Of a DNA stretch of 64,000 nucleotides, positions 1 to 64,000 are shown one piece after another. Positions within the stretch are counted from its first letter, which is position 1, and each line of letters begins with the position of its first letter. The stretch covers positions 3,948,439 through 4,012,438 of the forward strand of contig NZ_CP036150.1 of NCBI RefSeq assembly GCF_008329965.1, read 5' to 3'. Position numbers and translations under genes: made by a program. Origin of the DNA: Oceanispirochaeta crateris (lineage in GTDB: Bacteria; Spirochaetota; Spirochaetia; DSM-2461). The notes beneath the pieces are model-generated. The model was not told the DNA's origin. It saw only the letters and a list, made by a program, of their open reading frames with translations, and ran no database searches.

Positions 1-174
1 AACCGCAGAAAGGACCTGGATAAAAGATGGAACCCCCTTGGTCACGGCAAGATCTATTCTTTTTGTATGAAGGGGTATGGGGAGACCCGCATCTCCTATG
101 GTGAGTGAATCTGTATGACCCATCGATGCTATCACAGATGATATTTCGGAATTCAATAGAGTACCTCTTTTCAT
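1..174 (-). CDS. rbsD: D-ribose pyranase RbsD, N-terminal part (cut by window edge)
   Basis: Reading the minus strand from the ATG at 174 gives 58 uninterrupted residues that run off the left edge. They begin [20 protein letters not shown] and continue with DAGLPIP and [13 protein letters not shown], the N-terminal hallmark blocks of RbsD. The enzyme interconverts the pyranose and furanose forms of ribose-type sugars, next to ribose ABC importers. His20, in the GHTD block, is the expected catalytic histidine. A strong ribosome-binding site, AGGAGG, lies seven bases before the ATG. The rest of the gene and its operon are outside the window, so a link to the ribose-type importer at 56624-60075 cannot be shown. 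Identification is from remembered family sequence. Confidence 0.9.
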
Positions 175-354
175 GGCATCCTCCTATCTACAAAATATAT
201 TGAATCTAGGAATGTTACACAATCATGATGTAGAAAATCCTCATCATCTTGCTGAATCAGTGCCGATAATCAATTTAAGGCTACTTTGTTATGTCTGCCC
301 GGAGATCTCTGACAGACCATCACCTATTGTTGGATCAATAAAAGGGAGAGGCAT

Positions 355-552
355 ATGGATTTTATTACTTATCTTGTATACAAGGATTATATTCCTTTTC
401 AGGTTGGGCTGAATCTGCTGCGTTCCTGCATTGCCGAAGAGCATATGAATCAAGTGACAGAAGAACTTATCCTCAGAAATATCCTTTCAGAAGCACAATT
501 GTTTCGATACCTACAGCAATGGGAAACAGACGAACCGGGAATCTCAGAATAA
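355..552 (+). CDS. hypothetical small protein, 65 aa
   Basis: A short open frame starts at ATG 355 after a purine-rich AGGGAGAGG element at good spacing. The product is acidic and largely helical-looking (MDFITYLVYKDYIPFQ, then a run rich in Glu and Leu ending QQWETDEPGISE). I recognise no family, signal peptide or membrane segment. It sits alone between rbsD, which diverges, and the DUF2892 gene. The ribosome-binding site is the main argument that it is real; coding bias is not decisive at this length. Confidence 0.45.
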   Translation: MDFITYLVYKDYIPFQVGLNLLRSCIAEEHMNQVTEELILRNILSEAQLFRYLQQWETDEPGISE

Positions 553-670
553 GGCGGCTTATTTCTCTTCCTGTGTCATTCCGTAAAATGATTATGAAAT
601 CAATGGAATCTTTCTCTTTTTTACATATAATTAATAATATATAAAGTTTTTATTGAACCGGGAGGTTGTT

Positions 671-871
671 ATGAAAAATATGGGATCATTGGATCGTATT
701 ATCAGATTGATTCTTGGGCTTGTCCTCATTGCAGGAGGTCTCGTTTTTCAGGTTCAAAGTGGACATTTATGGTGGCTTGTTCTGCCAGGGGCTCTGATGG
801 TCATCACATCCTCTGTCGGGGTCTGTCCTGCTTATATTCCCTTTAAACTCAGTACAAAGAAAAAAGACTGA
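671..871 (+). CDS. DUF2892 / YgaP-type small membrane protein
   Basis: The ATG at 671 follows GGGAGG seven bases upstream and gives 66 residues; the longer TTG reading at 653 lacks a ribosome-binding site. The sequence opens MKNMGSLDRIIRLILGL, the typical start of DUF2892 proteins, whose conserved Arg lies just before two short hydrophobic helices (about residues 10-28 and 34-52). VGVCPAYIPF near the C terminus matches the family's cysteine-proline segment. These are inner-membrane proteins of unknown role, often linked to rhodanese or sulfur chemistry; no such partner is adjacent here. Confidence 0.82.
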   Translation: MKNMGSLDRIIRLILGLVLIAGGLVFQVQSGHLWWLVLPGALMVITSSVGVCPAYIPFKLSTKKKD

Positions 872-884
872 TAAGCCTCCCGTC

Positions 885-906
885 CTTCTGACTTGTTTGT
901 CAGAAG
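885..906. other. perfect hairpin between convergent genes
   Basis: CTTCTGAC, a six-base TTGTTT loop, then GTCAGAAG form an 8-bp perfect stem between the end of the DUF2892 gene and the end of the convergent lipoprotein gene. Neither side is followed by a T run, so it is at best a weak or bidirectional transcript end. Confidence 0.4.
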
Positions 907-916
907 AGCCGGAACC

Positions 917-1669
917 TCAGTATATGGTTATTGTACAATCTGCTTCTGCATAGGACATGCTGTTGTAAGTTGTGAAATTCGTCTGAACATTCAGTTTCAG
1001 GTATCCCTCTTTCGTCGAACCCGCCGGGATGTTGGTAATGACCCCGTCGCCTTCAATGGTTTTTATTTCAGCTGTGTCTACGCCATTATCATAGGTCGCT
1101 GTGACAGTGAAGGGTACGTGGACAATATCAATGGTGACTGGGGAATTATTGCTGACCGAGAAGGTTATGGTGAAGGGTTCGTCCTGTACTTCATCTTTCA
1201 GAGTATAGCTCACAGCGCTTATGGTGATATCTGACGTATCTACTGAGGTCTTGAGGTTTGAAGTGACAGTAATGCTTTCCGTTATGGGATCTCCCTCATT
1301 GCCTTCGTCATCTGTGGCTATGAGTTGCAGGGTATAGTCCCCCAGGTCCATATCGTCTGTATCAAACCAGTTTTCCCAGATGAGTCCACCAAAAATCCAC
1401 GAATCGTCAATCTCTTTGCTATAAATTTCTGTCTCATCCGAAAGGACTGTGATAGATAGAGTCGAAGAATCATCCTCCGGGTCTTCTACATTCACGGAAA
1501 TATAGACCGTATCGCCCTGGATAATGGATGTTGTCGCCTCGTTGGATGTTGTTGTGGTAATGGTTAAGTCTGATAGAACCGGCGGGTAGGTCGGTGGATA
1601 CAGGCTGCTTTCGCAGGAGGCGAAGCAGAGAAGGGAGAATATGAGTGAAGAAAGACGTCTTCTGAACAT
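917..1669 (-). CDS. predicted lipoprotein with Ig-like repeats
   Basis: The start chosen is ATG 1669 (MFRRRLSSLIFSLL); a TTG two codons earlier is also possible, and no clear ribosome-binding site precedes either. Arginines, a short hydrophobic stretch and FASC form a lipoprotein signal with Cys near residue 19, loose as is common in spirochaetes. The mature part (about 230 residues) is Thr/Ser/Asp rich and beta-strand-like. ISVNVEDPEDD and LQLIATDDEGNEGDP resemble cadherin or PKD-like folds, followed by a second domain around ISAVSYTLKDEVQ. This suggests an outer-surface or periplasmic lipoprotein of unknown role. It ends convergently with the DUF2892 gene. Confidence 0.72.
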   Translation of the reverse strand: MFRRRLSSLIFSLLCFASCESSLYPPTYPPVLSDLTITTTTSNEATTSIIQGDTVYISVNVEDPEDDSSTLSITVLSDETEIYSKEIDDSWIFGGLIWENWFDTDDMDLGDYTLQLIATDDEGNEGDPITESITVTSNLKTSVDTSDITISAVSYTLKDEVQDEPFTITFSVSNNSPVTIDIVHVPFTVTATYDNGVDTAEIKTIEGDGVITNIPAGSTKEGYLKLNVQTNFTTYNSMSYAEADCTITIY

Positions 1670-1715
1670 ATTCAAATCATAATAAATAGTTGTTTAATAA
1701 TCAAAGGGGCAGGGA

Positions 1716-1747
1716 TAAAAAAAGCGGAATCCAATGGATTCCGCTTT
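1716..1747 (-). terminator. rho-independent terminator after tRNA-Asn
   Basis: On the minus strand AAAGCGGAATCC, a 3-base loop and GGATTCCGCTTT form a 12-bp perfect stem running into a T run (1716-1723). It begins four bases after the tRNA 3' end, so it terminates the tRNA transcript. Confidence 0.85.
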
Positions 1748-1750
1748 GAG

Positions 1751-1823
1751 CTCCCCCGAACAGACTCGAACTGCTGACATGATGGTTAACAGCCATCCGC
1801 TCTACCAACTGAGCTACAGGGGA
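1751..1823 (-). tRNA. tRNA-Asn (GTT)
   Basis: The minus strand folds into a 73-base cloverleaf. The acceptor stem pairs TCCCCTG with CGGGGGA, the D arm contains AGCTCAGTTGGTAGAGC, and the anticodon stem GATGG/CCATC encloses CTGTTAA, giving anticodon GTT (Asn). The T arm contains TTCGAGT. The discriminator base is G, and CCA is not encoded, so it must be added after transcription. A terminator follows directly, making this a single-gene transcript. Confidence 0.95.
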
Positions 1824-1941
1824 AAGTTAATTCTTGAAGAAGAATAAATGGTTTTACTAATCCTGTCAACAGAATCTGCAAAGAAAACATTCATATTTTT
1901 TTGACAAATTTTATGGCCGCAAAAAAGTGTTGTTTTGAAAT

Positions 1942-1972
1942 TTAAAAAGGCTGCCTTTTAAAGGGCAGCCTT
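1942..1972 (-). terminator. rho-independent terminator of glnN
   Basis: On the minus strand AAGGCTGCC and GGCAGCCTT pair around an 8-base loop and are followed by TTTTTAAA. It lies about 25 bases after the glnN stop codon. Confidence 0.85.
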
Positions 1973-1997
1973 CTGTTAATTCTTTTTATTAAAAAGA

Positions 1998-4121
1998 TTA
2001 AAGATTGAAAAGCATATCTTCATAAGAAGGATAAGGCCATAACTGTTTGTCTGTTATCTTTTCGAGTGCATCTGCACAAACTCTTAAGTCTTCCATGGCT
2101 GGGAATACTTTTTCTCTGTATGCTTTTGCCTGGGCCAGAAGATCATCTTCCAGTTCAAGTGCCGCTTCAATTTCTTTGCCGAGGGCAATACCAGTCTTCA
2201 ACATACATTCCATCTGTCCGTTCAGGTTATCCAGCAGAGATTCCTGGGCTGCTGTGTCCGCAGTGGGAACGACGGACTTGATTGAAAGGATTGTATCGGC
2301 AATGCTGGCTGCAAATTCACTGACTACAGGGAAGATGAGACGGTTGGCCATTTCAAGGGCCACGCCAGCTTCGATGTTGATCTGCTTGCTGTAGTTTTCA
2401 AGATAAATATCAACTCTGGACTCGAGTTCTTCCTTGTTCAGAACATTGTATTTACCAAAGAGTTCAACACTGCTCTTTTCGATATATACAGGAAGGGCTG
2501 CCACTGTAGATGTCAGGTTGGGGAGGCCTCGTTTTTCGGCTTCAACCAACCATTCACCAGAATAACCATTTCCATTGAAGATGACTCTTTCATGGGCACT
2601 GTATGTTTCACAGATAATCTTCTGAATCTCTGCATTCACATCAGAAGCTTTTTCAAGTCTCTCTGCAAACTCATCCAGGATGGAGGCTACAGCTGTGTTC
2701 AGAACAACGTTGGGACCGGCTACAGACTGTGTTGATCCAACCATTCTGAACTCAAACTTGTTACCTGTGAAGGCAAAGGGAGATGTTCTGTTTCTGTCGG
2801 TCATGTCCATGGGAAGTTTAGGCAGTGTAGTTGCCCCAATTTCCATCATTTTACCATCGAGTGCTTCTACGGGTTTTCCTGCCGCCATCTTTTCAAGGAT
2901 GTTGGTCAGCTGGTCACCAAGGAATATGGAAATTACTGCAGGAGGTGCTTCATTTGCACCCAGTCTGTGATCATTTCCAGGGCTGGCAGCGGATGCTCTT
3001 AGGATGGGAGCATACACATCTACAGCTTTAATTGTTGCTACAGTAAAAAGGAGGAACTGAGCATTGTCATGGGGAGTTTCACCAGGATTCAGCAGATTGA
3101 TTCCATCATCTGTTGCAATCGACCAGTTGTTGTGTTTTCCGTTACCGTTGATTCCGGCAAAGGGTTTTTCATGAAGAAGGCAGGCCAGATTATGTTTATC
3201 GGCTATTTTTTTCATCATTTCCATTGTCAGCTGGTTTGCGTCTGTTGCAACATTTGCAGAGGCGTAAATGGGGGCAAGCTCAAACTGATTGGGAGCTACT
3301 TCGTTATGCTGGGTTTTTGCGGATATTCCCAGTTTCCATAATTCAGTATTCAGGTCTCTCATGAAGTCTGCAACTCTGTCCTTGATGACTCCAAAGTAGT
3401 GGTCGTCCATTTCCTGGCCTTTGGCAGACATGGTACCAAAGACGGTTCTACCAGTGAGCTTTATGTCTGGTCTGGCCTGAAAGTATTCTTTATCGATGAG
3501 GAAGTATTCCTGTTCGGGGCCAACAGATGACATGACTCTTTTGGATGTTGTATTTCCCAGGACTTTGAGGATTCTCATTGCCTGTGTGCTGATTGCATCC
3601 ATGGAGCGGAGAAGGGGAGTCTTCTTATCCAGAGCTTCTCCGGTATAGGAAACAAAGGCTGTTGGAATTGTGAGTGTTAAGCCTGTGTTGTCTGCTTTCA
3701 AAAATGCAGGGGAGCCTGTATCCCAGGCTGTGTAGCCGCGAGCTTCGAATGTGGCTCTCAAACCGCCGTTTGGAAAAGAAGATGCATCGGGTTCTCCCTG
3801 AATCAGTTCTTTTCCAGAAAATTCCATGAGGATTGTTCCATCACTTTCTGGAGAGATGAACGAATCATGCTTTTCCGCAGTCAGGCCTGTAAGTGGCTGA
3901 AACCAGTGTGTATAGTGGGTAGCACCCTTTTCAATAGCCCAGTCTTTCATGGCTGATGCTATGACTTCTGCTACATCCAGAGACAGGTCAATTTCTCCAA
4001 CCTGAACTTTCTTGAATTCCTTGAAAACACTTTTTGGCAATCTCTGCTTCATTACTGATTCACTGAAGCAATTTTCACCATAAATGGATTCCAATGGTGT
4101 TTTTGAATAATCAACGCTCAT
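1998..4121 (-). CDS. glnN: glutamine synthetase type III (GlnN)
   Basis: At 707 residues this has the length of the GSIII class, not the ~450 residues of GlnA. It makes glutamine from glutamate, ammonium and ATP in the cytoplasm. The catalytic domain shows GPEQEYFLID (about residue 200, metal-binding glutamates), NQFELAPIY, HEKPFAGINGNGKH (around 315) and the substrate loop NRTSPFAF with FEFRMVGS (around 440). The N-terminal MSVDYSKTPLESIYGENCF and the long C-terminal helical region are GSIII-specific. A ribosome-binding site, AGGAGAT, precedes the ATG. Upstream lies a sigma-54 promoter (4223-4240), so expression is probably induced by nitrogen limitation through the NifA-like activator at 13463-15028. 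It is monocistronic, with its own terminator. Confidence 0.97.
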   Translation of the reverse strand: MSVDYSKTPLESIYGENCFSESVMKQRLPKSVFKEFKKVQVGEIDLSLDVAEVIASAMKDWAIEKGATHYTHWFQPLTGLTAEKHDSFISPESDGTILMEFSGKELIQGEPDASSFPNGGLRATFEARGYTAWDTGSPAFLKADNTGLTLTIPTAFVSYTGEALDKKTPLLRSMDAISTQAMRILKVLGNTTSKRVMSSVGPEQEYFLIDKEYFQARPDIKLTGRTVFGTMSAKGQEMDDHYFGVIKDRVADFMRDLNTELWKLGISAKTQHNEVAPNQFELAPIYASANVATDANQLTMEMMKKIADKHNLACLLHEKPFAGINGNGKHNNWSIATDDGINLLNPGETPHDNAQFLLFTVATIKAVDVYAPILRASAASPGNDHRLGANEAPPAVISIFLGDQLTNILEKMAAGKPVEALDGKMMEIGATTLPKLPMDMTDRNRTSPFAFTGNKFEFRMVGSTQSVAGPNVVLNTAVASILDEFAERLEKASDVNAEIQKIICETYSAHERVIFNGNGYSGEWLVEAEKRGLPNLTSTVAALPVYIEKSSVELFGKYNVLNKEELESRVDIYLENYSKQINIEAGVALEMANRLIFPVVSEFAASIADTILSIKSVVPTADTAAQESLLDNLNGQMECMLKTGIALGKEIEAALELEDDLLAQAKAYREKVFPAMEDLRVCADALEKITDKQLWPYPSYEDMLFNL

Positions 4122-4222
4122 GAATAATCTCCTATACTCTTATCTTAATCTTTAATCTTACTATGCCCAAGACAGCTCAGGACCAAAGGTCTCTTTGAAA
4201 TTTTGGATACTTGTAATATATT

Positions 4223-4240
4223 AAGCATAATCCATGCCAT
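4223..4240 (-). promoter_or_regulatory. sigma-54 (-24/-12) promoter of glnN
   Basis: On the minus strand the site reads ATGGCATGGATTATGCTT. The invariant GG and GC are separated by exactly ten bases, as in the TGGCAC-N5-TTGC consensus. Transcription would start near 4213, giving a leader of about 90 bases before the glnN ATG. A second site of the same kind precedes amtB, another classic nitrogen-regulated gene. Confidence 0.78.
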
Positions 4241-4274
4241 TTGGTGGCTTATTCTTTTTATAATACATAAGTTG

Positions 4275-4290
4275 TTTTATTTAAATAAAA
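4275..4290. promoter_or_regulatory. 16-bp AT palindrome upstream of glnN promoter
   Basis: TTTTATTTAAATAAAA is a perfect palindrome about 35 bases upstream of the -24 element of glnN. It could be an activator site or an UP-like element, but such AT-only palindromes also arise by chance. The rest of 4291-4393 is AT-rich and shows no gene. Confidence 0.35.
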
Positions 4291-4393
4291 TAGCTAGAAG
4301 TTATTAACCATAATGCTCAGTAGAAATCTTCTTTTAGGATTAGATAGTTACGAAAAAGTATAAAAATAATATTTTTCCTACATATTTGTCGGT

Positions 4394-4412
4394 TATTGAA
4401 ATGATTTCAATA
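4394..4412 (+). promoter_or_regulatory. 19-bp palindrome upstream of MFS gene
   Basis: TATTGAAATGATTTCAATA is a perfect inverted repeat with a single central base. It lies just upstream of a likely -10 box (TATAAT, 4436-4441) that would serve the MFS gene. Its size and symmetry fit the operator of a dimeric helix-turn-helix regulator. No such regulator is adjacent, so the cognate protein is unknown. Confidence 0.5.
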
Positions 4413-4469
4413 TAGATATCTCTGAATGTTAGATATATAATGAACTTCTACTTTGGAGTATCGCACATT

Positions 4470-5756
4470 ATGATCAAAAGATTCAGCTTGTATGGTTTTT
4501 TAAAGAATCAAAAGTATTATGAACCCTTTATTCTTCTTGCCTTTTTACAAATGGGATTGAGTTATACTCTCATCGGTTTTCTGATTGCCTTTCGAGAGTT
4601 TATGGTCAATCTCATGGAAATTCCCAGCGGCGCTATTGCAGACGTCTGGGGGCGCCGCAGATCTATGATCCTCAGTTTTTTTGCATACATCATTCATTTT
4701 GCACTCATCGGATTTGCCGGAACTTTTGCCGTAAATGGACGCATACCCTATCCTCTTTTGCTGGTGTTTCTTTTTGTATCCATGGTGTTCTTTGCTGTGG
4801 GGGATGCTTTCAGGACCGGGACACATAAAGCCATGATTTTTACCTGGCTTCGCCTTCAAGGAAGGATTGATTCAAAGACGGAAGTTTATGGGTATACAAG
4901 ATCCTGGAGCCAAGTTGGTTCTGCTGTTTCGGTTTTAATTGCCTGTTCTTTTGTATATTTTTCGAATTCCTATGTTCAAATCTTCTATTTTTCCATCATT
5001 CCCTATGTTCTCAATATCATCAATTTTACAACTTATCCAAAAGAACTCGACGGGGATGTGAAGGATACAGTCAATTTTAACCGTATTATGACCCATATCA
5101 AGGAGTCCTTTGTCGTCATATTCCGTCGCAAGTCTCTGCGTCGTCTAATCCTTGAATCCATGGGATATGAGGGGTTTTTCAAGTCTATTAAAGATTATTT
5201 GCAACCTATATTGCAACAGGCTTCACTGCCGGTGATCACCCTCTTATTTGCAGGATTGGCTATGAGCCGAGAACAACAGTCAGTTATCCTTATAGGACCG
5301 GTTTACTTTCTGCTCTATATGCTCTCTGCCGGTGCCAGTAAACAGGCACACAAACTAGTTAATAAAATAGGTTCTGAGGATGCTTCTGCACGTGTGCTCT
5401 GGTTAGGGATGTTTTTGCTTATGATCCTTCTCATTCCTGGCATGTTTTTGAACATATACTGGCTTATGATTGCCGGTTTTATTGCCTATTATGTCATACA
5501 GAATCTGTGGACCCCTGTATTCATCAGCCGCTTAGATGCTCACAGTAGTGAATCCCAAGGGGCTACTGTGATGTCAATTCAATCTCAGTCAAAAAGCATT
5601 GCAACAATGGTTATAGCCCCCATTACAGGCCTGGCTGTCGATTTCATAAAGGTGAAAGAAATAGGACTGAGTGAGTTCTGGCCTCTTGCTGTCTTTGGAG
5701 CTATTATTTCCGGATTATTTCTAATTGGAACCCGTAATTCCAGCAAAGAAATATAA
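4470..5756 (+). CDS. major facilitator superfamily transporter
   Basis: This is an integral inner-membrane protein of about 428 residues with some twelve hydrophobic segments. The MFS motif A between the second and third helices is clear as GAIADVWGRRRS, preceded by REFMVNLMEIPS. A long hydrophilic central loop (around PKELDGDVKDTVNFNRIM) separates the two six-helix halves. The start at ATG 4470 (MIKRFSLYGF) is preferred because GGAG lies upstream. The in-frame ATG at 4440 falls inside the predicted -10 box. Substrate cannot be inferred; the sequence resembles drug- or metabolite-efflux MFS proteins. It stands alone, possibly controlled by the palindrome at 4394-4412. Confidence 0.85.
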   Translation: MIKRFSLYGFLKNQKYYEPFILLAFLQMGLSYTLIGFLIAFREFMVNLMEIPSGAIADVWGRRRSMILSFFAYIIHFALIGFAGTFAVNGRIPYPLLLVFLFVSMVFFAVGDAFRTGTHKAMIFTWLRLQGRIDSKTEVYGYTRSWSQVGSAVSVLIACSFVYFSNSYVQIFYFSIIPYVLNIINFTTYPKELDGDVKDTVNFNRIMTHIKESFVVIFRRKSLRRLILESMGYEGFFKSIKDYLQPILQQASLPVITLLFAGLAMSREQQSVILIGPVYFLLYMLSAGASKQAHKLVNKIGSEDASARVLWLGMFLLMILLIPGMFLNIYWLMIAGFIAYYVIQNLWTPVFISRLDAHSSESQGATVMSIQSQSKSIATMVIAPITGLAVDFIKVKEIGLSEFWPLAVFGAIISGLFLIGTRNSSKEI

Positions 5757-5816
5757 TGTATTTTAGTGCAGGTCTCATATTTTTCTGGCATTCGTGGTAG
5801 TAAAGGGGACTCTGTT

Positions 5817-6257
5817 TTAATTATACGATGCCATGATTTTTTTGTCTTCATCCATGAGAGAACCGGCAATTCTATCCATTTTTGCTGTTTTCCAGTGGGA
5901 AAGTTTGTTATGAGTATTCAGGTATTTCAGGGGAATTGGATGGGTCCCTACAATCACAGGAATATGATAATGGGTTTCAATATACTCTTTAAACTGGTCT
6001 ATAGAGGGGCAGGGGGGGTAACCTACTACCATTCCGGTAGCAAAATGAATGGCCTCTGCACCGTTTTTGATCATTTCTTCAGGTACGTATTCAATATTGC
6101 CGCCAGGGCAACCGCCGCAGTTTGAAAAACCAACTAATTCAAGATCTTCCTTTATTGGATAATCGGCAAATCCTCCTACACGCTCTTTCATTGATTTTAG
6201 GCATTTTCCACCACCACAATTTGAATACCGTGCACAAATTATAATACCCACTTTCAT
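5817..6257 (-). CDS. CGGC domain protein
   Basis: The 146-residue product begins MKVGIIICARYSNCGGGKCL and contains SNCGGCPGGN (about residues 47-56), the cysteine motifs that define the CGGC family of small predicted metal-binding proteins. Further conserved-looking blocks are HFATGMVVGYPPCP and VIVGTHPIP. Cysteines 8, 14, 19, 48, 51 and 82 could bind a metal or redox centre; function in the family is unknown. The ribosome-binding site AAGGA precedes the ATG. The gene converges with the MFS gene and diverges from the arsR gene, whose product might sense metal or redox stress; that link is only positional. Confidence 0.85.
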   Translation of the reverse strand: MKVGIIICARYSNCGGGKCLKSMKERVGGFADYPIKEDLELVGFSNCGGCPGGNIEYVPEEMIKNGAEAIHFATGMVVGYPPCPSIDQFKEYIETHYHIPVIVGTHPIPLKYLNTHNKLSHWKTAKMDRIAGSLMDEDKKIMASYN

Positions 6258-6420
6258 AGTTGAACATCCTTAAGAATACAGATTTAAAACAACTTTCTTT
6301 GCATTTTAACACTATTTTATTTATTAATGAATAAGGAAGTATTATTGACATGGTTTTTATACTCACTCGAGCACTTTTCGGAGTTCTCTTATTAAAAAGC
6401 TTAAGAATTGACCTTAATTC

Positions 6421-6449
6421 TTGACTATATCGAGTATTTGGGATATCTA
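6421..6449 (+). promoter_or_regulatory. sigma-70 promoter of the ArsR gene, possibly leaderless
   Basis: TTGACT (6421-6426), a 17-base spacer and TATCTA (6444-6449) fit a vegetative promoter. The start codon at 6457 lies seven bases after the -10 box, so the transcript would start at or next to the ATG. The 18 bases 6443-6460 match 6793-6810 at 16 positions, so the ArsR protein probably binds here too. Confidence 0.65.
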
Positions 6450-6456
6450 TATATGT

Positions 6457-6768
6457 ATGAATGTGGAAAAAATATTTAAAGCCTTATCGAATCCCTTGAG
6501 AGTTCAGATTTTATATTGGCTGAAAGATCCAAAAATCCATTTTCCCCCGATGGAGCATCTGCCTGATGATCAAAAGGGGAAGGGGTATGTTTGTGTTTCT
6601 GTTATTCAGGAAAAATCAGGAATTACCCAATCCACTATTTCTCAATATCTTCAAATTATGAAAGAGGCAGATTTACTTAGAAGTCATAGGATAGGTCAGT
6701 GGACTTATTATCAAAGAAATGAAAAAATTATACTGGAGTTTGCAGAATATATTAAAAAGGATCTGTAA
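6457..6768 (+). CDS. ArsR-family transcriptional regulator
   Basis: The product (103 residues from ATG 6457, MNVEKIFKALSNPLRVQIL) is a winged helix-turn-helix protein. KALSNPLRVQILYWL is the typical first helix, and SVIQEKSGITQSTISQYLQIMK is the recognition region. The wing follows with LLRSHRIGQWTYYQ. An insertion with FPPMEHLPDDQKGKGYVCV lies between helices, and Cys in GYVCVS is the only cysteine visible, so a metal thiolate sensor is not obvious. No ribosome-binding site precedes the ATG, consistent with a leaderless mRNA. A repeated operator lies over its own promoter and before the next gene, the VOC protein, pointing to autoregulation and control of that gene. Confidence 0.88.
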   Translation: MNVEKIFKALSNPLRVQILYWLKDPKIHFPPMEHLPDDQKGKGYVCVSVIQEKSGITQSTISQYLQIMKEADLLRSHRIGQWTYYQRNEKIILEFAEYIKKDL

Positions 6769-6790
6769 TTTTTTTTAGAAATATATATTG

Positions 6791-6822
6791 ATATATCTAG
6801 ATATGTATAAGTCTAGATATAT
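6791..6822. promoter_or_regulatory. ArsR-type operator before the VOC gene
   Basis: The arms ATATATCTAGA and TCTAGATATAT form a perfect 11-bp inverted repeat around a ten-base spacer. It sits between the ArsR-like gene and the VOC gene, 20 bases before the latter's start. A related 18-base stretch overlaps the arsR promoter. Confidence 0.65.
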
Positions 6823-6842
6823 ACACAGCTAGGGAGTTTATT

Positions 6843-7340
6843 ATGACGTATCCAAAAGCAATGTCTCACATAGGACTGTCTGTTCCGGATCTTGAGGCGG
6901 CCGTAAAATTTTATCAGGATGTAATGGGGTGGTATATTCTCATGCCACCAACTAGAATTGACAAAGATGATAGCGATATCGGGATCATGTGCAGTGATGT
7001 TTTCGGTGATGAATGGACTAATTTTAAAATAGCCCATACGGTAACATCCGATGGAATTGGTGTTGAGATATTTGAATTCCCTGATAATGAACCTGCAGGG
7101 CAGTTTAATTTTAAGAGAACAGGATTATTCCATTTTGCTGTTCAAGATCCTGATATTGAAGGACTCGTTAAGAAAATTGTAGAAAATGGTGGTAAACAGA
7201 GAATGCCGATCCGGGAATACTATAAGGGGGAGAAACCCTACAGAATGTGTTATGTAGAGGATCCTTTTGGAATTGTATTTGAAGTATATTCCCATAGTTA
7301 TGAGCTTACATATTCTTCCGGTGCTTATATCAAATCATAG
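6843..7340 (+). CDS. VOC/glyoxalase-fold dioxygenase-like protein
   Basis: The 165-residue product opens with AMSHIGLSVPDLEAAVKFYQ, the first beta-alpha-beta unit of the vicinal oxygen chelate fold. The second module has GLFHFAVQDPDIEGLVKKI and ends YVEDPFGIVFEVYSHSYE. His9 (SHIG), His in LFHFA and Glu in VFEVY form the usual His/His/Glu metal triad. The family covers glyoxalases, extradiol dioxygenases and antibiotic or fosfomycin-type resistance proteins, so the substrate is open. The ribosome-binding site is AGGGAG. Its placement behind an ArsR regulator and a 32-bp operator suggests induction by a small toxic compound. Confidence 0.85.
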   Translation: MTYPKAMSHIGLSVPDLEAAVKFYQDVMGWYILMPPTRIDKDDSDIGIMCSDVFGDEWTNFKIAHTVTSDGIGVEIFEFPDNEPAGQFNFKRTGLFHFAVQDPDIEGLVKKIVENGGKQRMPIREYYKGEKPYRMCYVEDPFGIVFEVYSHSYELTYSSGAYIKS

Positions 7341-7356
7341 AACTGATAGTTATGAA

Positions 7357-8121
7357 CTATTTGGGGCTCAAGATCTTATCAAATCGACTATCCATACAAA
7401 CACTTATATCTGTTGTAACAAAGTTACCATTGTGAAATAAGGAAAAAATTGTTGCCGGTGTCGGGGAAGATTGAGCGAGCTCCATAGTCTCAAGTTTGAT
7501 GACTTTTATTTCTATATTCCTTTTTGAAGCTGTTTCTGTCAATGATTCTCTAATGTGGTATTCGGTGAAGGGGCAGCGGTTCGTGTAGTAAACAACATAA
7601 CCTTTGTCATCTGGACATGTTCCTACTTTCGCCTGTTCATTAAAATGCGGTAAAGAAGCATTTTCATTGAAAGGAAGTGACAATAGCAAGAATCCCGCGG
7701 CTGTCGAATCACACTCCTTAAATCCCTGTTTCAGCAACCATTTTGTATCACTCATAAAATGGAATTTTTTCTTTCCTACAACCGTTACTAATCCATCCCT
7801 GCCCTGTTTCTTCGCGTCTTGTATTGCTTCCTGAAGCAAAGCTTTTCCATGGCCATTTCCTTTATACCTTCCGGAGACCCAAAAGCAAGCTATCATAAAA
7901 TAATTGGGAGCTGAGACTGGAATCCATGCTTTTTCGGCAGGCCCATACTCAATGAATACCTTTGCTCTTTCATTTATTCGTTTAAATCTGTATCCATTTT
8001 CGAATTCATCTTTGAGCCACTCTTTTTTGAGCTTATATCCTTCCAGACATTTCTTATCAGAAATGGCACAACAGATATGCTCTGTCTCTATATTGGTCCT
8101 ATTCAATGCAATATAGTTCAT
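7357..8121 (-). CDS. GNAT acetyltransferase with C-terminal YoaP domain
   Basis: Residues up to about 150 form an acetyltransferase fold, with the acetyl-CoA-binding motif A visible as VSGRYKGNGHGKALLQEAI (about residues 82-100). The C-terminal part, VVYYTNRCPFTEYHIRESL onward, matches the YoaP-like domain found behind GNAT domains in Bacillus-type YoaP proteins; the CPF segment is its conserved cysteine. Acceptor substrate is unknown. It is followed at a short distance by the AraC-GyrI regulator on the same strand (8134-9042), which would be transcribed first, so the two may form one unit. Confidence 0.85.
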   Translation of the reverse strand: MNYIALNRTNIETEHICCAISDKKCLEGYKLKKEWLKDEFENGYRFKRINERAKVFIEYGPAEKAWIPVSAPNYFMIACFWVSGRYKGNGHGKALLQEAIQDAKKQGRDGLVTVVGKKKFHFMSDTKWLLKQGFKECDSTAAGFLLLSLPFNENASLPHFNEQAKVGTCPDDKGYVVYYTNRCPFTEYHIRESLTETASKRNIEIKVIKLETMELAQSSPTPATIFSLFHNGNFVTTDISVCMDSRFDKILSPK

Positions 8122-8133
8122 TAATAAAATCTC

Positions 8134-9036
8134 CTATTCAATCCTCTTGATTGGCACATAAATGTCTACGAGTGTGGTCTCTTTTGCCTTGTTATAACAA
8201 TTGGGTGGGTATAGTTCAAAGCAATAACCATCGTCCGTTTGCAATCCTCTCTGGGGCAGTATCGTTCTAAATACCTGTGTCCAGGCTTGTCCGAATTCAT
8301 CCTTATGCACTTCAAATCTGCATAAAAGATATTTTCCTTTTGAAATACATAAGCTACCAATTTCTCCTGAAACCCTGGTGCCTTCTGGTATGATAATTCC
8401 AAGGGAAATCCTTAACTTATCATTGTCAGTAATCCCCATCGAATCATGATAGATGACTAAATCCTTTGTCTGAGGATTCTTTGTTAAACCGGATGGGGTC
8501 GCCCATTCCATCAGCTTCTTGTGTAAAGACTTAAACAATTTAAGATTTCCTGCATAAGAACCTGTATGACGGATGTAGGCTATATGCATGTCATGAAGAT
8601 CTTTTTCCTCCGTAAGTAATACATTTAGATGCCCTTCCTTAGGGATCTTCATACTGATATTATTGGTAGATTTACGATTCTTGTCTTGATGAATCTTGCT
8701 ATTATGCTTTTTTTTCCACTCAGTAGCTGACATTTTAAATTGTTTCTTAAAGGCTCTTGAAAAAGTAGCTGAGTCGTTGAACCCACAGGAGAGTGCAATC
8801 TCTGTGAGTGATCTTTCTTGCAACAACAAAAAAGTAGCAGCACGTTCGATCCTTAATCTGGATATAAAGCCATAGAGAGATTCATTTGTGAAGGAATGGA
8901 ATATCCTGTGAAAGTGGTATTTTGACAAATCTGCAATTCCTGCTAAATCATCCAGGGTAATTTCATCTTCAAGATTACTTTCAATATAATCTATTACTCT
9001 ATTGATTCGTTCTATGTAAGTATGAGTTTTATCCAT
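8134..9036 (-). CDS. AraC-family regulator with GyrI-like effector domain
   Basis: The N-terminal 110 residues hold two helix-turn-helix units: LDDLAGIADLSKYHFHRIF and SLTEIALSCGFNDSATFSRA, then the AraC signature end FKKQFKMSATEWKK. The rest (about residues 135-300) is a GyrI-like/SOUL-type ligand-binding domain ending in the family's ELYPPNCYNKAKETTLVDIY. This order (AraC HTH first, GyrI-like second) is that of Rob/BmrR-related regulators of drug or redox response. The ATG at 9036 is used; the TTG two codons earlier has no better ribosome-binding site. Twelve bases separate it from the YoaP-type gene, its probable operon partner and target. Confidence 0.92.
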   Translation of the reverse strand: MDKTHTYIERINRVIDYIESNLEDEITLDDLAGIADLSKYHFHRIFHSFTNESLYGFISRLRIERAATFLLLQERSLTEIALSCGFNDSATFSRAFKKQFKMSATEWKKKHNSKIHQDKNRKSTNNISMKIPKEGHLNVLLTEEKDLHDMHIAYIRHTGSYAGNLKLFKSLHKKLMEWATPSGLTKNPQTKDLVIYHDSMGITDNDKLRISLGIIIPEGTRVSGEIGSLCISKGKYLLCRFEVHKDEFGQAWTQVFRTILPQRGLQTDDGYCFELYPPNCYNKAKETTLVDIYVPIKRIE

Positions 9037-9052
9037 TTTCAAGGCTGCACTG

Positions 9053-9652
9053 CTATTGTTTTATTTTCCTGGAGCCAGGGCCCGGATTTTCTTCACGAAT
9101 AAGCATGTCCATGTATTTAATAAAACGCTTTTGTCTGGTTTCTGCCCTCTTTGCGCTTATCAATCCATGGGCAATAACATAATGACTCGATTTGTTAAGC
9201 TTTTCAAAAAACAGTTTTGCCTTCGGCTGGCTCTCCAGTGCAATCAGGAAATCTTCAGGGACTTTCATTTCACTTGCTGCGTAAGCATTCTCCCAGCGCC
9301 CGTCCGCTTGTGCGGCTCGAATAGGCAAGAGTCCATATTCTGTCATTCGACCTTCTGCTATCAAACGCTCCGCATGTTCTCTGTTTCTTTTAGACCAGTT
9401 ACTACGCTCTTTTCTGGGAGTGATTCTTTGAAGGTAGGCTTGATCATCAATTGATTTTTTAATGCCGTCAATCCATCCCCAGCAGAGTGATTCAACCACG
9501 ATATCCTCCCATGTCACACTGGGAATCTCTGTCTTTTTTTTGAATACTTTTAACCAGAGTTCACTTTCGGTAGTGTGATACATCTTGAGCCAGTGGCCGA
9601 GATCTTTGGGGGTTGCAAAGGTCATGAATTTTGTTTGTTCGGTCTCAGGCAT
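9053..9652 (-). CDS. YdeI/OmpD-associated family protein
   Basis: The 199 residues carry the blocks of this family: FATPKDLGHWLKMYHTTESE, SVTWEDIVVESLCWGWIDG (about residues 45-63) and YLQRITPRKERSNWSKRN (about 73-90). The C-terminal half contains the YdeI-type helical repeat, VPEDFLIALESQPKAKLFFE and SHYVIAHGLISAKRAETRQKR. Members are cytoplasmic, of unknown biochemical role, sometimes linked to peptide or stress tolerance. It lies just upstream of the AraC-type gene on the same strand with only 16 bases between, so it could lead that operon. Confidence 0.88.
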   Translation of the reverse strand: MPETEQTKFMTFATPKDLGHWLKMYHTTESELWLKVFKKKTEIPSVTWEDIVVESLCWGWIDGIKKSIDDQAYLQRITPRKERSNWSKRNREHAERLIAEGRMTEYGLLPIRAAQADGRWENAYAASEMKVPEDFLIALESQPKAKLFFEKLNKSSHYVIAHGLISAKRAETRQKRFIKYMDMLIREENPGPGSRKIKQ

Positions 9653-9753
9653 GTTACAGAATTCTCCTCAGTATCGCACCATGGATTGTCAGTATTCATA
9701 AACAGCAAAAACTGGTGGAATAGACAAGCCGTTTATTGGATATAAATAGTCTC

Positions 9754-10173
9754 TCATTCTGCCTTTTGGATTCGACTTTCGATGGTCAACTCTTTTAAGG
9801 AATCCAAAGCTTTTTCAGAAAGGGTCGATTGAACAAAAATATGATCATGATAATAAGCAGCTACCACATTGGCGCTGATATAATCCTCCTTTAATTTGGA
9901 AGCGACAACAGCTGTCAATCCAACGGCATCAAGGCTGGAATGCACTTGTAACGTAATTTTTTTGAATACGCCATCAAATTTTAGTCCTTCTGACTGGGCT
10001 ATCTTTTTCTGAATAATGAGGGTGAGGCCTTCTTCTTCTATGAATGTTCCTAAAGGGTTTAAATGGGACATTTCTCTTAAAGTCTTTTCTGTTGTGATAA
10101 ATACGTACTCTTTGTTATCTAAAGTGGGAGTCATATTTTGTAATAATTTTTGTAGGTTTTCTTCACCTGACAT
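9754..10173 (-). CDS. ACT domain protein (DUF2241-like)
   Basis: The 139-residue product resembles the small paired-ACT proteins of the COG3602 group: NLQKLLQNMTPTL at the start, the YVFITT strand, GTFIEEEGLTLII in the first ACT unit, and ITLQVHSSLDAVGLTAVVAS plus ISANVVAAYYHDHIFV in the second. These proteins are thought to bind amino acids; no enzymatic domain is fused. It is a single gene on the minus strand with about 100 bases of intergenic DNA on its downstream side. Confidence 0.85.
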   Translation of the reverse strand: MSGEENLQKLLQNMTPTLDNKEYVFITTEKTLREMSHLNPLGTFIEEEGLTLIIQKKIAQSEGLKFDGVFKKITLQVHSSLDAVGLTAVVASKLKEDYISANVVAAYYHDHIFVQSTLSEKALDSLKELTIESRIQKAE

Positions 10174-10462
10174 ATTCTACCTCTCTGTTTTTAAAATATA
10201 TTGTTTGTCTAATTTTGCAAAGGATGATATTTGATGTTTCATATATGTGCCATCGTTTGTTAAGAACAATCTTATCACAGAACATTTGTCAAAATGGGTT
10301 ACTTGAATATCTTTTTAGGAGTTTTTATATTCCTTACTGGACTTTATGCCCCTACAAAAGGATGTACTTCATAAATTGTCATGCTCTAGAAACCTTAATT
10401 CTTGACCGATGGTTGAACAACAGTTTATTCTGATACGGGTTTTTTCTTCCCTTAAAATAGTC

Positions 10463-11146
10463 ATGGACGGGTGGATTTCAAAATTGTACAAAGTATTATC
10501 CCTTTTTGTTCTTTTCGTATTTGCTATATTTAGCAGCAGTTGTACTTCTACCAAAATTATTGATTCAAATCCTATAAATAAGCCTCGTGGTGATAGTTCT
10601 AATCCCATTAAGGTCAAAACATTTTTAGAAGATGTTTTACTCTATCCTGAAGGCCGAGAGATCAAAGCATATGGGAGAAAAGCGTTTTCTGTTGGTAATA
10701 GGAAAACTATTTTTGTTTATCACAATTTTTATGTTTTTATTAAAGATGGACGCTTAGAGCATACTTTGGTGTATACGGCAACGCCTAAAGAATCAGAACT
10801 TGATGGAACGTGGATGCTTGATGCCAGCTCGGATATTGAGTCATATGAACTATATTTAAACTCAGATAATCCATGGGAATTGCAAGAGTATTTGGGGCCA
10901 AAAGGTCAGGGAGTAAGTCTTCTAGAGACAAGCCATAATATTCTGGATAGATTGTCCCAAGGATACAAATTTGCCGGGACTGCAGGATTACGGCACATGG
11001 CCTGGTATCATCATTTTTGGATGTTTTTGGTCCCTCCGCCGATCATTGCTTATACAGCTGCTATGATTGCTTCCATGGGCAGAGATAATTGTATATCGGC
11101 AGTGAATGAGACAATCGTATGGGAGAAGGAATCATTTTACCACTGA
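10463..11146 (+). CDS. predicted lipoprotein, unknown function
   Basis: Starting at ATG 10463 the product has basic residues, a hydrophobic core (LSLFVLFVFAIF) and SSSC, a lipoprotein cleavage site with Cys near residue 27. The 200-residue mature part has no family I know. It contains VKTFLEDVLLYPEGREIKAY, a WMLDASSDIESYELY block and a hydrophobic segment FLVPPPIIAYTAAMIASMG near the C terminus that could touch the membrane. No ribosome-binding site is visible before this ATG or before the in-frame one at 10409, so the start is uncertain. The 290 bases upstream, from the ACT gene, hold no other gene. Confidence 0.65.
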   Translation: MDGWISKLYKVLSLFVLFVFAIFSSSCTSTKIIDSNPINKPRGDSSNPIKVKTFLEDVLLYPEGREIKAYGRKAFSVGNRKTIFVYHNFYVFIKDGRLEHTLVYTATPKESELDGTWMLDASSDIESYELYLNSDNPWELQEYLGPKGQGVSLLETSHNILDRLSQGYKFAGTAGLRHMAWYHHFWMFLVPPPIIAYTAAMIASMGRDNCISAVNETIVWEKESFYH

Positions 11147-11186
11147 ATGCTGGGCTTTCTGGTTTTTCTTGGGTCTGGCAAGATGG

Positions 11187-11486
11187 CTATTCAATTGTTA
11201 CTGTCTCCAGGCCACCATCAATGATGCAATTTGTAAGAGTAGCGTTTGAATTATTCTCAACAATGACAACATACATAGTCATAAGCTGAATAGAAGCGAA
11301 GGCGATTAGCAAAGCGATGGGAATATTCGATAGCAATATCAAAAAATGACGAATTAATTGATTCCTTTTGTGGCGGAAATGTAAAATCAGTAGGATGAAT
11401 GACCCGATAAATAGAGCCAGTACACCCAAGTAAAAGGTAATTATGCCAGCTACAATAAAAAATCGAGTCTTGTGACGAGCCAGCAT
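11187..11486 (-). CDS. small membrane protein, unknown
   Basis: About 99 residues from ATG 11486 with two strong hydrophobic stretches: FIVAGIITFYLGVLALFIGS and FLILLSNIPIALLIAFASIQ, separated by a basic loop (HFRHKRNQLIRH). This suggests two transmembrane helices. A further in-frame TTG at 11525 lies inside the T run of the glnK terminator and is unlikely. No clear ribosome-binding site is seen, so both start and reality are uncertain. It converges with the lipoprotein gene. Confidence 0.4.
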   Translation of the reverse strand: MLARHKTRFFIVAGIITFYLGVLALFIGSFILLILHFRHKRNQLIRHFLILLSNIPIALLIAFASIQLMTMYVVIVENNSNATLTNCIIDGGLETVTIE

Positions 11487-11523
11487 ATAAATATTAGAAG
11501 ACCCGAGAATTAAGGCATGAACC

Positions 11524-11552
11524 AAAAAAAAGACCCGGCGGTCAGCCGGGTC
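11524..11552 (-). terminator. rho-independent terminator of amtB-glnK
   Basis: On the minus strand GACCCGGC, a 5-base loop and GCCGGGTC are followed by eight T residues, about 27 bases after the glnK stop. Confidence 0.92.
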
Positions 11553-11578
11553 ATATGTCAGAAACTTATAGGAGAGAA

Positions 11579-11920
11579 TCAGCCGATTGCTGCATCACCT
11601 TTTTCTCCGCTTCTGATGCGGATGGCCTCTTCGATGGGAAGGATGAAAATCTTTCCGTCTCCAATTTCTCCGGTTCTGGCACCCCGGATGATGGCATCTA
11701 CTGTAGGCTGTACGAAGGCTGCTGTTACAGCGATTTCAATACGTACCTTTTTAAGTAGATTCACTTCCATATCTACACCACGGTAGGTTTCTGTGTAACC
11801 CATCTGCTGTCCGCATCCCATGGCATTTGTGACTGAAATCTTATGGATTTCATCCTTGAATAATTCCTGTTTTACTGCGTTCAGTTTTTCAGGCTGAATG
11901 TACGCTACGATCATTTTCAT
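11579..11920 (-). CDS. glnK: nitrogen regulatory protein PII (GlnK/GlnB)
   Basis: The 113-residue protein has the PII length and landmarks: MKMIVAYIQPEKLNAVKQEL, the T-loop with TETYRGVD (its Tyr at the uridylylated Tyr51 position), the B-loop ARTGEIGDGKIF and a C-terminal IRSGEKGDAAI. PII trimers bind ATP/ADP and 2-oxoglutarate and block AmtB when nitrogen is plentiful. The T-loop start, GCGQQMGY, departs from the usual GRGRQKG. It lies 23 bases after amtB in the same transcript, with AGGAGG before the ATG and a terminator behind it, the classic amtB-glnK pair. Confidence 0.96.
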   Translation of the reverse strand: MKMIVAYIQPEKLNAVKQELFKDEIHKISVTNAMGCGQQMGYTETYRGVDMEVNLLKKVRIEIAVTAAFVQPTVDAIIRGARTGEIGDGKIFILPIEEAIRIRSGEKGDAAIG

Positions 11921-11943
11921 ATTTATGGCCTCCTGTCTTTAAA

Positions 11944-13254
11944 TTACATGTTCTGGAAAATCTGGAATCCTGCATAGGATTCAGTTCCGTGTTCGGTGAT
12001 ATCCAGTCCTTTTAATTCTTCTTCAGCAGAGACTCTTAATCCAACAGTCTTCTTGATGATTAAAAACAGAAGTCCTGAAGTGATGGTAACCCACAGGAAC
12101 ACTGCGATTACACCAAGAGCCTGAACTCCAATCTGTCCGCCTCTGGTTAAACCGGAACCAATCATTTCAATATCTCCGAAGATACCTACTGCCAGGGTAC
12201 CCCATACACCACACACACCGTGTACTGATATAGCACCAACAGGGTCATCTATGTGCAGTTTCTTGTCGATGAACTCGACAGAAGCGACGACCAGAATACC
12301 GGATACAAGACCAATGATGACTGATGCTCCAGGGCTGACGACCCAACAGGGGGCTGTGATACCGACCAAACCGGCAAGGGCACCGTTTAAAGACATGGAC
12401 ACATCGGGTTTACCACTGATGATCCAGGTAGTGAACATGGCCGCGATAGCACCGGCAGCAGCTGATAATGTTGTGGTTACAGCAACATCAGTCATGCTCA
12501 CATCAGTACCAGAGAGGGTTGATCCTGCATTGAAACCATACCAACCGAACCAAAGGATGAATACACCAAGTGCTGCCAGAGGCATGTTGTGACCCATGAT
12601 GGCTTTAACACTTACTTTTCCGTCAACTTTAACATACTTCCCAATTCTTGGACCAAGGATGATAGCACCCATGAGAGCTGCCCAAGCACCTACGGAGTGA
12701 ACAACAGTTGAACCTGCAAAGTCATGGAATCCCATGGCGCTTAACCAACCGCCATTCCATATCCAATGACCTGAAATGGGGTAAATGATACCGGAAATGA
12801 CAATACTGTAGATAATGTAGGATGAAAACTTTGTTCTTTCAGCCATGGCTCCAGATACAATTGTTGCTGCTGTTGCTGCAAAAACAACCTGGAAGAACCA
12901 GTTCATTGTATCTCCGCTGGTCAGGAAGAAGTCTGATGTTCCAATAAATCCTCCTGCAGATTCACCATACATAAGACCCCAACCAATGGCCCAATAAAGC
13001 AGGGCACCTGCAGAAAAGTCCATCAGATTCTTCATGATGATGTTTCCTGCATTTTTGGCTCTTGTGAGTCCAGTTTCTACCATGGCAAAGCCGGCCTGCA
13101 TAAAAAATACGAGTCCACCGCAGAGAAGAAGCCAAATGGCGTCAAATGCTGCAGAATATAGATCCAAGGTGTCTGTAAGCTCATCAGCATGGACACTGAC
13201 GCTTAGTAATAAAGCTAGAATTGTGAAGATCAAAATCTTCCTGTTCTTTTTCAT
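11944..13254 (-). CDS. amtB: ammonium transporter AmtB
   Basis: The 436-residue membrane protein starts with a cleavable-looking signal peptide (KILIFTILALLLSVSVHA), as AmtB does, then about eleven hydrophobic helices. Typical blocks are FFMQAGFAMVETGLTRAKN, GHNMPLAALGVFILWFGWY and SVHGVCGVWGTLAVGIFG, the latter two holding the pore twin histidines. It conducts ammonium/ammonia through the inner membrane and is gated by the PII protein encoded next. The ribosome-binding site AGGAGAGG precedes the ATG, and a sigma-54 promoter lies 42-58 bases upstream. Confidence 0.97.
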   Translation of the reverse strand: MKKNRKILIFTILALLLSVSVHADELTDTLDLYSAAFDAIWLLLCGGLVFFMQAGFAMVETGLTRAKNAGNIIMKNLMDFSAGALLYWAIGWGLMYGESAGGFIGTSDFFLTSGDTMNWFFQVVFAATAATIVSGAMAERTKFSSYIIYSIVISGIIYPISGHWIWNGGWLSAMGFHDFAGSTVVHSVGAWAALMGAIILGPRIGKYVKVDGKVSVKAIMGHNMPLAALGVFILWFGWYGFNAGSTLSGTDVSMTDVAVTTTLSAAAGAIAAMFTTWIISGKPDVSMSLNGALAGLVGITAPCWVVSPGASVIIGLVSGILVVASVEFIDKKLHIDDPVGAISVHGVCGVWGTLAVGIFGDIEMIGSGLTRGGQIGVQALGVIAVFLWVTITSGLLFLIIKKTVGLRVSAEEELKGLDITEHGTESYAGFQIFQNM

Positions 13255-13295
13255 TTTAGGATACCTCTCCTGATTTGTGTTCTGACCATCTATAG

Positions 13296-13312
13296 TGCAG
13301 GTCTTATGCCAA
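13296..13312 (-). promoter_or_regulatory. sigma-54 (-24/-12) promoter of amtB-glnK
   Basis: The minus strand reads TTGGCATAAGACCTGCA, with GG and GC exactly ten bases apart. It matches TTGGCA in full and has TGCA at -12. Transcription would start near 13285, about 30 bases before the amtB ATG. Confidence 0.85.
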
Positions 13313-13382
13313 CATGAGAAAATATTCTTTCATTAAAAATTAAATTGTTTGTATATAATAAAATAAAAAATATAAAAAAAAT

Positions 13383-13400
13383 AGATATCCATTGATATCT
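13383..13400. promoter_or_regulatory. inverted repeat, candidate enhancer site upstream of amtB
   Basis: AGATATC, a CATT spacer and GATATCT form a perfect 7-bp inverted repeat about 70-90 bases upstream of the amtB -24 box, a normal position for an activator of sigma-54 promoters. The remaining intergenic DNA (13313-13462) is AT-rich without a gene. Confidence 0.5.
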
Positions 13401-13462
13401 CTTTTCACCGCATTTCAGAAAGGGTTTGAATGTTACGCTAATGTAATTAATATAACCCTATC

Positions 13463-15028
13463 CTACATATTTGTTCTATATTTCCGGTAATCAATTCCAT
13501 ACTTTTTGACCCTGAGACCCATAATCCTTTCTGTAATATCCAGCTTTCTGGCGGCTTTTGCCATATTGCCGCGGTTAGACTTTAAGGCCTCTTTGATGAG
13601 TTCAATCTCAAGGTTTTCGACAGATTGAAGCAGAGTTGTATGTAGCCCTGTATCTGAAGATTCTGCCGATTGCAGGCTAGGGGGGAGGTGGTAGGCATGG
13701 ATGACCTGGTCCGTACTCAACAGAACAGCTCTTTCGATGCAGTTTTCCAACTCTCGAACATTCCCCGGCCAGTGATAGCTCATAAGCAAGTCTATGGCAG
13801 AACTTGAAATTCTTTTGACCTGTTTTCTATTCTTCTGGCTGTATTTTTCAATAAAGAAATCGGCCAGAAGCATCAGGTCTGTTTTGCGTTCTCTCATGGG
13901 GGGAATGTGAATGGGGAAAACATTGAGTCTGTAATACAGGTCTTCTCTGAATGTTCCTTTCAGAATTTCTTCTTCGAGGTTCCGGTTGGTCGCTGTGATG
14001 ATGCGGACATTGATTTTTATAGTCTGAGAGCCACCAACGCGCTCTATTTCCCGTTCCTGCAGAACTCTAAGGAGTTTGACCTGGGTCATGGCAGAGAGTT
14101 CTCCAATTTCATCTAAAAAGATCGTCCCACCATCGGCCATTTCAAAACGGCCTTTTCGTGTAGCCAGGGCTCCTGTAAAGGCCCCCTTTTCATGACCGAA
14201 GAGTTCACTTTCAATGACACTCTCAGGCAGGGCGGCGCAATTGACCTTAATGAAGGGCTTTTTAGCTCTGAGGCTGTTGTAATGTATGGCATGGGCAACA
14301 AGCTCTTTACCCGTACCGCTTTCACCCCTGATCAGTACGGTGGCTTCACTCTTGGAAACCTGGGCAATAAGATCAAAGGCTTCCTGCATGGCCTGGGAGT
14401 TTCCAATCATGTTATCCGGTTGGAATTTATCTTTTAGTTGATTCTGAAGGCGTGTATTTTCTTCTAAAAGTTTCTGTTTTTCTTCTTCTGAATGCTGACG
14501 GAGTTTTACGGCTCTGGCTATCATGCTGGCCACTATGGTCAGAAGGCGTACATCGTCTTCCAGATCTAATCCCGAATCTTCATAAATTCTGTCAACACTG
14601 AAAGCACCAATCACTTCATTTCCGCTTTTGATGGGAACACAGATGAATGAGGTCTTTCTATTCTTGACCTTTCTTGCCCCTGTTCTGTCCAGAAAGGAGG
14701 GTTCTTCTTCGATATCGGGAATGATTTTTGGAACTCCTGTCTGAACAACCGTACCGGTGACCCCTTCTCCCACTTTGTACCGGCCCTTTGTCTTCTCTTC
14801 TTCAGAGAGTCCGAAGGCGGCCTCAATGGATATGTCTCCCGTTTTTCTGTTTAACAGGGTGATGGTTCCGCGCTCCATTCCAATATTTTCAGCGAGGGGT
14901 TCCAGAATGGGGGTAATCACCTCTTTCAGGTCCATGTTCTGATCCAGAATCTGGCTGATTTCAAATAAAAGGGTTAGTTCTTTAATTTTTCTTCTGTAAT
15001 GCTTGGAGTTAAGTGTTTCTTCTGACAT
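13463..15028 (-). CDS. NifA-like sigma-54 activator (GAF, AAA+, HTH)
   Basis: Residues about 20-170 form a GAF sensor domain. A short coiled linker ([20 protein letters not shown]) leads to the AAA+ module with Walker A GESGTGKE, the sigma-54-contacting GAFTGA loop, Walker [13 protein letters not shown] and an arginine finger region. The C-terminal Fis-type HTH is [20 protein letters not shown]. This is the NifA/FhlA architecture of enhancer-binding proteins that open sigma-54 promoters. Its position upstream of amtB-glnK, and sigma-54 sites at amtB and glnN, make those its likely targets. Start ATG 15028 (MSEETLNSK) is preferred because the ATG at 15040 falls inside the predicted -10 box. 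Nitrogen fixation itself cannot be claimed, as no nif genes are in view. Confidence 0.93.
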
Positions 15029-15035
15029 TAAGGTG

Positions 15036-15064
15036 ATCATACATTTCTGTAGGTTTTAATGCAA
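15036..15064 (-). promoter_or_regulatory. sigma-70 promoter of NifA-like gene, candidate leaderless
   Basis: On the minus strand TTGCAT (15064-15059), a 17-base spacer and TATGAT (15041-15036) fit a vegetative promoter. The ATG at 15028 lies seven bases after the -10 box and has no ribosome-binding site, so transcription and translation would start at nearly the same base. Confidence 0.55.
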
Positions 15065-15082
15065 GATGTATGAAGTCATAAA

Positions 15083-15868
15083 TCAGTAAAAACGCATTAA
15101 AAGCAATATTGGATTGGAATCACCTGTCAACCCTTCACAGAGGAATATGAGTGTAAAAAATATTAGGAGGGTTATGAGGGGGCCGAGAGAGACGGACTGG
15201 GCCGAGATTTCTGGTTCTGTTGATTCTTCATTGTACAATCTGGATTCCATGGCATCTGATAGAGACTCGGCTTTTGTTAAAATACCTTCTAATAGAGGGA
15301 TGCCTAAATGGTACAGATTTCTGATTGGTCTTCTCCGGCTCCATCCGCATCTCGCTTTCATGGCATCTCTTATTTCTGACATTTCATCCAGAATCAATGG
15401 AATAAAGGCGAGGGTTAACCCTGCCTGGGTACAGAGTCTGGCGGCAGGCAGAAAAGGGATGTGTTTGAAAATCCTGTACAGGGCTGGTGTTATGGTCAGT
15501 GGATCCGTTGTTCCTGTGAAAAGATGAGCCATCCAGAGGATACTGATAAATCTAAGCGCCCTCAGAGTCGCTGTGATCAGGCCGAAAAGGAGATCTGAAT
15601 TCTCTCCCAGGCTCAATGAAATGAAATTCCCTGCGAAGATGATAAGAGGCATGATCATCAAAAGGGGATTCATCCCTTTGAGTTTTCCCCCGGATTTGAT
15701 TGAGCCGTGCAGGATCAGGATCAGAAGAAATATTAAGAGCAGACGGAAGACACTCACAGATAGCAATAACAGGCTGAGACTGACCATTCCGAAAATTTTG
15801 ATCATCACATTGGTCTTGTGCAGCAAGCTTTGTCCGGGGATGTAGTAGAATGTTAATCCTTCAGCCAT
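15083..15868 (-). CDS. ecfT: ECF transporter transmembrane protein EcfT (BioN-like)
   Basis: The 261-residue protein has several hydrophobic helices (for example MVSLSLLLLSVSVFRLLLIF and a C-terminal LGPLITLLIFFTLIF) and the two cytoplasmic coupling helices of the T component. These end in Ala-Arg-type motifs: RDAMKARCGW and DAMESRLYN. These contact the grooves of the ATPase. It forms a biotin importer with EcfA and BioY encoded just upstream in the same operon; its start overlaps the ecfA end by 16 bases, implying translational coupling. Confidence 0.92.
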   Translation of the reverse strand: MAEGLTFYYIPGQSLLHKTNVMIKIFGMVSLSLLLLSVSVFRLLLIFLLILILHGSIKSGGKLKGMNPLLMIMPLIIFAGNFISLSLGENSDLLFGLITATLRALRFISILWMAHLFTGTTDPLTITPALYRIFKHIPFLPAARLCTQAGLTLAFIPLILDEMSEIRDAMKARCGWSRRRPIRNLYHLGIPLLEGILTKAESLSDAMESRLYNEESTEPEISAQSVSLGPLITLLIFFTLIFLCEGLTGDSNPILLLMRFY

Positions 15869-16599
15869 GTCATGCTCTCTATGCTTCTATTCTCCCCCCA
15901 GGGGCGTCTGATGCCAAACTCTTCAAGCTCAGAGAGCAGGTCGCGTGGAAGACCTGTTCTTTTTATTTCTCCCTGGTTCATAAGGACAAGCCTGTCGCAG
16001 TGGGCAAGAGACTTCTCAAGGTCATGAGTGATCAGGATGATGGTTTTCCCTCTGTGGTGCAGACGGGTTATGTCCTTTAATACATCCACAACTCCGCTTT
16101 GATCCAGGCCGGTAAAGGGCTCATCCAGTACAATAATTCGAGGATCCATGACCAGGACTCCTGCTAGAATGCAGCGTCTTTTTTCACCACCAGAGAGGGT
16201 GTGAGGTCTTCGGTCTTTCAATTCTGTTATGGATAATTCCTGGAGTACAGACTCCACTTTTCTGTTGATTACATCCCGGGGCCATCGGAGATTTTCTGCT
16301 CCGAAGGCAATGTCTGAGGCTACACTCTGACCGACAATCTGGCTATCTGCATTTTGAAAGACGAGTCCGATCTGCCTTCTGGAGTTCATCAGGTCTTTCT
16401 GAATGTTTTTTCCATCCAGAAGCACCTCTCCAGTTTGTGGTTTGAGTAATCCGTTGAGGTGTCTCATCAATTGAGTCTTGCCACAGCCGTTGGGGCCGGC
16501 AATGATGGTGAAACTTCCATCGGGAAATTGGACATTAATATTGTTTAATACCTTGGGGCCGGTGCCGTAGCTTCTGTTTAATCCTTTGACTTCAAGCAA
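15853..16599 (-). CDS. ecfA: ECF transporter ATPase (BioM-like)
   Basis: An ABC ATPase of about 248 residues with Walker A AGPNGCGKTQ, Q-loop GLVFQNADSQIVG, signature LSGGEKRR, Walker B IIVLDEPFTGLD and switch histidine ILITHD. It energises biotin uptake with EcfT and BioY. I choose the TTG at 16599 (LLEVKGLNRSYG): GAGG lies seven bases before it and it sits two bases after the bioY stop. An ATG at 16656 would extend it 19 residues into bioY without homologous sequence. Only one ATPase gene is present, as in bioMNY operons. Confidence 0.93.
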   Translation of the reverse strand: MLEVKGLNRSYGTGPKVLNNINVQFPDGSFTIIAGPNGCGKTQLMRHLNGLLKPQTGEVLLDGKNIQKDLMNSRRQIGLVFQNADSQIVGQSVASDIAFGAENLRWPRDVINRKVESVLQELSITELKDRRPHTLSGGEKRRCILAGVLVMDPRIIVLDEPFTGLDQSGVVDVLKDITRLHHRGKTIILITHDLEKSLAHCDRLVLMNQGEIKRTGLPRDLLSELEEFGIRRPWGENRSIESMTWLKD

Positions 16600-16601
16600 T
16601 T

Positions 16602-17168
16602 TCAGTCCTCTTTTCCAGTACTCAGAAAATCTCTGAAACGGTTTTTCATCGAACATCCAAGGGCTGCGGCTGCCATGGATTTAATGACAAATCCGGGGAT
16701 GAAGGGGTATAAACCAGCCTTGAGTACGGTGGGCCAATCCATGGACAGGCTCTGCTTGAGCCAGGGGATACCGGGAAGATATATGAGAGCTCCGGCTAGC
16801 AAAGATGTGATGACAGCCAGCGGTATTTCTAAGGGTTTGCTCCGGTCTTTTTTTGAATTGTACATCCATCCTGCCGCAGGAGCCGCCAGTAGATACCCCA
16901 GTAGAAAACCGCCGGTGGGTCCCATTATTTTGGCCAGACCGGCTGTACCGCCTGCAAATACAGGAAGGCCGATTATACCCATTATGAGGTAGGTGACCAC
17001 ACTGGACAGGCCTATTTGAGGACCTCCCAGCATGCCGCTGAGGACAACAAACATGGTGGTCAAAACAACCGGTACGGGTCCAACGGGTATGGTAAAAAAA
17101 GAACTGGCGGCAATCAAAGAAGTGAATAGGGCTGTCAGTACTGTTTTTCTAATGATCTCTTTTGTCAT
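16602..17168 (-). CDS. bioY: biotin-specific S component BioY
   Basis: The 188-residue membrane protein shows BioY blocks: VLTALFTSLIAASSFFTIP, VPVVLTTMFVVLSGMLGG, GLPVFAGGTAGLAKIMGPTG and GFLLGYLLAAPAAGW, with six predicted helices. It is the substrate-binding subunit of the biotin ECF importer. Its start overlaps the birA end by 20 bases, and GGAGTAG precedes the ATG inside birA. Confidence 0.95.
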   Translation of the reverse strand: MTKEIIRKTVLTALFTSLIAASSFFTIPVGPVPVVLTTMFVVLSGMLGGPQIGLSSVVTYLIMGIIGLPVFAGGTAGLAKIMGPTGGFLLGYLLAAPAAGWMYNSKKDRSKPLEIPLAVITSLLAGALIYLPGIPWLKQSLSMDWPTVLKAGLYPFIPGFVIKSMAAAALGCSMKNRFRDFLSTGKED

Positions 17169-17994
17169 GGTCTACTCCTGGGGTCTTGGATTTTTCCTGG
17201 GATTGATCCCTACACTTTGTATAGGGTCTCAACTGTTTTTCTATTTCAATGGCCTCCAGGGCAAGGCATTTCTTCCATTGTTCCTGCAATTTCCAAACAA
17301 GCTCGCTGCGTTTGAATTCTTTCCCGGTGTGAAGAGAGGCGGATGTCATGGTTTTTGAAGCGGGGATATCATTGAGATGCAATCCAATTCCCAGGGCATA
17401 CCATTGAACCGTTTTACCCCTGACCTGGTATTCCTCGAGAATCCCGGCGCCTTTTTTTTCTGCGAAGTATATGTCGCCAGAGTCTGAAAAACTCAAATCA
17501 TGAATGGCTAGTTGGTTCAGTGTATTCAAAAGAGTCAGGATTCCTCTTTTTTTCATAAGGGGAAGCTCGCCTACACCAAAGATCTCTCTGTTGACAAAGG
17601 TCAGATATATGCCGCCGCTGGGAGAATCCCATTGTTCATGATCTCTGCCGACACCTCTGGATTGGTGGTCTGCCAGAACTAGAAAATTTTTCATAGTACT
17701 GGGTTGGTGACGCATCTGATTCAAGGCTTCATCCATGGTTGAGGTCAGTTCCTCAAAATAAATGATTCGCTTGTCCTGCTTGAACTCCAAAGAGGTGAGA
17801 GCATCGTTATTTTGAGTGATTCTATAACCCTTTGATCCGGATTCAATGGGATAGCCCTGTTGAATGAGAGATTTGATTTGTTTCCAGACTGCCACTCTGC
17901 TGATTCCTAGTTCCTGGCTGAATTGAGCCCCGGAATGCCAGTCTTTTGAGTCTTTTAACTGATGGAGTATGTGAAATTTTGTTTCGTTAACCAT
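17149..17994 (-). CDS. birA: BirA-type biotin repressor with divergent ligase domain
   Basis: Residues 1-60 are a winged HTH (SGAQFSQELGISRVAVWKQI, then QGYPIESGSKGYRI), as in bifunctional BirA. The ligase part follows: QSRGVGRDHEQWDSPSGGIY for the nucleotide/biotin loop, EKKGAGILEE carrying the expected catalytic-site Lys, and ALGIGLHLN. The normally conserved KWPND segment is replaced by FSDSGD and the C-terminal SH3-like domain seems short, at 281 residues total. DNA binding looks intact, and a perfect BirA operator overlaps its own start codon. It leads the birA-bioY-ecfA-ecfT operon, so repression by biotin is very likely. Ligase activity is less certain. Confidence 0.88.
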   Translation of the reverse strand: MVNETKFHILHQLKDSKDWHSGAQFSQELGISRVAVWKQIKSLIQQGYPIESGSKGYRITQNNDALTSLEFKQDKRIIYFEELTSTMDEALNQMRHQPSTMKNFLVLADHQSRGVGRDHEQWDSPSGGIYLTFVNREIFGVGELPLMKKRGILTLLNTLNQLAIHDLSFSDSGDIYFAEKKGAGILEEYQVRGKTVQWYALGIGLHLNDIPASKTMTSASLHTGKEFKRSELVWKLQEQWKKCLALEAIEIEKQLRPYTKCRDQSQEKSKTPGVDHDKRDH

Positions 17995-18014
17995 TTAATT
18001 TTTCCTAGGTTAAC
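17986..18014. promoter_or_regulatory. BirA operator (biotin box)
   Basis: GTTAACC-N15-GGTTAAC is a perfect inverted repeat identical in design to known BirA boxes. One arm covers codons 1-3 of birA, so binding would block initiation or early elongation of the whole operon. Confidence 0.88.
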
Positions 18015-18052
18015 CGAAAGTCCTGAAAACATCAATCAGCGATAATCCAGAA

Positions 18053-19948
18053 TCAGCTATTTCTTATCGGCACGTCCGGAGTTTCAAAGTCCTGGCACTC
18101 CTGGGGTGTGGTCTCTTCGGTTTTAAAGCTGTGAACAATCTCTTCCAAGCGGCTCATCCCCTCTTTGTTTTCCTCGCTGACCTGATGCACTCCTGTCATT
18201 GTCTCCGTTATCTCTCGGCTACTTTTACCAATCTCTTTGATGCTCACCGACGCCTTTTCGGTTTTGCCTTTCATGGTCGAAACAACCTTCCCGATATCAT
18301 CCGATTTGCTTTGAATCAGCTGTGAGGAATCGTTTATATTCGCTGTCACGGAATGCAGATTCTGCGATGAGTGAACAATATCCCGGCTGGCGGAGGAGAG
18401 TTCATCCATTCCATGATTTATCTCGATGAGAGAGCCAGAAAGGTCTTTGAGACCTTCTTTCAGGTAACCTACGGATTTGTAACTATCCGTGCTGGCATTG
18501 AGGGCTTCATCTATCTGAAAAGAGACTTTTTTAAGGATTTCATCTATTTGATGAGAGTTTTCCGATGTGGATTCTGCCAGACTTCTGATTTCTTCAGCAA
18601 CTACGGCAAAGCCTTTGCCAGCTTCTCCTGCATGGGCCGATTCAATGGCTGCATTCATGGAAAGAATATTCGTCTGGTCCGAGATATCATTGATGATTCC
18701 CGTGACAGTCATGACTTCCTGTATGGTTTTTGAGACCTTAGTGATGATGTTTTGAGACAATTCAGCCAGTTCTTCACCTTCATTCAGTTTGTCGACCATC
18801 ACCGCTGACCTTTTGTTTTCCTGTCCTGTCAGCTTATTGATGTTGTTAATTGAAGAGGACAGTTGCTCACTGGCACTGAGATTGGACTGAATCAGGTTGT
18901 ATTGGCTCTTTATGTTTACATTTAGCTGTTGTATTTGGCCTGTTATGGTCTGAACAGAGTCGGCAGTAATCTCTGTATCATCTTCCATCAAGGTTATTGT
19001 TTCTTCCAGGGAATCGATAGATTTTGTGATTTCCCTGAGAGCAGACAAGGTTCCTGCTGTTCCTGCTGCTAGGGCGTCCTGCAGGCAGAGAGTCTGATTG
19101 GACACTTGATTTACCTCTGAAATGAAATCATGGAAGGACCGGGTGACATCGTTGATATGGGATCCCAGGGCTTCAACCTCCCGGCTGCCTTTTAATTCGG
19201 ACAAAATCGTGAGGTCCCGCTCTGCAAGGCGCTTCATTGTTTCTTCTAAGTTTATAAAATTCAATGAGAGCTTATGGCTAAAAATCACAACATAGATAAT
19301 GCTGAATATCGAAATGGCGACGACCAAGACCAGCAGGAACAGGATGTCCCGTTGAATCAGGTCTGACTGATAGGAATTCAGTCTGTTTCCCAGTGTTGCC
19401 AGGTTATTGTTGACCGTGCTGTAACCCTTGTAGACATTCTCAACATCCTTCTCCAGATCTTCCAGCAGTCCCTTCCAGTGTGCAGCCTCATCGGGGCTAC
19501 GGCTCAGGAAGTATCCATAGAGGCCGCTAAATTGCACCTTAGATGCCAGTTTGTCCTCTTCCAGCAGTCTCTGGGCTGTCCTTTCAAAGGGAGCTTTGTA
19601 CTCATTCTGGGCCAGAGCACTGTTTTGCAGGGATTCCAGTGATGTCATGATGTCCTGAGGCAGTTTTGTGGTATTGCTATTGACTATGAGTTCATTCAGG
19701 GTTGTATCAAACTGATTGGACTTTTCTTTCCAGTTTCTAATCAGGACGGAAAACTGATTTCTTTCCAGAAATATCTGGTTGGTGCTTATCTGATAATTAT
19801 TTCCTTCAATGCGCAGCTTGAGTGCAGTCTCTGACAATGAGTGAATCTTTTCGACTTTCTGTAGTTCAAGGTAAATGACGGCATAGGAGAGTATAAACAG
19901 AAAAATGACAAAAAATGTGTTTAAAAGCAATTGGGTTTTTAATTTCAT
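18053..19948 (-). CDS. methyl-accepting chemotaxis protein
   Basis: A 631-residue receptor: first membrane helix at residues 5-27, a helical periplasmic domain (about 28-200), second helix ILFLLVLVVAISIFSIIYVV, a HAMP-like linker and a long signalling coiled coil. The hairpin tip reads DISDQTNILSMNAAIESAHA then AGKGFAVVAEEIRSLAE, typical of MCPs that dock CheA and CheW. The periplasmic domain looks like a four-helix bundle, not dCache, unlike the tandem pair at 28205-32587. Ligand unknown. No CheR-binding pentapeptide is seen at the C terminus. Confidence 0.92.
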   Translation of the reverse strand: MKLKTQLLLNTFFVIFLFILSYAVIYLELQKVEKIHSLSETALKLRIEGNNYQISTNQIFLERNQFSVLIRNWKEKSNQFDTTLNELIVNSNTTKLPQDIMTSLESLQNSALAQNEYKAPFERTAQRLLEEDKLASKVQFSGLYGYFLSRSPDEAAHWKGLLEDLEKDVENVYKGYSTVNNNLATLGNRLNSYQSDLIQRDILFLLVLVVAISIFSIIYVVIFSHKLSLNFINLEETMKRLAERDLTILSELKGSREVEALGSHINDVTRSFHDFISEVNQVSNQTLCLQDALAAGTAGTLSALREITKSIDSLEETITLMEDDTEITADSVQTITGQIQQLNVNIKSQYNLIQSNLSASEQLSSSINNINKLTGQENKRSAVMVDKLNEGEELAELSQNIITKVSKTIQEVMTVTGIINDISDQTNILSMNAAIESAHAGEAGKGFAVVAEEIRSLAESTSENSHQIDEILKKVSFQIDEALNASTDSYKSVGYLKEGLKDLSGSLIEINHGMDELSSASRDIVHSSQNLHSVTANINDSSQLIQSKSDDIGKVVSTMKGKTEKASVSIKEIGKSSREITETMTGVHQVSEENKEGMSRLEEIVHSFKTEETTPQECQDFETPDVPIRNS

Positions 19949-20165
19949 AATTTATCCAATTTAAATAGTATTTTTATATAAGATTAATATAAGGGGATAT
20001 CTATCATTTTGTATAGGTCGTTTTAGCTGGGCTTGCATAGAAGGGGCTAGAACAACTTAATTTGCACAGATATTACATTTATGTAGAATCAGAACGGTTT
20101 TCATCTTTGATTTTCATCTGTGTTTTTGTCGGAATTGAAGAGCGCTGGACCAAAAAGGCGGGGTA

Positions 20166-20672
20166 TTAAATCATTCTGCTGTCGTAGGCCCAATTCATCA
20201 AGGCCTGTCTCTGCCGTGGCCTGCAGGAGAGGTCTCTGAAGGCGCAGTTTTTTCTGATTTGAGCAGCATGGCGGCGAATCAGCCGCCATCGTTTGATCTG
20301 CCTGGCATCATCGTCGCAGCGTCTTCCCCTATAATACCGGCAGTACCACTGAAACCATCCCCTAGGATCTTCGGGGTATATCCAGCCCTTAGATTGCCAG
20401 GTTTTCAGATCCTGGGAGGCATTGACTGCAAAATAATTGAGTTCCGGGAGATGTCCCTTTGTGGAGAGTCTTGCATTTTCAAACCAGCTTTGGGGGAACT
20501 CATCCCGGCAGTCGGTCATATATTTCCCCCCAAAGACGCCCAGGGTGAGCATCTGCTGAGGGGTCAGCTCGGGTTTGAAATCGGGGTGGAAGTTTTTACC
20601 CTCTTCCTCGGTCAGCAGATAGGAGTATCCTTTCTGCATCTTATCAAAAACGGTTACTTCCTGAATTTCCAT
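20166..20672 (-). CDS. conserved protein of unknown function
   Basis: The 168-residue cytoplasmic protein begins MEIQEVTVFDKMQKGYSYLL and contains the striking block GGKYMTDCRDEFPQSWFENA, then FAVNASQDLKTWQSKGW and DPRGWFQWYCRYYRGRR. I recall this aromatic- and Arg-rich pattern from a widespread uncharacterised family also found in eukaryotes, but cannot assign a function. No signal peptide or membrane segment. It follows the YfcC permease gene by ten bases on the same strand, so they are probably co-transcribed. Confidence 0.78.
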   Translation of the reverse strand: MEIQEVTVFDKMQKGYSYLLTEEEGKNFHPDFKPELTPQQMLTLGVFGGKYMTDCRDEFPQSWFENARLSTKGHLPELNYFAVNASQDLKTWQSKGWIYPEDPRGWFQWYCRYYRGRRCDDDARQIKRWRLIRRHAAQIRKNCAFRDLSCRPRQRQALMNWAYDSRMI

Positions 20673-20682
20673 AGGTTCAGAC

Positions 20683-22152
20683 CTAAAAAGGACCGAAGCC
20701 CATGGCTACGGCAATCATAAGGAAGACCATGGAAATTCCGGCAATGGCCAATTGCATCTTCCAGGTCCACTTCATCCACTGGGGGTAGCTGACAACCGTA
20801 AAACTCAACCCGATGAGGAGCAGGGCGTTGGTTGGAAAGATCATGTTTGAAAATCCGTCACCCAGGTCAAAGGCTAAAACGGCTGTCTGGCGGGTCAATC
20901 CCACCAGGTCGGCCAGGGGGGCAATGATAGGCATCACCAGGAAGGCTTTGGCCGAGGCACTGCTGATGAAAAAGTTTAGAAAGAGGGTCAGCACATAAAT
21001 ATAGAAAGCTGCCATAAAGGGATTTGTGCCACTGATCAGTTCACTGGCATGATACAGTATGGTATCCATGACAAGGCCTCTGGTCATGATGTGGGGAACG
21101 CTCATGGCCATCAGGATGAGGACAATGCCCGGGAGCATATTCATCGCTCCCGAAATGAGAATCTTAAGCAGTTCCATTCCCATGTATCCTACGATGATTC
21201 CAGCCCCTGTTCCGCCAATGAGGAACAGAAGAGCCACCGTCGGGAAGGCCGCATCTGAGGGGAGGGCGGGGATGAGTCCGGCGAGGATCATAAATAGGAT
21301 GGCTATGCCCAGGCAAACGCCGAAAAATACAGCGGCCTTTACCTTGGCAGGACTGGCTTCATCGCCGGCTTGAAGGACATTTTCATTTGAAAAACGTTCT
21401 TTCAGAGCCTTATCTGCCTCATATACAGCCGATTTTTCAGGATTCTTCTCAATTTTTTTGGCATAAGCTCTCACGGAGAAAAAACAGATGAGGTAAACGG
21501 CTATAAAGAAAATGATCCTGAACCAGGCTCCGGAGAACAAGGGGAGGCCCGAGAGTTTCTGGGCTACGGCTATGGTGAAGGGGTTTGTCACAGCCGCGGC
21601 AAATCCAAAGCTCAGTGCCAGAAGACTCATTCCCAGACCTGTGAGAGAATCCCATCCCAGGGCAAGGGAAAGTGGTACGATGATGACAATGAGGGGAACC
21701 AATCCTTCATACACTCCAACAAAGGCAGCTAAAAACATCATCACAAAGATCAATATGGCCATAAAGGTATATTTTCTATTTTGAAAACGGCGGACAGTTC
21801 CAGAAAGGAGTTCCTGCATGACACCGCCTTTTTCGAGCACGGTAAAAGAAGCTCCCAGGAATATCATAAACAGGGATAAAACAAGGACCATCAGCCAGTT
21901 ATCTCCCCAAATGACCTCTATGGGAGCGGTGAACCAGCGCCAGAGAGGATAGACTCCGGAGTTCACGTATTCAAAAGAATCGGCAACAACCTTGAGCCGT
22001 CCATCTTCCAGTATCCTCTGGTAATTTCCCGCGGGAATCCATCTTGTGAGAAATCCGGATACCACGATCAGGATGAAGAGTATCCCAAAGGCTGTAAGAA
22101 AAGGCTTCAATCCTATTTTCAGCATGGAATCATCCTTGCTTTTTGTACTCAT
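20683..22152 (-). CDS. YfcC-family membrane permease
   Basis: About a dozen hydrophobic helices in 489 residues, with the family features FLTRWIPAGNYQRI after the first helix, ALSFGFAAAVTNPFTIAVAQ (around 190) in the first re-entrant half and LVMPIIAPLADLVGLTRQTA in the second. YfcC belongs to the C4-dicarboxylate/arginine-type superfamily of secondary transporters, and its substrates are usually peptides, amino acids or carboxylates. The M20 peptidase gene upstream (22187-23641) may provide or use the same substrate, a pairing common for AbgT/YfcC transporters. Confidence 0.88.
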   Translation of the reverse strand: MSTKSKDDSMLKIGLKPFLTAFGILFILIVVSGFLTRWIPAGNYQRILEDGRLKVVADSFEYVNSGVYPLWRWFTAPIEVIWGDNWLMVLVLSLFMIFLGASFTVLEKGGVMQELLSGTVRRFQNRKYTFMAILIFVMMFLAAFVGVYEGLVPLIVIIVPLSLALGWDSLTGLGMSLLALSFGFAAAVTNPFTIAVAQKLSGLPLFSGAWFRIIFFIAVYLICFFSVRAYAKKIEKNPEKSAVYEADKALKERFSNENVLQAGDEASPAKVKAAVFFGVCLGIAILFMILAGLIPALPSDAAFPTVALLFLIGGTGAGIIVGYMGMELLKILISGAMNMLPGIVLILMAMSVPHIMTRGLVMDTILYHASELISGTNPFMAAFYIYVLTLFLNFFISSASAKAFLVMPIIAPLADLVGLTRQTAVLAFDLGDGFSNMIFPTNALLLIGLSFTVVSYPQWMKWTWKMQLAIAGISMVFLMIAVAMGFGPF

Positions 22153-22186
22153 TTCAAATCTCCCTCAGTCGGTTTGTGTGTTTATT

Positions 22187-23641
22187 CTATAATTTAAATA
22201 AGAGGTTCCGGTAAAATGTCAGGGCCCTCTCCAGATTCTCAAGACTCACTTTTTCATTGATACCATGGATGGAGTTGATATCCTCCTGATTTAGAATCAA
22301 TGGTGTAAAACGGATGATTTGACCACTGAGATCCCGATAGTATTTCGAATCGGTTGACCCATTCACAAGGAAAGGAACCGCTACAACCTCGGGGTGACTC
22401 TCTTTGAGTGCTTCTTTGACCCAGTAAAATCCCTGATTTTCATCTTTTTCCGGTTTGATTGGATCATTGGAAGGCCAATTTCCAGCATCTTCGATTGTTA
22501 AGTTCAGCCCCTTTAGTTTTTTCATATGCCTTTGTTTCAGTGACTCTATGGTGTCACCGGGTAAGATCCTGTGATTTACCAGACAACTGGCCTCACCTGG
22601 AATTATATTTTCCTGCTCACCTGATTTGATAACTGTAAACGCCTGGGATGTCCTGATCAGGCTGTCTGTACTCTTGTTCCCCGCAAATATGAGGCGTATG
22701 AGGGGATTGAACAGCCAAAGGTTGGCGAAAACGAGCCCCAGAGGAAGGGGGACCCAAGGGACGAATCCTTGGAGCATACCTATTATTTGAGGAGTCAGGC
22801 GGGAAGGCTGCCGTCTGGAGCAGATTCTTGAAATTCCCTGAGCTAAAGTACTCACCACCGTGCCAGTTGAAGGAGGCATGGACGAGTGTCCACTTTCTCC
22901 GTGAGCACTGATTTTAAAGGTCACAAATCCTTTTTCTGCCAGGCCGATGAGAGCTGCCGGTTTATCACCCAGAAAGCTCAGCATGTGTTGGGCAATGACT
23001 CCGCCTTCATCCATGATCATGGCAAATTTTAATCCTTTGTCCTTGAAGGAAGCGGCCAGTTTCTGAGCTCCATTGGTTCCAGAAATCTCCTCGTCTCCGC
23101 CAAAGGCAAAATAGAGAGATCTCTTGGGCTGGAATCCTTCATGCAGCAGCCTTTCCACAGTCTCTAAGAGAAATGTGAGCTGACTCTTAATATCCAGTGT
23201 TCCCCGGCCCCAGAGCTCTCCATTTTCAATGATGCCGCTGAAGGGCGGGTGGTGCCAGCTCTCATCCCCCTGCTCCTGTGCGGGAACTACGTCATAATGA
23301 GCAAGAAACAGAACCGGTTCTTCCAGAGGATCGCTTCCAGCCCATTTGTACACAATCCCATAAGGGTCGGGTACTTCCCGTTCCAGCTTTTCATGAACCA
23401 GAGGAAAGAGGTCAACAAGCTTTTCCTGAAATTTTATCAATTGTTTTATGTCTGTTTTTTCATGATCCGTCCATGACACTGTTGGGATCTGAATGAGTGT
23501 GGAGAGCTTTTCGGCAAATTCTCCTGAATCTGGACATGGGGGCGTGTTCTGATGCTGATGATCTTTTTTGTTCAGCATTAGATACCGTATAAAAAGGAGA
23601 ATAAGAAAAAGAATAACGATTAGGGGGATTAGCACAGACAT
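22187..23641 (-). CDS. M20 family metallopeptidase, membrane-anchored
   Basis: The start at 23641 (MSVLIPLIVILFLILL) is preferred because GGAAG lies at proper spacing; longer upstream readings add residues unlike the family. An N-terminal helix anchors the enzyme. The zinc-site blocks are FLAHYDVVPAQ (His and Asp), WGRGTLDIKSQ, GGDEEISGTNGA (catalytic Glu-Glu) and a late NSIHGINEKV. GESGHSSMPP marks the lid domain. The architecture matches PM20D1/carboxypeptidase S-like peptidases that hydrolyse N-acyl amino acids or dipeptides. It is immediately upstream of the permease gene on the same strand. Confidence 0.9.
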   Translation of the reverse strand: MSVLIPLIVILFLILLFIRYLMLNKKDHQHQNTPPCPDSGEFAEKLSTLIQIPTVSWTDHEKTDIKQLIKFQEKLVDLFPLVHEKLEREVPDPYGIVYKWAGSDPLEEPVLFLAHYDVVPAQEQGDESWHHPPFSGIIENGELWGRGTLDIKSQLTFLLETVERLLHEGFQPKRSLYFAFGGDEEISGTNGAQKLAASFKDKGLKFAMIMDEGGVIAQHMLSFLGDKPAALIGLAEKGFVTFKISAHGESGHSSMPPSTGTVVSTLAQGISRICSRRQPSRLTPQIIGMLQGFVPWVPLPLGLVFANLWLFNPLIRLIFAGNKSTDSLIRTSQAFTVIKSGEQENIIPGEASCLVNHRILPGDTIESLKQRHMKKLKGLNLTIEDAGNWPSNDPIKPEKDENQGFYWVKEALKESHPEVVAVPFLVNGSTDSKYYRDLSGQIIRFTPLILNQEDINSIHGINEKVSLENLERALTFYRNLLFKL

Positions 23642-23778
23642 TTGCATCTTCCTTGGATTGTGTTTAAAAGCTACTTCAGTGTATATTGCAGGGCTGCTTA
23701 AACACAAGTAGTATTTGAAAGTACCCCCTGGAGCAGTTGATATTCCTGGCATCCCGGGGAGCCTGAAGGAGCTTTTCT

Positions 23779-24879
23779 ATGGACGATAAGAAACTAAATC
23801 AATTAAATGGTTATTTAAAAACCATGGACCTCCCTTTTTCCCATCCACTAATAGAAGCCCTTGTTCGGGAAGATCTTTCCGGTGCAGGAGAAGGGTATTC
23901 CGAATTGACCACAAGGATTTACTCCCTGGCAGGATCTGTACCTCCCGGTGAAAATGCTCCCCTCTTATTTGAACAGCTGATTTTCGACTTATTCAAAGAT
24001 CAGCGGAGTCAGTTTGACAGAGTGGAGGATAAAACCCTTGCTCCTATGAGATCCAGACTCTTGCTGTTATTTGACCGCTGGATGCAGCTCAATGATTTTT
24101 TAGAAGAAGATGAGCAGAAGAGCATTCCGGGTGTTGAAGACATCCAGAGTGAATTAGAGGACCTCTTGCAATTTGTACAAAACCTTCTCAACAGGATGAA
24201 TCACCCGAATGAGGAAGACTCCGGATCAAAGGAGGAGTTGGAATACCTGACTCAGCAAAGTGAAGAAGTCCTTGTGCGTATCATGGAAAAGCTTGAGGAA
24301 ATTCTCCATCCAGCCCCAAAAGCGGATGAAAATATAAAAGATTCCATCCTGACCCTCACTGTTTCTCTTTCGGATCTGCCAGTCTCAGTCTGGCGACGTA
24401 TCAGGGTTCCGGGACAGATAAATCTTTCCCAGTTTCATGCGGTCTTACAGAAAGCAATGGGGTGGTGGGATCTTTATGAACATCGATTTGAACAGGCCGG
24501 CAAGGTCTGGGGTCAGCCTGGTAAAGATGAGGCCGTTCTTGCCGAAGAGGACTGTCTTATTGAGAGTCTTTTAGAGGAAGAGGATGACCTGCTGCACTAC
24601 TATTATGATCTGTCCGAATCCTGGCATCATAAGATCATTGTGGAAAAAGTCGAGTTCCCCTCCAGGGGGGACAGCGGTTTTATCTTGGAATGCCTGGCCG
24701 GTGAGGGAGCCTGCCCTCCCGAGGACTGCGGGGGACCAGAGGGGTTCAGAATGCTTATGGCCTCTCTGAAACCCGGCGCATCTCAGGTTTTAAAGGACGA
24801 CTTTTCCTGGGTTGGCGGCTTTGATCCCTCCCGGTTTTCTGTCAATGCCGTGAACAAAGACCTCAAAGAACTGCTTTAA
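23779..24879 (+). CDS. pRiA4b ORF-3-like protein with extra N-terminal domain
   Basis: The C-terminal half (from about residue 195, LTVSLSDLPVSVWRRIRVPG) is the plasmid pRiA4b ORF-3-like fold: LSQFHAVLQKAMGWWDLYEH, then YYYDLSESWHHKIIVEK, ACPPEDCGGPEGF and a C-terminal DDFSWVGGFDPSRF. The N-terminal 190 residues are acidic and helical, unrecognised. The domain's role is unknown; it is often found near toxin or DNA genes, but no such partner is seen here. The ribosome-binding site is GGAGC. It converges with lon only ten bases from its end. Confidence 0.85.
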   Translation: MDDKKLNQLNGYLKTMDLPFSHPLIEALVREDLSGAGEGYSELTTRIYSLAGSVPPGENAPLLFEQLIFDLFKDQRSQFDRVEDKTLAPMRSRLLLLFDRWMQLNDFLEEDEQKSIPGVEDIQSELEDLLQFVQNLLNRMNHPNEEDSGSKEELEYLTQQSEEVLVRIMEKLEEILHPAPKADENIKDSILTLTVSLSDLPVSVWRRIRVPGQINLSQFHAVLQKAMGWWDLYEHRFEQAGKVWGQPGKDEAVLAEEDCLIESLLEEEDDLLHYYYDLSESWHHKIIVEKVEFPSRGDSGFILECLAGEGACPPEDCGGPEGFRMLMASLKPGASQVLKDDFSWVGGFDPSRFSVNAVNKDLKELL

Positions 24880-24888
24880 ATACTTCTC

Positions 24889-27234
24889 TTAGAAGACAAG
24901 GTTCAGTACTTCTTTCAGAGATTCTACGGGATGGAAGGTGATGCCTTTGCGGATGTAAGCAGGTATCTCATCCAGATCCCGTTCATTGGGTTTGGGGATG
25001 ATGATGTCCTTTACCTTGTTCCTCTGGGCCGCAATTGTTTTTTCCTTCAGCCCTCCTATGGGCAGTACTTTTCCTGTGAGTGACAACTCGCCAGTCATGG
25101 CCAGGTTCTTTTTGATCACCTTTCCAGTGGCCAGCGATATGAGTGCCGTAGCCATGGTGATTCCTGCAGAAGGGCCGTCTTTGGGGGTGGCTCCCTCGGG
25201 GATATGAAGATGGATCACATTCTTTTCGAAAAACTCCTGCTTGATCCCGTAATCACCGGCTATCTGTTTCACATGACTGAAGGCGATGGCCGCAGATTCT
25301 TTCATCACATCTCCCATCTGTCCCGTCAGTTGAAGACCGCTTTTCCCGGGGATATTTATGGCTTCGATGATGAGGGTATCCCCGCCCATACTGGTCCATG
25401 CCAGTCCTAAGGACATTCCTGGAATACTGACCCGTTTGATTTCATCATCACGGAAGTAGGGCTTTTTCAAAAAACCTTCCAAATTGTCTTTGGATATTTT
25501 TATGGGCAGTTCTTCGGTGCCCATGACAATTTTTTTCGCAGCCTTCCTGTTGATTTTATCGATACACTTTTCAAAGGTTCTCACACCGGCTTCTCTTGCA
25601 TAACCGTCAACTATGCTCCTCAGGGCCGTTTTGTTATAGGCAATCTGTCCCTTGATGAGACCGTGTTTCTTTAATGATTTTGGTATGAGGTATCTCTTGG
25701 CAATTTCAATCTTTTCGTCGGTGATATAGCCAGAGAGCCTGATGATTTCCATTCTATCCAAGAGAGGACGGGGAATGCTGTCCAGGGTATTTGCGGTGGC
25801 TATGAACAGGATATGGGAGAGGTCAAAGGGCAGATCAAGATAATGGTCCCTGAAGGCAATATTCTGCTCCGGATCCAAAACTTCCAGGAGGGCCGAAGAG
25901 GGGTCTCCCTGATAGGACTGACCCAGCTTGTCAATTTCATCGATCATAAACACGGGAGCCTTGTTCTTAACGATCTTCAAGCCCTGAATGATTTTTCCGG
26001 GCATGGCGCCAACATAGGTTCTCCGGTGACCCTTGATTTCGGCCTCGTCCCTCATCCCTCCTACGGAGAATCGGAAAAATTCTCGACCCAGAGCACGGGC
26101 GACAGATTTTCCGATGGAGGTTTTACCAACTCCGGGAGGTCCAACAAGGATAATGATTGAACCCTTCGTGTCATTTTTAAGCTTACGGACGGCCAGATAT
26201 TCGAGGATTCTTTCTTTTACATCGTCCAAACCATAGTGGTCATGGTTGAGGATCTTTTCTCCCTTGGCAATGTCAATGACATCCGGTTTGGGTTCTTCCC
26301 AGGGGAGATTGACAATGGTTTCAAGGTAATTTCTGGTGACAATGTATTCGGATGAGGAGGGATCCATAAGAGCGAATTTTTCCAGTTCTCTCTCTACCTG
26401 TTCCTTGATTTCACCTTCAAAATTGAGTTTATCCACCATCTCTTTGAACTTGATATATTCGCTGGATTTCGAATCCACCGGTTCGCCCAGTTCTTTTTTA
26501 ATGGCCTTAATCTCTTCTCTGAGGAAGTATTCCCTCTGGCTTTTCTCTATCTTTTCATTGATCTGTGTGGCAATCTTTTTCTGGATTCGCAGGAGATCCT
26601 GCTCCTTTTTAATGAAAACCAGAACCTTTTCCATACGGGCTCTCACATCCAGTTCTTCCAGTATTTGCTGCTGCTGAACCCTGTCGATGTTGAGGATTGA
26701 GGTTATAAAGTCGGCAATTTTTCCCGGATTATCTATGTTGACCATGTTCAGGCGCATCTCTTCCGAAAAAAGAGGATTATCTTCTGATATCTGTTTCATT
26801 TCGGAGATGACCGAACGGGTCAAAGCCTTCAGTTCATCCTTCTGTTCTGAACCAACGATGTCATCCAGGTAGTCTACTGCCGCAATCAGAGGGGCTTCAC
26901 TGGTAAAGAATTTTCTGATCCTGAAGCGTTTTACTGTGGAAATGAAAATATTGACTCCACCATCGGGAAGGTTTATTTTTTTGACGATTTTAGCTGCCGT
27001 TCCCACCTGATAAATGTCTTTGGGGCCTGTGGCGGATTCATCTTCCTCTTTGAGAAGAATCAAACCTATGACCTTATCATTCTCCATGGCCTGATTTACA
27101 ATTTCTATATCATCATTGGATGTGATCATAATAGGTGTAAAGATCCCCGGAAATATTGGCTTTCCTAAAAGGGGGACAATAAACAATTTGTCCGGCAAGG
27201 CCTGTTCCGCTACGATGATCTCTTTTTCTGACAT
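24889..27234 (-). CDS. lon: ATP-dependent protease Lon
   Basis: The 781-residue protein has the full LonA layout. An N-terminal substrate-binding domain starts PLLGKPIFPGIFTPIM, followed by a coiled region with QREYFLREEIKAIKKELGE. The AAA+ module has Walker A GPPGVGKTS and Walker B PVFMIDEIDKL. The C-terminal protease contains the catalytic Ser in PKDGPSAGIT and the Lys in GGLKEKTIAA. It degrades misfolded and regulatory proteins in the cytoplasm. It is divergent from recO, with 154 bases between them. A CCTGTTAACAGG palindrome lies upstream of its start. Confidence 0.98.
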   Translation of the reverse strand: MSEKEIIVAEQALPDKLFIVPLLGKPIFPGIFTPIMITSNDDIEIVNQAMENDKVIGLILLKEEDESATGPKDIYQVGTAAKIVKKINLPDGGVNIFISTVKRFRIRKFFTSEAPLIAAVDYLDDIVGSEQKDELKALTRSVISEMKQISEDNPLFSEEMRLNMVNIDNPGKIADFITSILNIDRVQQQQILEELDVRARMEKVLVFIKKEQDLLRIQKKIATQINEKIEKSQREYFLREEIKAIKKELGEPVDSKSSEYIKFKEMVDKLNFEGEIKEQVERELEKFALMDPSSSEYIVTRNYLETIVNLPWEEPKPDVIDIAKGEKILNHDHYGLDDVKERILEYLAVRKLKNDTKGSIIILVGPPGVGKTSIGKSVARALGREFFRFSVGGMRDEAEIKGHRRTYVGAMPGKIIQGLKIVKNKAPVFMIDEIDKLGQSYQGDPSSALLEVLDPEQNIAFRDHYLDLPFDLSHILFIATANTLDSIPRPLLDRMEIIRLSGYITDEKIEIAKRYLIPKSLKKHGLIKGQIAYNKTALRSIVDGYAREAGVRTFEKCIDKINRKAAKKIVMGTEELPIKISKDNLEGFLKKPYFRDDEIKRVSIPGMSLGLAWTSMGGDTLIIEAINIPGKSGLQLTGQMGDVMKESAAIAFSHVKQIAGDYGIKQEFFEKNVIHLHIPEGATPKDGPSAGITMATALISLATGKVIKKNLAMTGELSLTGKVLPIGGLKEKTIAAQRNKVKDIIIPKPNERDLDEIPAYIRKGITFHPVESLKEVLNLVF

Positions 27235-27252
27235 TTTTTACCTCTATTTTTT

Positions 27253-27264
27253 CCTGTTAACAGG
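27253..27264. promoter_or_regulatory. 12-bp palindrome in lon leader
   Basis: CCTGTTAACAGG, a perfect palindrome 19 bases upstream of the lon ATG. It may be an operator; no regulator is known to me for this site, and 12-bp palindromes can be chance. Confidence 0.3.
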
Positions 27265-27388
27265 CTTTTTATTCATTAAAGGGTGACCCTTGCTTGTACT
27301 CTCATTGAATTTAAAATTTCAGGCCCTTAAAGGCAAGTCTTTTCTCTCTTTTCCCGGTGGAACCTTTCGCCTATACTGAAAGAGAACC

Positions 27389-28129
27389 ATGAATCGACTG
27401 ATCAAAGAAAACTATATTCCCTTAAAAGCCTCCGACCTGGGTGAAAACCATAAACTGGTTTTAATTCTCACCCCGGGGCAGGGGTTGATCCGGATTGCCG
27501 TCTTTGGAGTTAAGGGTAAAAAATCGGGTTCCCAGAGAGCCTTGATTCAGCCTTTTTCTCTCTGCCGGGGCGATCTGTATTACGATCCTGTCAAGAAGCT
27601 CTGGCGCCTGAAAGAGGGAGAATGCCTTGAGAGCCGGGATAGTTTTCATGCTCATCTCAATAAGTACTATGCAGCTCTTTTCTGGTCGGATCTTATCATA
27701 CAGACCTATGCCGGAGGAGGCAGCCGGGATTTTTTCAATCTTTCGGAGTCTCTGTTCCGGGATCTGGATCAGGAAGCTGAGGCTCTAGTGCCTGGTCTCT
27801 TCTTGTCTTCTCTCTGGGATTATCTGGCCCTCGAAGGAATCCAGCCTGAAACAAACCGCTGCTCCCGATGTGGCAGACCGGCTCCTGCGAACAAGGCCGT
27901 TTGTTACAGCCCGGAGGGGATGGTTGTTTGTTCCCGTTGCCGTATTGATCGGCTGCCCTTGCTCACGGCTCCTGCCAGGGAATTTTTAGAATCGGTCATC
28001 GGGAAACAGGGGCTTCCAGAGGTTGACGCTGATACCCTTGAGAGCCTGACAAGCTATATTATGACCATTCTGAGGACCATTGTCAGGTTGAATATGGGAC
28101 AGGAGTCTCTTCGAATTATTTTTAAATAA
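27389..28129 (+). CDS. recO: DNA repair protein RecO
   Basis: The 246-residue product starts with the RecO OB fold (MNRLIKENYIPLKASDLGEN, then GLIRIAVFGVKGKKSG) and continues with a helical C-terminal domain carrying the family zinc site: CSRCGRPAP and CSRCR (about residues 168 and 187). RecO loads RecA on gap DNA with RecR and RecF. The start codon is preceded by AAAGAGAA. It is transcribed away from lon and followed by the chemoreceptor pair. Confidence 0.9.
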   Translation: MNRLIKENYIPLKASDLGENHKLVLILTPGQGLIRIAVFGVKGKKSGSQRALIQPFSLCRGDLYYDPVKKLWRLKEGECLESRDSFHAHLNKYYAALFWSDLIIQTYAGGGSRDFFNLSESLFRDLDQEAEALVPGLFLSSLWDYLALEGIQPETNRCSRCGRPAPANKAVCYSPEGMVVCSRCRIDRLPLLTAPAREFLESVIGKQGLPEVDADTLESLTSYIMTILRTIVRLNMGQESLRIIFK

Positions 28130-28140
28130 ACAGAACATCG

Positions 28141-28170
28141 TTGAAGAAATGAGCTTTCAGCTTATATAAT
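28141..28170 (+). promoter_or_regulatory. sigma-70 promoter of first tandem chemoreceptor
   Basis: TTGAAG, an 18-base spacer and a perfect TATAAT (28165-28170) lie 35 bases upstream of the first ATG of the chemoreceptor gene. Confidence 0.6.
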
Positions 28171-28204
28171 AGCGCATCCTCAAATAAAAATTAAAAAAAT
28201 TGGA

Positions 28205-30310
28205 ATGTTCATGATGAAAAAGAACAATAAAAAAAGGATTCGAGACTCTCTGGCTTTTTCTCTCAATATCTATTTCCTGATCTTCCTTTCTGTCATTTTT
28301 ATATTTCTTGGATATTTCTTACGCACAACAACGAACACTCTCATACAGAAGGAACAGCAGGAAAATCTTATACGAATGTCTCGATCCACCATGGGAACGA
28401 TGTCCCTGCAGATGGAGAATGCAGGAAGAGTGCTTTTTGCGCATGCAATGAATCCGAATTATGGCGTTAGTCTGCAGAATCGAAATTTTACATATTCAGC
28501 CAGTGTCCTTTACAAGCTGAAGTCCCAGAGTCCCTATTTCGAAGATGTTTTTTTAATGGATTCAGAGGGACTTGTTGTCGGATCCACAAACCCGAAACTG
28601 AAGGGGAAAGACTATTCGGAGGATTCATTCTTTAAGAATGCCAAGATGTCCGGTCATGAATTTGACATTGATCCAACGATTGTTCGATTCGGAGAAGAGG
28701 GCTATCCGGCAGCCATCGTTTCGTCTGCCGTTCTTGTGGACGGGAATATTGAGGGATTTTTGGTCATATCCATGAATATGCAAAAATTCGGGACCGATTT
28801 TATTGTGAATAGAAAAGTGGGTGAGACGGGAAACACCTATGTCATAGACAGCCAGGGGATCATCTTTATTCATCCGGACAAAGAACACATCTTCCTGGAT
28901 TCCAAGAACCTTGATTTCATCAACGCAGTCCTTGAAGCAGGTTCGCAAGAAGTCTATTTACCCTATACATTCGAGGGTGTTTCAAAACAAGGGGCCTTTG
29001 CCTGGATGGAAGATCCTAAGTGGCTGGTTGCTACCGTTGTTGATGACAGTGAGGTTTTTAGGATCACCCGGAGTATAACTCTTATTCTGATTATCCTCCT
29101 TTTCTCAACAGATCTTATTCTAATCTTTTTTCTCGCTTTTGTGGTCCGTCATAAGATCACAAGCCGTCTCCTCCCAGTGGAAATTCTAATGGGAAAGGCC
29201 GCCGAAGGGCAGCTGAATGCTAAGGGACAGTGGAAAGGGAGAGATGAAGTGGCTTCTATAACACGGAGTTACAACAGCCTTGTTGATTCCCTGAGCAGTT
29301 TTTTTCATGACCTGAATAATCGTATGAACAATATGGATGAGGGCGGGAATGACCTTGCTTCCAATATGGAAGAGACAGCTGCCGCCGTACAGCAGATCAA
29401 GGCCAATATTGACAGTTCTATGAAACAGATTAGGGCCCAGGACGAGAGTGTTCATGAAACAGCCAGTGCAGTTACTCAGGTCGCTTTAAACATTGAATCC
29501 CTGGACCGGTCACTCAAAAAACAGGGGGAGAGTATTCTAAGTTCATCCAGTTCGGTGGAAGAGTTGATTGCCCAGATCAATACCATCAGTAATTCTACTT
29601 CCGAAGCCAGAGCTTGCATGGATGAATTGGTGGGAGCCACCCGCAATGGGTCTGATAAATTGAATTTGGTCAGCGGTCAGGTCCATGAAATACTGGAGAG
29701 ATCCCATAGACTCGAAGATGCCAATAAGCTGATCTCCGGTATCGCTGCCAGGACGAATCTTTTGGCCATGAATGCCGCTATTGAGGCTGCCCATGCGGGT
29801 AGCGCGGGCCAGGGATTTGCGGTTGTTGCTGACGAGATCAGAAAATTGGCAGAGCAGTCTTCTACCCAATCTAAAGAAGTGAAGGCCTCTATCGGAGAGA
29901 TTAATGCCAGTATTATGGATGTGGTGAAGGGGTCTCAGGAATCTGGAAAGTCTTTTGACATTATTCAGGAAAGTATAGGCAGGATGAACCGGATAACCGA
30001 TGAAATCCGATCCTCCATGGATGAACAGGCTCAAGGGGGACAGGAAGTTCTCCAGTCCTTGTCCGAAATGCGGCAGATTGCTTCGGGAGTCATGGAGCAA
30101 TCTGGAGAAATGTCACAAGGGAATGATCTGATCAGAGGAGCTGTCGGTTCTTTGGGTGAAATCAGTATTCAGGTCATTCATGCCATGGATGAAATCAACA
30201 ATGGTATCAATGAAATCAACCAGTCCATGGTGAATGTGGCCACTTTGACCGAAAAAAACAGAGAGAATATTGAGTCTGTGAAGGCCGATGCATCAAAGTA
30301 TAAAATATGA
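28205..30310 (+). CDS. dCache-type methyl-accepting chemotaxis protein, copy 1
   Basis: The 701-residue receptor has a first membrane helix ([20 protein letters not shown]), a periplasmic dCache-like domain ([19 protein letters not shown] and [19 protein letters not shown] mark the PAS folds), a second helix near 290-312, a HAMP stretch and a signalling hairpin with [19 protein letters not shown]. Start candidates ATG 28205, 28211 and 28214 are close together. From about residue 300 to the end it is almost identical to the next gene, while the ligand domain has diverged, so the pair probably senses different ligands through the same signalling module. Confidence 0.93.
29110..30305 (+). repeat. 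near-identical cytoplasmic half, copy 1
   Basis: This segment matches 31390-32580 base for base over long stretches, covering HAMP, methylation helices and hairpin tip. The N-terminal halves upstream are clearly more divergent, so the similarity is not explained by recent whole-gene duplication alone. Confidence 0.8.
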
Positions 30311-30421
30311 GGGAAGGGGGCTTTGGAATGCTCATTGCAGAATCCTCCTGAAAATTATTTCTTTTCCAGGTATATCCAGGTCATATTTTTTTGTTCTAAC
30401 AGTCATATCAGAATTTAATCG

Positions 30422-30451
30422 TTGTAAGATCTTGCCAGTGGAGAATATAAT
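30422..30451 (+). promoter_or_regulatory. sigma-70 promoter of second tandem chemoreceptor
   Basis: TTGTAA, an 18-base spacer and TATAAT (30446-30451). The second receptor therefore has its own promoter and need not share the first gene's transcript. Confidence 0.55.
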
Positions 30452-30484
30452 ACTTTAAAAGTAAAAAAAACATTTGAAACTGGA

Positions 30485-32587
30485 ATGATTTTTATGAAAA
30501 GAAACAACAAAACAATCCGCGACTCTCTGGCTTTCTCTCTTAATATCTATTTTTTAATATTTCTTACTGTCATTTTTCTTGTTCTTGGATTTTTTTTAAG
30601 AACTGTGGCAAACTCAATTATTCTAAAAGAACAGCAAACCAATTTGATGAGCAACTCTCTGTCCATCAAGAATTCTTTATCATCAGATATGGATAATGCA
30701 GGAAAATTACTTTACGCCCATTCTATCAATCCAAACTATGGGCAGAGCCTGATTGATAGAGAATATTTTCATTTAGACAGTGATCTCAATAAACTAAAAT
30801 CTCAATGTCCTTACTTTGAAGATATCTATCTGATGGATTCAAAGGGAATTGTTGTCGCTTCGACAAATCCAAAATTGAAAGGGAATGATTATTCAAATAC
30901 ATCCTACTTTCGGCATTCAAAGAGTCCTGGCCATGAATATTTCATAGATTCAACTATTATTAAAACTGGAGAGTCTGGTTATCCCTCGGCTATGATTACC
31001 TCAGCAATCAATGTGTATGGGAAAATCGTAGGTATCCTGGCTATTTCGATGAATATGTCTGAATATGGGCATGATGTAATTCTAGATAAAAATATAGGAG
31101 AAACCGGGTACTCCTATGTAATCGACAAGGATGGAGTCCTTTTTATTCATCCCGATGAAGATAAAATGTTTTTTGATTCTCATAACTGGGAATTTATTAA
31201 TACTGTTTTTGAATCGGGAGAGAAGGAACTATATTTACCCTACACGTTTGAGGGTATTTCAAAGCAGGGCGCTTTTGTCTGGATGGATGACCCTCAGTGG
31301 CTGGTCGTTGTCGGCATTAATGATATTGAAGTCTTTAAGGTCTCCCGGCAGATAACTCTTATTCTAATTGGTCTCCTTTTATCGGCTGATATTCTCCTAA
31401 TCTTTTTTCTCGCTTTTGTGGTCCGTCGAAAAATTACCAGCCGTCTCCTCCCGGTGGAAATTCTAATGGGAAAGGCCGCCGAAGGGCAGCTGAATGCTAA
31501 GGGACAGTGGAAAGGGAGAGATGAAGTGGCTTCTATAACACGGAGTTACAATAGCCTGGTTGATTCCCTGAGCAGTTTTTTTCATGACCTGAATAATCGC
31601 ATGATGGATATGGATGAGGGCGGGAATGACCTTGCTTCCAATATGGAAGAGACAGCTGCCGCCGTACAGCAGATCAAGGCTAATATTGACAGTTCTATGA
31701 AACAGATTCGGGCCCAGGACGAGAGTGTTCATGAAACAGCCAGTGCAGTTTCTCAGGTCGCTTTGAGTATTGAAGCCCTGGATAAATCCCTTAAAAGACA
31801 GAGCAAGAGTATTCTCAGTTCATCCAGTTCGGTGGAAGAGTTGATTGCCCAGATAAACACCATCAGTAATTCTACTTCCGAAGCCAGAGCTTGCATGGAT
31901 GAATTGGTGGGAGCCACCCGCAATGGGTCTGATAAATTGAATCTGGTAAGTTCTCTGGTTAATGAAATACTGGAGAGATCCCATAGACTCGAAGATGCCA
32001 ATAAGCTGATCTCCGGTATCGCTGCCAGGACGAATCTTTTGGCCATGAATGCCGCTATTGAGGCTGCCCATGCGGGTAGCGCGGGCCAGGGATTTGCGGT
32101 CGTTGCTGACGAGATCAGAAAATTGGCAGAGCAGTCTTCTACCCAGTCTAAAGAAGTAAAAACATCCATTGGAGAGATCAATACCAGTATTCTGGATGTG
32201 GTTAAGGGGTCTCAGGAATCTGGAAAGTCTTTTGACATTATTCAGGAAAGTATAGGCAGGATGAACCGGATAACCGATGAAATCCGATCCTCAATGGAAG
32301 AACAGTCCCAGGGAGGCCAGCAGGTTCTTCAATCCTTGGCCGAAATGCGTCAGATAACTACTGCTGTCATGGAGCAATCCGGAGAAATGTCCCAGGGTAA
32401 TGATCTGATCAGAGGAGCTGTCGGTTCTTTGGGAGACATCAGTATTCAAGTGATTCAAGCCATGGATGAAATTGATAATGGGATCAGTGAAATCAACCAG
32501 TCTATGGTCAATGTGGCTGCTTTGACGGAAAAAAATAAAGATAATATTGAAGCTGTGCGGGCTGATGCTTCTAAATATGAAGTATAA
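30485..32587 (+). CDS. dCache-type methyl-accepting chemotaxis protein, copy 2
   Basis: A 700-residue paralogue of the preceding gene. It keeps the layout: first helix [20 protein letters not shown], dCache domain with [19 protein letters not shown] and [19 protein letters not shown], second helix, HAMP, and the signalling hairpin [19 protein letters not shown]. The ligand-binding half differs from copy 1 at many positions, while the cytoplasmic half is nearly unchanged. The ATG at 30494 (MKRNNK) is at better distance from GGA than 30485. Ligand unknown; dCache domains often bind amino acids or other small carboxylates. Confidence 0.93.
31390..32580 (+). repeat. near-identical cytoplasmic half, copy 2
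   Basis: Partner of 29110-30305. Identity is highest around the hairpin tip and the segment following the second membrane helix. Small divergent patches (for example codons near 31750-31820 and 32310-32370) interrupt it, a mosaic pattern typical of repeated gene conversion. Confidence 0.8.
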
Positions 32588-32756
32588 TAATGATTCTCTT
32601 TCCGGCGGAAAGAACGCTAGACTATTATTTTGAATCGCCCCCTCTTAATACTCCTTTATAGGGCACCTTGATGGACCACATTGCATCTCTTTATCCTGCC
32701 TTTATATCAAGGGCTGACAGAAGGAGCTATTGTGAGGTATTTTAGTGTGAGGGAGT

Positions 32757-34073
32757 ATGAGGATGCGCATCGTTGATATTATAATGAAAAAACGCGACGG
32801 AGCTGCTCTGACTGAAGAGGAGCTTCGTTTCTTTATTAATGGTTATGTCACTGGAGATATCCCCGAATACCAGGCCAGTGCCTGGCTTATGGCCGTATAC
32901 TTTCGAGGGATGGATGCCGTCGAAACAGGGCTTTTGACCAGACTCATGATGGAGTCGGGCGTCCTTATGGATCTCAGCGACCTTGCCGGACCTCTTGTAG
33001 ATAAACATTCCACCGGCGGTGTGGGGGATAAAACCTCCCTCATCCTCGCTCCCCTGGCTGCGGCCTGCGGTGCCCAGGTTCCCATGATGAGCGGTCGCGC
33101 CCTGGGACATACCGGAGGCACTCTGGACAAATTGGAGTCGGTCAAAGGCTATACCGTCGATGCCACAGAGGATGATTTGAAGCGGATCATCGCTAGAGCC
33201 GGGTATGCCCTTATCGGTCAGACCGCCCAGGTCGTTCCTGCAGACAGAAAAATGTATGCTCTTCGGGATGTTACAGCCACGGTGGAATCTATTCCATTGA
33301 TTACGGCTAGTATTCTGAGTAAGAAGCTGGCCGAAGGAGCCCAATCTCTTGTCTTTGATGTAAAATGCGGTTCTGGGGCCTTTATGAAAACATTACAGAA
33401 TGCAGAGATCCTTGCCGAATCTCTTGTGAAAACAGGACAAGCCATGGGGCGGAAGGTCATCGCTCTCATCACGGCCATGGAAGAACCCCTGGGCCGGATG
33501 GTGGGAAATTTTCTGGAAGTGGAAGAATCCTGGAATTGCCTCCAAGGAGGAGGACCTGACGATTTGATGGAAGTGACCTTGGCACTCTGCTCCAAAATGC
33601 TTTTGACCTCTGGTCTCTGCAAAGGTTCTGATGAGGCCATGGATCTATGCCTGCAAAAAATCAAAAGTGGAGAAGGAGCTGACCGGTTCCGGGAAAACAT
33701 GATTGCCCAGGGAGCCGACTGGCAGTGGTTTTTAGACCATGTCGGAACGTGGCGAGCCCCTGTCAAAGTAGAATTCAAGGCTCCCCGGCAGGGAATCATT
33801 CATGAAATCAATGCCTACAAGGTGGGCATGTGCGCCCTGGGGTTGGGAGTGGGACGAAATAAGGCAGATGATCCTGTGCAGCCCCATACGGGATTGCACT
33901 TTTTAAAGAAAAGGGGTGAGTCGGTGGCAAAGGGAGATCTTCTTTGCGAAGTCTTTGCCCTGAATGATCAGGATGCCCGTCAGGCTCTGGCCTCTCTGGA
34001 GGAGGCTTTTCGCATATCCCCAGACCCAATGACTCCAGAAGCTCTTATTCTGAAAGAAGTCGGAGAACTCTAA
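32757..34073 (+). CDS. pyrimidine-nucleoside phosphorylase
   Basis: The 438-residue enzyme carries the family signature: MRIVDIIMKKRDGAALTEEE, the phosphate-binding KHSTGGVGDKTSL (about residue 82) and SGRALGHTGGTLDKLESVKG, then the C-terminal hairpin domain beginning about residue 340. It cleaves thymidine, deoxyuridine or uridine with phosphate to base and pentose-1-phosphate. Thymidine-only (DeoA) and broad (Pdp) members cannot be told apart by eye, so no symbol is given. Both ATG 32757 and ATG 32763 have a GAGG-type ribosome-binding site. recJ starts nine bases downstream and is probably in the same operon. Confidence 0.92.
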   Translation: MRMRIVDIIMKKRDGAALTEEELRFFINGYVTGDIPEYQASAWLMAVYFRGMDAVETGLLTRLMMESGVLMDLSDLAGPLVDKHSTGGVGDKTSLILAPLAAACGAQVPMMSGRALGHTGGTLDKLESVKGYTVDATEDDLKRIIARAGYALIGQTAQVVPADRKMYALRDVTATVESIPLITASILSKKLAEGAQSLVFDVKCGSGAFMKTLQNAEILAESLVKTGQAMGRKVIALITAMEEPLGRMVGNFLEVEESWNCLQGGGPDDLMEVTLALCSKMLLTSGLCKGSDEAMDLCLQKIKSGEGADRFRENMIAQGADWQWFLDHVGTWRAPVKVEFKAPRQGIIHEINAYKVGMCALGLGVGRNKADDPVQPHTGLHFLKKRGESVAKGDLLCEVFALNDQDARQALASLEEAFRISPDPMTPEALILKEVGEL

Positions 34074-34082
34074 TAAATTAGT

Positions 34083-36185
34083 ATGAAATGGACAAAAAAA
34101 GATATTGAAGGCGGCAAAGTCCGCCAACTCGCTGAAAGAACCGGAATGGATTTGCTTCAGGCATCCATCCTCTTGCGGAGAGGAGTGGATCTCGATAAAA
34201 GCCGATTTTTCCTGGAGGATGATTTTCGTTACCTCCATAACCCTTTTCTTTTCAGGCATATGGCTGATGTGGTGGATCGAATCCAGATGGCCGCCGAAGA
34301 GGAAGAACGTGTTCTGATCTGCGGCGACCGGGATGTGGATGGAATCACCTCGACAATCCTCCTTTATGAAGCCCTTCTGGATTCTGGAATTGAGGCCGAA
34401 TGGAGAGTCCCTATCGGGGAAGATGCCTACGGACTGAATCCTGAGCTTATCAAAGATTTTGCCTCTCGAGACGGAACTCTGATTTTCTGTGTGGATTGCG
34501 GAATCTCGGATTTTGAGGAGATCTCTCTGGCGGGTGAACTGGGAATCGATGTGGTTGTTCTGGATCACCACAATCCTAGAGGGGGCAAACTCCCAGAAGC
34601 CCTTTGCATCGTCAATCCCAAGGTCCAGGAGGATTCTTATCCCTTTGAAGGATTGGCGGGCTGTGCCGTTGTATCTAAACTCATCTGGGCTCTTTGCTTT
34701 GCAAGAACCGAGCTCTACGGTCATGAGTACTGCTTCTTCTACATCAATGAAGAAAAGGGACAGCTGGAAATATATAAGTATGTCAATTTGGTAGAAGTCA
34801 GCCGGAAGTTTTACCCCCTGGACCAGGAAATTCCCCTGGAGGAACTCTCCGAATCCCTGCGGGGCTGGCCTCTGTTCAGCTATGATCTCTCCTCGCAGAA
34901 GCAAACTCTGGATCAAATTTTCGGTAAGGCGGCAGAACTTCATATTACTGACATAGCCGATCAGGTCTGTAGAGACTTTCCTAGTTTGCAAGGACTGAGT
35001 TTTCAAATTCTCCGGGATAAAAGCAGACTGGCCCGGTACTCTCTTCAGGCTCCTGATAATGGGGATGCCTTCCTTCATCTATTTTCAGGGCTGATGCTTA
35101 AACGCTATCAGGGGGCCTTTGAGCCCTTTGAAAAGGCTCTGGATCTAGTAGCCTTGGGCACTTTGGCGGATCTTATGCCTCTGGAAGATGAAAACCGTGT
35201 TCTTGTTAAAAGAGGAATGGAGCTTTTGGGCAAGGCCGTCAGACCGGGCCTTCGTGAACTCTTTATACGGCAGAGATTGCTGGGGAAGCCTCTTGAAACG
35301 AATGATGTTTCTTGGATGGTCTCCCCCTGGATCAACTCTTCGGGGAGGATGGGTCAGGCTGATAAGGCTGTAGAACTGTTTATAACAGAAGATGAAGCTA
35401 TCAGGACTCGTCTGGCCGACGCACTTCATGACTTGAACCAGGAGCGGAAAAAGCTGGGAGATTCCCTTTGGGACGACGCTGTGGAAGAAGCAAGAACCAG
35501 TCAGGAAGGCTTGCATAATAAGTTGACCATGGTCCGGTCCCGGCAAATACCCCGGGGGATCACAGGCATCCTAGCCGCGAAGATGGTGAACACATTTTCG
35601 GTCCCTTCTTTGATCCTGTCCCGCCAGGAAGATGGAAGTCTCTCCGGGTCTATCCGCAGTCCTCGGGGCTGTTCTATTCAATCCCTGCTGCATGCCCATG
35701 CAGATCTCTTTATCGATTTTGGAGGACATGACTGTGCCGCCGGTTTCAGCATGGAGGGCTCAAATGAAGAGGCCTTTGTAAGACGGCTCGGTGAGTTCTG
35801 TAAGACCTGGAAACCCGAAATATCAGAAGATATTCCCGAAGTTGATGCCGAAATCCCAGTTGAATACTTGAATCCTGAGCTCTGGGAGATGGTCAGCCGC
35901 TTAGGCCCCTATGGCGAAGGATTCAGGCCCTTACTCTTTTTTAGCCGGAACCTCCTGATTGAAAAATCGGAGCTCATTGGCAAGGAGCCTCAGAACCATC
36001 TGAAATTCCTTTTATCATCTGAAACGGCCAAATTCCCGGCGCTCTACTGGAATGGCGCGGAAAATTTCAAAGATTATATGAGTCCTGACAACAGGGTGAA
36101 TCTGCTGTATCATGTAAGCCGGAACTATTATATGAATCGGGAATCCCTGCAGATCACAGTCATCGATATGGAGCCAGCCAATTGA
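34083..36185 (+). CDS. recJ: single-strand-specific exonuclease RecJ
   Basis: The 700-residue protein has the DHH-family motifs: CGDRDVDGITSTILLYEAL (motif I metal aspartates), FCVDCGISDF and VVLDHHNPRGG (the DHH motif). The DHHA1 domain shows GSIRSPRGCSIQSLLHAHA and GGHDCAAGFSM. RecJ degrades single-stranded DNA 5' to 3' in recombination, mismatch and gap repair. It is longer than the E. coli enzyme (577 aa) because of an inserted region after the DHH domain (about 210-330) and a C-terminal OB fold. It overlaps the M23 gene by four bases. Confidence 0.95.
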   Translation: MKWTKKDIEGGKVRQLAERTGMDLLQASILLRRGVDLDKSRFFLEDDFRYLHNPFLFRHMADVVDRIQMAAEEEERVLICGDRDVDGITSTILLYEALLDSGIEAEWRVPIGEDAYGLNPELIKDFASRDGTLIFCVDCGISDFEEISLAGELGIDVVVLDHHNPRGGKLPEALCIVNPKVQEDSYPFEGLAGCAVVSKLIWALCFARTELYGHEYCFFYINEEKGQLEIYKYVNLVEVSRKFYPLDQEIPLEELSESLRGWPLFSYDLSSQKQTLDQIFGKAAELHITDIADQVCRDFPSLQGLSFQILRDKSRLARYSLQAPDNGDAFLHLFSGLMLKRYQGAFEPFEKALDLVALGTLADLMPLEDENRVLVKRGMELLGKAVRPGLRELFIRQRLLGKPLETNDVSWMVSPWINSSGRMGQADKAVELFITEDEAIRTRLADALHDLNQERKKLGDSLWDDAVEEARTSQEGLHNKLTMVRSRQIPRGITGILAAKMVNTFSVPSLILSRQEDGSLSGSIRSPRGCSIQSLLHAHADLFIDFGGHDCAAGFSMEGSNEEAFVRRLGEFCKTWKPEISEDIPEVDAEIPVEYLNPELWEMVSRLGPYGEGFRPLLFFSRNLLIEKSELIGKEPQNHLKFLLSSETAKFPALYWNGAENFKDYMSPDNRVNLLYHVSRNYYMNRESLQITVIDMEPAN

Positions 36186-37138
36186 GAAAAATACTGATTA
36201 TACCCTGCCTGTTCTTTTTATATTTTACTCTGGGAACTCTTCATGCCCAGAGCCTTCTCTCCACATCCCAGGCCTTTCCCGGTGATATTCTAACGGTCGT
36301 GGTCAATGAGGGAGACGTGGATGATGAAATACTCTTCATGTTGAAGGATGAAAAAGGAAATGTATGTTCCAACGCCCCCGGTCTCACCTTTGAAATGGAG
36401 GGGATCTCCGGACCCAATTTTATAGGACTCATGGGCCTTTCTTCGGATCTAGACCCCGGTAATTACCTCCTCCGGGCCGAGATCAGGAATTCCAAGGGGC
36501 TGGCCGTGTATGAGCGTCCGGTTCTGATTAGGACCCGGGACTTCAAATCGGAAGACATACCCCTGAATTATGACATGACCACACTGAGGACTGATGATTC
36601 CGCCGAGAAAAGAGATCAATCCCGTCGCTTGTGGGCTCTTTTGAACAGACGATCCGATGGAGCTGTACATCCTGTGGGTGTCTTTTTACCCCCCGTAAAG
36701 GAGTTCATACTGACCTCCTGGTACGGTGACAGAAGGAACTATCTATATACAGACGGCAATACGGCGGCCTCTCTTCACACTGGCCTGGATATGGCCGCAG
36801 CAACTGGTTCCGAAATTATGGCACCCCTTGATGGCACTGTTGTCATGGCAGAAGAGAGAATCCTTACGGGAGGGACCGTCGTCCTCGAACATCTGCCTGG
36901 CGTCTATTCCTTGTATTATCATATGGATCGGATCGATGTCAAAATAGGCGATAGTCTATCTCAGGGCGAACTGTTGGGGACTGTGGGTGCAACAGGGCTT
37001 GTGACAGGGCCTCATCTGCATTGGGAACTCAGGGTAAATACAATTCCTGTTAACCCGGAGAGATATCTTTCGCATCCACTTATTGACAAAGATGGAATAT
37101 TAACCATAATAGACGATACTAAAGAAAAAGGGAGGTGA
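36182..37138 (+). CDS. M23 family metallopeptidase, secreted
   Basis: The start is TTG 36182, overlapping the recJ stop (TTGA), so it is translationally coupled. A signal peptide (ILIIPCLFFLYFTLGTLHA) precedes a beta-rich N-terminal region (about residues 24-130) and the lysostaphin-like M23 domain. The zinc ligands are visible as HTGLDMAA (His and Asp) and HLHWELRV (His-x-His). It should act on cell-wall peptidoglycan in the periplasm. The last codons form the ribosome-binding site of rpsU: its stop TGA lies within GGAGGTGA. Confidence 0.9.
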   Translation: MRKILIIPCLFFLYFTLGTLHAQSLLSTSQAFPGDILTVVVNEGDVDDEILFMLKDEKGNVCSNAPGLTFEMEGISGPNFIGLMGLSSDLDPGNYLLRAEIRNSKGLAVYERPVLIRTRDFKSEDIPLNYDMTTLRTDDSAEKRDQSRRLWALLNRRSDGAVHPVGVFLPPVKEFILTSWYGDRRNYLYTDGNTAASLHTGLDMAAATGSEIMAPLDGTVVMAEERILTGGTVVLEHLPGVYSLYYHMDRIDVKIGDSLSQGELLGTVGATGLVTGPHLHWELRVNTIPVNPERYLSHPLIDKDGILTIIDDTKEKGR

Positions 37139-37144
37139 TTCAAT

Positions 37145-37351
37145 ATCGCCAACATAAGAATTAGTGATGACGAGCCCCTGGAAAAAGCTATCAAACGGTT
37201 CAAGCGTATGGTGGAAAAAGAAGGTATTATCCGAGAATGGAAAAAACGGGAATACTTCGAAAAACCTTCCACTATCAAAAACCGGAAGAAAAAAGCCATG
37301 ATCAGAAAACAGGCTAAGAAACTCAGAAAAACTGAGACAACCCGGAGATAA
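37145..37351 (+). CDS. rpsU: 30S ribosomal protein S21, AUC start codon
   Basis: The reading frame after the M23 stop gives [19 protein letters not shown], then [17 protein letters not shown] and [12 protein letters not shown], 68 residues, which is S21 throughout. No ATG, GTG or TTG stands at the start: the in-frame codons after the M23 stop are TTC, AAT, ATC, GCC. The ATC at 37145 aligns with the family's initiator Met and stands six bases after GGAGGTGA, a full match to the anti-Shine-Dalgarno sequence. The next in-frame ATG is 21 codons in and would delete conserved residues. S21 binds the 30S subunit near the 16S 3' end. The frame is intact and followed by a terminator. Confidence 0.9.
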
Positions 37352-37366
37352 TCACTTCAAACAAAC

Positions 37367-37393
37367 AGAGGTTCATATGAACCTCTTTTTTTT
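37367..37393 (+). terminator. rho-independent terminator after rpsU
   Basis: AGAGGTTCAT and ATGAACCTCT are fully complementary (10 bp), followed by eight T residues. It ends the deoA-type/recJ/M23/rpsU run. Confidence 0.92.
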
Positions 37394-37452
37394 GTCTATT
37401 TTCAAATACCCTCTTTGATTCCCAAAACATTCCACTCATGCTAGAATGCCCC

Positions 37453-37899
37453 ATGATTCAGTGGATACAGTATGTCATAATCATAATAGCTGTTGGTGCC
37501 CTGGCCTTTGCGGCCTCTGTCTACCGTATCAGAAGAAACAGGGAGAAGCAGAAGAATCTCTCTTTGAACAGCACCCTTCAGGTCTTAATCAACCAGGATC
37601 AATATGAATATTTTCTCATTGATGTCCGTTCTGAAGCAGAGTATAAAAAGGGGCATATTCCCACAGCCATCAATGTTCCCTATGGTCATTTGGGGTCCTT
37701 TCTTCCAACGGATAATCTGTTCACAAATATGGTTGTTTATGGGCGGTCTCCTCTTCAGTCCAGCCGTGCGGCTGCCATCCTCAGTGATTCAGGGTATTTC
37801 AATGTGACCAGTTTTGGACCTGTCTTTAAATGGAGGGGGCCTGTCACCCGAGAAAGTAAAGACAATAAACCCTCAACAAAAGAAAAGAAGATCCTCTAA
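37453..37899 (+). CDS. membrane-anchored rhodanese-like protein lacking catalytic Cys
   Basis: From ATG 37453 (MIQWIQYVIIIIAVGAL) the product has one N-terminal membrane helix, a basic linker and a rhodanese fold: EYFLIDVRSEAEYKKGHIPTA, NVPYGHLG and the active-site loop. That loop reads VVYGRSPLQSSRAA; the usual catalytic Cys in the CRSG loop is Gly, so sulfurtransferase activity is not expected. Such inactive domains may bind proteins or sulfur compounds. A possible -10 box (TAGAAT, 37442-37447) lies five bases before this ATG; the ATG at 37438 is an alternative. Confidence 0.8.
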   Translation: MIQWIQYVIIIIAVGALAFAASVYRIRRNREKQKNLSLNSTLQVLINQDQYEYFLIDVRSEAEYKKGHIPTAINVPYGHLGSFLPTDNLFTNMVVYGRSPLQSSRAAAILSDSGYFNVTSFGPVFKWRGPVTRESKDNKPSTKEKKIL

Positions 37900-37984
37900 G
37901 CCCATTATGGGGCCTCTCTTCGTAAACAATCCTGTTCTCTGCCTTAAAATATGATTATATTGATAAGATAGGAGAACAAAATAC

Positions 37985-40942
37985 ATGTCAAAAACGAATG
38001 ATCCTTCGGGATATAAACTCATCAGCATTGATGATCTCGATGAATACCGAGGTCGTGGTTACCTCTTTGAACATATAAAAACCGCTTGTCAAATTTATCA
38101 TGTCCATAATGATGATGAGGAAAATTTGTTTTCCTTCAATTTTAGGACTCCTCCTTCAAACAGCAGCGGTGTTGCCCATATTTTAGAGCATTCCGTACTT
38201 TGCGGTTCCAAAAAATTCCCGGTGAAAGATCCCTTCCTTTCCATGATGAAGGGCAGTGTTAATACATTTTTAAATGCCATGACTTATCCGGATAAGACCC
38301 TTTATCCCGCCGCCAGTGTTCTTGAAAAGGATTTTTTCAACCTTATGGATGTCTACGGAGATGCCGTTTTCTTTCCCAATCTGAATGAAGAAGTGTTCAG
38401 GCAGGAAGGGCACCGTCTTGAGTGGGACGATCAGGGAAACCTTGTCCGTACAGGCATCGTTTACAACGAAATGAAAGGAAACTACTCCTCCCAGGAAGGC
38501 ATTGCCAGTGAGTGGTCTATCCGCTCTCTTTTTCCGGATAATCCCTATGGTGTAGACTCCGGTGGAGAGCCTGAGAGCATTCCAACCCTCAGTTATGAGC
38601 AGTTTGTCAATTTTCATAAGACCTGGTACCACCCTTCAAACTGTAAAATATTTTTGTATGGAAATATCCCATCGGAGAAAATATTAAGCTTTTTAGATGA
38701 CCGTTTTTTGAGTGAATTTGATAAAAAGCAGATTGACTCTTCAGTGGCCATTCAAAAAACCTGGTCTGCTCCCCGAACATTAGAAAAGACCTGGCCTTTG
38801 GGTGAGGGGGACAGCAGTGAGGGGAAGAGCACCATTTCAATGAACTGGAAGATCTTTGCAGCAGATGATCCCGTCCGCTCTTTGAGCATGTCTATCCTGA
38901 CGGAGATGCTCATGGGGAATGCCGGTGCTCCCCTCTATAAAGCACTGCTGGAATCGGGTCTGGGAGAAGACCTGTCTCCCGTAAGCGGTGTGGATTTTGA
39001 TTTGAACGAAGCTGTTTTTACAGTAGCCCTCAGGGGAACAGATCCCTCCAAGGCTGAGTCCTTTCGGGACCTGGTTTTTGCCGCACTGACCGAGTTGAGT
39101 CAGGCCGGATTTGATGATGTATTGAAAGAAAGTTGTATGCGTCTTGTTGAGTTCCGGGCCAGAGAAGTGAAGGGCGGCGGTCCTTTCGGGATCAGGCTTC
39201 TTAGAAAGATCATGAAAGGATGGAATTACGACAGGAATCCAGGAGCGTCCCTGCGTTTTGCACCGGTTATGGAGGAAGTCAGAGAGAAGGCCAAGACAAA
39301 GGGCTACTTCGAATCAATTTTGAAGCAGTGGATTCTCGAGAATCCCCACTGGACCCTGGTGACTGTAAAACCCGATAAACAGATGGCTAAAAAGCAGGAA
39401 GCCGCCCTAAAAGAAGAGTTGAAGATTCTTCAAGACTCCATGAGTCGGGAAGAACGGAAAATCCTGGATGAAAAGAATGAATCTCTCAAGATTTTTCAGG
39501 AGTCGGAAGATGAGGGTGGGGTGCCCTTTCTTCAAAGGAGTGATATCCCAGTCAAGGTGAATTCTCTGGCATATGAATCCAGTGAGCTTGGGCCTGCCAG
39601 GCTGTTGAAGCAGGGAGTCTTTACAAATGGGATTCTGTACAACGACATGGCCTTTTCACTGTCTCATTTGGATGAAAATCTCTATCCGTTTTTACCCCTG
39701 TTTACAAAACTCCTTTCCGGCACGGGATTGCCCGGCGTCGGGTATGAGGTCATTACCCGGGATCTTTCCATGAAGACCGGAGGCTTTGGAGTTTCCGTGG
39801 AAGCAGGACATAAGGTGGGCGATGGGGCTCTAGATAAACCTGAATCCTTTTTATATATACGCCTTAAGATGCTGGAAGGTCAGCGTCAGGAAGCCCTGGA
39901 TTTGGCTCTATCCCTCCTGCTTCATGCCGATTTTGACAATCACACCCGGTTGGAACAGATCCTGGTAGAACTCTGGAATGATTTGAAATCGTCCCTGATT
40001 CCAGGGGGACACTCTTATGTGATCCTTCGTTCCAACAGCCGCTTCAGCAGTTCCGCCCTCTTAGAAGACAGAATGTTTGGAATTGCCCAGCTGCAGTTTC
40101 TGGAATCCCTGGTGGGACAAAAACACCGCATTGTCGAAGTGGCCTCCCTGATGAAAGAGATTCGAAGTCAAATCTTTGCTCTGTCAAATCTGACTCTCAG
40201 TCTGACCATGGATGATTCGGTACTGGTTGAATCAGGAACTGTCATGGCGGAATTCTGGAAAAATAATCTGCCCTCCAAGCCCTCAGGGGAATCCATTGGG
40301 AGTTCTCTGCCTCAGGATCTGGCTCTGAGCACTCCTGCGGTCCCTCTTTCACAGGCCGAAGGTCTGGGAATCCCGGCATCCGTCGGATTTGTTGGAAAAG
40401 CGCTTCGCGGAGCCTCTTTGCAGGATAAAAAGGCTTCCTCCCAAATCCTCTTGAGCCATCTTTTAAAAACAGGTCCTCTGTGGGAAAAAATCAGGATGAA
40501 AGGAGGGGCCTATGGTGCCTTTAGTCTTCATTCCGGTTTGGATCAGGTTTTTACATTTGCCACCTACAGAGATCCGGAAGTGGAGAATTCCCTGGATGCC
40601 TTCAAGGAGAGTCTTCAGGAGTTTTCAGAATTTCAGGATGAGGGTGAACTTGAGAAATCACTGATCTCTGTTGTAGGCAAGGAGATGAAGCCCCAGTCTC
40701 CCTCTGAAAAAAGCATAATTGTACTCAAAAGGCATCTGTATCAGATCAGCGATGAACTCAGGCAGAAGAAAAGAGATGACCTTATGAACTGCAGAGCCTC
40801 CGATCTTCAGGAAGCCTGCAGAGATCTTCTCGATCATTGGGATGAGGACTCTGTTACAGTTATGTCACATTCAGACAAGCTGGATAAGGCCTCGGCAAGA
40901 TGGCCCGGATTGAAAGAGTTTAGGATTGATCTTCCCCAGTAA
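37985..40942 (+). CDS. M16C (PreP/falcilysin-type) metallopeptidase
   Basis: At 985 residues it has the length of the single-chain, four-domain M16C peptidases. The inverted zinc motif HxxEH appears as AHILEHSVLCGS (about residue 59), with the downstream Glu in VYNEMKG (about 160). FLNAMTYPDKTLYPAAS and HRLEWDDQGNLVRTGIVYNE match the catalytic core, and SGTGLPGVGYEVITRDLS begins the second half. PreP-type enzymes degrade unstructured peptides up to about 65 residues inside a closed chamber. No signal peptide is seen, so it is probably cytoplasmic. The ribosome-binding site is AGGAG. Confidence 0.93.
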   Translation: MSKTNDPSGYKLISIDDLDEYRGRGYLFEHIKTACQIYHVHNDDEENLFSFNFRTPPSNSSGVAHILEHSVLCGSKKFPVKDPFLSMMKGSVNTFLNAMTYPDKTLYPAASVLEKDFFNLMDVYGDAVFFPNLNEEVFRQEGHRLEWDDQGNLVRTGIVYNEMKGNYSSQEGIASEWSIRSLFPDNPYGVDSGGEPESIPTLSYEQFVNFHKTWYHPSNCKIFLYGNIPSEKILSFLDDRFLSEFDKKQIDSSVAIQKTWSAPRTLEKTWPLGEGDSSEGKSTISMNWKIFAADDPVRSLSMSILTEMLMGNAGAPLYKALLESGLGEDLSPVSGVDFDLNEAVFTVALRGTDPSKAESFRDLVFAALTELSQAGFDDVLKESCMRLVEFRAREVKGGGPFGIRLLRKIMKGWNYDRNPGASLRFAPVMEEVREKAKTKGYFESILKQWILENPHWTLVTVKPDKQMAKKQEAALKEELKILQDSMSREERKILDEKNESLKIFQESEDEGGVPFLQRSDIPVKVNSLAYESSELGPARLLKQGVFTNGILYNDMAFSLSHLDENLYPFLPLFTKLLSGTGLPGVGYEVITRDLSMKTGGFGVSVEAGHKVGDGALDKPESFLYIRLKMLEGQRQEALDLALSLLLHADFDNHTRLEQILVELWNDLKSSLIPGGHSYVILRSNSRFSSSALLEDRMFGIAQLQFLESLVGQKHRIVEVASLMKEIRSQIFALSNLTLSLTMDDSVLVESGTVMAEFWKNNLPSKPSGESIGSSLPQDLALSTPAVPLSQAEGLGIPASVGFVGKALRGASLQDKKASSQILLSHLLKTGPLWEKIRMKGGAYGAFSLHSGLDQVFTFATYRDPEVENSLDAFKESLQEFSEFQDEGELEKSLISVVGKEMKPQSPSEKSIIVLKRHLYQISDELRQKKRDDLMNCRASDLQEACRDLLDHWDEDSVTVMSHSDKLDKASARWPGLKEFRIDLPQ

Positions 40943-40948
40943 GAGTGA

Positions 40949-40978
40949 CGTTCCCGGCGGGAATCCCTTCGGGAAGGT
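40949..40978. terminator. weak hairpin region between convergent genes
   Basis: TTCCCGGCGGGAA and the adjoining TCCCTTCGGGA are short GC-rich hairpins between the M16C gene and the convergent DUF4105 gene, followed by TTTT. They are candidates for a bidirectional transcript end, but no strong T run is present. Confidence 0.35.
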
Positions 40979-40986
40979 TTTCATCC

Positions 40987-42186
40987 TTATGACGGTTTCT
41001 GGCCGAAATGAAATGGCTTTTTGACTATCAGGAGCTGACAGGACAGAAAAGAGAGAAAGAAAAGGCTTGTCTGCAGGTTACCCTGATGAAAGTAAACAGC
41101 ATTGAATAGGACCATCAGGACCCAGAGGCCTCCCTGGATCTGCCAGAATCTTAAGAGCTTTTCCGCCGAATTCCTGGTAAGGATGAACCCTGCCACCAGG
41201 TACAGGGGGTGAAACATGAGAACATTGATATTCTCTCGGGCAACCAGGTGGTCTGTGAAGAATGAAATGAACCATACAGTCAGCCCAAAGAGGCTGAAAA
41301 TCGTCATAATAAACACAAATAGAAAGACAAACACGGACTTCCTCCGCTCTCCTAAGGACAGGCTTTGAAGCATCATGAGCAAGACACCCGCAGCCAGGCC
41401 ATAGAGCAGAGCGGGAACCGCCAAGGAAGGAGCTGTTTCGGGTATAGTCCTGTTTCTGGATGATTCTGCAAGGACTCGTGTACTCAAAACAGCAGGCTCG
41501 AGGCTGTCTCCGGATTTAACCTGGAGGAGAGAGAGTTGCTTCATCAGTTCATCGGGTAGGAACATGGTTTCCCATACGCTAATGGGACTGTCAATTGTTC
41601 TGCCCTGTAGGAGTGACAAGAGCCAGTCCGGGAAGAAGCTATGGCTTGTATAGCGTCTGAAACTCCCCCTGAAGCTGGTTCCTGCATCCCTATCTGTGGC
41701 GTCTTTCAGCTGCCCGTCCAATGCCTTGTCGATGATGTCTCGAGGTCGGGTGGAGCAGTTATCCAGGTAATGGTGATAGAGGTATGTATTGTTGCCGGGA
41801 AGGATATTCCTTTCCAATTCTTCCTTCATTTCTAGAATCTTTTCGCTGGGGATGTTTAGTTTCAGGAGTGTGACGTTTCTATCTTCTGTAACAATGTAGT
41901 TTTGATAGGCCCTGGCAGAGACACCAACCTTAAGGTAAACAAGACGTCCCATGGCAAAATTTCTGTAAAAATGGTCTGACTTGAATGAAAAATTGCCAAA
42001 ATCGTAAAATTGGGAGTGATTTTCCTCCTCAATGATGATTCCTGTGTGACCAAACCAGAGGTAGAGATCCTTTCCCGGTCCAATTGTCAGGAGATAGCAG
42101 TTGAGTTCCTCTTTCTGAATCTGGGCCGAAAGGGGAGCGAAGGCAGCGGGAAATATCAGAACTAAAATCAGGAAAAGCTGTTTCAA
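40987..42186 (-). CDS. DUF4105 protein with C-terminal membrane helices
   Basis: The 399-residue protein begins with a signal peptide (LFLILVLIFPAAFAPLSAQ). The DUF4105 (Lnb N-terminal, cysteine-peptidase-like) domain follows: YLLTIGPGKDLYLWFGHTGI, FYDFGNFSF and HHYLDNCSTRPRDIIDKAL, whose Cys and His are the probable active site. The last third has four hydrophobic helices (from TAPSLAVPALLYGL onward). The family is periplasmic and may cleave lipids, glycans or peptides; no substrate is known. It is divergent from the histone gene. The ribosome-binding site GGAGG is present. Confidence 0.88.
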   Translation of the reverse strand: MKQLFLILVLIFPAAFAPLSAQIQKEELNCYLLTIGPGKDLYLWFGHTGIIIEEENHSQFYDFGNFSFKSDHFYRNFAMGRLVYLKVGVSARAYQNYIVTEDRNVTLLKLNIPSEKILEMKEELERNILPGNNTYLYHHYLDNCSTRPRDIIDKALDGQLKDATDRDAGTSFRGSFRRYTSHSFFPDWLLSLLQGRTIDSPISVWETMFLPDELMKQLSLLQVKSGDSLEPAVLSTRVLAESSRNRTIPETAPSLAVPALLYGLAAGVLLMMLQSLSLGERRKSVFVFLFVFIMTIFSLFGLTVWFISFFTDHLVARENINVLMFHPLYLVAGFILTRNSAEKLLRFWQIQGGLWVLMVLFNAVYFHQGNLQTSLFFLSFLSCQLLIVKKPFHFGQKPS

Positions 42187-42336
42187 ATAGATCCTCCAGG
42201 GTATAAAAAAGAAGAAATGACTGGGATATATTATTCTAAGGGTCTATTTTTTTCCAGCGCTTTGCCTTTTTCTATTTATTTACTTTCTTAAACTGTGATA
42301 GAATAGGCCTCAACTAATTGGCATAAGGAGCAATTT

Positions 42337-42522
42337 ATGGCTGAAAAAGAAACCCTGGTGGTATCATCTAAGGTTAAAAACTACATCAAAAGCAATGGTG
42401 ATCTGAAATGTTCCGCAAAAGTTATTGATGTTTTATCTGACAAGATCAGGGAAATGTGTGATGCAGCAATTGAAAAAGCAAAGAATGATAAAAGAAAAAC
42501 TGTTCAGGAAAAAGATTTCTAA
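42337..42522 (+). CDS. bacterial histone-fold protein, 61 aa
   Basis: The product MAEKETLVVSSKVKNYIKS... is 61 residues. It aligns by eye with the histone fold: a first short helix (SSKVKNYIKSNG), a long central helix (SAKVIDVLSDKIREMCDAAI, continuing EKAKNDKR), the KRKTV loop and a short last helix (QEKDF). In archaeal histones the same loop is RKT(I/V) followed by a Glu-Asp pair, and the paired Arg-Thr is structural. Short singlet histones occur in Bdellovibrio and Leptospira, where they bind DNA. AAGGAG precedes the ATG and a strong terminator follows, so it is a single-gene transcript. No partner or second histone gene is present. Confidence 0.85.
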   Translation: MAEKETLVVSSKVKNYIKSNGDLKCSAKVIDVLSDKIREMCDAAIEKAKNDKRKTVQEKDF

Positions 42523-42562
42523 ACAGTGATTCCTTGAGAATCAAATCTTTAACCAACAAAAG

Positions 42563-42593
42563 AAGCTGCCTTTTCATAAGGGCAGCTTTTTTT
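42563..42593 (+). terminator. rho-independent terminator of histone gene
   Basis: AAGCTGCC and GGCAGCTT pair around a 10-base loop followed by seven T residues. The reverse strand also has T residues, so it may serve the convergent lipid kinase gene too. Confidence 0.88.
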
Positions 42594-42638
42594 GGTTTGA
42601 TCTTCTTTCCAGTATGGAAAAGAGAGGCCCAATAGCCT

Positions 42639-43568
42639 TTATCCCTTGATCAGTTCCAATGCTCCGGGCAGGCAGTGAACATCTACGTCTTTGGCCTCGG
42701 TGCTCAAAGTTTCCCCATCGGCATGTATGACCAGAGCGCCCTTGCGTGCTACAACTCTGAATTTCCTGCCCAGGGATGTGAATGTATCCTCTCTTATATC
42801 CTGAGTTCCCTTATAGTAGTCAGCAAGGGCCGAAATCATGATTCTGCGGGTGTTCTGCTGGGTGGTGTGCAGGTCCAGTAAGCCGTCTGTCATGTTTCCC
42901 TTCGGTGCCATCAAAAAGGCTCCTCCCAGGCGTTTCCCATTCATGAAGGAGATCAAAGCCGCTTGGCTCTGAATCATTTGATCATCGTAGAAGAGATCTA
43001 CTTCGGGAGCTTCGGGGTAGGTAATGATCGTTTTAAGAGCCGCGTATATATAACCCTGAAACCATTTGACCTTGGCAGCTTCCGCGTTGACAATGGCATC
43101 AAAACCAAGACCCACACCATTGGCAAAATAGCGTCCTTCACTGGCTTCGCCGCCCCTGACCCAGCCGATGTCCAGGAGAATTGTCTTATCCTGAATCAGA
43201 TTCTCCAAGGAATCTTTGAGATTCAAAGGGATGCCGGCGCCAAAGGCAAAATCGTTTCCTCTTCCAATGGGAAGGACTCCGAAGGCGGGAAGGGGGCTGT
43301 CGTTTCCTATGTTTTTGAAAGTCATAAGGCCGTTCACCACTTCATTACAGGTTCCATCTCCTCCGGCGGCGACGATGGCGCACTCCTGGTGATGTTCCTT
43401 TTCGGCTAAAGATGCAGCCAGTTGGGCTGCATGACCCGGTTTTTCAGTCTTGTGGACAGTGTAGGTCACACCTTTTTCTTTAAAAAAATCAGCCAGGGTA
43501 GAGAGTTTGTTCAAAGCTCTGCCTTTCCCTGCTGCAGGATTCAGGATCAGATGATAGTGATCTTTCAG
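42639..43568 (-). CDS. diacylglycerol/lipid kinase family, CUG start
   Basis: The body (VAAGGDGTCNEVVNGLMTF, PIGRGNDFAFGAG, ANGVGLGFDA, PKGNMTDGLLDL) is the DagK/YegS-type lipid kinase. The family's first strand and Gly-rich loop, HLILNPAAGKGRA, is coded upstream of the first usual start (TTG 43514). The frame contains no ATG, GTG or TTG before it after a stop at the preceding TAA. The only placement with a ribosome-binding site is CTG 43568, six bases after GAGGAG. The kinase would phosphorylate diacylglycerol or a related lipid with ATP. The CUG start is inferred; see findings. Confidence 0.82.
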   Translation of the reverse strand: MKDHYHLILNPAAGKGRALNKLSTLADFFKEKGVTYTVHKTEKPGHAAQLAASLAEKEHHQECAIVAAGGDGTCNEVVNGLMTFKNIGNDSPLPAFGVLPIGRGNDFAFGAGIPLNLKDSLENLIQDKTILLDIGWVRGGEASEGRYFANGVGLGFDAIVNAEAAKVKWFQGYIYAALKTIITYPEAPEVDLFYDDQMIQSQAALISFMNGKRLGGAFLMAPKGNMTDGLLDLHTTQQNTRRIMISALADYYKGTQDIREDTFTSLGRKFRVVARKGALVIHADGETLSTEAKDVDVHCLPGALELIKG

Positions 43569-43673
43569 AGGAGGCTCCTCGTATTAGAATTTGTCTTTAG
43601 TATTTTTCATCCTAATCTAACACAGAGATTTGTCAACAAGAAAGGGTGTAGGCTATTTTTGAATTTATCATTT

Positions 43674-43681
43674 TGTATACA
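43674..43681 (+). promoter_or_regulatory. TGTATACA palindrome upstream of GntR pair
   Basis: TGTATACA is a core like that bound by FadR-type GntR regulators (for example TTGTATACAA). It is 40 bases before the first GntR gene, fitting autoregulation. The eight-base core alone is weak evidence. Confidence 0.4.
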
Positions 43682-43721
43682 GAAATATTGACCTCCATCC
43701 ATTTTCTGAGCATAATTAAAA

Positions 43722-44369
43722 ATGATGAGAACATACAAAGTTGAAACAGAAGATCTTGTTGAAAAAGTTTATAAGAATATCAAACAGATGATCTTAAAGA
43801 GAGAGCTTATTCCAGGGCAGAAACTCACCCAGGAGGATATGGCTAGGCTTCTCGGGGTTTCAAGAACTCCACTTTTATCGGCATTCTCCAAGCTTGAAAA
43901 AGAGTGGCTCGTAGAAAGTCGTCCACGACGGGGCTACTATATTCGTGAATTATCCAGGGAAGATGAGTTGAACCTCTTTGATATTCGTCTGCGGCTGGAG
44001 CCCTTAGGCGCGGGAAAAGCCGCGGTAAACGGCAATGCTTCTGAGAAAACACAGTTGATGAAACTATTGGAAAATGTTCCCGATTTTGACTGTGAGGGGA
44101 GTAGAAAGCTATTCAATGACCTGGATTATAACTTTCATGGACAGGTTATGGCCATGAGCCGGAACAATATGCTCGAAATGATGCTCTCATCCTACAATAT
44201 TATAAGTCTCAGTAATCAGGACGAAATCCACATCGACTGCAAAAAAAGCATGGAAGGCCACTGGGCCATTGCCAAGGCTATCTATGAGGGAGATCCTGAA
44301 GCCGCGGAAAAAACCATGCTGGAACATATTGGAATAGGCCGGAATAGAATTCTGGAGCAAAGGTTTTAA
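43722..44369 (+). CDS. GntR family regulator (FCD type), first of pair
   Basis: The 215 residues show an N-terminal GntR winged helix-turn-helix (LVEKVYKNIKQMILKRELIP, then LTQEDMARLLGVSRTPLLSA) and the helical FCD effector domain (DIRLRLEPLGAGKAAVN, YNFHGQVMAMSRNNML). FCD domains use Asp and His residues to bind a metal and an organic acid. It overlaps the next GntR gene (TAATG) and both lie directly upstream of the molybdenum hydroxylase operon, which they may control. Ligand unknown. Confidence 0.88.
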   Translation: MMRTYKVETEDLVEKVYKNIKQMILKRELIPGQKLTQEDMARLLGVSRTPLLSAFSKLEKEWLVESRPRRGYYIRELSREDELNLFDIRLRLEPLGAGKAAVNGNASEKTQLMKLLENVPDFDCEGSRKLFNDLDYNFHGQVMAMSRNNMLEMMLSSYNIISLSNQDEIHIDCKKSMEGHWAIAKAIYEGDPEAAEKTMLEHIGIGRNRILEQRF

Positions 44370-45010
44370 TGACCCGTGTATCCCGTGATGCCCTGGGCGA
44401 TCTTGTGTACGAACAGATTGTCCGGATGCTGCTGAATCATGATTTGAAACCGGGAGAAAAGATTCTGAGGAAAAAACTGGCAGCTGTTCTCGGCGTCAGT
44501 CAGACCCCTATTAACGAGGCCATCAACCGCCTGGTCCGGGAGGGAATCCTGGAACAAAAGGGATCTTCGGGGCTCTTTGTCCGGGTTTTTACAAATAAAG
44601 ATTTGATGGAACTCTTTGCGGTCAGAGCCGGCTTGGAAGGAACGGCACTGCATTTGTGCATGGAAGAGCCGATAAATCCCCGGCTAAACAGAATCCTGAA
44701 CCTTTTTGATGACTTTTCAATCCCCATTCCGGAAAGTCGCTACAAGGAATACCGAAAAAAAGATCAGGAGTTTCACGGTGAAATACTCAAAATCTCAGGG
44801 AACCGGGTTATCCTGGATTTTATAAGGAATTTTGAGTTCATCCTGCGCTGTTATCAAAAAGGATTGATCCGTACTCCCGATGAGACGCTGATGGAACACC
44901 GGGCCATCGTTCAGGAAATCCGCAATGGAAATCCAGATAAAGCACAGCAGCTCATCATGAGCCATCACTGGAAAACAAGGGATAGGCTGAAGGAAATTCC
45001 CGATTCTTAA
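44369..45010 (+). CDS. GntR family regulator (FCD type), second of pair
   Basis: A 213-residue relative of the preceding gene: DLVYEQIVRMLLNHDLKPGE, HTH block KKLAAVLGVSQTPINEAI, then an FCD domain with AVRAGLEGTALHLCMEE and FHGEILKISGNRVI. The two proteins differ widely outside the HTH, so they probably bind different sites or form a functional pair. Its ATG overlaps the preceding stop, and 94 bases with a 14-bp palindrome separate it from the hydroxylase genes. Confidence 0.88.
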   Translation: MTRVSRDALGDLVYEQIVRMLLNHDLKPGEKILRKKLAAVLGVSQTPINEAINRLVREGILEQKGSSGLFVRVFTNKDLMELFAVRAGLEGTALHLCMEEPINPRLNRILNLFDDFSIPIPESRYKEYRKKDQEFHGEILKISGNRVILDFIRNFEFILRCYQKGLIRTPDETLMEHRAIVQEIRNGNPDKAQQLIMSHHWKTRDRLKEIPDS

Positions 45011-45074
45011 GGTATGACCTTTCATTATTCTCCTAGACAAACGATACCTACAGTCTGATAATTGATATATTAAA

Positions 45075-45088
45075 CAGGATATATCCTG
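45075..45088. promoter_or_regulatory. palindromic operator before the molybdenum hydroxylase operon
   Basis: CAGGATATATCCTG is a perfect 14-bp palindrome 17 bases before the first hydroxylase ATG, close after a possible -10 (GATATATT). It is the best candidate target of one of the GntR proteins. Confidence 0.5.
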
Positions 45089-45104
45089 AAATCGGGGGAA
45101 TTAA

Positions 45105-47243
45105 ATGCCGCATTCAATCAGTACTACAGTGCGCCGTAAGGATGCCGTTGCTAAAGCAGCGGGCACAATGGAGTATCTTTCCGACCAGTTCCCTGTCTCA
45201 CCCCTTCATGGGAAGTGTTATTACTCATCAATTCAAAGAGGGCTTATCGAATCTGTCAGCCTGCCTGAGGTACCAGAAGGGTATCATATTCTGGGAGCCG
45301 ACGATGTCCCCGGGGTCAATAGCCTCCATATGATCATAGAAGACTGGCCTGTGTTTGCTGATAAAGAGGTTCGCTATCTGGGGCAGATTATTTTTCTTAT
45401 AGTTGGCCCCGAAAAAGACGTCATACTGGATATTCATCGGAAAATCAGGGTTAACTACAAGGAGATCCCTCCCTGTACGACTCTAGAGGATTCGATCGCC
45501 CTGAAGGGTGGAGTCCAGCATGGAGAGGACAATGTTTTTACCCGCTATGATATTCATCATGGACAGGTCGATCCGCCCTTTGAGTCTGCCCATCGTATTC
45601 TGGAAAAAGAGTATTACACCGGACATCAGGAACATGTCTATATGGAACCTCAGAGCCTGTTTGCCCATTGGGAAGATGATTCATTTATTCTTCATGCTTC
45701 GGCTCAGTGTCCTTTTTATATCAGAAAGTCTCTGGTCAATGCCCTGGGGATGGAACCGGAGAAAATTAGGATTATTCAGACTCCCACTGGGGGCGCCTTC
45801 GGTGGAAAGGAACACTTTCCGGATGTTCTGGCCGGTCCTCTGGCCGTGGCTGTATATAAGGTGAAAAAGCCCATTAAACTTGTGCTGGATCGTAAGGAAG
45901 ATATGGCTTATTCCATAAAACGCCATCCCAGTGCCATTCATATAAAGACAGCCCTGGATAAGGAAGGAAAGATTCTAGCTCATGATATTGATATACGTCT
46001 GGATGGAGGCGCCTATTCCAGCTGTTCTGCCGTTGTCCTTGCCAGAGCTGTTTTTACTGTGGGAAATGTTTACAACATAAAAAATATACGCATTGCCGGT
46101 AGGGCTTTCTGTACCAATAAACCGCCTTCTGATGCTTTTCGCGGATTTGGAGCGCCCCAGGCTATCTTTGCCATGGAGTCTCATATGAACTACCTCGCCT
46201 ATGAGCTTGGCCAGGATCCTCTGGCTTTCCGTCAACCCTATCTGATGAAGCAGGGAGACCCCACAACTACTGATGGAAAAATTCATGAAAAGGTTATGCT
46301 TCCCGAGATGACCAAGCGTATCCTGGAGATGTCGGGGTATGGGAAAAAATATCAGGATTACAAGAATATACCCTACAAGGGTATAGGGCTCTCTTACTTT
46401 TTTCATGGCAGTGGTTTCACCGGCAATGGAGAGAGAGACCTCATCAAAGCCCGTATTTATCTGAAGAAAGACCATAATGATCATGTTTATATCTATGGTT
46501 CCAATGTAGAGATGGGTCAGGGAATCAGCACAACCTTCTGCAAGGTCGCATCCAAGGCCTTAGACCTTCCCTTTGAACAGGTTCATTTTGTCGAACCAGA
46601 TACAGAAATTGTGCCCGATTCTGGGCCGACTGTGGCCTCCCGTTCGATCTCTGTGGTCGGCTTTCTTGTACAGAAGGCGGCAGAAAAGCTGAAGAAAGAT
46701 TGGAAGAGCGGAGAAGAACAGACAATCATTCAGGACTATGAAGCTCCAACACATATGGTGCCCTGGGATCAGAACACTCTGAAAGGAGATGCCTATCCTG
46801 CCTATAGCTGGGGTGTAAATGTCATTGAGGTTGAGGTAGACCCCATTACTTTCGAGGTGAATACCAAGGGCATCTGGGGTGTTTACGAGATGGGAGTTCC
46901 CATCGACAGGCAAATTGTAGAAGGGCAGATCATCGGAGGGATGGTCCAGGCATTGGGTTATAGTTACCTTGAAAAGCTTGAATTTTCAGATGGCCGCTTC
47001 AGGCAGGCCACTATGTCAGACTACATGATTCCGACAAGTATGGATTTTCCATCCACCAAGAGTGCGATTGTGGACAATCCTTTTGAATATGGAGCCTATG
47101 GTGCCAAAGGGGCTGGCGAAATGGTTTTCGACGGTGCCGCTCCGGCATTCGGCGCTGCCGTATCGCAGGCCGTAGATACAATAATTGATGAGGTTCCCGT
47201 ACTTCCGGAAACCCTGATGGAGCTGACAGATGAAGGACGGTAA
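45105..47243 (+). CDS. xanthine dehydrogenase-type molybdenum subunit
   Basis: The 712-residue subunit binds the molybdopterin cofactor and the substrate. Landmarks are PTGGAFGGKEHFPDVLA (about residue 226), DAFRGFGAPQ (about 345, the substrate-binding Arg of purine-oxidising members, unlike the CO dehydrogenase loop), EMGQGISTTFCKVASKAL and the catalytic Glu in YGAKGAGEMVF near the C terminus. It probably hydroxylates a purine or similar heterocycle. It is encoded with the [2Fe-2S] and FAD subunits. The ribosome-binding site is GGGGGAA. No XdhC-type insertion factor is in view. Confidence 0.92.
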   Translation: MPHSISTTVRRKDAVAKAAGTMEYLSDQFPVSPLHGKCYYSSIQRGLIESVSLPEVPEGYHILGADDVPGVNSLHMIIEDWPVFADKEVRYLGQIIFLIVGPEKDVILDIHRKIRVNYKEIPPCTTLEDSIALKGGVQHGEDNVFTRYDIHHGQVDPPFESAHRILEKEYYTGHQEHVYMEPQSLFAHWEDDSFILHASAQCPFYIRKSLVNALGMEPEKIRIIQTPTGGAFGGKEHFPDVLAGPLAVAVYKVKKPIKLVLDRKEDMAYSIKRHPSAIHIKTALDKEGKILAHDIDIRLDGGAYSSCSAVVLARAVFTVGNVYNIKNIRIAGRAFCTNKPPSDAFRGFGAPQAIFAMESHMNYLAYELGQDPLAFRQPYLMKQGDPTTTDGKIHEKVMLPEMTKRILEMSGYGKKYQDYKNIPYKGIGLSYFFHGSGFTGNGERDLIKARIYLKKDHNDHVYIYGSNVEMGQGISTTFCKVASKALDLPFEQVHFVEPDTEIVPDSGPTVASRSISVVGFLVQKAAEKLKKDWKSGEEQTIIQDYEAPTHMVPWDQNTLKGDAYPAYSWGVNVIEVEVDPITFEVNTKGIWGVYEMGVPIDRQIVEGQIIGGMVQALGYSYLEKLEFSDGRFRQATMSDYMIPTSMDFPSTKSAIVDNPFEYGAYGAKGAGEMVFDGAAPAFGAAVSQAVDTIIDEVPVLPETLMELTDEGR

Positions 47244-47709
47244 GATTAGATTCACCCTGAATGGCAGGGAAGTTGTGTATGAGGACAGTCCTTTGCGGCG
47301 GCTTCTGGATGTGCTCCGGGAAGATCTGGGAGAAACAGGGGTCAAAGAAGGTTGTGGGGAAGGAGAGTGCGGTGCTTGCAGCATCCTTCTGGATGGAAAG
47401 CTCGTTAACAGCTGTATGGTAGCCATGGGAACCATGGAGGGGAAGAACCTGATGACAATAGAAGGTCTCCGAGAGACCGAACAAGGTAAGTGTATCATCG
47501 ATGCTTTTGCTGAGGCCGGAGCCGTTCAGTGCGGCTTTTGTATTCCTGGGATGGTCATGGCTGCACAGTCTGTTCTCCAGGACTCTCCCCACCCCTCTGA
47601 ACAGGACATCCGTAAAGGGATTTCAGGTAATCTCTGCCGTTGTACCGGGTATGACCAAATCATTCAGGCGGTTCTCACTGCATCTGAAAAGGGGGAAGGG
47701 TTATGGTAA
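47230..47709 (+). CDS. [2Fe-2S] subunit of molybdenum hydroxylase
   Basis: The 159 residues contain the plant-type cluster motif GCGEGECGACSILLDGK (about residues 43-59), then the second cluster motif QCGFCIPGMVMA and SGNLCRCTGYDQI in the helical C-terminal domain. It relays electrons from the molybdenum centre to FAD. It starts 14 bases inside the end of the molybdenum subunit gene and its end overlaps the FAD subunit gene by seven bases, so all three are translationally coupled. Confidence 0.95.
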   Translation: MKDGKIRFTLNGREVVYEDSPLRRLLDVLREDLGETGVKEGCGEGECGACSILLDGKLVNSCMVAMGTMEGKNLMTIEGLRETEQGKCIIDAFAEAGAVQCGFCIPGMVMAAQSVLQDSPHPSEQDIRKGISGNLCRCTGYDQIIQAVLTASEKGEGLW

Positions 47710-48566
47710 AATTCTTCTATCCCCAGAGCCTTGCCGAGGCTTTGGAAATTAAAGACAATCAGAAGGTCATCCCCCTGGCAGGGGGCACAGACTTGATGGT
47801 CCGCTATGAAAACTGGAGCAGTCTTCCTGCCAGTTTTCCTTCGTCTGTCATGGCTGTTGGACATCTCAAAGAACTCCAGTATGTGAAAGAAGAAGATGGG
47901 TTTCTTGTTTTAGGAGGAGGGGTGACCCTGAACCAACTTCTGCTGGATGAACGGATTCCCCGTTCTCTGGCCCTGGCTCTTGATGAGATTGCCGCACCGG
48001 CACTTCGAAATCTGGCAACACTGGCGGGTAATCTTCAAAATGCCTCACCTGCAGCAGATTCCTTGCCTCCTCTATTGGTTGCAGATGCCAGAGTACGCCT
48101 CGTATCAAAGGACAACACCCGGGTTCTTCCCATCAAAGATTTTGTAACAGCCCCCGGAAAAACTTGCCTGAATGAGAATGAACTGATCGAATCAATTCTG
48201 ATTCCCCTGGAATATATCCGTCAGGAAAAAGATGGAACTCTGGTATACAGGAAAGTGGGAACAAGGAAGGCCAATGCTCTGTCAAAGCTATCGGTCTGCT
48301 TTTGGGTACTGAAGGATCAGGATGGGATTAAGGATCTCAGGTTGTCTTTGGGTGCTGTTTCTGCCGTTGTGGTTCGACTTAAAGAGTCGGAAGAGAAGCT
48401 CAAGGGGCTGAAGTCATCAGAGCTGATGTCCGCCTGGAAAAATGTCCGGCCGGATTATGAAAAAGCCATCCGTCCCATAGACGATCAGCGTTCCACTGCG
48501 GTCTATAGAAAACGAACGGCTCTTAAGCTTTTGGATGCGTTTATTCAGGATGCTTCAGAGGGCTGA
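47703..48566 (+). CDS. FAD-binding subunit of molybdenum hydroxylase
   Basis: The 287-residue subunit starts MVKFFYPQSLAEALEIKDNQ and has the FAD pyrophosphate loop PLAGGTDLMV and the second FAD motif TLAGNLQNASPAADSLPPLL, then the CO dehydrogenase flavoprotein C-terminal domain (VRLKESEEKLKG region). It passes electrons to NAD+ or another acceptor. It overlaps convergently the end of the TSCPD gene by 22 bases. Confidence 0.93.
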   Translation: MVKFFYPQSLAEALEIKDNQKVIPLAGGTDLMVRYENWSSLPASFPSSVMAVGHLKELQYVKEEDGFLVLGGGVTLNQLLLDERIPRSLALALDEIAAPALRNLATLAGNLQNASPAADSLPPLLVADARVRLVSKDNTRVLPIKDFVTAPGKTCLNENELIESILIPLEYIRQEKDGTLVYRKVGTRKANALSKLSVCFWVLKDQDGIKDLRLSLGAVSAVVVRLKESEEKLKGLKSSELMSAWKNVRPDYEKAIRPIDDQRSTAVYRKRTALKLLDAFIQDASEG

Positions 48567-48808
48567 TCATTCCCCATAAGGGCAATGGCCAATTGATCCG
48601 GGCAGGATGTTTCTCTGCCGAAGCATTCTATCCCTTTTAGTTTTTTGATGACCTCATCTCTTTTCATTCCCACCACTAGGGACCTTAGGCCAAGCAGGTT
48701 TCCAGGGCAGCCTCGCTCAAAATCAAGTTCTGTAATGGTCTCGTCTTCGATCGTGATCTTGATTTTTTTAGAGCAGGTTCCCTGGGGGGTATAATCGATT
48801 TTTTCCAT
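48545..48808 (-). CDS. TSCPD domain protein
   Basis: The start at 48808 (MEKIDYTPQGTCSKKI) follows AAGGAAGAG; the frame extends upstream to 48844 without need. The 87 residues carry ITIEDETITELDFERGCPGN, the helical LLGLRSLVVGMKRDEVIKKL and the signature TSCPDQLAIAL. This domain is related to the C-terminal part of class II ribonucleotide reductases and occurs alone as a small protein of unknown role. Confidence 0.88.
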   Translation of the reverse strand: MEKIDYTPQGTCSKKIKITIEDETITELDFERGCPGNLLGLRSLVVGMKRDEVIKKLKGIECFGRETSCPDQLAIALMGNDQPSEAS

Positions 48809-48901
48809 TCGGTCTCTTCCTTGGTAATTTGTGTGGCTTATCATAATAGGCTTGATCCCAATGAATCAACCGAATGGAGCAGTCCTTTTGCTTATCTCTT
48901 G

Positions 48902-49786
48902 TTAATTAGGCTGATTCATGGATTCAAAGACTTTATAGAGTCCCTGAGTTCCAAGGTTTTCAAGTCCCTGTGCCATGGCTGCTCTGTAAAACTGGTGTGC
49001 CATGGCCAAACCGGGTAGACTGATGTTCATGAGATCCGCTTCTTTCAGGGCAATTCCCATATCTTTGACAAAGTGTTTGATGAAAAACCCAGGATCAAAA
49101 TTGCCGTCTGCAATACGCCGTCCCAGATTGTTGATGGACCAGGATGCGGCGGCTCCGCTGCCGATTACATCGATGACCTCATTCATATCCATTCCGGCCT
49201 TGTGCCCGTAGAGAAGTGACTCTACGACTCCAATCATCGTGGTGGCAATGAGGATCTGATTACACATTTTAGTGTGCTGGCCTGCACCATCGGCACCCAT
49301 GAGCTTAATATTTTCCCCAAAGGTTTGTAAAAGAGGCAGAACACTTTCAAATACTTCTGGTTTTCCTCCGCACATGATGGCCAGGGTCCCTTTTTGGGCT
49401 CCCAGATCTCCACCGGAAACGGGAGCATCCAGTGTGTTCACACCCTGCTTTGTAGCTTCTTCGGCTATTTTTACGGCCAGAGAGGGTTCACTGGTGGTCA
49501 TATCCACAACGATGGCACCTTTCTTGGCTGTTTTTAAGACACCTTCTTCACCCAGTATGACAGCTTCCACATCGGCGGGATATCCTACAATGGTAAAGAT
49601 AACATCTGCTCCTTGGGCTGCCTGGGCAGGAGTGTCACACCACTGGGCTCCCTTTTCTATCAGATCTGCCGCCTTCTCACGGGTCCTGTTATAAACTGAC
49701 AGCTTATATCCTTTGTTCATCAGATGAAGACACATGGACCGTCCCATGACTCCTGTTCCGATCCAGGCAATGTTCTGTATGTTCAT
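48902..49786 (-). CDS. 3-hydroxyisobutyrate dehydrogenase-family oxidoreductase
   Basis: The ATG at 49786 is preceded by AGGAGG; upstream in-frame ATGs lack one. The 294 residues begin with the NAD(P) Rossmann motif IAWIGTGVMGRSMCLHLM. The family's substrate-binding block follows: TLDAPVSGGDLGAQKGTLAI (about residue 113). Then comes the catalytic Lys segment, MGADGAGQHTKMCNQIL. Members reduce or oxidise short beta-hydroxy acids (3-hydroxyisobutyrate, tartronate semialdehyde). The exact substrate is unclear. Confidence 0.92.
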   Translation of the reverse strand: MNIQNIAWIGTGVMGRSMCLHLMNKGYKLSVYNRTREKAADLIEKGAQWCDTPAQAAQGADVIFTIVGYPADVEAVILGEEGVLKTAKKGAIVVDMTTSEPSLAVKIAEEATKQGVNTLDAPVSGGDLGAQKGTLAIMCGGKPEVFESVLPLLQTFGENIKLMGADGAGQHTKMCNQILIATTMIGVVESLLYGHKAGMDMNEVIDVIGSGAAASWSINNLGRRIADGNFDPGFFIKHFVKDMGIALKEADLMNISLPGLAMAHQFYRAAMAQGLENLGTQGLYKVFESMNQPN

Positions 49787-49938
49787 TAAATTCCTCCTGA
49801 TAGGGTTAATGTTATGAAAGATTAGTTTTATAATGAAGTATAGAGGTTTTGCCTTTTTATGAGTAGTATGCAGGGATGAGTATTGGATGAGGAATGGTCT
49901 GACAGGGCTGTCTCCTTGCAAATGAGAGGTGGAATTAC

Positions 49939-50160
49939 ATGGGTGACTTGGATGAAAAGCTTGTGAACATGGACAGCAGGATCATGTATCTGGAGGACAG
50001 TCTGCAGCAGTTGAGCCTGCAGATGATGAAAAAAGACAGATTCATTGAGATCCTGCAGGAAAAAATCTCCGGACTCGAAGAGAAAATAAAGGACATGGAT
50101 GAGAGAAAAGCAAATGTCTCCTCCCTGGATGCGGCCGAAGAACGGCCGCCTCATTATTAA
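49939..50160 (+). CDS. slyX: SlyX family protein
   Basis: The 73-residue coiled-coil protein ends with the family tail EERPPHY and has a heptad pattern (SRIMYLEDSLQQLSLQMMKK). SlyX proteins are small cytoplasmic proteins of unknown function. AAATGAGAGGTGG provides the ribosome-binding site. It overlaps by four bases the stop of the convergent gene. Confidence 0.82.
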   Translation: MGDLDEKLVNMDSRIMYLEDSLQQLSLQMMKKDRFIEILQEKISGLEEKIKDMDERKANVSSLDAAEERPPHY

Positions 50161-50975
50161 TCTATTCCGTCTATATACCAGGCATAGAGGGCCTTCACTC
50201 TATTGTAGAAGGAGTTGTTGGCCTTCTCTCTGAAGGCTTTGATATTGATTGTGTCTGCCGCGGAAATGCCGTAGAACAGAAGTCCCCGGTCAGTGGGCAT
50301 CACCACTAGGTGAATCTGGAGTTGCTGGGGGTTGATGACTCTCAGAAATCCCTTGTAATACATGGGGGTCTGGTTGATAATCACCGACCAGATAACCGGA
50401 GAGTCATAGACAAAGCCCATCTCAGACTCATGTTTTCCAAAGCTCTTGTCCTTCTGGTGTATGAAGAAGCTGTCCCGTGTCGGAATGGTGGAAACCACAG
50501 GGTCAGGGAGTCTGTCCCTGGCTGAATCCAGGTCGGGAATCTTCCAGGACTCCACAAAGAGTGCTCTCATTTCATCCCGGGAGGCAGAATAATATTCGGT
50601 TCCTTCCAGAGTGCTTACCGAACGGAGGGTGTTGTATAGAGCCAGTTTTGTCTTTTCAGGGTCGGCATTGTAGGATTCCATATCAAATTCCTTGAAGAGG
50701 AAAAGGCCTTCTATGCCCATATTCAGTTTTTCATCAAGGACCATTTTTCTAATATCCCCAGACATTCCTGTATCGGGCAGAAGAAGGGGGTCAAAGCTGT
50801 CAAAATGGAATTCCGTGAGTTCTCCCTCATTGATAAGATCAGATTTCTGTTGACTGCTAAGGAAGGAGGTCACCCTATCAAAGGACAGGATATCTGTTTG
50901 AGCGGGCAGAGCCGTTATAGTCATTGTAAATAAAGTTGCTAAGGCCACATAGGGCACTAAAGATCGTTTAATCAT
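50157..50975 (-). CDS. secreted protein of unknown function
   Basis: A signal peptide (SLVPYVALATLFTMTITALPAQ) is followed by about 250 residues with no membrane segment. Blocks such as TLEGTEYYSASRDEMRALF and GFLRVINPQQLQIHLVVMPT, plus the C-terminal FYNRVKALYAWYIDGID, recall a family of secreted spirochaete proteins I associate with DUF6675. That name is from memory and not verified. It is probably periplasmic. The ribosome-binding site is AGGAG. Confidence 0.72.
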   Translation of the reverse strand: MIKRSLVPYVALATLFTMTITALPAQTDILSFDRVTSFLSSQQKSDLINEGELTEFHFDSFDPLLLPDTGMSGDIRKMVLDEKLNMGIEGLFLFKEFDMESYNADPEKTKLALYNTLRSVSTLEGTEYYSASRDEMRALFVESWKIPDLDSARDRLPDPVVSTIPTRDSFFIHQKDKSFGKHESEMGFVYDSPVIWSVIINQTPMYYKGFLRVINPQQLQIHLVVMPTDRGLLFYGISAADTINIKAFREKANNSFYNRVKALYAWYIDGID

Positions 50976-51110
50976 TTTTTCTCCTGATGAATCACTCGGG
51001 ATTGATTTTTCTGTCTCCTAATATAACTGAAAATCTGATGGAAATCCTGATTATTTAAATCTTCATGAAAAATTTCACTTAAATAGCAGTTCACAGAAGG
51101 AGATCCTCAT

Positions 51111-51154
51111 TTGACATTCTGGATAATTTCATTTACTCTAGTGTTTTAGAACAC
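51111..51154 (+). promoter_or_regulatory. promoter and operator of the GntR-LacI gene
   Basis: TTGACA (51111-51116), a 17-base spacer and TACTCT (51134-51139), directly followed by the 14-bp palindrome GTGTTTTAGAACAC (51141-51154). The operator covers the expected transcription start, so bound protein would block initiation. The same palindrome with two changed bases precedes the kinase gene. Confidence 0.75.
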
Positions 51155-51168
51155 ATAGAGGTGCGTCC

Positions 51169-52239
51169 ATGACCCTTGAGGTAGATAGATCGATCAGCAT
51201 TCCCCCATACCAGCAAATTGTCCGGCAGCTTCGTGAAACCATTACCCGTGGGGAAATGAAGGAACATGACTCTATTCCATCTGCAAGGGACATCGTGCAG
51301 ATTACAGGTGTTTCCCTAGCAACGGCCCAGCGTGTTTTGAACGAACTTAAAAATGAGGACCTGATCTACAGCCTTCCGGGAAAGGGTAGTTTTATCGCTC
51401 CCAGAAAAGAAGGACTGCCGGGGACCATTCACATCTTTCTCCCTTCAAGCAGGCTCTCCTTTTTTATGGAAATCCTTAATGGAGTCTATGATGCCTTATC
51501 GGACCTGAAAGTCGATTTAAAGCTGCACAGTCTCAATACGGATAAGCTCGTATGGGACTGGAAAACCATTGAAGAGCTGGAAGCTGTAGTCAAGGCGCAG
51601 GAGGCTGTCATCTTCATTGAAGAAGCCTTTGATTCCGTTAGAAAAGCCTGTTTGAGAGCTGCGAGGCAGATTCCATTTGTCACCATCGAGTGGCAATTAG
51701 ATGGTGCCTGTGCCATCCTCAATGATTATGAAGAGTCCACAGCCAATGTGGTCCGCTATCTGTACTGTCAGAAAAAATGTTCTTCTCTTCTCGTATTAAA
51801 GGGGCGGGATTTTCAATACAACGCCAGTTTGAAAATCTCTGGAATCAGAAAGAGCGCCAGCGAAGCGGGTCTTGTGGAAGATCAAAATCTCTTCTTTCTG
51901 GATACCGATTTTGATGCCTTCACGGGGTATGAATCGGTTTCATCTTATTTAAAAGACCATAACGCGCCCCAGGCCATATTCTGTGCCAATGACTATGAGG
52001 CCATTGGAGTGGTTGGAGCCTTGACTGAGCAGGGACTGCTCCCGGGACGGGATGTCCAGCTCGTGGGGTATGGTGATATGACGGACAAAACAACCCTTTA
52101 TTTTCCTCTGACAACGGTGAAGCAAAATCTGGAAGAAATGGGCCATCAGGCAGTGGTCATGCTCCTCCAAAAAGCGAAAGGGGAAGACGTCCCTTCTCAG
52201 AAAATTGTCAAAACCGAATTGATAGTGCGTAAGACTTGA
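51169..52239 (+). CDS. GntR-HTH / LacI-type sensor hybrid regulator
   Basis: The 356-residue protein joins a GntR winged HTH (PYQQIVRQLRETITRGEM, SARDIVQITGVSLATAQRV) to a periplasmic-binding-protein-like domain (GTIHIFLPSSRLSFFMEILN onward; IFCANDYEAIGVVGALTEQ is the hallmark strand before the hinge; LVGYGDMTDKTTLYFPLTT follows). This is the AraR type architecture, which senses sugars. Identical-symmetry operators at its own promoter and at the downstream kinase operon indicate autoregulation and control of that operon. Confidence 0.92.
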   Translation: MTLEVDRSISIPPYQQIVRQLRETITRGEMKEHDSIPSARDIVQITGVSLATAQRVLNELKNEDLIYSLPGKGSFIAPRKEGLPGTIHIFLPSSRLSFFMEILNGVYDALSDLKVDLKLHSLNTDKLVWDWKTIEELEAVVKAQEAVIFIEEAFDSVRKACLRAARQIPFVTIEWQLDGACAILNDYEESTANVVRYLYCQKKCSSLLVLKGRDFQYNASLKISGIRKSASEAGLVEDQNLFFLDTDFDAFTGYESVSSYLKDHNAPQAIFCANDYEAIGVVGALTEQGLLPGRDVQLVGYGDMTDKTTLYFPLTTVKQNLEEMGHQAVVMLLQKAKGEDVPSQKIVKTELIVRKT

Positions 52240-52247
52240 GTCTTGAA

Positions 52248-52291
52248 TTGACAAATGGTTTATTCTGGTATATTTTAGTGTTCTAAAACAC
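52248..52291 (+). promoter_or_regulatory. promoter and operator of the kinase operon
   Basis: TTGACA (52248-52253), a 17-base spacer, TATTTT (52271-52276) and the palindrome GTGTTCTAAAACAC (52278-52291). The layout is the same as at 51111-51154, with the operator directly after the -10 box. Confidence 0.75.
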
Positions 52292-52344
52292 ATCGGGCCT
52301 AACGGGTTGTTCCGGTCAGTTTCCTGGTGTGACGGGAGATCGAT

Positions 52345-53844
52345 ATGTCAAAATATATCCTGAGTGTAGACTTGGGTACGACGAGCACAAAAACAGTCTT
52401 ATTTGATGACAAACTCAAGGTCGTTGCTTCGGCAAAGGCAGAATATCCCACACTCTACCCCAGGCAGGGCTGGGCCGAGCAGGACCCCAGAGAGTGGTGG
52501 CAGGCACTTATCATTACGACCTCTGAAGTTTTGAAACAGAGCGCTGTGAACCCCGAGGATATCATTGGAATCGGAGTAGACTCCATGTCTAGTATGGCCT
52601 TACCCTTAGATGATAAAGGCCGCCCTTTGAGGAACGGACTCATCTGGCTTGACCGCAGATCTCAGGCGGAATCCGACTGGATTAGGTCCAGTTATGGCGA
52701 TCTTCAAATAAAGATAAACAGCAATGATTCAGACCCATCCAACTTTGCGCCCAAGGTGTTGTGGATGAAAAACCATGAGCCTGAAATCTATAACAAGACA
52801 AATGTATTTCTTCACTGCAACGGGTACCTTGTTTACCGTCTCACAGGAATCCTTTCTATGGATGTTTCCGAGGCGGGCATGTCCCAGCTTTGTGATATCA
52901 GGACGGGGCAGTGGTCAGATGAGTTGATCTCGGCCAGCGGTATTGACCGTAAAAAACTTCCAGAAATATTTGCCTGTACAGATGTTGTGAGTGGCCTGAG
53001 CCGTGAAGCCGCAGCCACAACTGGATTAAAAGAAGGCACACCTGTTATTGCCGGCGCCATGGACAATGTTTCGGCGACTCTAGGATTAGGGCTGCGCCAT
53101 GATGGTCAGGCTTATATTTCTGCAGGCACAGCAACCAATGCCGGAGCCTGTGTGGCTTCGGTCCCCACAGACCCAACCATGCTGAACTATCATCACGGCG
53201 TTCCTGGTCTTTATTTGACAAACGGAGGTGTAGATTATGGAGGTGCCGGACTTAGATGGTTCAAATCCATCATCGAAGAGGAACGTTTTGAGGAGATCGA
53301 CAGGCTAGCTGAAGAAGCGGATTATTTGGATGATGTCCTCCTCTATCTTCCTTATATGGTTGGTCAGCGGGCTCCTCTCTGGGATATCCATTCCCGGGCA
53401 GTAGCCTTTGGAATGAATCCCGACACGAGCCGTAAGGCCATGATCCGCATGATCATGGAGGGAATCGCTATGGGAGTGCGCCATGTATTCCGGCTGATGG
53501 AGGATAAGGGCTATTCCATTGATGAAATCGTCATGACCGGAGGCTGTGCCAATAGCCCCGTGTGGACTCAAATCTTCTCGGATGTCCTTGAACAACATAT
53601 CATCCTCCCCGGTGAGATGGATGTGGCTCCCCTGGGGACTGCTATCATGACAGCTGTGGGAGTGGGGCTGTTTCCTGACTTTGACAGTGCACTGGCTGTT
53701 CAGACAGTGCGGGCATCCTATCATCCTGATTCCCGAAAATCAGAGTATTATAAGGCTCTGTTTAAAGCCTTTATTCATTTGTATGAGGCTGTGGGACCCG
53801 TTTACAGGGAACTAGATGAGATCCGTGAGAAATTTCAGTCCTGA
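52345..53844 (+). CDS. FGGY-family sugar kinase (xylulokinase-like)
   Basis: The 499 residues carry the actin-like kinase motifs SVDLGTTSTKTVLFDD (phosphate 1), LIWLDRRSQAESDWI, GAMDNVSATLGLGL, SAGTATNAGAC and the adenosine motif MTGGCANSPVWTQIFSDVL. The sugar-binding region resembles xylulokinases, but the FGGY family also contains kinases for other ketoses and polyols. Operon position with a GatD-type dehydrogenase and GatZ suggests it phosphorylates a ketose made by that dehydrogenase. It begins 54 bases after the operator; its end overlaps an upstream-reading frame of the dehydrogenase by 29 bases. Confidence 0.9.
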   Translation: MSKYILSVDLGTTSTKTVLFDDKLKVVASAKAEYPTLYPRQGWAEQDPREWWQALIITTSEVLKQSAVNPEDIIGIGVDSMSSMALPLDDKGRPLRNGLIWLDRRSQAESDWIRSSYGDLQIKINSNDSDPSNFAPKVLWMKNHEPEIYNKTNVFLHCNGYLVYRLTGILSMDVSEAGMSQLCDIRTGQWSDELISASGIDRKKLPEIFACTDVVSGLSREAAATTGLKEGTPVIAGAMDNVSATLGLGLRHDGQAYISAGTATNAGACVASVPTDPTMLNYHHGVPGLYLTNGGVDYGGAGLRWFKSIIEEERFEEIDRLAEEADYLDDVLLYLPYMVGQRAPLWDIHSRAVAFGMNPDTSRKAMIRMIMEGIAMGVRHVFRLMEDKGYSIDEIVMTGGCANSPVWTQIFSDVLEQHIILPGEMDVAPLGTAIMTAVGVGLFPDFDSALAVQTVRASYHPDSRKSEYYKALFKAFIHLYEAVGPVYRELDEIREKFQS

Positions 53845-53875
53845 GGCTGAAGTCATAGATAAATTAAAAAAGACC

Positions 53876-53894
53876 CGGGAGGTCGGTCCTCCCG
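53876..53894 (+). other. intercistronic hairpin
   Basis: CGGGAGG, TCGGT loop, CCTCCCG: a 7-bp stem of G-C pairs just upstream of the dehydrogenase ribosome-binding site. No T run follows, so it may protect mRNA or tune the level of downstream genes, not terminate. Confidence 0.4.
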
Positions 53895-53908
53895 CAGGAA
53901 GGAGAGAT

Positions 53909-54955
53909 ATGAAAGCAGCAGTATTATACGGAGACAATGACCTGCGTTATGAGGACTGGACAAAACCGGAAGCAGGGACAGGAGAAGTGTTGGTTAAGGT
54001 GAAGGAATCGGGACTCTGCGGGTCAGATATTCCCCGGACCATCCATGGGGGAGCCCACTTTTATCCCATTGTCCTGGGTCATGAATTCTCGGGAGAAATT
54101 GTCGCTCTGGGTGAAGGGGTTACAAAAAGAAAAATCGGAGACCGTATCGCCTGTGTTCCGCTCATTCCCGACCGAAACGATCCTCAGAGCCAGAAGGGAA
54201 ACTACTCCCTCTCCAAGGGGTATAAGTTCATCGGATCACGTATCCAGGGAGGGTGGGCTGAGTATGTGTCTATGCCCTGGGAAAATGCTGTAATACTTCC
54301 TGACTCTGTAAGCTATACGGAAGGTGCTTTTTTTGAACCCATAACGGTGGCACTTCATGCCCTGAATATCATGAAATTTGAAGGCGGCCGAGATGTTGCT
54401 ATCACCGGCATGGGCACCATAGGTCTCCTGGCTCTTCAGTGTGTCAGAGCCATGGGTGCCCGGAAAATCACTGTTTTTGACATAGATAACAGCCGCCTTG
54501 ATCTGGCTAAAGAGCTGGGTGCGGATCTCTGTTTGAACACAATGGATGAAGGCTTTAAAGAAGAAGCTCTGGCTTTTACAGGGGGAAACGGCTATGAGGT
54601 CTGTCTTGAAACCGGGGGTGTTCCCGTTACCGAAATCCTCTGTTTGGATTTGGCTGCTCCCAAAGGGACCGTCATGTTCATCGGTACTCCCCACAAACCT
54701 GTAACCCTACAGCCCCACGAGTTTGAATACATCAACCGCAAAGAAATCATCGTCACCGGCAGCTGGATGAACTACTCTGCTCCCTTCCCTGGATGGGAAT
54801 GGGATATGGCGAATTACCTCTTTAGCAACAATAAGGTCAAAACAGAAAAGCTTATTGATAGAAAAATTCCCTTGAGCCTAGCCTCCACCGCAGTGGCAGA
54901 TCTACTGAAACCGGGGGCTGTTAAGGGGAAAATCCTATTCCAATGTGAAAAATAA
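53909..54955 (+). CDS. zinc-dependent polyol dehydrogenase, GatD-like
   Basis: The ATG 53909 (MKAAVLYGDNDLRYEDW) follows GGAGAG. The 348-residue medium-chain dehydrogenase shows the catalytic-zinc site in KESGLCGSDIP and GHEFSGEIV, the Rossmann loop AITGMGTIGLLALQ, and the GatD-like C-terminal MNYSAPFPGWEWDMA. The structural-zinc cysteines are not obvious. The closest type I recall is galactitol-1-phosphate 5-dehydrogenase. It converts a polyol or its phosphate to a ketose. It lies between the kinase and the first gatZ in the regulated operon. Confidence 0.88.
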   Translation: MKAAVLYGDNDLRYEDWTKPEAGTGEVLVKVKESGLCGSDIPRTIHGGAHFYPIVLGHEFSGEIVALGEGVTKRKIGDRIACVPLIPDRNDPQSQKGNYSLSKGYKFIGSRIQGGWAEYVSMPWENAVILPDSVSYTEGAFFEPITVALHALNIMKFEGGRDVAITGMGTIGLLALQCVRAMGARKITVFDIDNSRLDLAKELGADLCLNTMDEGFKEEALAFTGGNGYEVCLETGGVPVTEILCLDLAAPKGTVMFIGTPHKPVTLQPHEFEYINRKEIIVTGSWMNYSAPFPGWEWDMANYLFSNNKVKTEKLIDRKIPLSLASTAVADLLKPGAVKGKILFQCEK

Positions 54956-55032
54956 TCTGTGTTTTCAGGTCTTTTTAGAAGGACAAAGCAACAAATCATC
55001 GATCACTATGTATCGGTAACAGGAGTAACACA

Positions 55033-56355
55033 ATGACGGCAACACGTGAATTTTTGAATCTTATGAAAAACAATAAAGCTGGTAAGGCTACAGGGCTATA
55101 TTCAGTCTGCTCTGCCCATCCGGATGTAATCAAAGCCTGTATGCTTCAGGCTAAAGACGACGGTTCAATCGTCCTTATTGAGTCTACAAGTAATCAGGTT
55201 GACCAGTTTGGCGGGTATACCGGTATGGTGCCGGCTGAATTTGTCAATTATGTCAAAGGTTTGGCTCAAGAATCAGAACTTCCCTTTGAGAAAGTCCTTC
55301 TAGGGGGGGATCATCTGGGACCAAACGCATGGCAGGGTGAGCCGGCAGAAGAGGCCATGGCAAAAGCCCGTGACCTGATTGCCGCCTATGTCAAAGCTGG
55401 ATACAAGAAAATCCATCTGGATGCCTCCATGTTCTGCGCCGATGACAAGGGCGAGAGGCACAAACCCCTGGCCGATGAAATTGTCTCCTCCCGGGCAGCA
55501 GAGCTCTGCAGTGTTGCAGAAAAAACCTTTACCGAGAGCTTTGGCGGAGAATCAGACATCATCTATATCATCGGAACAGAAGTTCCCATCCCAGGGGGAG
55601 CCCAGGAAGAGGAAGAGACAGTCACTCCCACACCCGCTTTGAATGCTAAAAACACAATTACTGTTACCAAGGCCGCCTTTGAGGCCCGGGGTCTGCACAG
55701 TGCATGGAAACGGGTCATCGGCCTGGTTGTTCAGCCCGGAGTTGAGTTTGGAGATGATCAGGTCTTTCATTACGACAGTAAGGCTGCCGCCGACCTCAGT
55801 GCCATGATTGAAGGGAATCCCCAGTTTGTCTATGAAGCTCACTCTACCGACTACCAGAGTGAAACAGGGCTCACCCAATTAGTGAAAGACCATTACTGCA
55901 TTCTCAAAGTCGGCCCCTGGCTGACCTTTGCCTACAGAGAGGCTCTTTTTGCCCTGGAAAGCATGGAAATTGAGCTGCTTGGTCATCAAAGGGGGGTCAA
56001 ACTCTCAGGTTTAAAAGCGACCCTCGAGAAGGTGATGCAGGAAAATCCGGGTTACTGGAAGAAGTACTATCCCGGTACAGCGGAGCAGCAGCATTTCAAA
56101 CGGAAATACAGCTTCAGTGACAGGAGCCGTTACTACTGGCCCAATAAAGAGCTGCAGGCTTCTGTTGCCCTGTTAAAGAAAAATCTGAATGAGGGAGGTA
56201 TCTCTCTTTCTCTGCTGAGTCAGTATATGCCAAATCAATATACGGCTGTGCAGGAGGGGCAGATCAAGCTGTCCGCCGAAGAATTGATTATCAGCCGTAT
56301 CAGGGATGTGGCCGGAGTTTATGCCCGGGCTTGTGGATTAGGGACGTGTTGTTAA
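55033..56355 (+). CDS. gatZ: GatZ/KbaZ-type protein, copy 1
   Basis: The 440-residue protein is of the tagatose-bisphosphate aldolase non-catalytic subunit family: GKATGLYSVCSAHPDVI, SNQVDQFGGYTGM, GGDHLGPNAWQGEP, HLDASMFCADD and FGGESDIIYIIGTEVPIPGG. In galactitol and N-acetylgalactosamine pathways it stabilises or activates the class II aldolase. Some members have been reported to act as ketose-phosphate 4-epimerases, so it need not be a mere subunit. No catalytic subunit (GatY/KbaY) is in the window. AGGAG precedes the ATG; a terminator follows. It is duplicated at 62110-63432 with only about seven residue changes. Confidence 0.9.
   Translation: MTATREFLNLMKNNKAGKATGLYSVCSAHPDVIKACMLQAKDDGSIVLIESTSNQVDQFGGYTGMVPAEFVNYVKGLAQESELPFEKVLLGGDHLGPNAWQGEPAEEAMAKARDLIAAYVKAGYKKIHLDASMFCADDKGERHKPLADEIVSSRAAELCSVAEKTFTESFGGESDIIYIIGTEVPIPGGAQEEEETVTPTPALNAKNTITVTKAAFEARGLHSAWKRVIGLVVQPGVEFGDDQVFHYDSKAAADLSAMIEGNPQFVYEAHSTDYQSETGLTQLVKDHYCILKVGPWLTFAYREALFALESMEIELLGHQRGVKLSGLKATLEKVMQENPGYWKKYYPGTAEQQHFKRKYSFSDRSRYYWPNKELQASVALLKKNLNEGGISLSLLSQYMPNQYTAVQEGQIKLSAEELIISRIRDVAGVYARACGLGTCC
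55033..56355 (+). repeat. gatZ direct repeat, unit 1 (partner 62110-63432)
   Basis: The two units are almost identical over the whole reading frame and unrelated immediately outside it. Most base differences fall in three places: the first 20 bases, a 65-base patch at 55869-55925 and the last 25 bases. Confidence 0.95.
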
Positions 56356-56380
56356 TTTAATACCTATTACTGATTTAATT

Positions 56381-56409
56381 AACCCGGATAGTATTTCCGG
56401 GTTTTTTTT
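56381..56409 (+). terminator. rho-independent terminator after first gatZ
   Basis: AACCCGGA and TCCGGGTT pair around a seven-base loop and run into eight T residues. It separates the kinase operon from the importer cassette. Confidence 0.92.
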
Positions 56410-56567
56410 ATGTAAAATTATACTTAAAAAAATGAATAAAAATATATTTTAAGTAAAATTGAATTATGTTGTTTACAGTAATAAGTTCTTATATAAGTAT
56501 TAGTTTAATTTAAGTACTTAAAAATATGCTATATAACTTAAAATAATATAAATTAAGTATATTTTAG
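56410..56567 (+). promoter_or_regulatory. AT-rich leader with palindromes upstream of importer cassette
   Basis: No gene is visible. The stretch is very AT-rich and holds palindromes, chiefly TTTAAGTACTTAAA (56509-56522) and CTTATATAAG, and repeated AAGTA elements. The LacI protein encoded at 61018-62058, or the GntR-LacI hybrid, could bind here, but no classical LacI operator with a central CG is seen. Confidence 0.4.
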
Positions 56568-56597
56568 TTGACAGGTTTAAGAATCAGGCCTTACTAT
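56568..56597 (+). promoter_or_regulatory. sigma-70 promoter of importer cassette
   Basis: TTGACA (56568-56573), an 18-base spacer and TACTAT (56592-56597), 27 bases before the binding-protein gene, which has an AGGAGG ribosome-binding site. Confidence 0.7.
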
Positions 56598-56623
56598 ATT
56601 AAAAATTACTTAGGAGGTTTTTT

Positions 56624-57562
56624 ATGAAGAAAGTTTTATTAGTTATCACTATGGTTCTATGTATACTCGGCTTTGCAGCTGCAACGGGCCAGCAAGATAA
56701 TGGAAAAATTAGAGTTGGTGCTTCGGTACTAACATCATCACATCCTTTTTATCAGGCGATAAAAGTTGCATTGGAAGAAGAGGCTGCTGCCCAGGATGTT
56801 GACTTGACTGTCACTGTTGCAGATCAGGATCTGAACCGTCAGCTCTCATCTATTGAAGACTTTATAAACAAAAATGTAGATGTAATCATTATTACACCTG
56901 TGGATTCTGATGGTGTAAAAGGAGCTGTTCTTAAAGCACAGTCTGCCGGAATACCTGTAATTACTGTCGATATCAAAGCAAATGGCGTGGATGTTCATTC
57001 GCATATAGCTACAGACAACTATACTGGTGGGATGCTTGCCGGACAAGCCATGGCTCAGTATCTGAATTTTGAAGGAAAAGTTGCCCTTATTACATATCCA
57101 GAAGTACAGTCAGTACGAGATAGAATCGATGGTTTTAAAGAGCAGGTTGCACAGTATAAAGGGATCGAAATTGTTGCAGAACTACCCGGTCGAACAAGAG
57201 AAGAAGCTAAAATTGCTACAGAAGATATGATGACAGCTAATCCAGGAATCAAAGGGATCTTTGGTTTTGGTGATGACATGGCCATTGCAGCTACAACCGT
57301 TGTGAAAGAAAGAAAATCAAGCGCAATAGTTATTGGATTTGACGGGATGGAAGAAGGACGAAATACAGTTGATGCAGATAATGCTTTCAAAGCTGTGGTA
57401 ATGCAGGCTCCAGGAAGAATGGGTTCTACTGCTATTGATCTTGCAGTCAAAATTGCCAAGGGTGAAAAAGTTGAAAAAGACATTCCAATTGTCCCTGGTC
57501 TTTATATTTATGGAGCTGGAGAGGTTCCTGTAAAAAGTGATCTTTCTTTTGATATAAAATAA
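56624..57562 (+). CDS. ribose-type sugar-binding protein (RbsB-like)
   Basis: A signal peptide (VLLVITMVLCILGFAAATG) leads a 290-residue periplasmic binding protein: VGASVLTSSHPFYQAIKVAL at the N-terminal lobe, VIIITPVDSDGVKGAVLKAQ, then GIPVITVDIKANG and HIATDNYTGGMLAGQAMA, and IKGIFGFGDDMAIAATT near the hinge. It delivers a pentose, hexose or polyol to the RbsC/RbsA-type importer encoded next. AGGAGG precedes the ATG. Confidence 0.92.
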   Translation: MKKVLLVITMVLCILGFAAATGQQDNGKIRVGASVLTSSHPFYQAIKVALEEEAAAQDVDLTVTVADQDLNRQLSSIEDFINKNVDVIIITPVDSDGVKGAVLKAQSAGIPVITVDIKANGVDVHSHIATDNYTGGMLAGQAMAQYLNFEGKVALITYPEVQSVRDRIDGFKEQVAQYKGIEIVAELPGRTREEAKIATEDMMTANPGIKGIFGFGDDMAIAATTVVKERKSSAIVIGFDGMEEGRNTVDADNAFKAVVMQAPGRMGSTAIDLAVKIAKGEKVEKDIPIVPGLYIYGAGEVPVKSDLSFDIK

Positions 57563-57624
57563 GCAGAGAATTATATAACCAAATGAGCTGCTGTTTATCG
57601 GCAGCTCAATTATTGGGAGGAGTT

Positions 57625-59103
57625 ATGCTGGAAGTTAAGGGTGTTACAAAACTATACCCTGGTGTCAAAGCATTAGATAACGTTGAAATGACTGTTGAAC
57701 CAGGAACCGTTCATGGACTGATGGGAGAAAATGGGGCTGGTAAATCTACCCTGATGAAAATTCTGGCAGGAACGGTCAAACCGGATTCCGGTAACATACA
57801 TATAGATGGAGAGTCTGTCCAAATACACTCAGTAGAAGACTCTCATGCTCAGGGAATCTCAATTGTCTACCAGGAACTAAGTCTTTTTAATAATTTGTCT
57901 GTCGCTCAAAATATTTTTGTCATGAGAGAACCTATCGGGAAATCCGGTTTCTCCATTAGTGACAGGAAGATGGAGGTTGAAACGGATAAACTACTTCGTT
58001 CTTTCGGGATTGAAATTAATTCTTCACTTCCTGTTTTAAGTCTTTCAATAGCAGAAAGACAGCTAATTGAAATTATTAAAGCCATCAGATTGGATCCTAA
58101 AATCCTGATTCTTGATGAACCCACTTCCTCACTGAGTGATGAAGAGGTGAAAATCCTTTTTTCGATCATTGGACACTTAAAAGAAAAGGGATGTGCCATC
58201 ATTTATATTACACATAAAATGTCTGAAGTTTTTACTATTTGCGATGAAGTGACTGTCTTCAGAGATGGTAAATATATTGGTACAGAGAAAGTTGAAAATG
58301 TTGATCAGGCATCTTTAGTCAAAATGATGATCGGCAGAGATCTCCAGCATGCATTCCCTGAAATGGTGAATTCTATACAGGAGGATGATGCTCTCCGCGT
58401 TGAAAATCTGACAAATAACCCTTTTTATCATGATATTTCCTTTCATGTTAAAAAAGGAGAAATATATGGACTGTACGGTTTGGTGGGTTCAGGACGAACT
58501 GAGATCATGAAAGGTCTTTTCGGAGTTCTCCCGAAGAAAGAGGGGCGAATTGTTATTCATGGAAAAGAAATCAATGTAAATACACCTACTAAAGCAATAA
58601 ACTCAGGAATGGCTTTTGTTACAGAAAATAGAAAAGAAGAAGGTCTTATACTTACTTCATCCATAGAAGAAAATATTTCTATGGTATGTATTGATCATGT
58701 TATTCAGCATGGATTTATAAACCGGAGAAAAGAATCTGAACTGGCAAAAAAACATGTAAAAGGGTTCAGAATAAAAACACCCAGCACTGACCAGATGGTT
58801 AACAATCTTAGTGGTGGAAATCAGCAGAAAGTTGTGTTGGCTAAATGGTTTGAACATAATCCTGATATCTTTATCCTCGATGAACCCACAAGAGGTATAG
58901 ATGTGGGAGCAAAATTTGAAATTTATCAGGTTATTCAGGAACTTGTGAAGACTGGTGTTGCCGTCATCCTTATTTCATCAGAACTGCCTGAGATAATGAA
59001 CCTTTGCCATAGAGTTGGTCTGGTTCGAAATAATTCAATTATTCATGACATACAAACAGATAAAATTACTGAGGATCAGATTCTCATGAAATTAACAGAG
59101 TAG
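57625..59103 (+). CDS. sugar ABC importer ATPase (RbsA-like, two domains)
   Basis: The start at 57625 (MLEVKGVTKLYPGVKAL) follows GGGAGGAG; the frame is open farther upstream without a ribosome-binding site. It has two fused ATPase domains. The first has MGENGAGKSTLMKIL and Walker B LILDEPTSSLSD. The second has GLYGLVGSGRTEIMKG, LSGGNQQKVVLAKW and FILDEPTRGIDVG. RbsA/MglA-type subunits drive monosaccharide uptake. It follows the binding-protein gene by 62 bases. Confidence 0.94.
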   Translation: MLEVKGVTKLYPGVKALDNVEMTVEPGTVHGLMGENGAGKSTLMKILAGTVKPDSGNIHIDGESVQIHSVEDSHAQGISIVYQELSLFNNLSVAQNIFVMREPIGKSGFSISDRKMEVETDKLLRSFGIEINSSLPVLSLSIAERQLIEIIKAIRLDPKILILDEPTSSLSDEEVKILFSIIGHLKEKGCAIIYITHKMSEVFTICDEVTVFRDGKYIGTEKVENVDQASLVKMMIGRDLQHAFPEMVNSIQEDDALRVENLTNNPFYHDISFHVKKGEIYGLYGLVGSGRTEIMKGLFGVLPKKEGRIVIHGKEINVNTPTKAINSGMAFVTENRKEEGLILTSSIEENISMVCIDHVIQHGFINRRKESELAKKHVKGFRIKTPSTDQMVNNLSGGNQQKVVLAKWFEHNPDIFILDEPTRGIDVGAKFEIYQVIQELVKTGVAVILISSELPEIMNLCHRVGLVRNNSIIHDIQTDKITEDQILMKLTE

Positions 59104-59115
59104 AAGGATAGGAAT

Positions 59116-60075
59116 GTGAACATTAATCATAAGAATAGGTTCCTTAGAAATTATGGGGGAATATTACTAGCATTACTGTTGATAGCAGTATTTTTTTCAT
59201 TATTGAGTCAGTATTTTCTGACCGTAAATAACCTGCTTAGTGTTTTGCTTCAGGTTTCAATCATATCTATTACTGCTTTCGGGATGACCTACGCCTTGAT
59301 GATCGGTGGAATTGACTTATCCGTGGGATCCATTATTGCTCTTGCGGGCATGGTCTTTGCGATTACCCTAAATGCAACAGGAATACTCTTTGTTGCAATA
59401 GCTGCAGCCATCACGGCAGGATTGATTGTTGGATTTATTAATGGAATTATCATTGCCAAACTAGAAATCCCTCCTTTTATTGTTACTGTGGCAACTATGG
59501 GAATCTTTCGTGGAGTAGCATATTCATTTACTGATTCCAAGCCTGTACCCATTGAACTGCCAAGTGCTCTGGCTATTGGAAATGACAGGTTTCTGTTTAT
59601 CCCAATTCCTGTGTGGATTGTTCTTGTTTTACTTATTATTTCTCATATTGTACTGGATAAAACGAAACTCGGTCGTCAAACTAAACTTGTTGGTGGTAAC
59701 CGTGAGTCTGCAAAATATGCCGGTGTAAATACTGCAAAAATAGAAGTTATTGTCTTTATGATCACTGGTTTAGCATCAGCTGTCAGCGGTATTATTTTGA
59801 CTTCCCGTCTGTATTCTGCTCAACCGAATGCCGCTTTAGGTTATGAACTTGATGCAATTGCTGCGGCAGTACTTGGAGGAACCAGTCTTTCCGGTGGATA
59901 TGGTTCTGTAATCGGAACTTTTATAGGTGCCTTAATTATTGGAATTGTAAATAATGGTATGAACCTTTTGGGACTATCATACTTTTATCAACTGATCATA
60001 AAAGGAATTATTATTCTCATCGCTGTTTATGCAGACATCAGAAATAAGAAAAAAATGTTAAAGGTAGAGGGTTAA
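59116..60075 (+). CDS. sugar ABC importer permease (RbsC-like)
   Basis: The 319-residue membrane protein has about ten hydrophobic helices, and the ribose-permease motifs GMTYALMIGGIDLSVGSIIAL and ALGYELDAIAAAVLGGTSLSGG. GTG 59116 is the start, following AAGGATAGGA. It forms a homodimeric channel with the ATPase encoded before it. Its end overlaps the PfkB start (TAATG). Confidence 0.94.
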   Translation: MNINHKNRFLRNYGGILLALLLIAVFFSLLSQYFLTVNNLLSVLLQVSIISITAFGMTYALMIGGIDLSVGSIIALAGMVFAITLNATGILFVAIAAAITAGLIVGFINGIIIAKLEIPPFIVTVATMGIFRGVAYSFTDSKPVPIELPSALAIGNDRFLFIPIPVWIVLVLLIISHIVLDKTKLGRQTKLVGGNRESAKYAGVNTAKIEVIVFMITGLASAVSGIILTSRLYSAQPNAALGYELDAIAAAVLGGTSLSGGYGSVIGTFIGALIIGIVNNGMNLLGLSYFYQLIIKGIIILIAVYADIRNKKKMLKVEG

Positions 60076-60998
60076 TGAAAAAAGTTCTTGTCATCGGTGA
60101 GATTTTAGTTGAAATAATGGCGAATGAGAAGGATCAGTCATTTCTGGACGCAGGGGATTTCTCCGGACCCTATGTAAGTGGTGCTCCAGCCATTTTTATT
60201 GATCAGGTCGCAAAATTTAAAGTACCTTGTTCTATTCTTGCAGCTGTAGGAGATGATGATTTTGGAAAAATGTGTCTTAAAAAATTGAAAGAGGACGGAG
60301 TCGATATAACTAATATAAAAATTACTGCAGACGTTTCGACAGGCATAGCATTTGTCCGGTATAATTCCGATGGTTCCAGAAACTTTATTTTTCATTTAAA
60401 AAATGCCGCCTGCGGTACATTGAGAAGTGAAGACCTTGATACTATGTCATGGAATGATATTGCTGTGTTTCATGTTATGGGGTCTTCAATCTTTAATAAA
60501 GAGATGTTTTCAATTCACCATAAAGCGATTAAAATGATTCCTGATGAATGTCTTGTTTCGTTCGACCCTAATATACGGCCTGAAATTTTAAAAAGTGATC
60601 CTAAATTAAAAGAATTGATTCTTGATCTTTTTTCAAAGACTAAAATCCTATTTGTTACTGAAGATGAGTTAGAATTCCTTACTCAAAAGACGAGTCTGAA
60701 GCAATCTTTGGATTCATGTTTTACAAAAGGTATTCATACTGTAATTGTTAAACGTGGTAAAGCGGGGGCTTCGGTTTACACCGATAGTCAGTGCATAGAC
60801 GCTCAGCCTATCTCTGTAGAAGAAGTGGATCCCACCGGTGCAGGAGATACCTTCGCTGGTGCATTTATAGCTGGAGTCATTCATCAGTGGTCCTTGGAAA
60901 CATGCTTGCGAAGAGCAAACTATGCAGGAGCTTCAGCAGTCACAAAAAGAGGTCCAATGGAAGGAACAGTACTTTTTGATAACGTAATACATAAATAA
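60075..60998 (+). CDS. PfkB-family carbohydrate kinase
   Basis: The 307 residues match the ribokinase/PfkB fold: GEILVEIMANEKDQSFLDAG, GGYVSGAP-like GPYVSGAPAI, the lid and the ATP/anion-hole signature DPTGAGDTFAGAFIAGV near the C terminus, with catalytic Asp. It phosphorylates the sugar imported by the neighbouring transporter. Tagatose-6-phosphate or fructose-type kinases are possible given the gatZ copies, but specificity cannot be read off. Overlaps the permease stop by one base. Confidence 0.92.
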   Translation: MKKVLVIGEILVEIMANEKDQSFLDAGDFSGPYVSGAPAIFIDQVAKFKVPCSILAAVGDDDFGKMCLKKLKEDGVDITNIKITADVSTGIAFVRYNSDGSRNFIFHLKNAACGTLRSEDLDTMSWNDIAVFHVMGSSIFNKEMFSIHHKAIKMIPDECLVSFDPNIRPEILKSDPKLKELILDLFSKTKILFVTEDELEFLTQKTSLKQSLDSCFTKGIHTVIVKRGKAGASVYTDSQCIDAQPISVEEVDPTGAGDTFAGAFIAGVIHQWSLETCLRRANYAGASAVTKRGPMEGTVLFDNVIHK

Positions 60999-61017
60999 GT
61001 CATAAAAGGTTTAGATC

Positions 61018-62058
61018 GTGGGTATAGCAACTGGAAATAGAAAAGTATCATTAAAAGAAATTGCTAAAGTAGAACATGTCTCTATTGCTACTGTCTCAAT
61101 GGCATTGTCAGGTAAATCAGGTGTTTCCAGAGAAGTTGCTGACCGAATAAAGAAGACAGCAGATCAAATGGGATATGTTCCTCCAAAGCGGGAAAAACGT
61201 GTTGAAAAACGCCTTGGTAGTATAGCTATTCTTCAGCCAATTGATGAATTCAGTATGCATTCTTGGAGTATCTTTACCAGAATAATCAAACAGATAGAAC
61301 AAAATCTCATTAGTAATGATTTTTTTCCTGTAATTATACCTATCAATAACATAATAAGAACAGAGGATACTCTCCGTAAATTAATTGAAATGAATGTTCA
61401 TGCTGTTGTTTCCATTCATCATATTGATGAATCTTTATTTCATGATCTTACTATCCGTGGTATTTCAGTTATTATTATCAATAATAGTTCTTTGGAAGAT
61501 TCCTATACATCAGTGCTTGTTGATGACTTTCAGGGTGCTTATAATTCTGCACTTGAGCTTGTTCATAACGGTCATAAGAGAATTCTTTATGTGGATTATC
61601 CTCGTTCAGACTTACCTAACATAACATTGGATAGGCGAATGGGGGTTCAGAAAGCATCCCTTGAATTTGCTTCTTCTGGTTTTGAGTTTAGTTTAATAGA
61701 ACTTCCTAATTATGATATTGCATCGATAAAACAGGAGTTAACCATCATTCAGGAAAAAAATATTACCGCGTTATTGTCTCATGATGATTATATCGCTGCT
61801 AGTATTTATATGGTTTTGAACCAAATGGGTTATTCAATTCCAGAGGATGTCTCCATGATTTCCACAGGAGGAGGGGTCCTTGATTATTCTATTGCTTCGA
61901 CTCCTCAGCTGTCTGCTTATGAACTTGATGTAGACTTAATTGGTCAAATCGCAGGGGAAGAAATTCTTCGATTGATAAGTTCGGAAGAAAAGGATATTCG
62001 TGTATTACGCACGAAACAGTTGTTTCGGGATAGATCGAGCATTAAAAAATATATATAG
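61018..62058 (+). CDS. LacI-family transcriptional regulator
   Basis: The start is GTG 61018, preceded by AAAGG. The N-terminal HTH is VSLKEIAKVEHVSIATVSMA followed by LSGKSGVSREVADRIKKTAD, the usual LacI headpiece, and the hinge region to RVEKRLGSIAILQPID. The core is a sugar-binding sensor domain ending in a QLSAYELDVDLIGQIAGEEI block. It probably represses the importer cassette in the absence of its sugar. It precedes the second gatZ, and base use is AT-rich like its neighbours. Confidence 0.93.
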   Translation: MGIATGNRKVSLKEIAKVEHVSIATVSMALSGKSGVSREVADRIKKTADQMGYVPPKREKRVEKRLGSIAILQPIDEFSMHSWSIFTRIIKQIEQNLISNDFFPVIIPINNIIRTEDTLRKLIEMNVHAVVSIHHIDESLFHDLTIRGISVIIINNSSLEDSYTSVLVDDFQGAYNSALELVHNGHKRILYVDYPRSDLPNITLDRRMGVQKASLEFASSGFEFSLIELPNYDIASIKQELTIIQEKNITALLSHDDYIAASIYMVLNQMGYSIPEDVSMISTGGGVLDYSIASTPQLSAYELDVDLIGQIAGEEILRLISSEEKDIRVLRTKQLFRDRSSIKKYI

Positions 62059-62109
62059 ACTGCATTAATTTACTATAGAATCCAATCATAAAAAAAGTGG
62101 AGTTAAAAT

Positions 62110-63432
62110 ATGACAGCAACACGAGAATTTTTGAATCTTATGAAAAACAATAAAGCTGGTAAGGCTACAGGGCTATATTCAGTCTGCTCTGCCCACCCGG
62201 ATGTAATCAAAGCCTGTATGCTTCAGGCTAGAGACGACGGTTCAATCGTCCTTATTGAGTCTACAAGTAATCAGGTTGACCAGTTTGGCGGGTATACCGG
62301 TATGGTGCCGGCTGAATTTGTCAATTATGTCAAAGGTTTGGCTCAAGAATCAGAACTTCCCTTTGAGAAAGTCCTTCTAGGGGGGGATCATCTGGGACCA
62401 AACGCATGGCAGGGTGAGCCGGCAGAAGAGGCCATGGCAAAAGCCCGTGACCTGATTGCCGCCTATGTCAAAGCTGGATACAAGAAAATCCATCTGGATG
62501 CCTCCATGTTCTGCGCCGATGACAAGGGCGACAGGCACAAACCCCTGGCCGATGAAATTGTCTCCTCCCGGGCAGCAGAGCTCTGCAGTGTTGCAGAAAA
62601 AACCTTTACCGAGAGCTTTGGCGGAGAATCAGACATCATCTATATCATCGGAACAGAAGTTCCCATCCCAGGGGGAGCCCAGGAAGAGGAAGAGACTGTC
62701 ACTCCCACACCCGCTTTGAATGCTAAAAACACAATTGCTGTTACCAAGGCCGCCTTTGAGGCCCGGGGTCTGCACAGTGCATGGAAACGGGTCATCGGCC
62801 TGGTTGTTCAGCCCGGAGTTGAGTTTGGAGATGATCAGGTCTTTCATTACGACAGTAAGGCTGCCGCCGACCTCAGTGCCATGATTGAAGGGAATCCCCA
62901 GTTTGTCTATGAAGCTCACTCTACCGACTACCAGAGTGAAACAGGACTTTCCCGCTTGGTGAAAGATCACTACTGCATCCTCAAAGTCGGTCCCTGGTTG
63001 ACCTTTGCCTACAGAGAGGCTCTTTTTGCCCTGGAAAGCATGGAAATTGAGCTGCTTGGTCATCAAAGGGGGGTCAAACTCTCAGGTTTAAAAGCGACCC
63101 TCGAGAAGGTGATGCAGGAAAATCCGGGTTACTGGAAGAAGTACTATCCCGGTACAGCGGAGCAGCAGCATTTCAAACGGAAATACAGCTTCAGTGACAG
63201 GAGCCGTTACTACTGGCCCAATAAAGAGCTGCAGGCTTCTGTTGCCCTGTTAAAGAAAAATCTGAATGAGGGAGGTATCTCTCTTTCTCTGCTGAGTCAG
63301 TATATGCCGAATCAATATACGGCTGTGCAGGAGGGGCAGATCAAGCTGTCCGCCGAAGAATTGATTATCAGCCGTATCAGGGATGTGGCCGGAGTTTATG
63401 CCCGGGCTTGTGGATTTGGCAAGTGTTGTTGA
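62110..63432 (+). CDS. gatZ: GatZ/KbaZ-type protein, copy 2
   Basis: A 440-residue near-copy of 55033-56355. Protein differences: Lys to Arg (about residue 40), Glu to Asp (138), Thr to Ala (210), Thr-Gln to Ser-Arg (in the ETGLxxLVKD block), Leu to Phe and Thr to Lys (in the last residues). All catalytic or family motifs (GGDHLGPNAWQGEP, HLDASMFCADD, PIPGG) are kept, so both copies should work. The ribosome-binding site is GTGGAG. Base composition is richer in GC than the cassette before it, arguing it was copied from, or converted by, copy 1. Confidence 0.9.
   Translation: MTATREFLNLMKNNKAGKATGLYSVCSAHPDVIKACMLQARDDGSIVLIESTSNQVDQFGGYTGMVPAEFVNYVKGLAQESELPFEKVLLGGDHLGPNAWQGEPAEEAMAKARDLIAAYVKAGYKKIHLDASMFCADDKGDRHKPLADEIVSSRAAELCSVAEKTFTESFGGESDIIYIIGTEVPIPGGAQEEEETVTPTPALNAKNTIAVTKAAFEARGLHSAWKRVIGLVVQPGVEFGDDQVFHYDSKAAADLSAMIEGNPQFVYEAHSTDYQSETGLSRLVKDHYCILKVGPWLTFAYREALFALESMEIELLGHQRGVKLSGLKATLEKVMQENPGYWKKYYPGTAEQQHFKRKYSFSDRSRYYWPNKELQASVALLKKNLNEGGISLSLLSQYMPNQYTAVQEGQIKLSAEELIISRIRDVAGVYARACGFGKCC
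62110..63432 (+). repeat. gatZ direct repeat, unit 2 (partner 55033-56355)
   Basis: Second unit of the 1.3-kb direct repeat. Recombination between the units would delete or amplify the importer, PfkB and LacI genes between them. Confidence 0.95.
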
Positions 63433-63450
63433 TTTTCAAACTTGAATTAT

Positions 63451-63495
63451 AAAAAAAACTCCGCCGGGCAGGAAGGATCAACTGGACCGACGGAG
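63451..63495 (-). terminator. terminator-like hairpin, minus strand
   Basis: On the minus strand CTCCGTCGG pairs with CCGGCGGAG (one mismatch) around a 19-base loop and is followed by eight T residues (63458-63451). It would stop transcription from the right-hand dehydrogenase gene. Confidence 0.6.
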
Positions 63496-63566
63496 ACAAC
63501 CGGGAATCGAAACCGGAGAAACTAATTGTGCTCCTGAATTCTCTTTCTGGCAAGTGTTCATTTACG

Positions 63567-63590
63567 AAAAAAGTGAAAGTCTTTTCACTT
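63567..63590 (-). terminator. hairpin at the stop codon of the dehydrogenase gene
   Basis: Minus strand AAGTGAAAAGACTTTCACTT runs into TTTTTT. It overlaps the stop codon at 63585-63587 and is a second candidate terminator. Confidence 0.5.
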
Positions 63591-64000
63591 TTCGGGAATG
63601 ACAATTCCCTTGAGGTAATCCGTATCATTCATTTTTTTCAATGTACCTAGAAGGCCTTCCAGGTTTGTTCTGTGAGTGAACATTTTAGACAGTCCCAACG
63701 ACTCATGACGTTCAAGAATTCCAAAGGCTTTATTGAAGGCTGCCGGGTGTTGGCGCTCATCCCCAGGATACGGGCGTGTTTGCTGCACACGAGTCTTGCC
63801 GGATCAAAGGAGACCTCCCGACCCTGGTTGACCATGTTGCCCACCTCAATAAAGGTCCCATGCGGCGCATCATTTCAAGCCCGTCCACAAAGGTGTCCAC
63901 GTTATTGGAGCACTGAATGACCACATCGGCGCCGCCGGAAGTCAAATCCCGTACCATTTCTATGCGTTCTTTCTGTCGTGCTGATGATAATCGATGATAT
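63585..64000 (-). pseudogene. zinc-type alcohol dehydrogenase, C-terminal part with two frameshifts
   Basis: Read on the minus strand from the right edge, the sequence gives MVRDLTSGGADVVIQCSNN, then LEMMRRMG, followed by a shift of one base into FIEVGNMVNQGREVSFDPAR, then a second shift into FNKAFGILERHESLGLSKMF and a normal end (DYLKGIVIPEK). Each shift is cured by one extra base, near 63865 and near 63755. Together this is the C-terminal third of a medium-chain zinc alcohol dehydrogenase. Two single-base losses within 110 bases suggest decay or sequence error. It points toward the second gatZ and may belong to the same sugar pathway. The N-terminal part is outside the window. Confidence 0.8.

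Follow-up and report, generated by a model that had tools for sequence, protein, structure and literature searches.

The open reading frame at positions 42337-42522 on the forward strand of the window (the whole 64,000-nucleotide stretch of Oceanispirochaeta crateris DNA that was analysed) encodes a 61-residue histone, MAEKETLVVSSKVKNYIKSNGDLKCSAKVIDVLSDKIREMCDAAIEKAKNDKRKTVQEKDF, followed by a stop codon. Judged by its residues, the protein is a histone of the "bacterial dimer" type, which belongs to the alpha-3 superfamily and is represented by HBb (Bd0055) of Bdellovibrio bacteriovorus, and is not a tetrameric face-to-face (FtF) histone. There is a high probability that the whole set of results describes a dimer histone whose homodimers would bend DNA nonspecifically and which would act as an abundant nucleoid protein beside HU. 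The reading frame is a genuine gene, beyond chance, because its product scores above the curated cut-off of the histone family PF00808 (23.3 bits, cut-off 21.4), matches HBb with a phmmer value of 1.8e-11 and shows a dN/dS of 0.008-0.08 in comparisons with five copies from its own genus and a number of more distant copies, the range being that of pairs with unsaturated dS. The gene is thus under strong purifying selection. The initial annotation had proposed a singlet bacterial histone from a spirochaete other than Leptospira, to be checked by a profile search against histone-fold families; the PF00808 match, the phmmer ranking and the predicted fold bear this out.

The gene stands alone between a divergent gene for a membrane protein with an Lnb_N domain (40987-42186, reverse strand), which is syntenic with it throughout the family, and a convergent gene of the diacylglycerol kinase family (42639-43514, reverse strand). 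It has no operon partner and its product has no fused domain. A ribosome-binding site, AAGGAG (42325-42330, forward strand), lies 6 nt 5' of the ATG and is the same in the same-genus copies. An intrinsic terminator (42557-42594, forward strand) has a stem of 17 pairs with a T-run behind it. Both elements had been attributed to the gene in the initial annotation and are indeed its own. A stem and T-run recur at the place of the terminator in relatives, with a different sequence. A scan with the sigma-70 consensus gave no promoter site. The stretch TGATAGAAT (42296-42304, forward strand), whose TAGAAT core occurs in all five same-genus copies, is a candidate extended -10 element and may serve as the promoter.

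The codon adaptation index of the gene, calculated over its 61 codons with the genome's own ribosomal-protein genes as reference and not to be read as a protein measurement, is 0.78. This is higher than in all 49 mechanically called reading frames of at least 120 residues in the window (median 0.59) and in each of the 24 genes in the ribosomal-protein region (0.64-0.75). Upon resampling of synonymous codons, the value was matched in 0.12% of trials with background usage and in 13% with ribosomal-type usage. The codon usage fits that of an abundant protein.

Within its own family the gene was found in 25 of the 26 sampled genomes, the missing one being 77% complete. In the class it occurs in 64 of 395 genomes from 17 families, with one match each, and a sample of the phylum gave matches in 40 of 296 genomes. 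In two families of the latter sample (f63 and f39) most of the histones are of the FtF type judging by their residues, having RST or RTT and an N at the place of N53 of HLp, the Leptospira histone. Relatives are also found in Myxococcota, Bdellovibrionota, Planctomycetota, Chlamydiota and others. An Lnb-like gene adjoins the histone gene in all 17 loci of its own family (f1) that were among the short fetches (L001-L011, L014, L015, L017-L020), and M16, rhodanese and M23 genes are also kept in order in the longer family loci. This shared synteny indicates that the gene is vertically inherited within the family. Recent horizontal acquisition within the family is ruled out by the 25/26 presence together with the constant Lnb-like neighbour, and contamination by an assembly consisting of one 4.0-Mb contig and by congeners that share the locus. 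A close relative with 68% identity lies on a contig labelled Nitrosovibrio sp. Nv4 (MAG; L068), where a binning error is more likely than a betaproteobacterial histone.

A PF00808 search of the genome found no second histone. The genome has four HU-family matches, which rule out the histone as the sole nucleoid protein, and HU was present in all 39 good-quality genomes of the sample searched for HU, with or without the histone. Most likely the histone works beside HU, as in Bdellovibrio. With HU also encoded, the histone is no evidence for histone-only chromatin. Some 300 bp ahead of the window (G000:C1:3947587-3948136) there are two adjacent HU-family domains, the second of which lies in a 407-residue open frame and is probably fused to something else.

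The AlphaFold2 model of the monomer, based on 47 aligned sequences, is of moderate confidence (pLDDT 83, pTM 0.58). DSSP assigns helix 1 to residues 10-21, helix 2 to residues 27-50 and a C-terminal turn to residues 58-60. The predicted fold is that of a histone with a shortened helix 2 and a one-turn helix 3, as in bacterial dimer histones, and it superposes on HBb with an rmsd of 0.6-0.8 Å, in agreement with the histone fold order claimed at the outset. Five HBb chains occupy the top Foldseek ranks (probability 1.00, TM 0.85-0.89, 52% identity). They are followed by HLp of Leptospira perolatii (PDB 9QT0, 9QT1, 9QT2; 1.0 Å, 42% identity) and by the archaeal FtF histone HTkC of Thermococcus kodakarensis (PDB 9F2C; 1.0 Å, 28% identity), which has the same alpha-3 fold but is a tetramer. 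The order in phmmer is the same, with HLp at 4.6e-10 and HTkC, matched as chain 9f2c and named "hypothetical protein", at 4.8e-4. In VIA-align, Z is 8.9-9.2 against HBb, 8.4-8.6 against HLp and 8.1 against HTkC, and no other histone fold exceeds 6.3.

The protein terminates one residue past D60 and has neither the full-length helix 2 nor the roughly 10-residue helix 3 of archaeal nucleosomal histones. Its score with the NCBIfam archaeal histone model, 25 bits, is below the cut-off of 50. HMfB of Methanothermus fervidus, a histone of that nucleosomal kind, shares the histone fold and the RKT...D motif, but its helix 2 is one turn longer, its helix 3 is of full length and it forms hypernucleosomes on DNA. 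The very short C-terminal helix, which had been regarded as unusual, is in fact ordinary: a third helix of 3-4 residues is given as the defining property of the alpha-3 superfamily (PMC11390915), and a one-turn third helix is described for the crystal structures of HBb (PMC11317129) and HLp.

Because HBb and HLp are tied by VIA Z, the fold by itself leaves the subtype unsettled; the residues and the tree settle it. As summarized by Schwab et al., bacterial dimer histones are without the helix-2 residues that these authors number R48 and N52, but retain the RKT...D motif (PMC11390915). The motif is found here in the loop as R53-K54-T55-V56-xxx-D60, the RKTV-x-x-x-D signature noted previously. 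The HLp tetramer is reported to be held by contacts of R49, S52 and N53 against F63, T61 and R55. At the places of HLp R49, N53 and R55 the window histone has K47, D51 and R53, so that one of these three interface residues is kept. The dimer-type assignment is made because R49 and N53 are missing, and a maximum-likelihood tree of 88 sequences agrees with it: a branch with support 100/99 sets the HLp clade apart from every other sequence, HBb and the window histone among them, the finer branching of this 62-column alignment being unreliable. FtF membership was rejected on these residues and this tree. HLp shares the alpha-3 fold, the RD clamp and a similar N-terminus with the window histone. 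A tetramer like that of HLp, wrapping about 60 bp of DNA, would suit the common phylum, the phmmer value, the rmsd of 1.0 Å and a VIA Z less than 1 from that of HBb. R53 and F61 also correspond to R55 and F63 of HLp, and K47, like R49, is a basic residue. Such a tetramer is nevertheless quite improbable, given that N53 is replaced by D51, that position 47 varies in close relatives (N, S or another residue), that K54 follows R53 at a place taken by S or T in FtF histones (RTTV in loop L2 of HLp, RKTV here), and that the histone falls outside the HLp clade. The organisms differ too, as Leptospira reportedly has neither HU nor Dps, its FtF histone being abundant and probably essential (PMC12701072; PMC10627809), whereas HU is encoded here. 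Two histones of another family (L092 and L094, f69) look intermediate, since they combine the N of FtF histones at the N53 position with RKTL in loop L2; their genomes (G165 and G175) have no HU match either.

Both by sequence and by predicted fold, the nearest solved structure to the dimer histone of the window is thus HBb (PDB 8CMP, 8FVX, 8FW7, 9EZZ, 9F0E). The two share the singlet fold, about the same length, the one-turn third helix, the RKTV loop, the helix-1 lysines, the lack of FtF tetramer residues and the coexistence with HU, and the RD clamp R53-D60 and its supporting D51 are retained. The host of the window protein is a spirochaete and not a predator of the Bdellovibrionota. In simulations, HBb is reported to contact DNA through N22, R57, S9, T53, T8, S24, K10, K12, K52 and K16, and one crystal form adds T23 and A25 (PMC11317129). 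Since HBb numbers are two lower, the matching positions here are K24, K59, S11, T55, S10, S26, K12, K14, K54, K18, C25 and A27, respectively. Eight of the twelve contacts are identical (HBb S9, K10, K12, K16, S24, A25, K52 and T53), three are still polar or basic (T8 to S10, N22 to K24, R57 to K59), and only T23, which has become C25, has changed in character. S11, K12, K14, R53, K54, T55 and D60 are invariant in 47 relatives, and K18 is nearly so.

By analogy with HBb, the 61-residue chains would homodimerise via their second helices. The paired L1-L2 loops (K24, S26, K54, T55, K59) would then grip the DNA backbone, together with the start of helix 1 (S10, S11, K12, K14). Each dimer would bend a few tens of base pairs with no sequence preference, and neither wrapped tetramers nor hypernucleosomes would be formed. 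In the cell, the protein would be an abundant, general nucleoid-bending protein alongside HU.

The binding mode of HBb itself is disputed, an end-on sheath on straight DNA (PMC10627809) being opposed to bending (PMC11317129). The same family of dimers might therefore coat straight DNA end-on, in the manner of the HBb co-crystal that was published first (Hocher et al. 2023), and the contacts of that crystal form (HBb K12, S24, A25, K52 and T53) are conserved here. However, so are the second-face contacts used for bending, HBb T8, S9 and K10, now S10, S11 and K12, of which the last two are invariant in the 47 relatives, and the solution and simulation data on HBb are reported to favour bending (PMC11317129). 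A sheath is accordingly improbable. More improbable still is that the protein has kept the histone fold but no longer organises the genome, acting for instance as a local regulator or as a subunit of a complex. HU presumably handles general compaction, and only 64 of the 395 class genomes have the gene, as might be expected of such a role. Against it stand the strong selection on the DNA-contact residues, the codon usage of an abundant protein and the solitary gene with its single-domain product.

Two cysteines of the window histone deserve mention. Almost every histone of the Spirochaetia clade has C25 (42409-42411), while HBb and other phyla have T there; C41 (42457-42459) is nearly invariant, and more widely than in that clade. 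In the passages of the literature consulted, this clade's cysteine at the HBb T23 contact is the only feature for which no description was found. It is a long shot that C25 and C41 make DNA binding by the Spirochaetia-clade histones responsive to redox state or metals; if they did, this bacterial sub-family would supply chromatin proteins that work alongside HU under regulation.

The histone does not extend the range of bacterial histones, as had been supposed. Dimer histones are already listed for the Spirochaetota, class Spirochaetia, by Schwab et al. 2024 (PMC11390915), and both taxa are mentioned by Hu et al. 2024 (PMC11317129). The find is sound but largely expected and leaves the known range and mechanism of these proteins unchanged. 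It does place two subtypes in one phylum: an HBb-like dimer with HU in part of the Spirochaetia, and the FtF tetramer in Leptospira-like lineages, the present histone being closer to the Bdellovibrio type than to that of its phylum-mate. As a vertically inherited gene that is near-universal in its family, it offers a useful comparison for the question of why some bacteria keep histones beside HU.

Two viral contigs of about 44 kb each (IMG/VR; L121:2977-3165 and L122:2977-3165, forward strand) carry a stand-alone 62-residue alpha-3 histone with RKTVMDKD and 44-48% identity to the window histone. In L121, genes for a ThyX-like protein, an AAA ATPase and a metallophosphoesterase lie close by. 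Since the published "phage histones" are described as lacking the RxTxxxD motif and having a C-terminal helical domain (PMC11390915), these look like a different, bacterial-dimer-like phage type. Elsewhere in the window, at 45105-48566, there is a xanthine dehydrogenase-type cluster that has a molybdopterin-binding subunit (Pfam), followed by apparent 2Fe-2S and FAD subunits identified by eye, and is preceded by GntR-type regulators.
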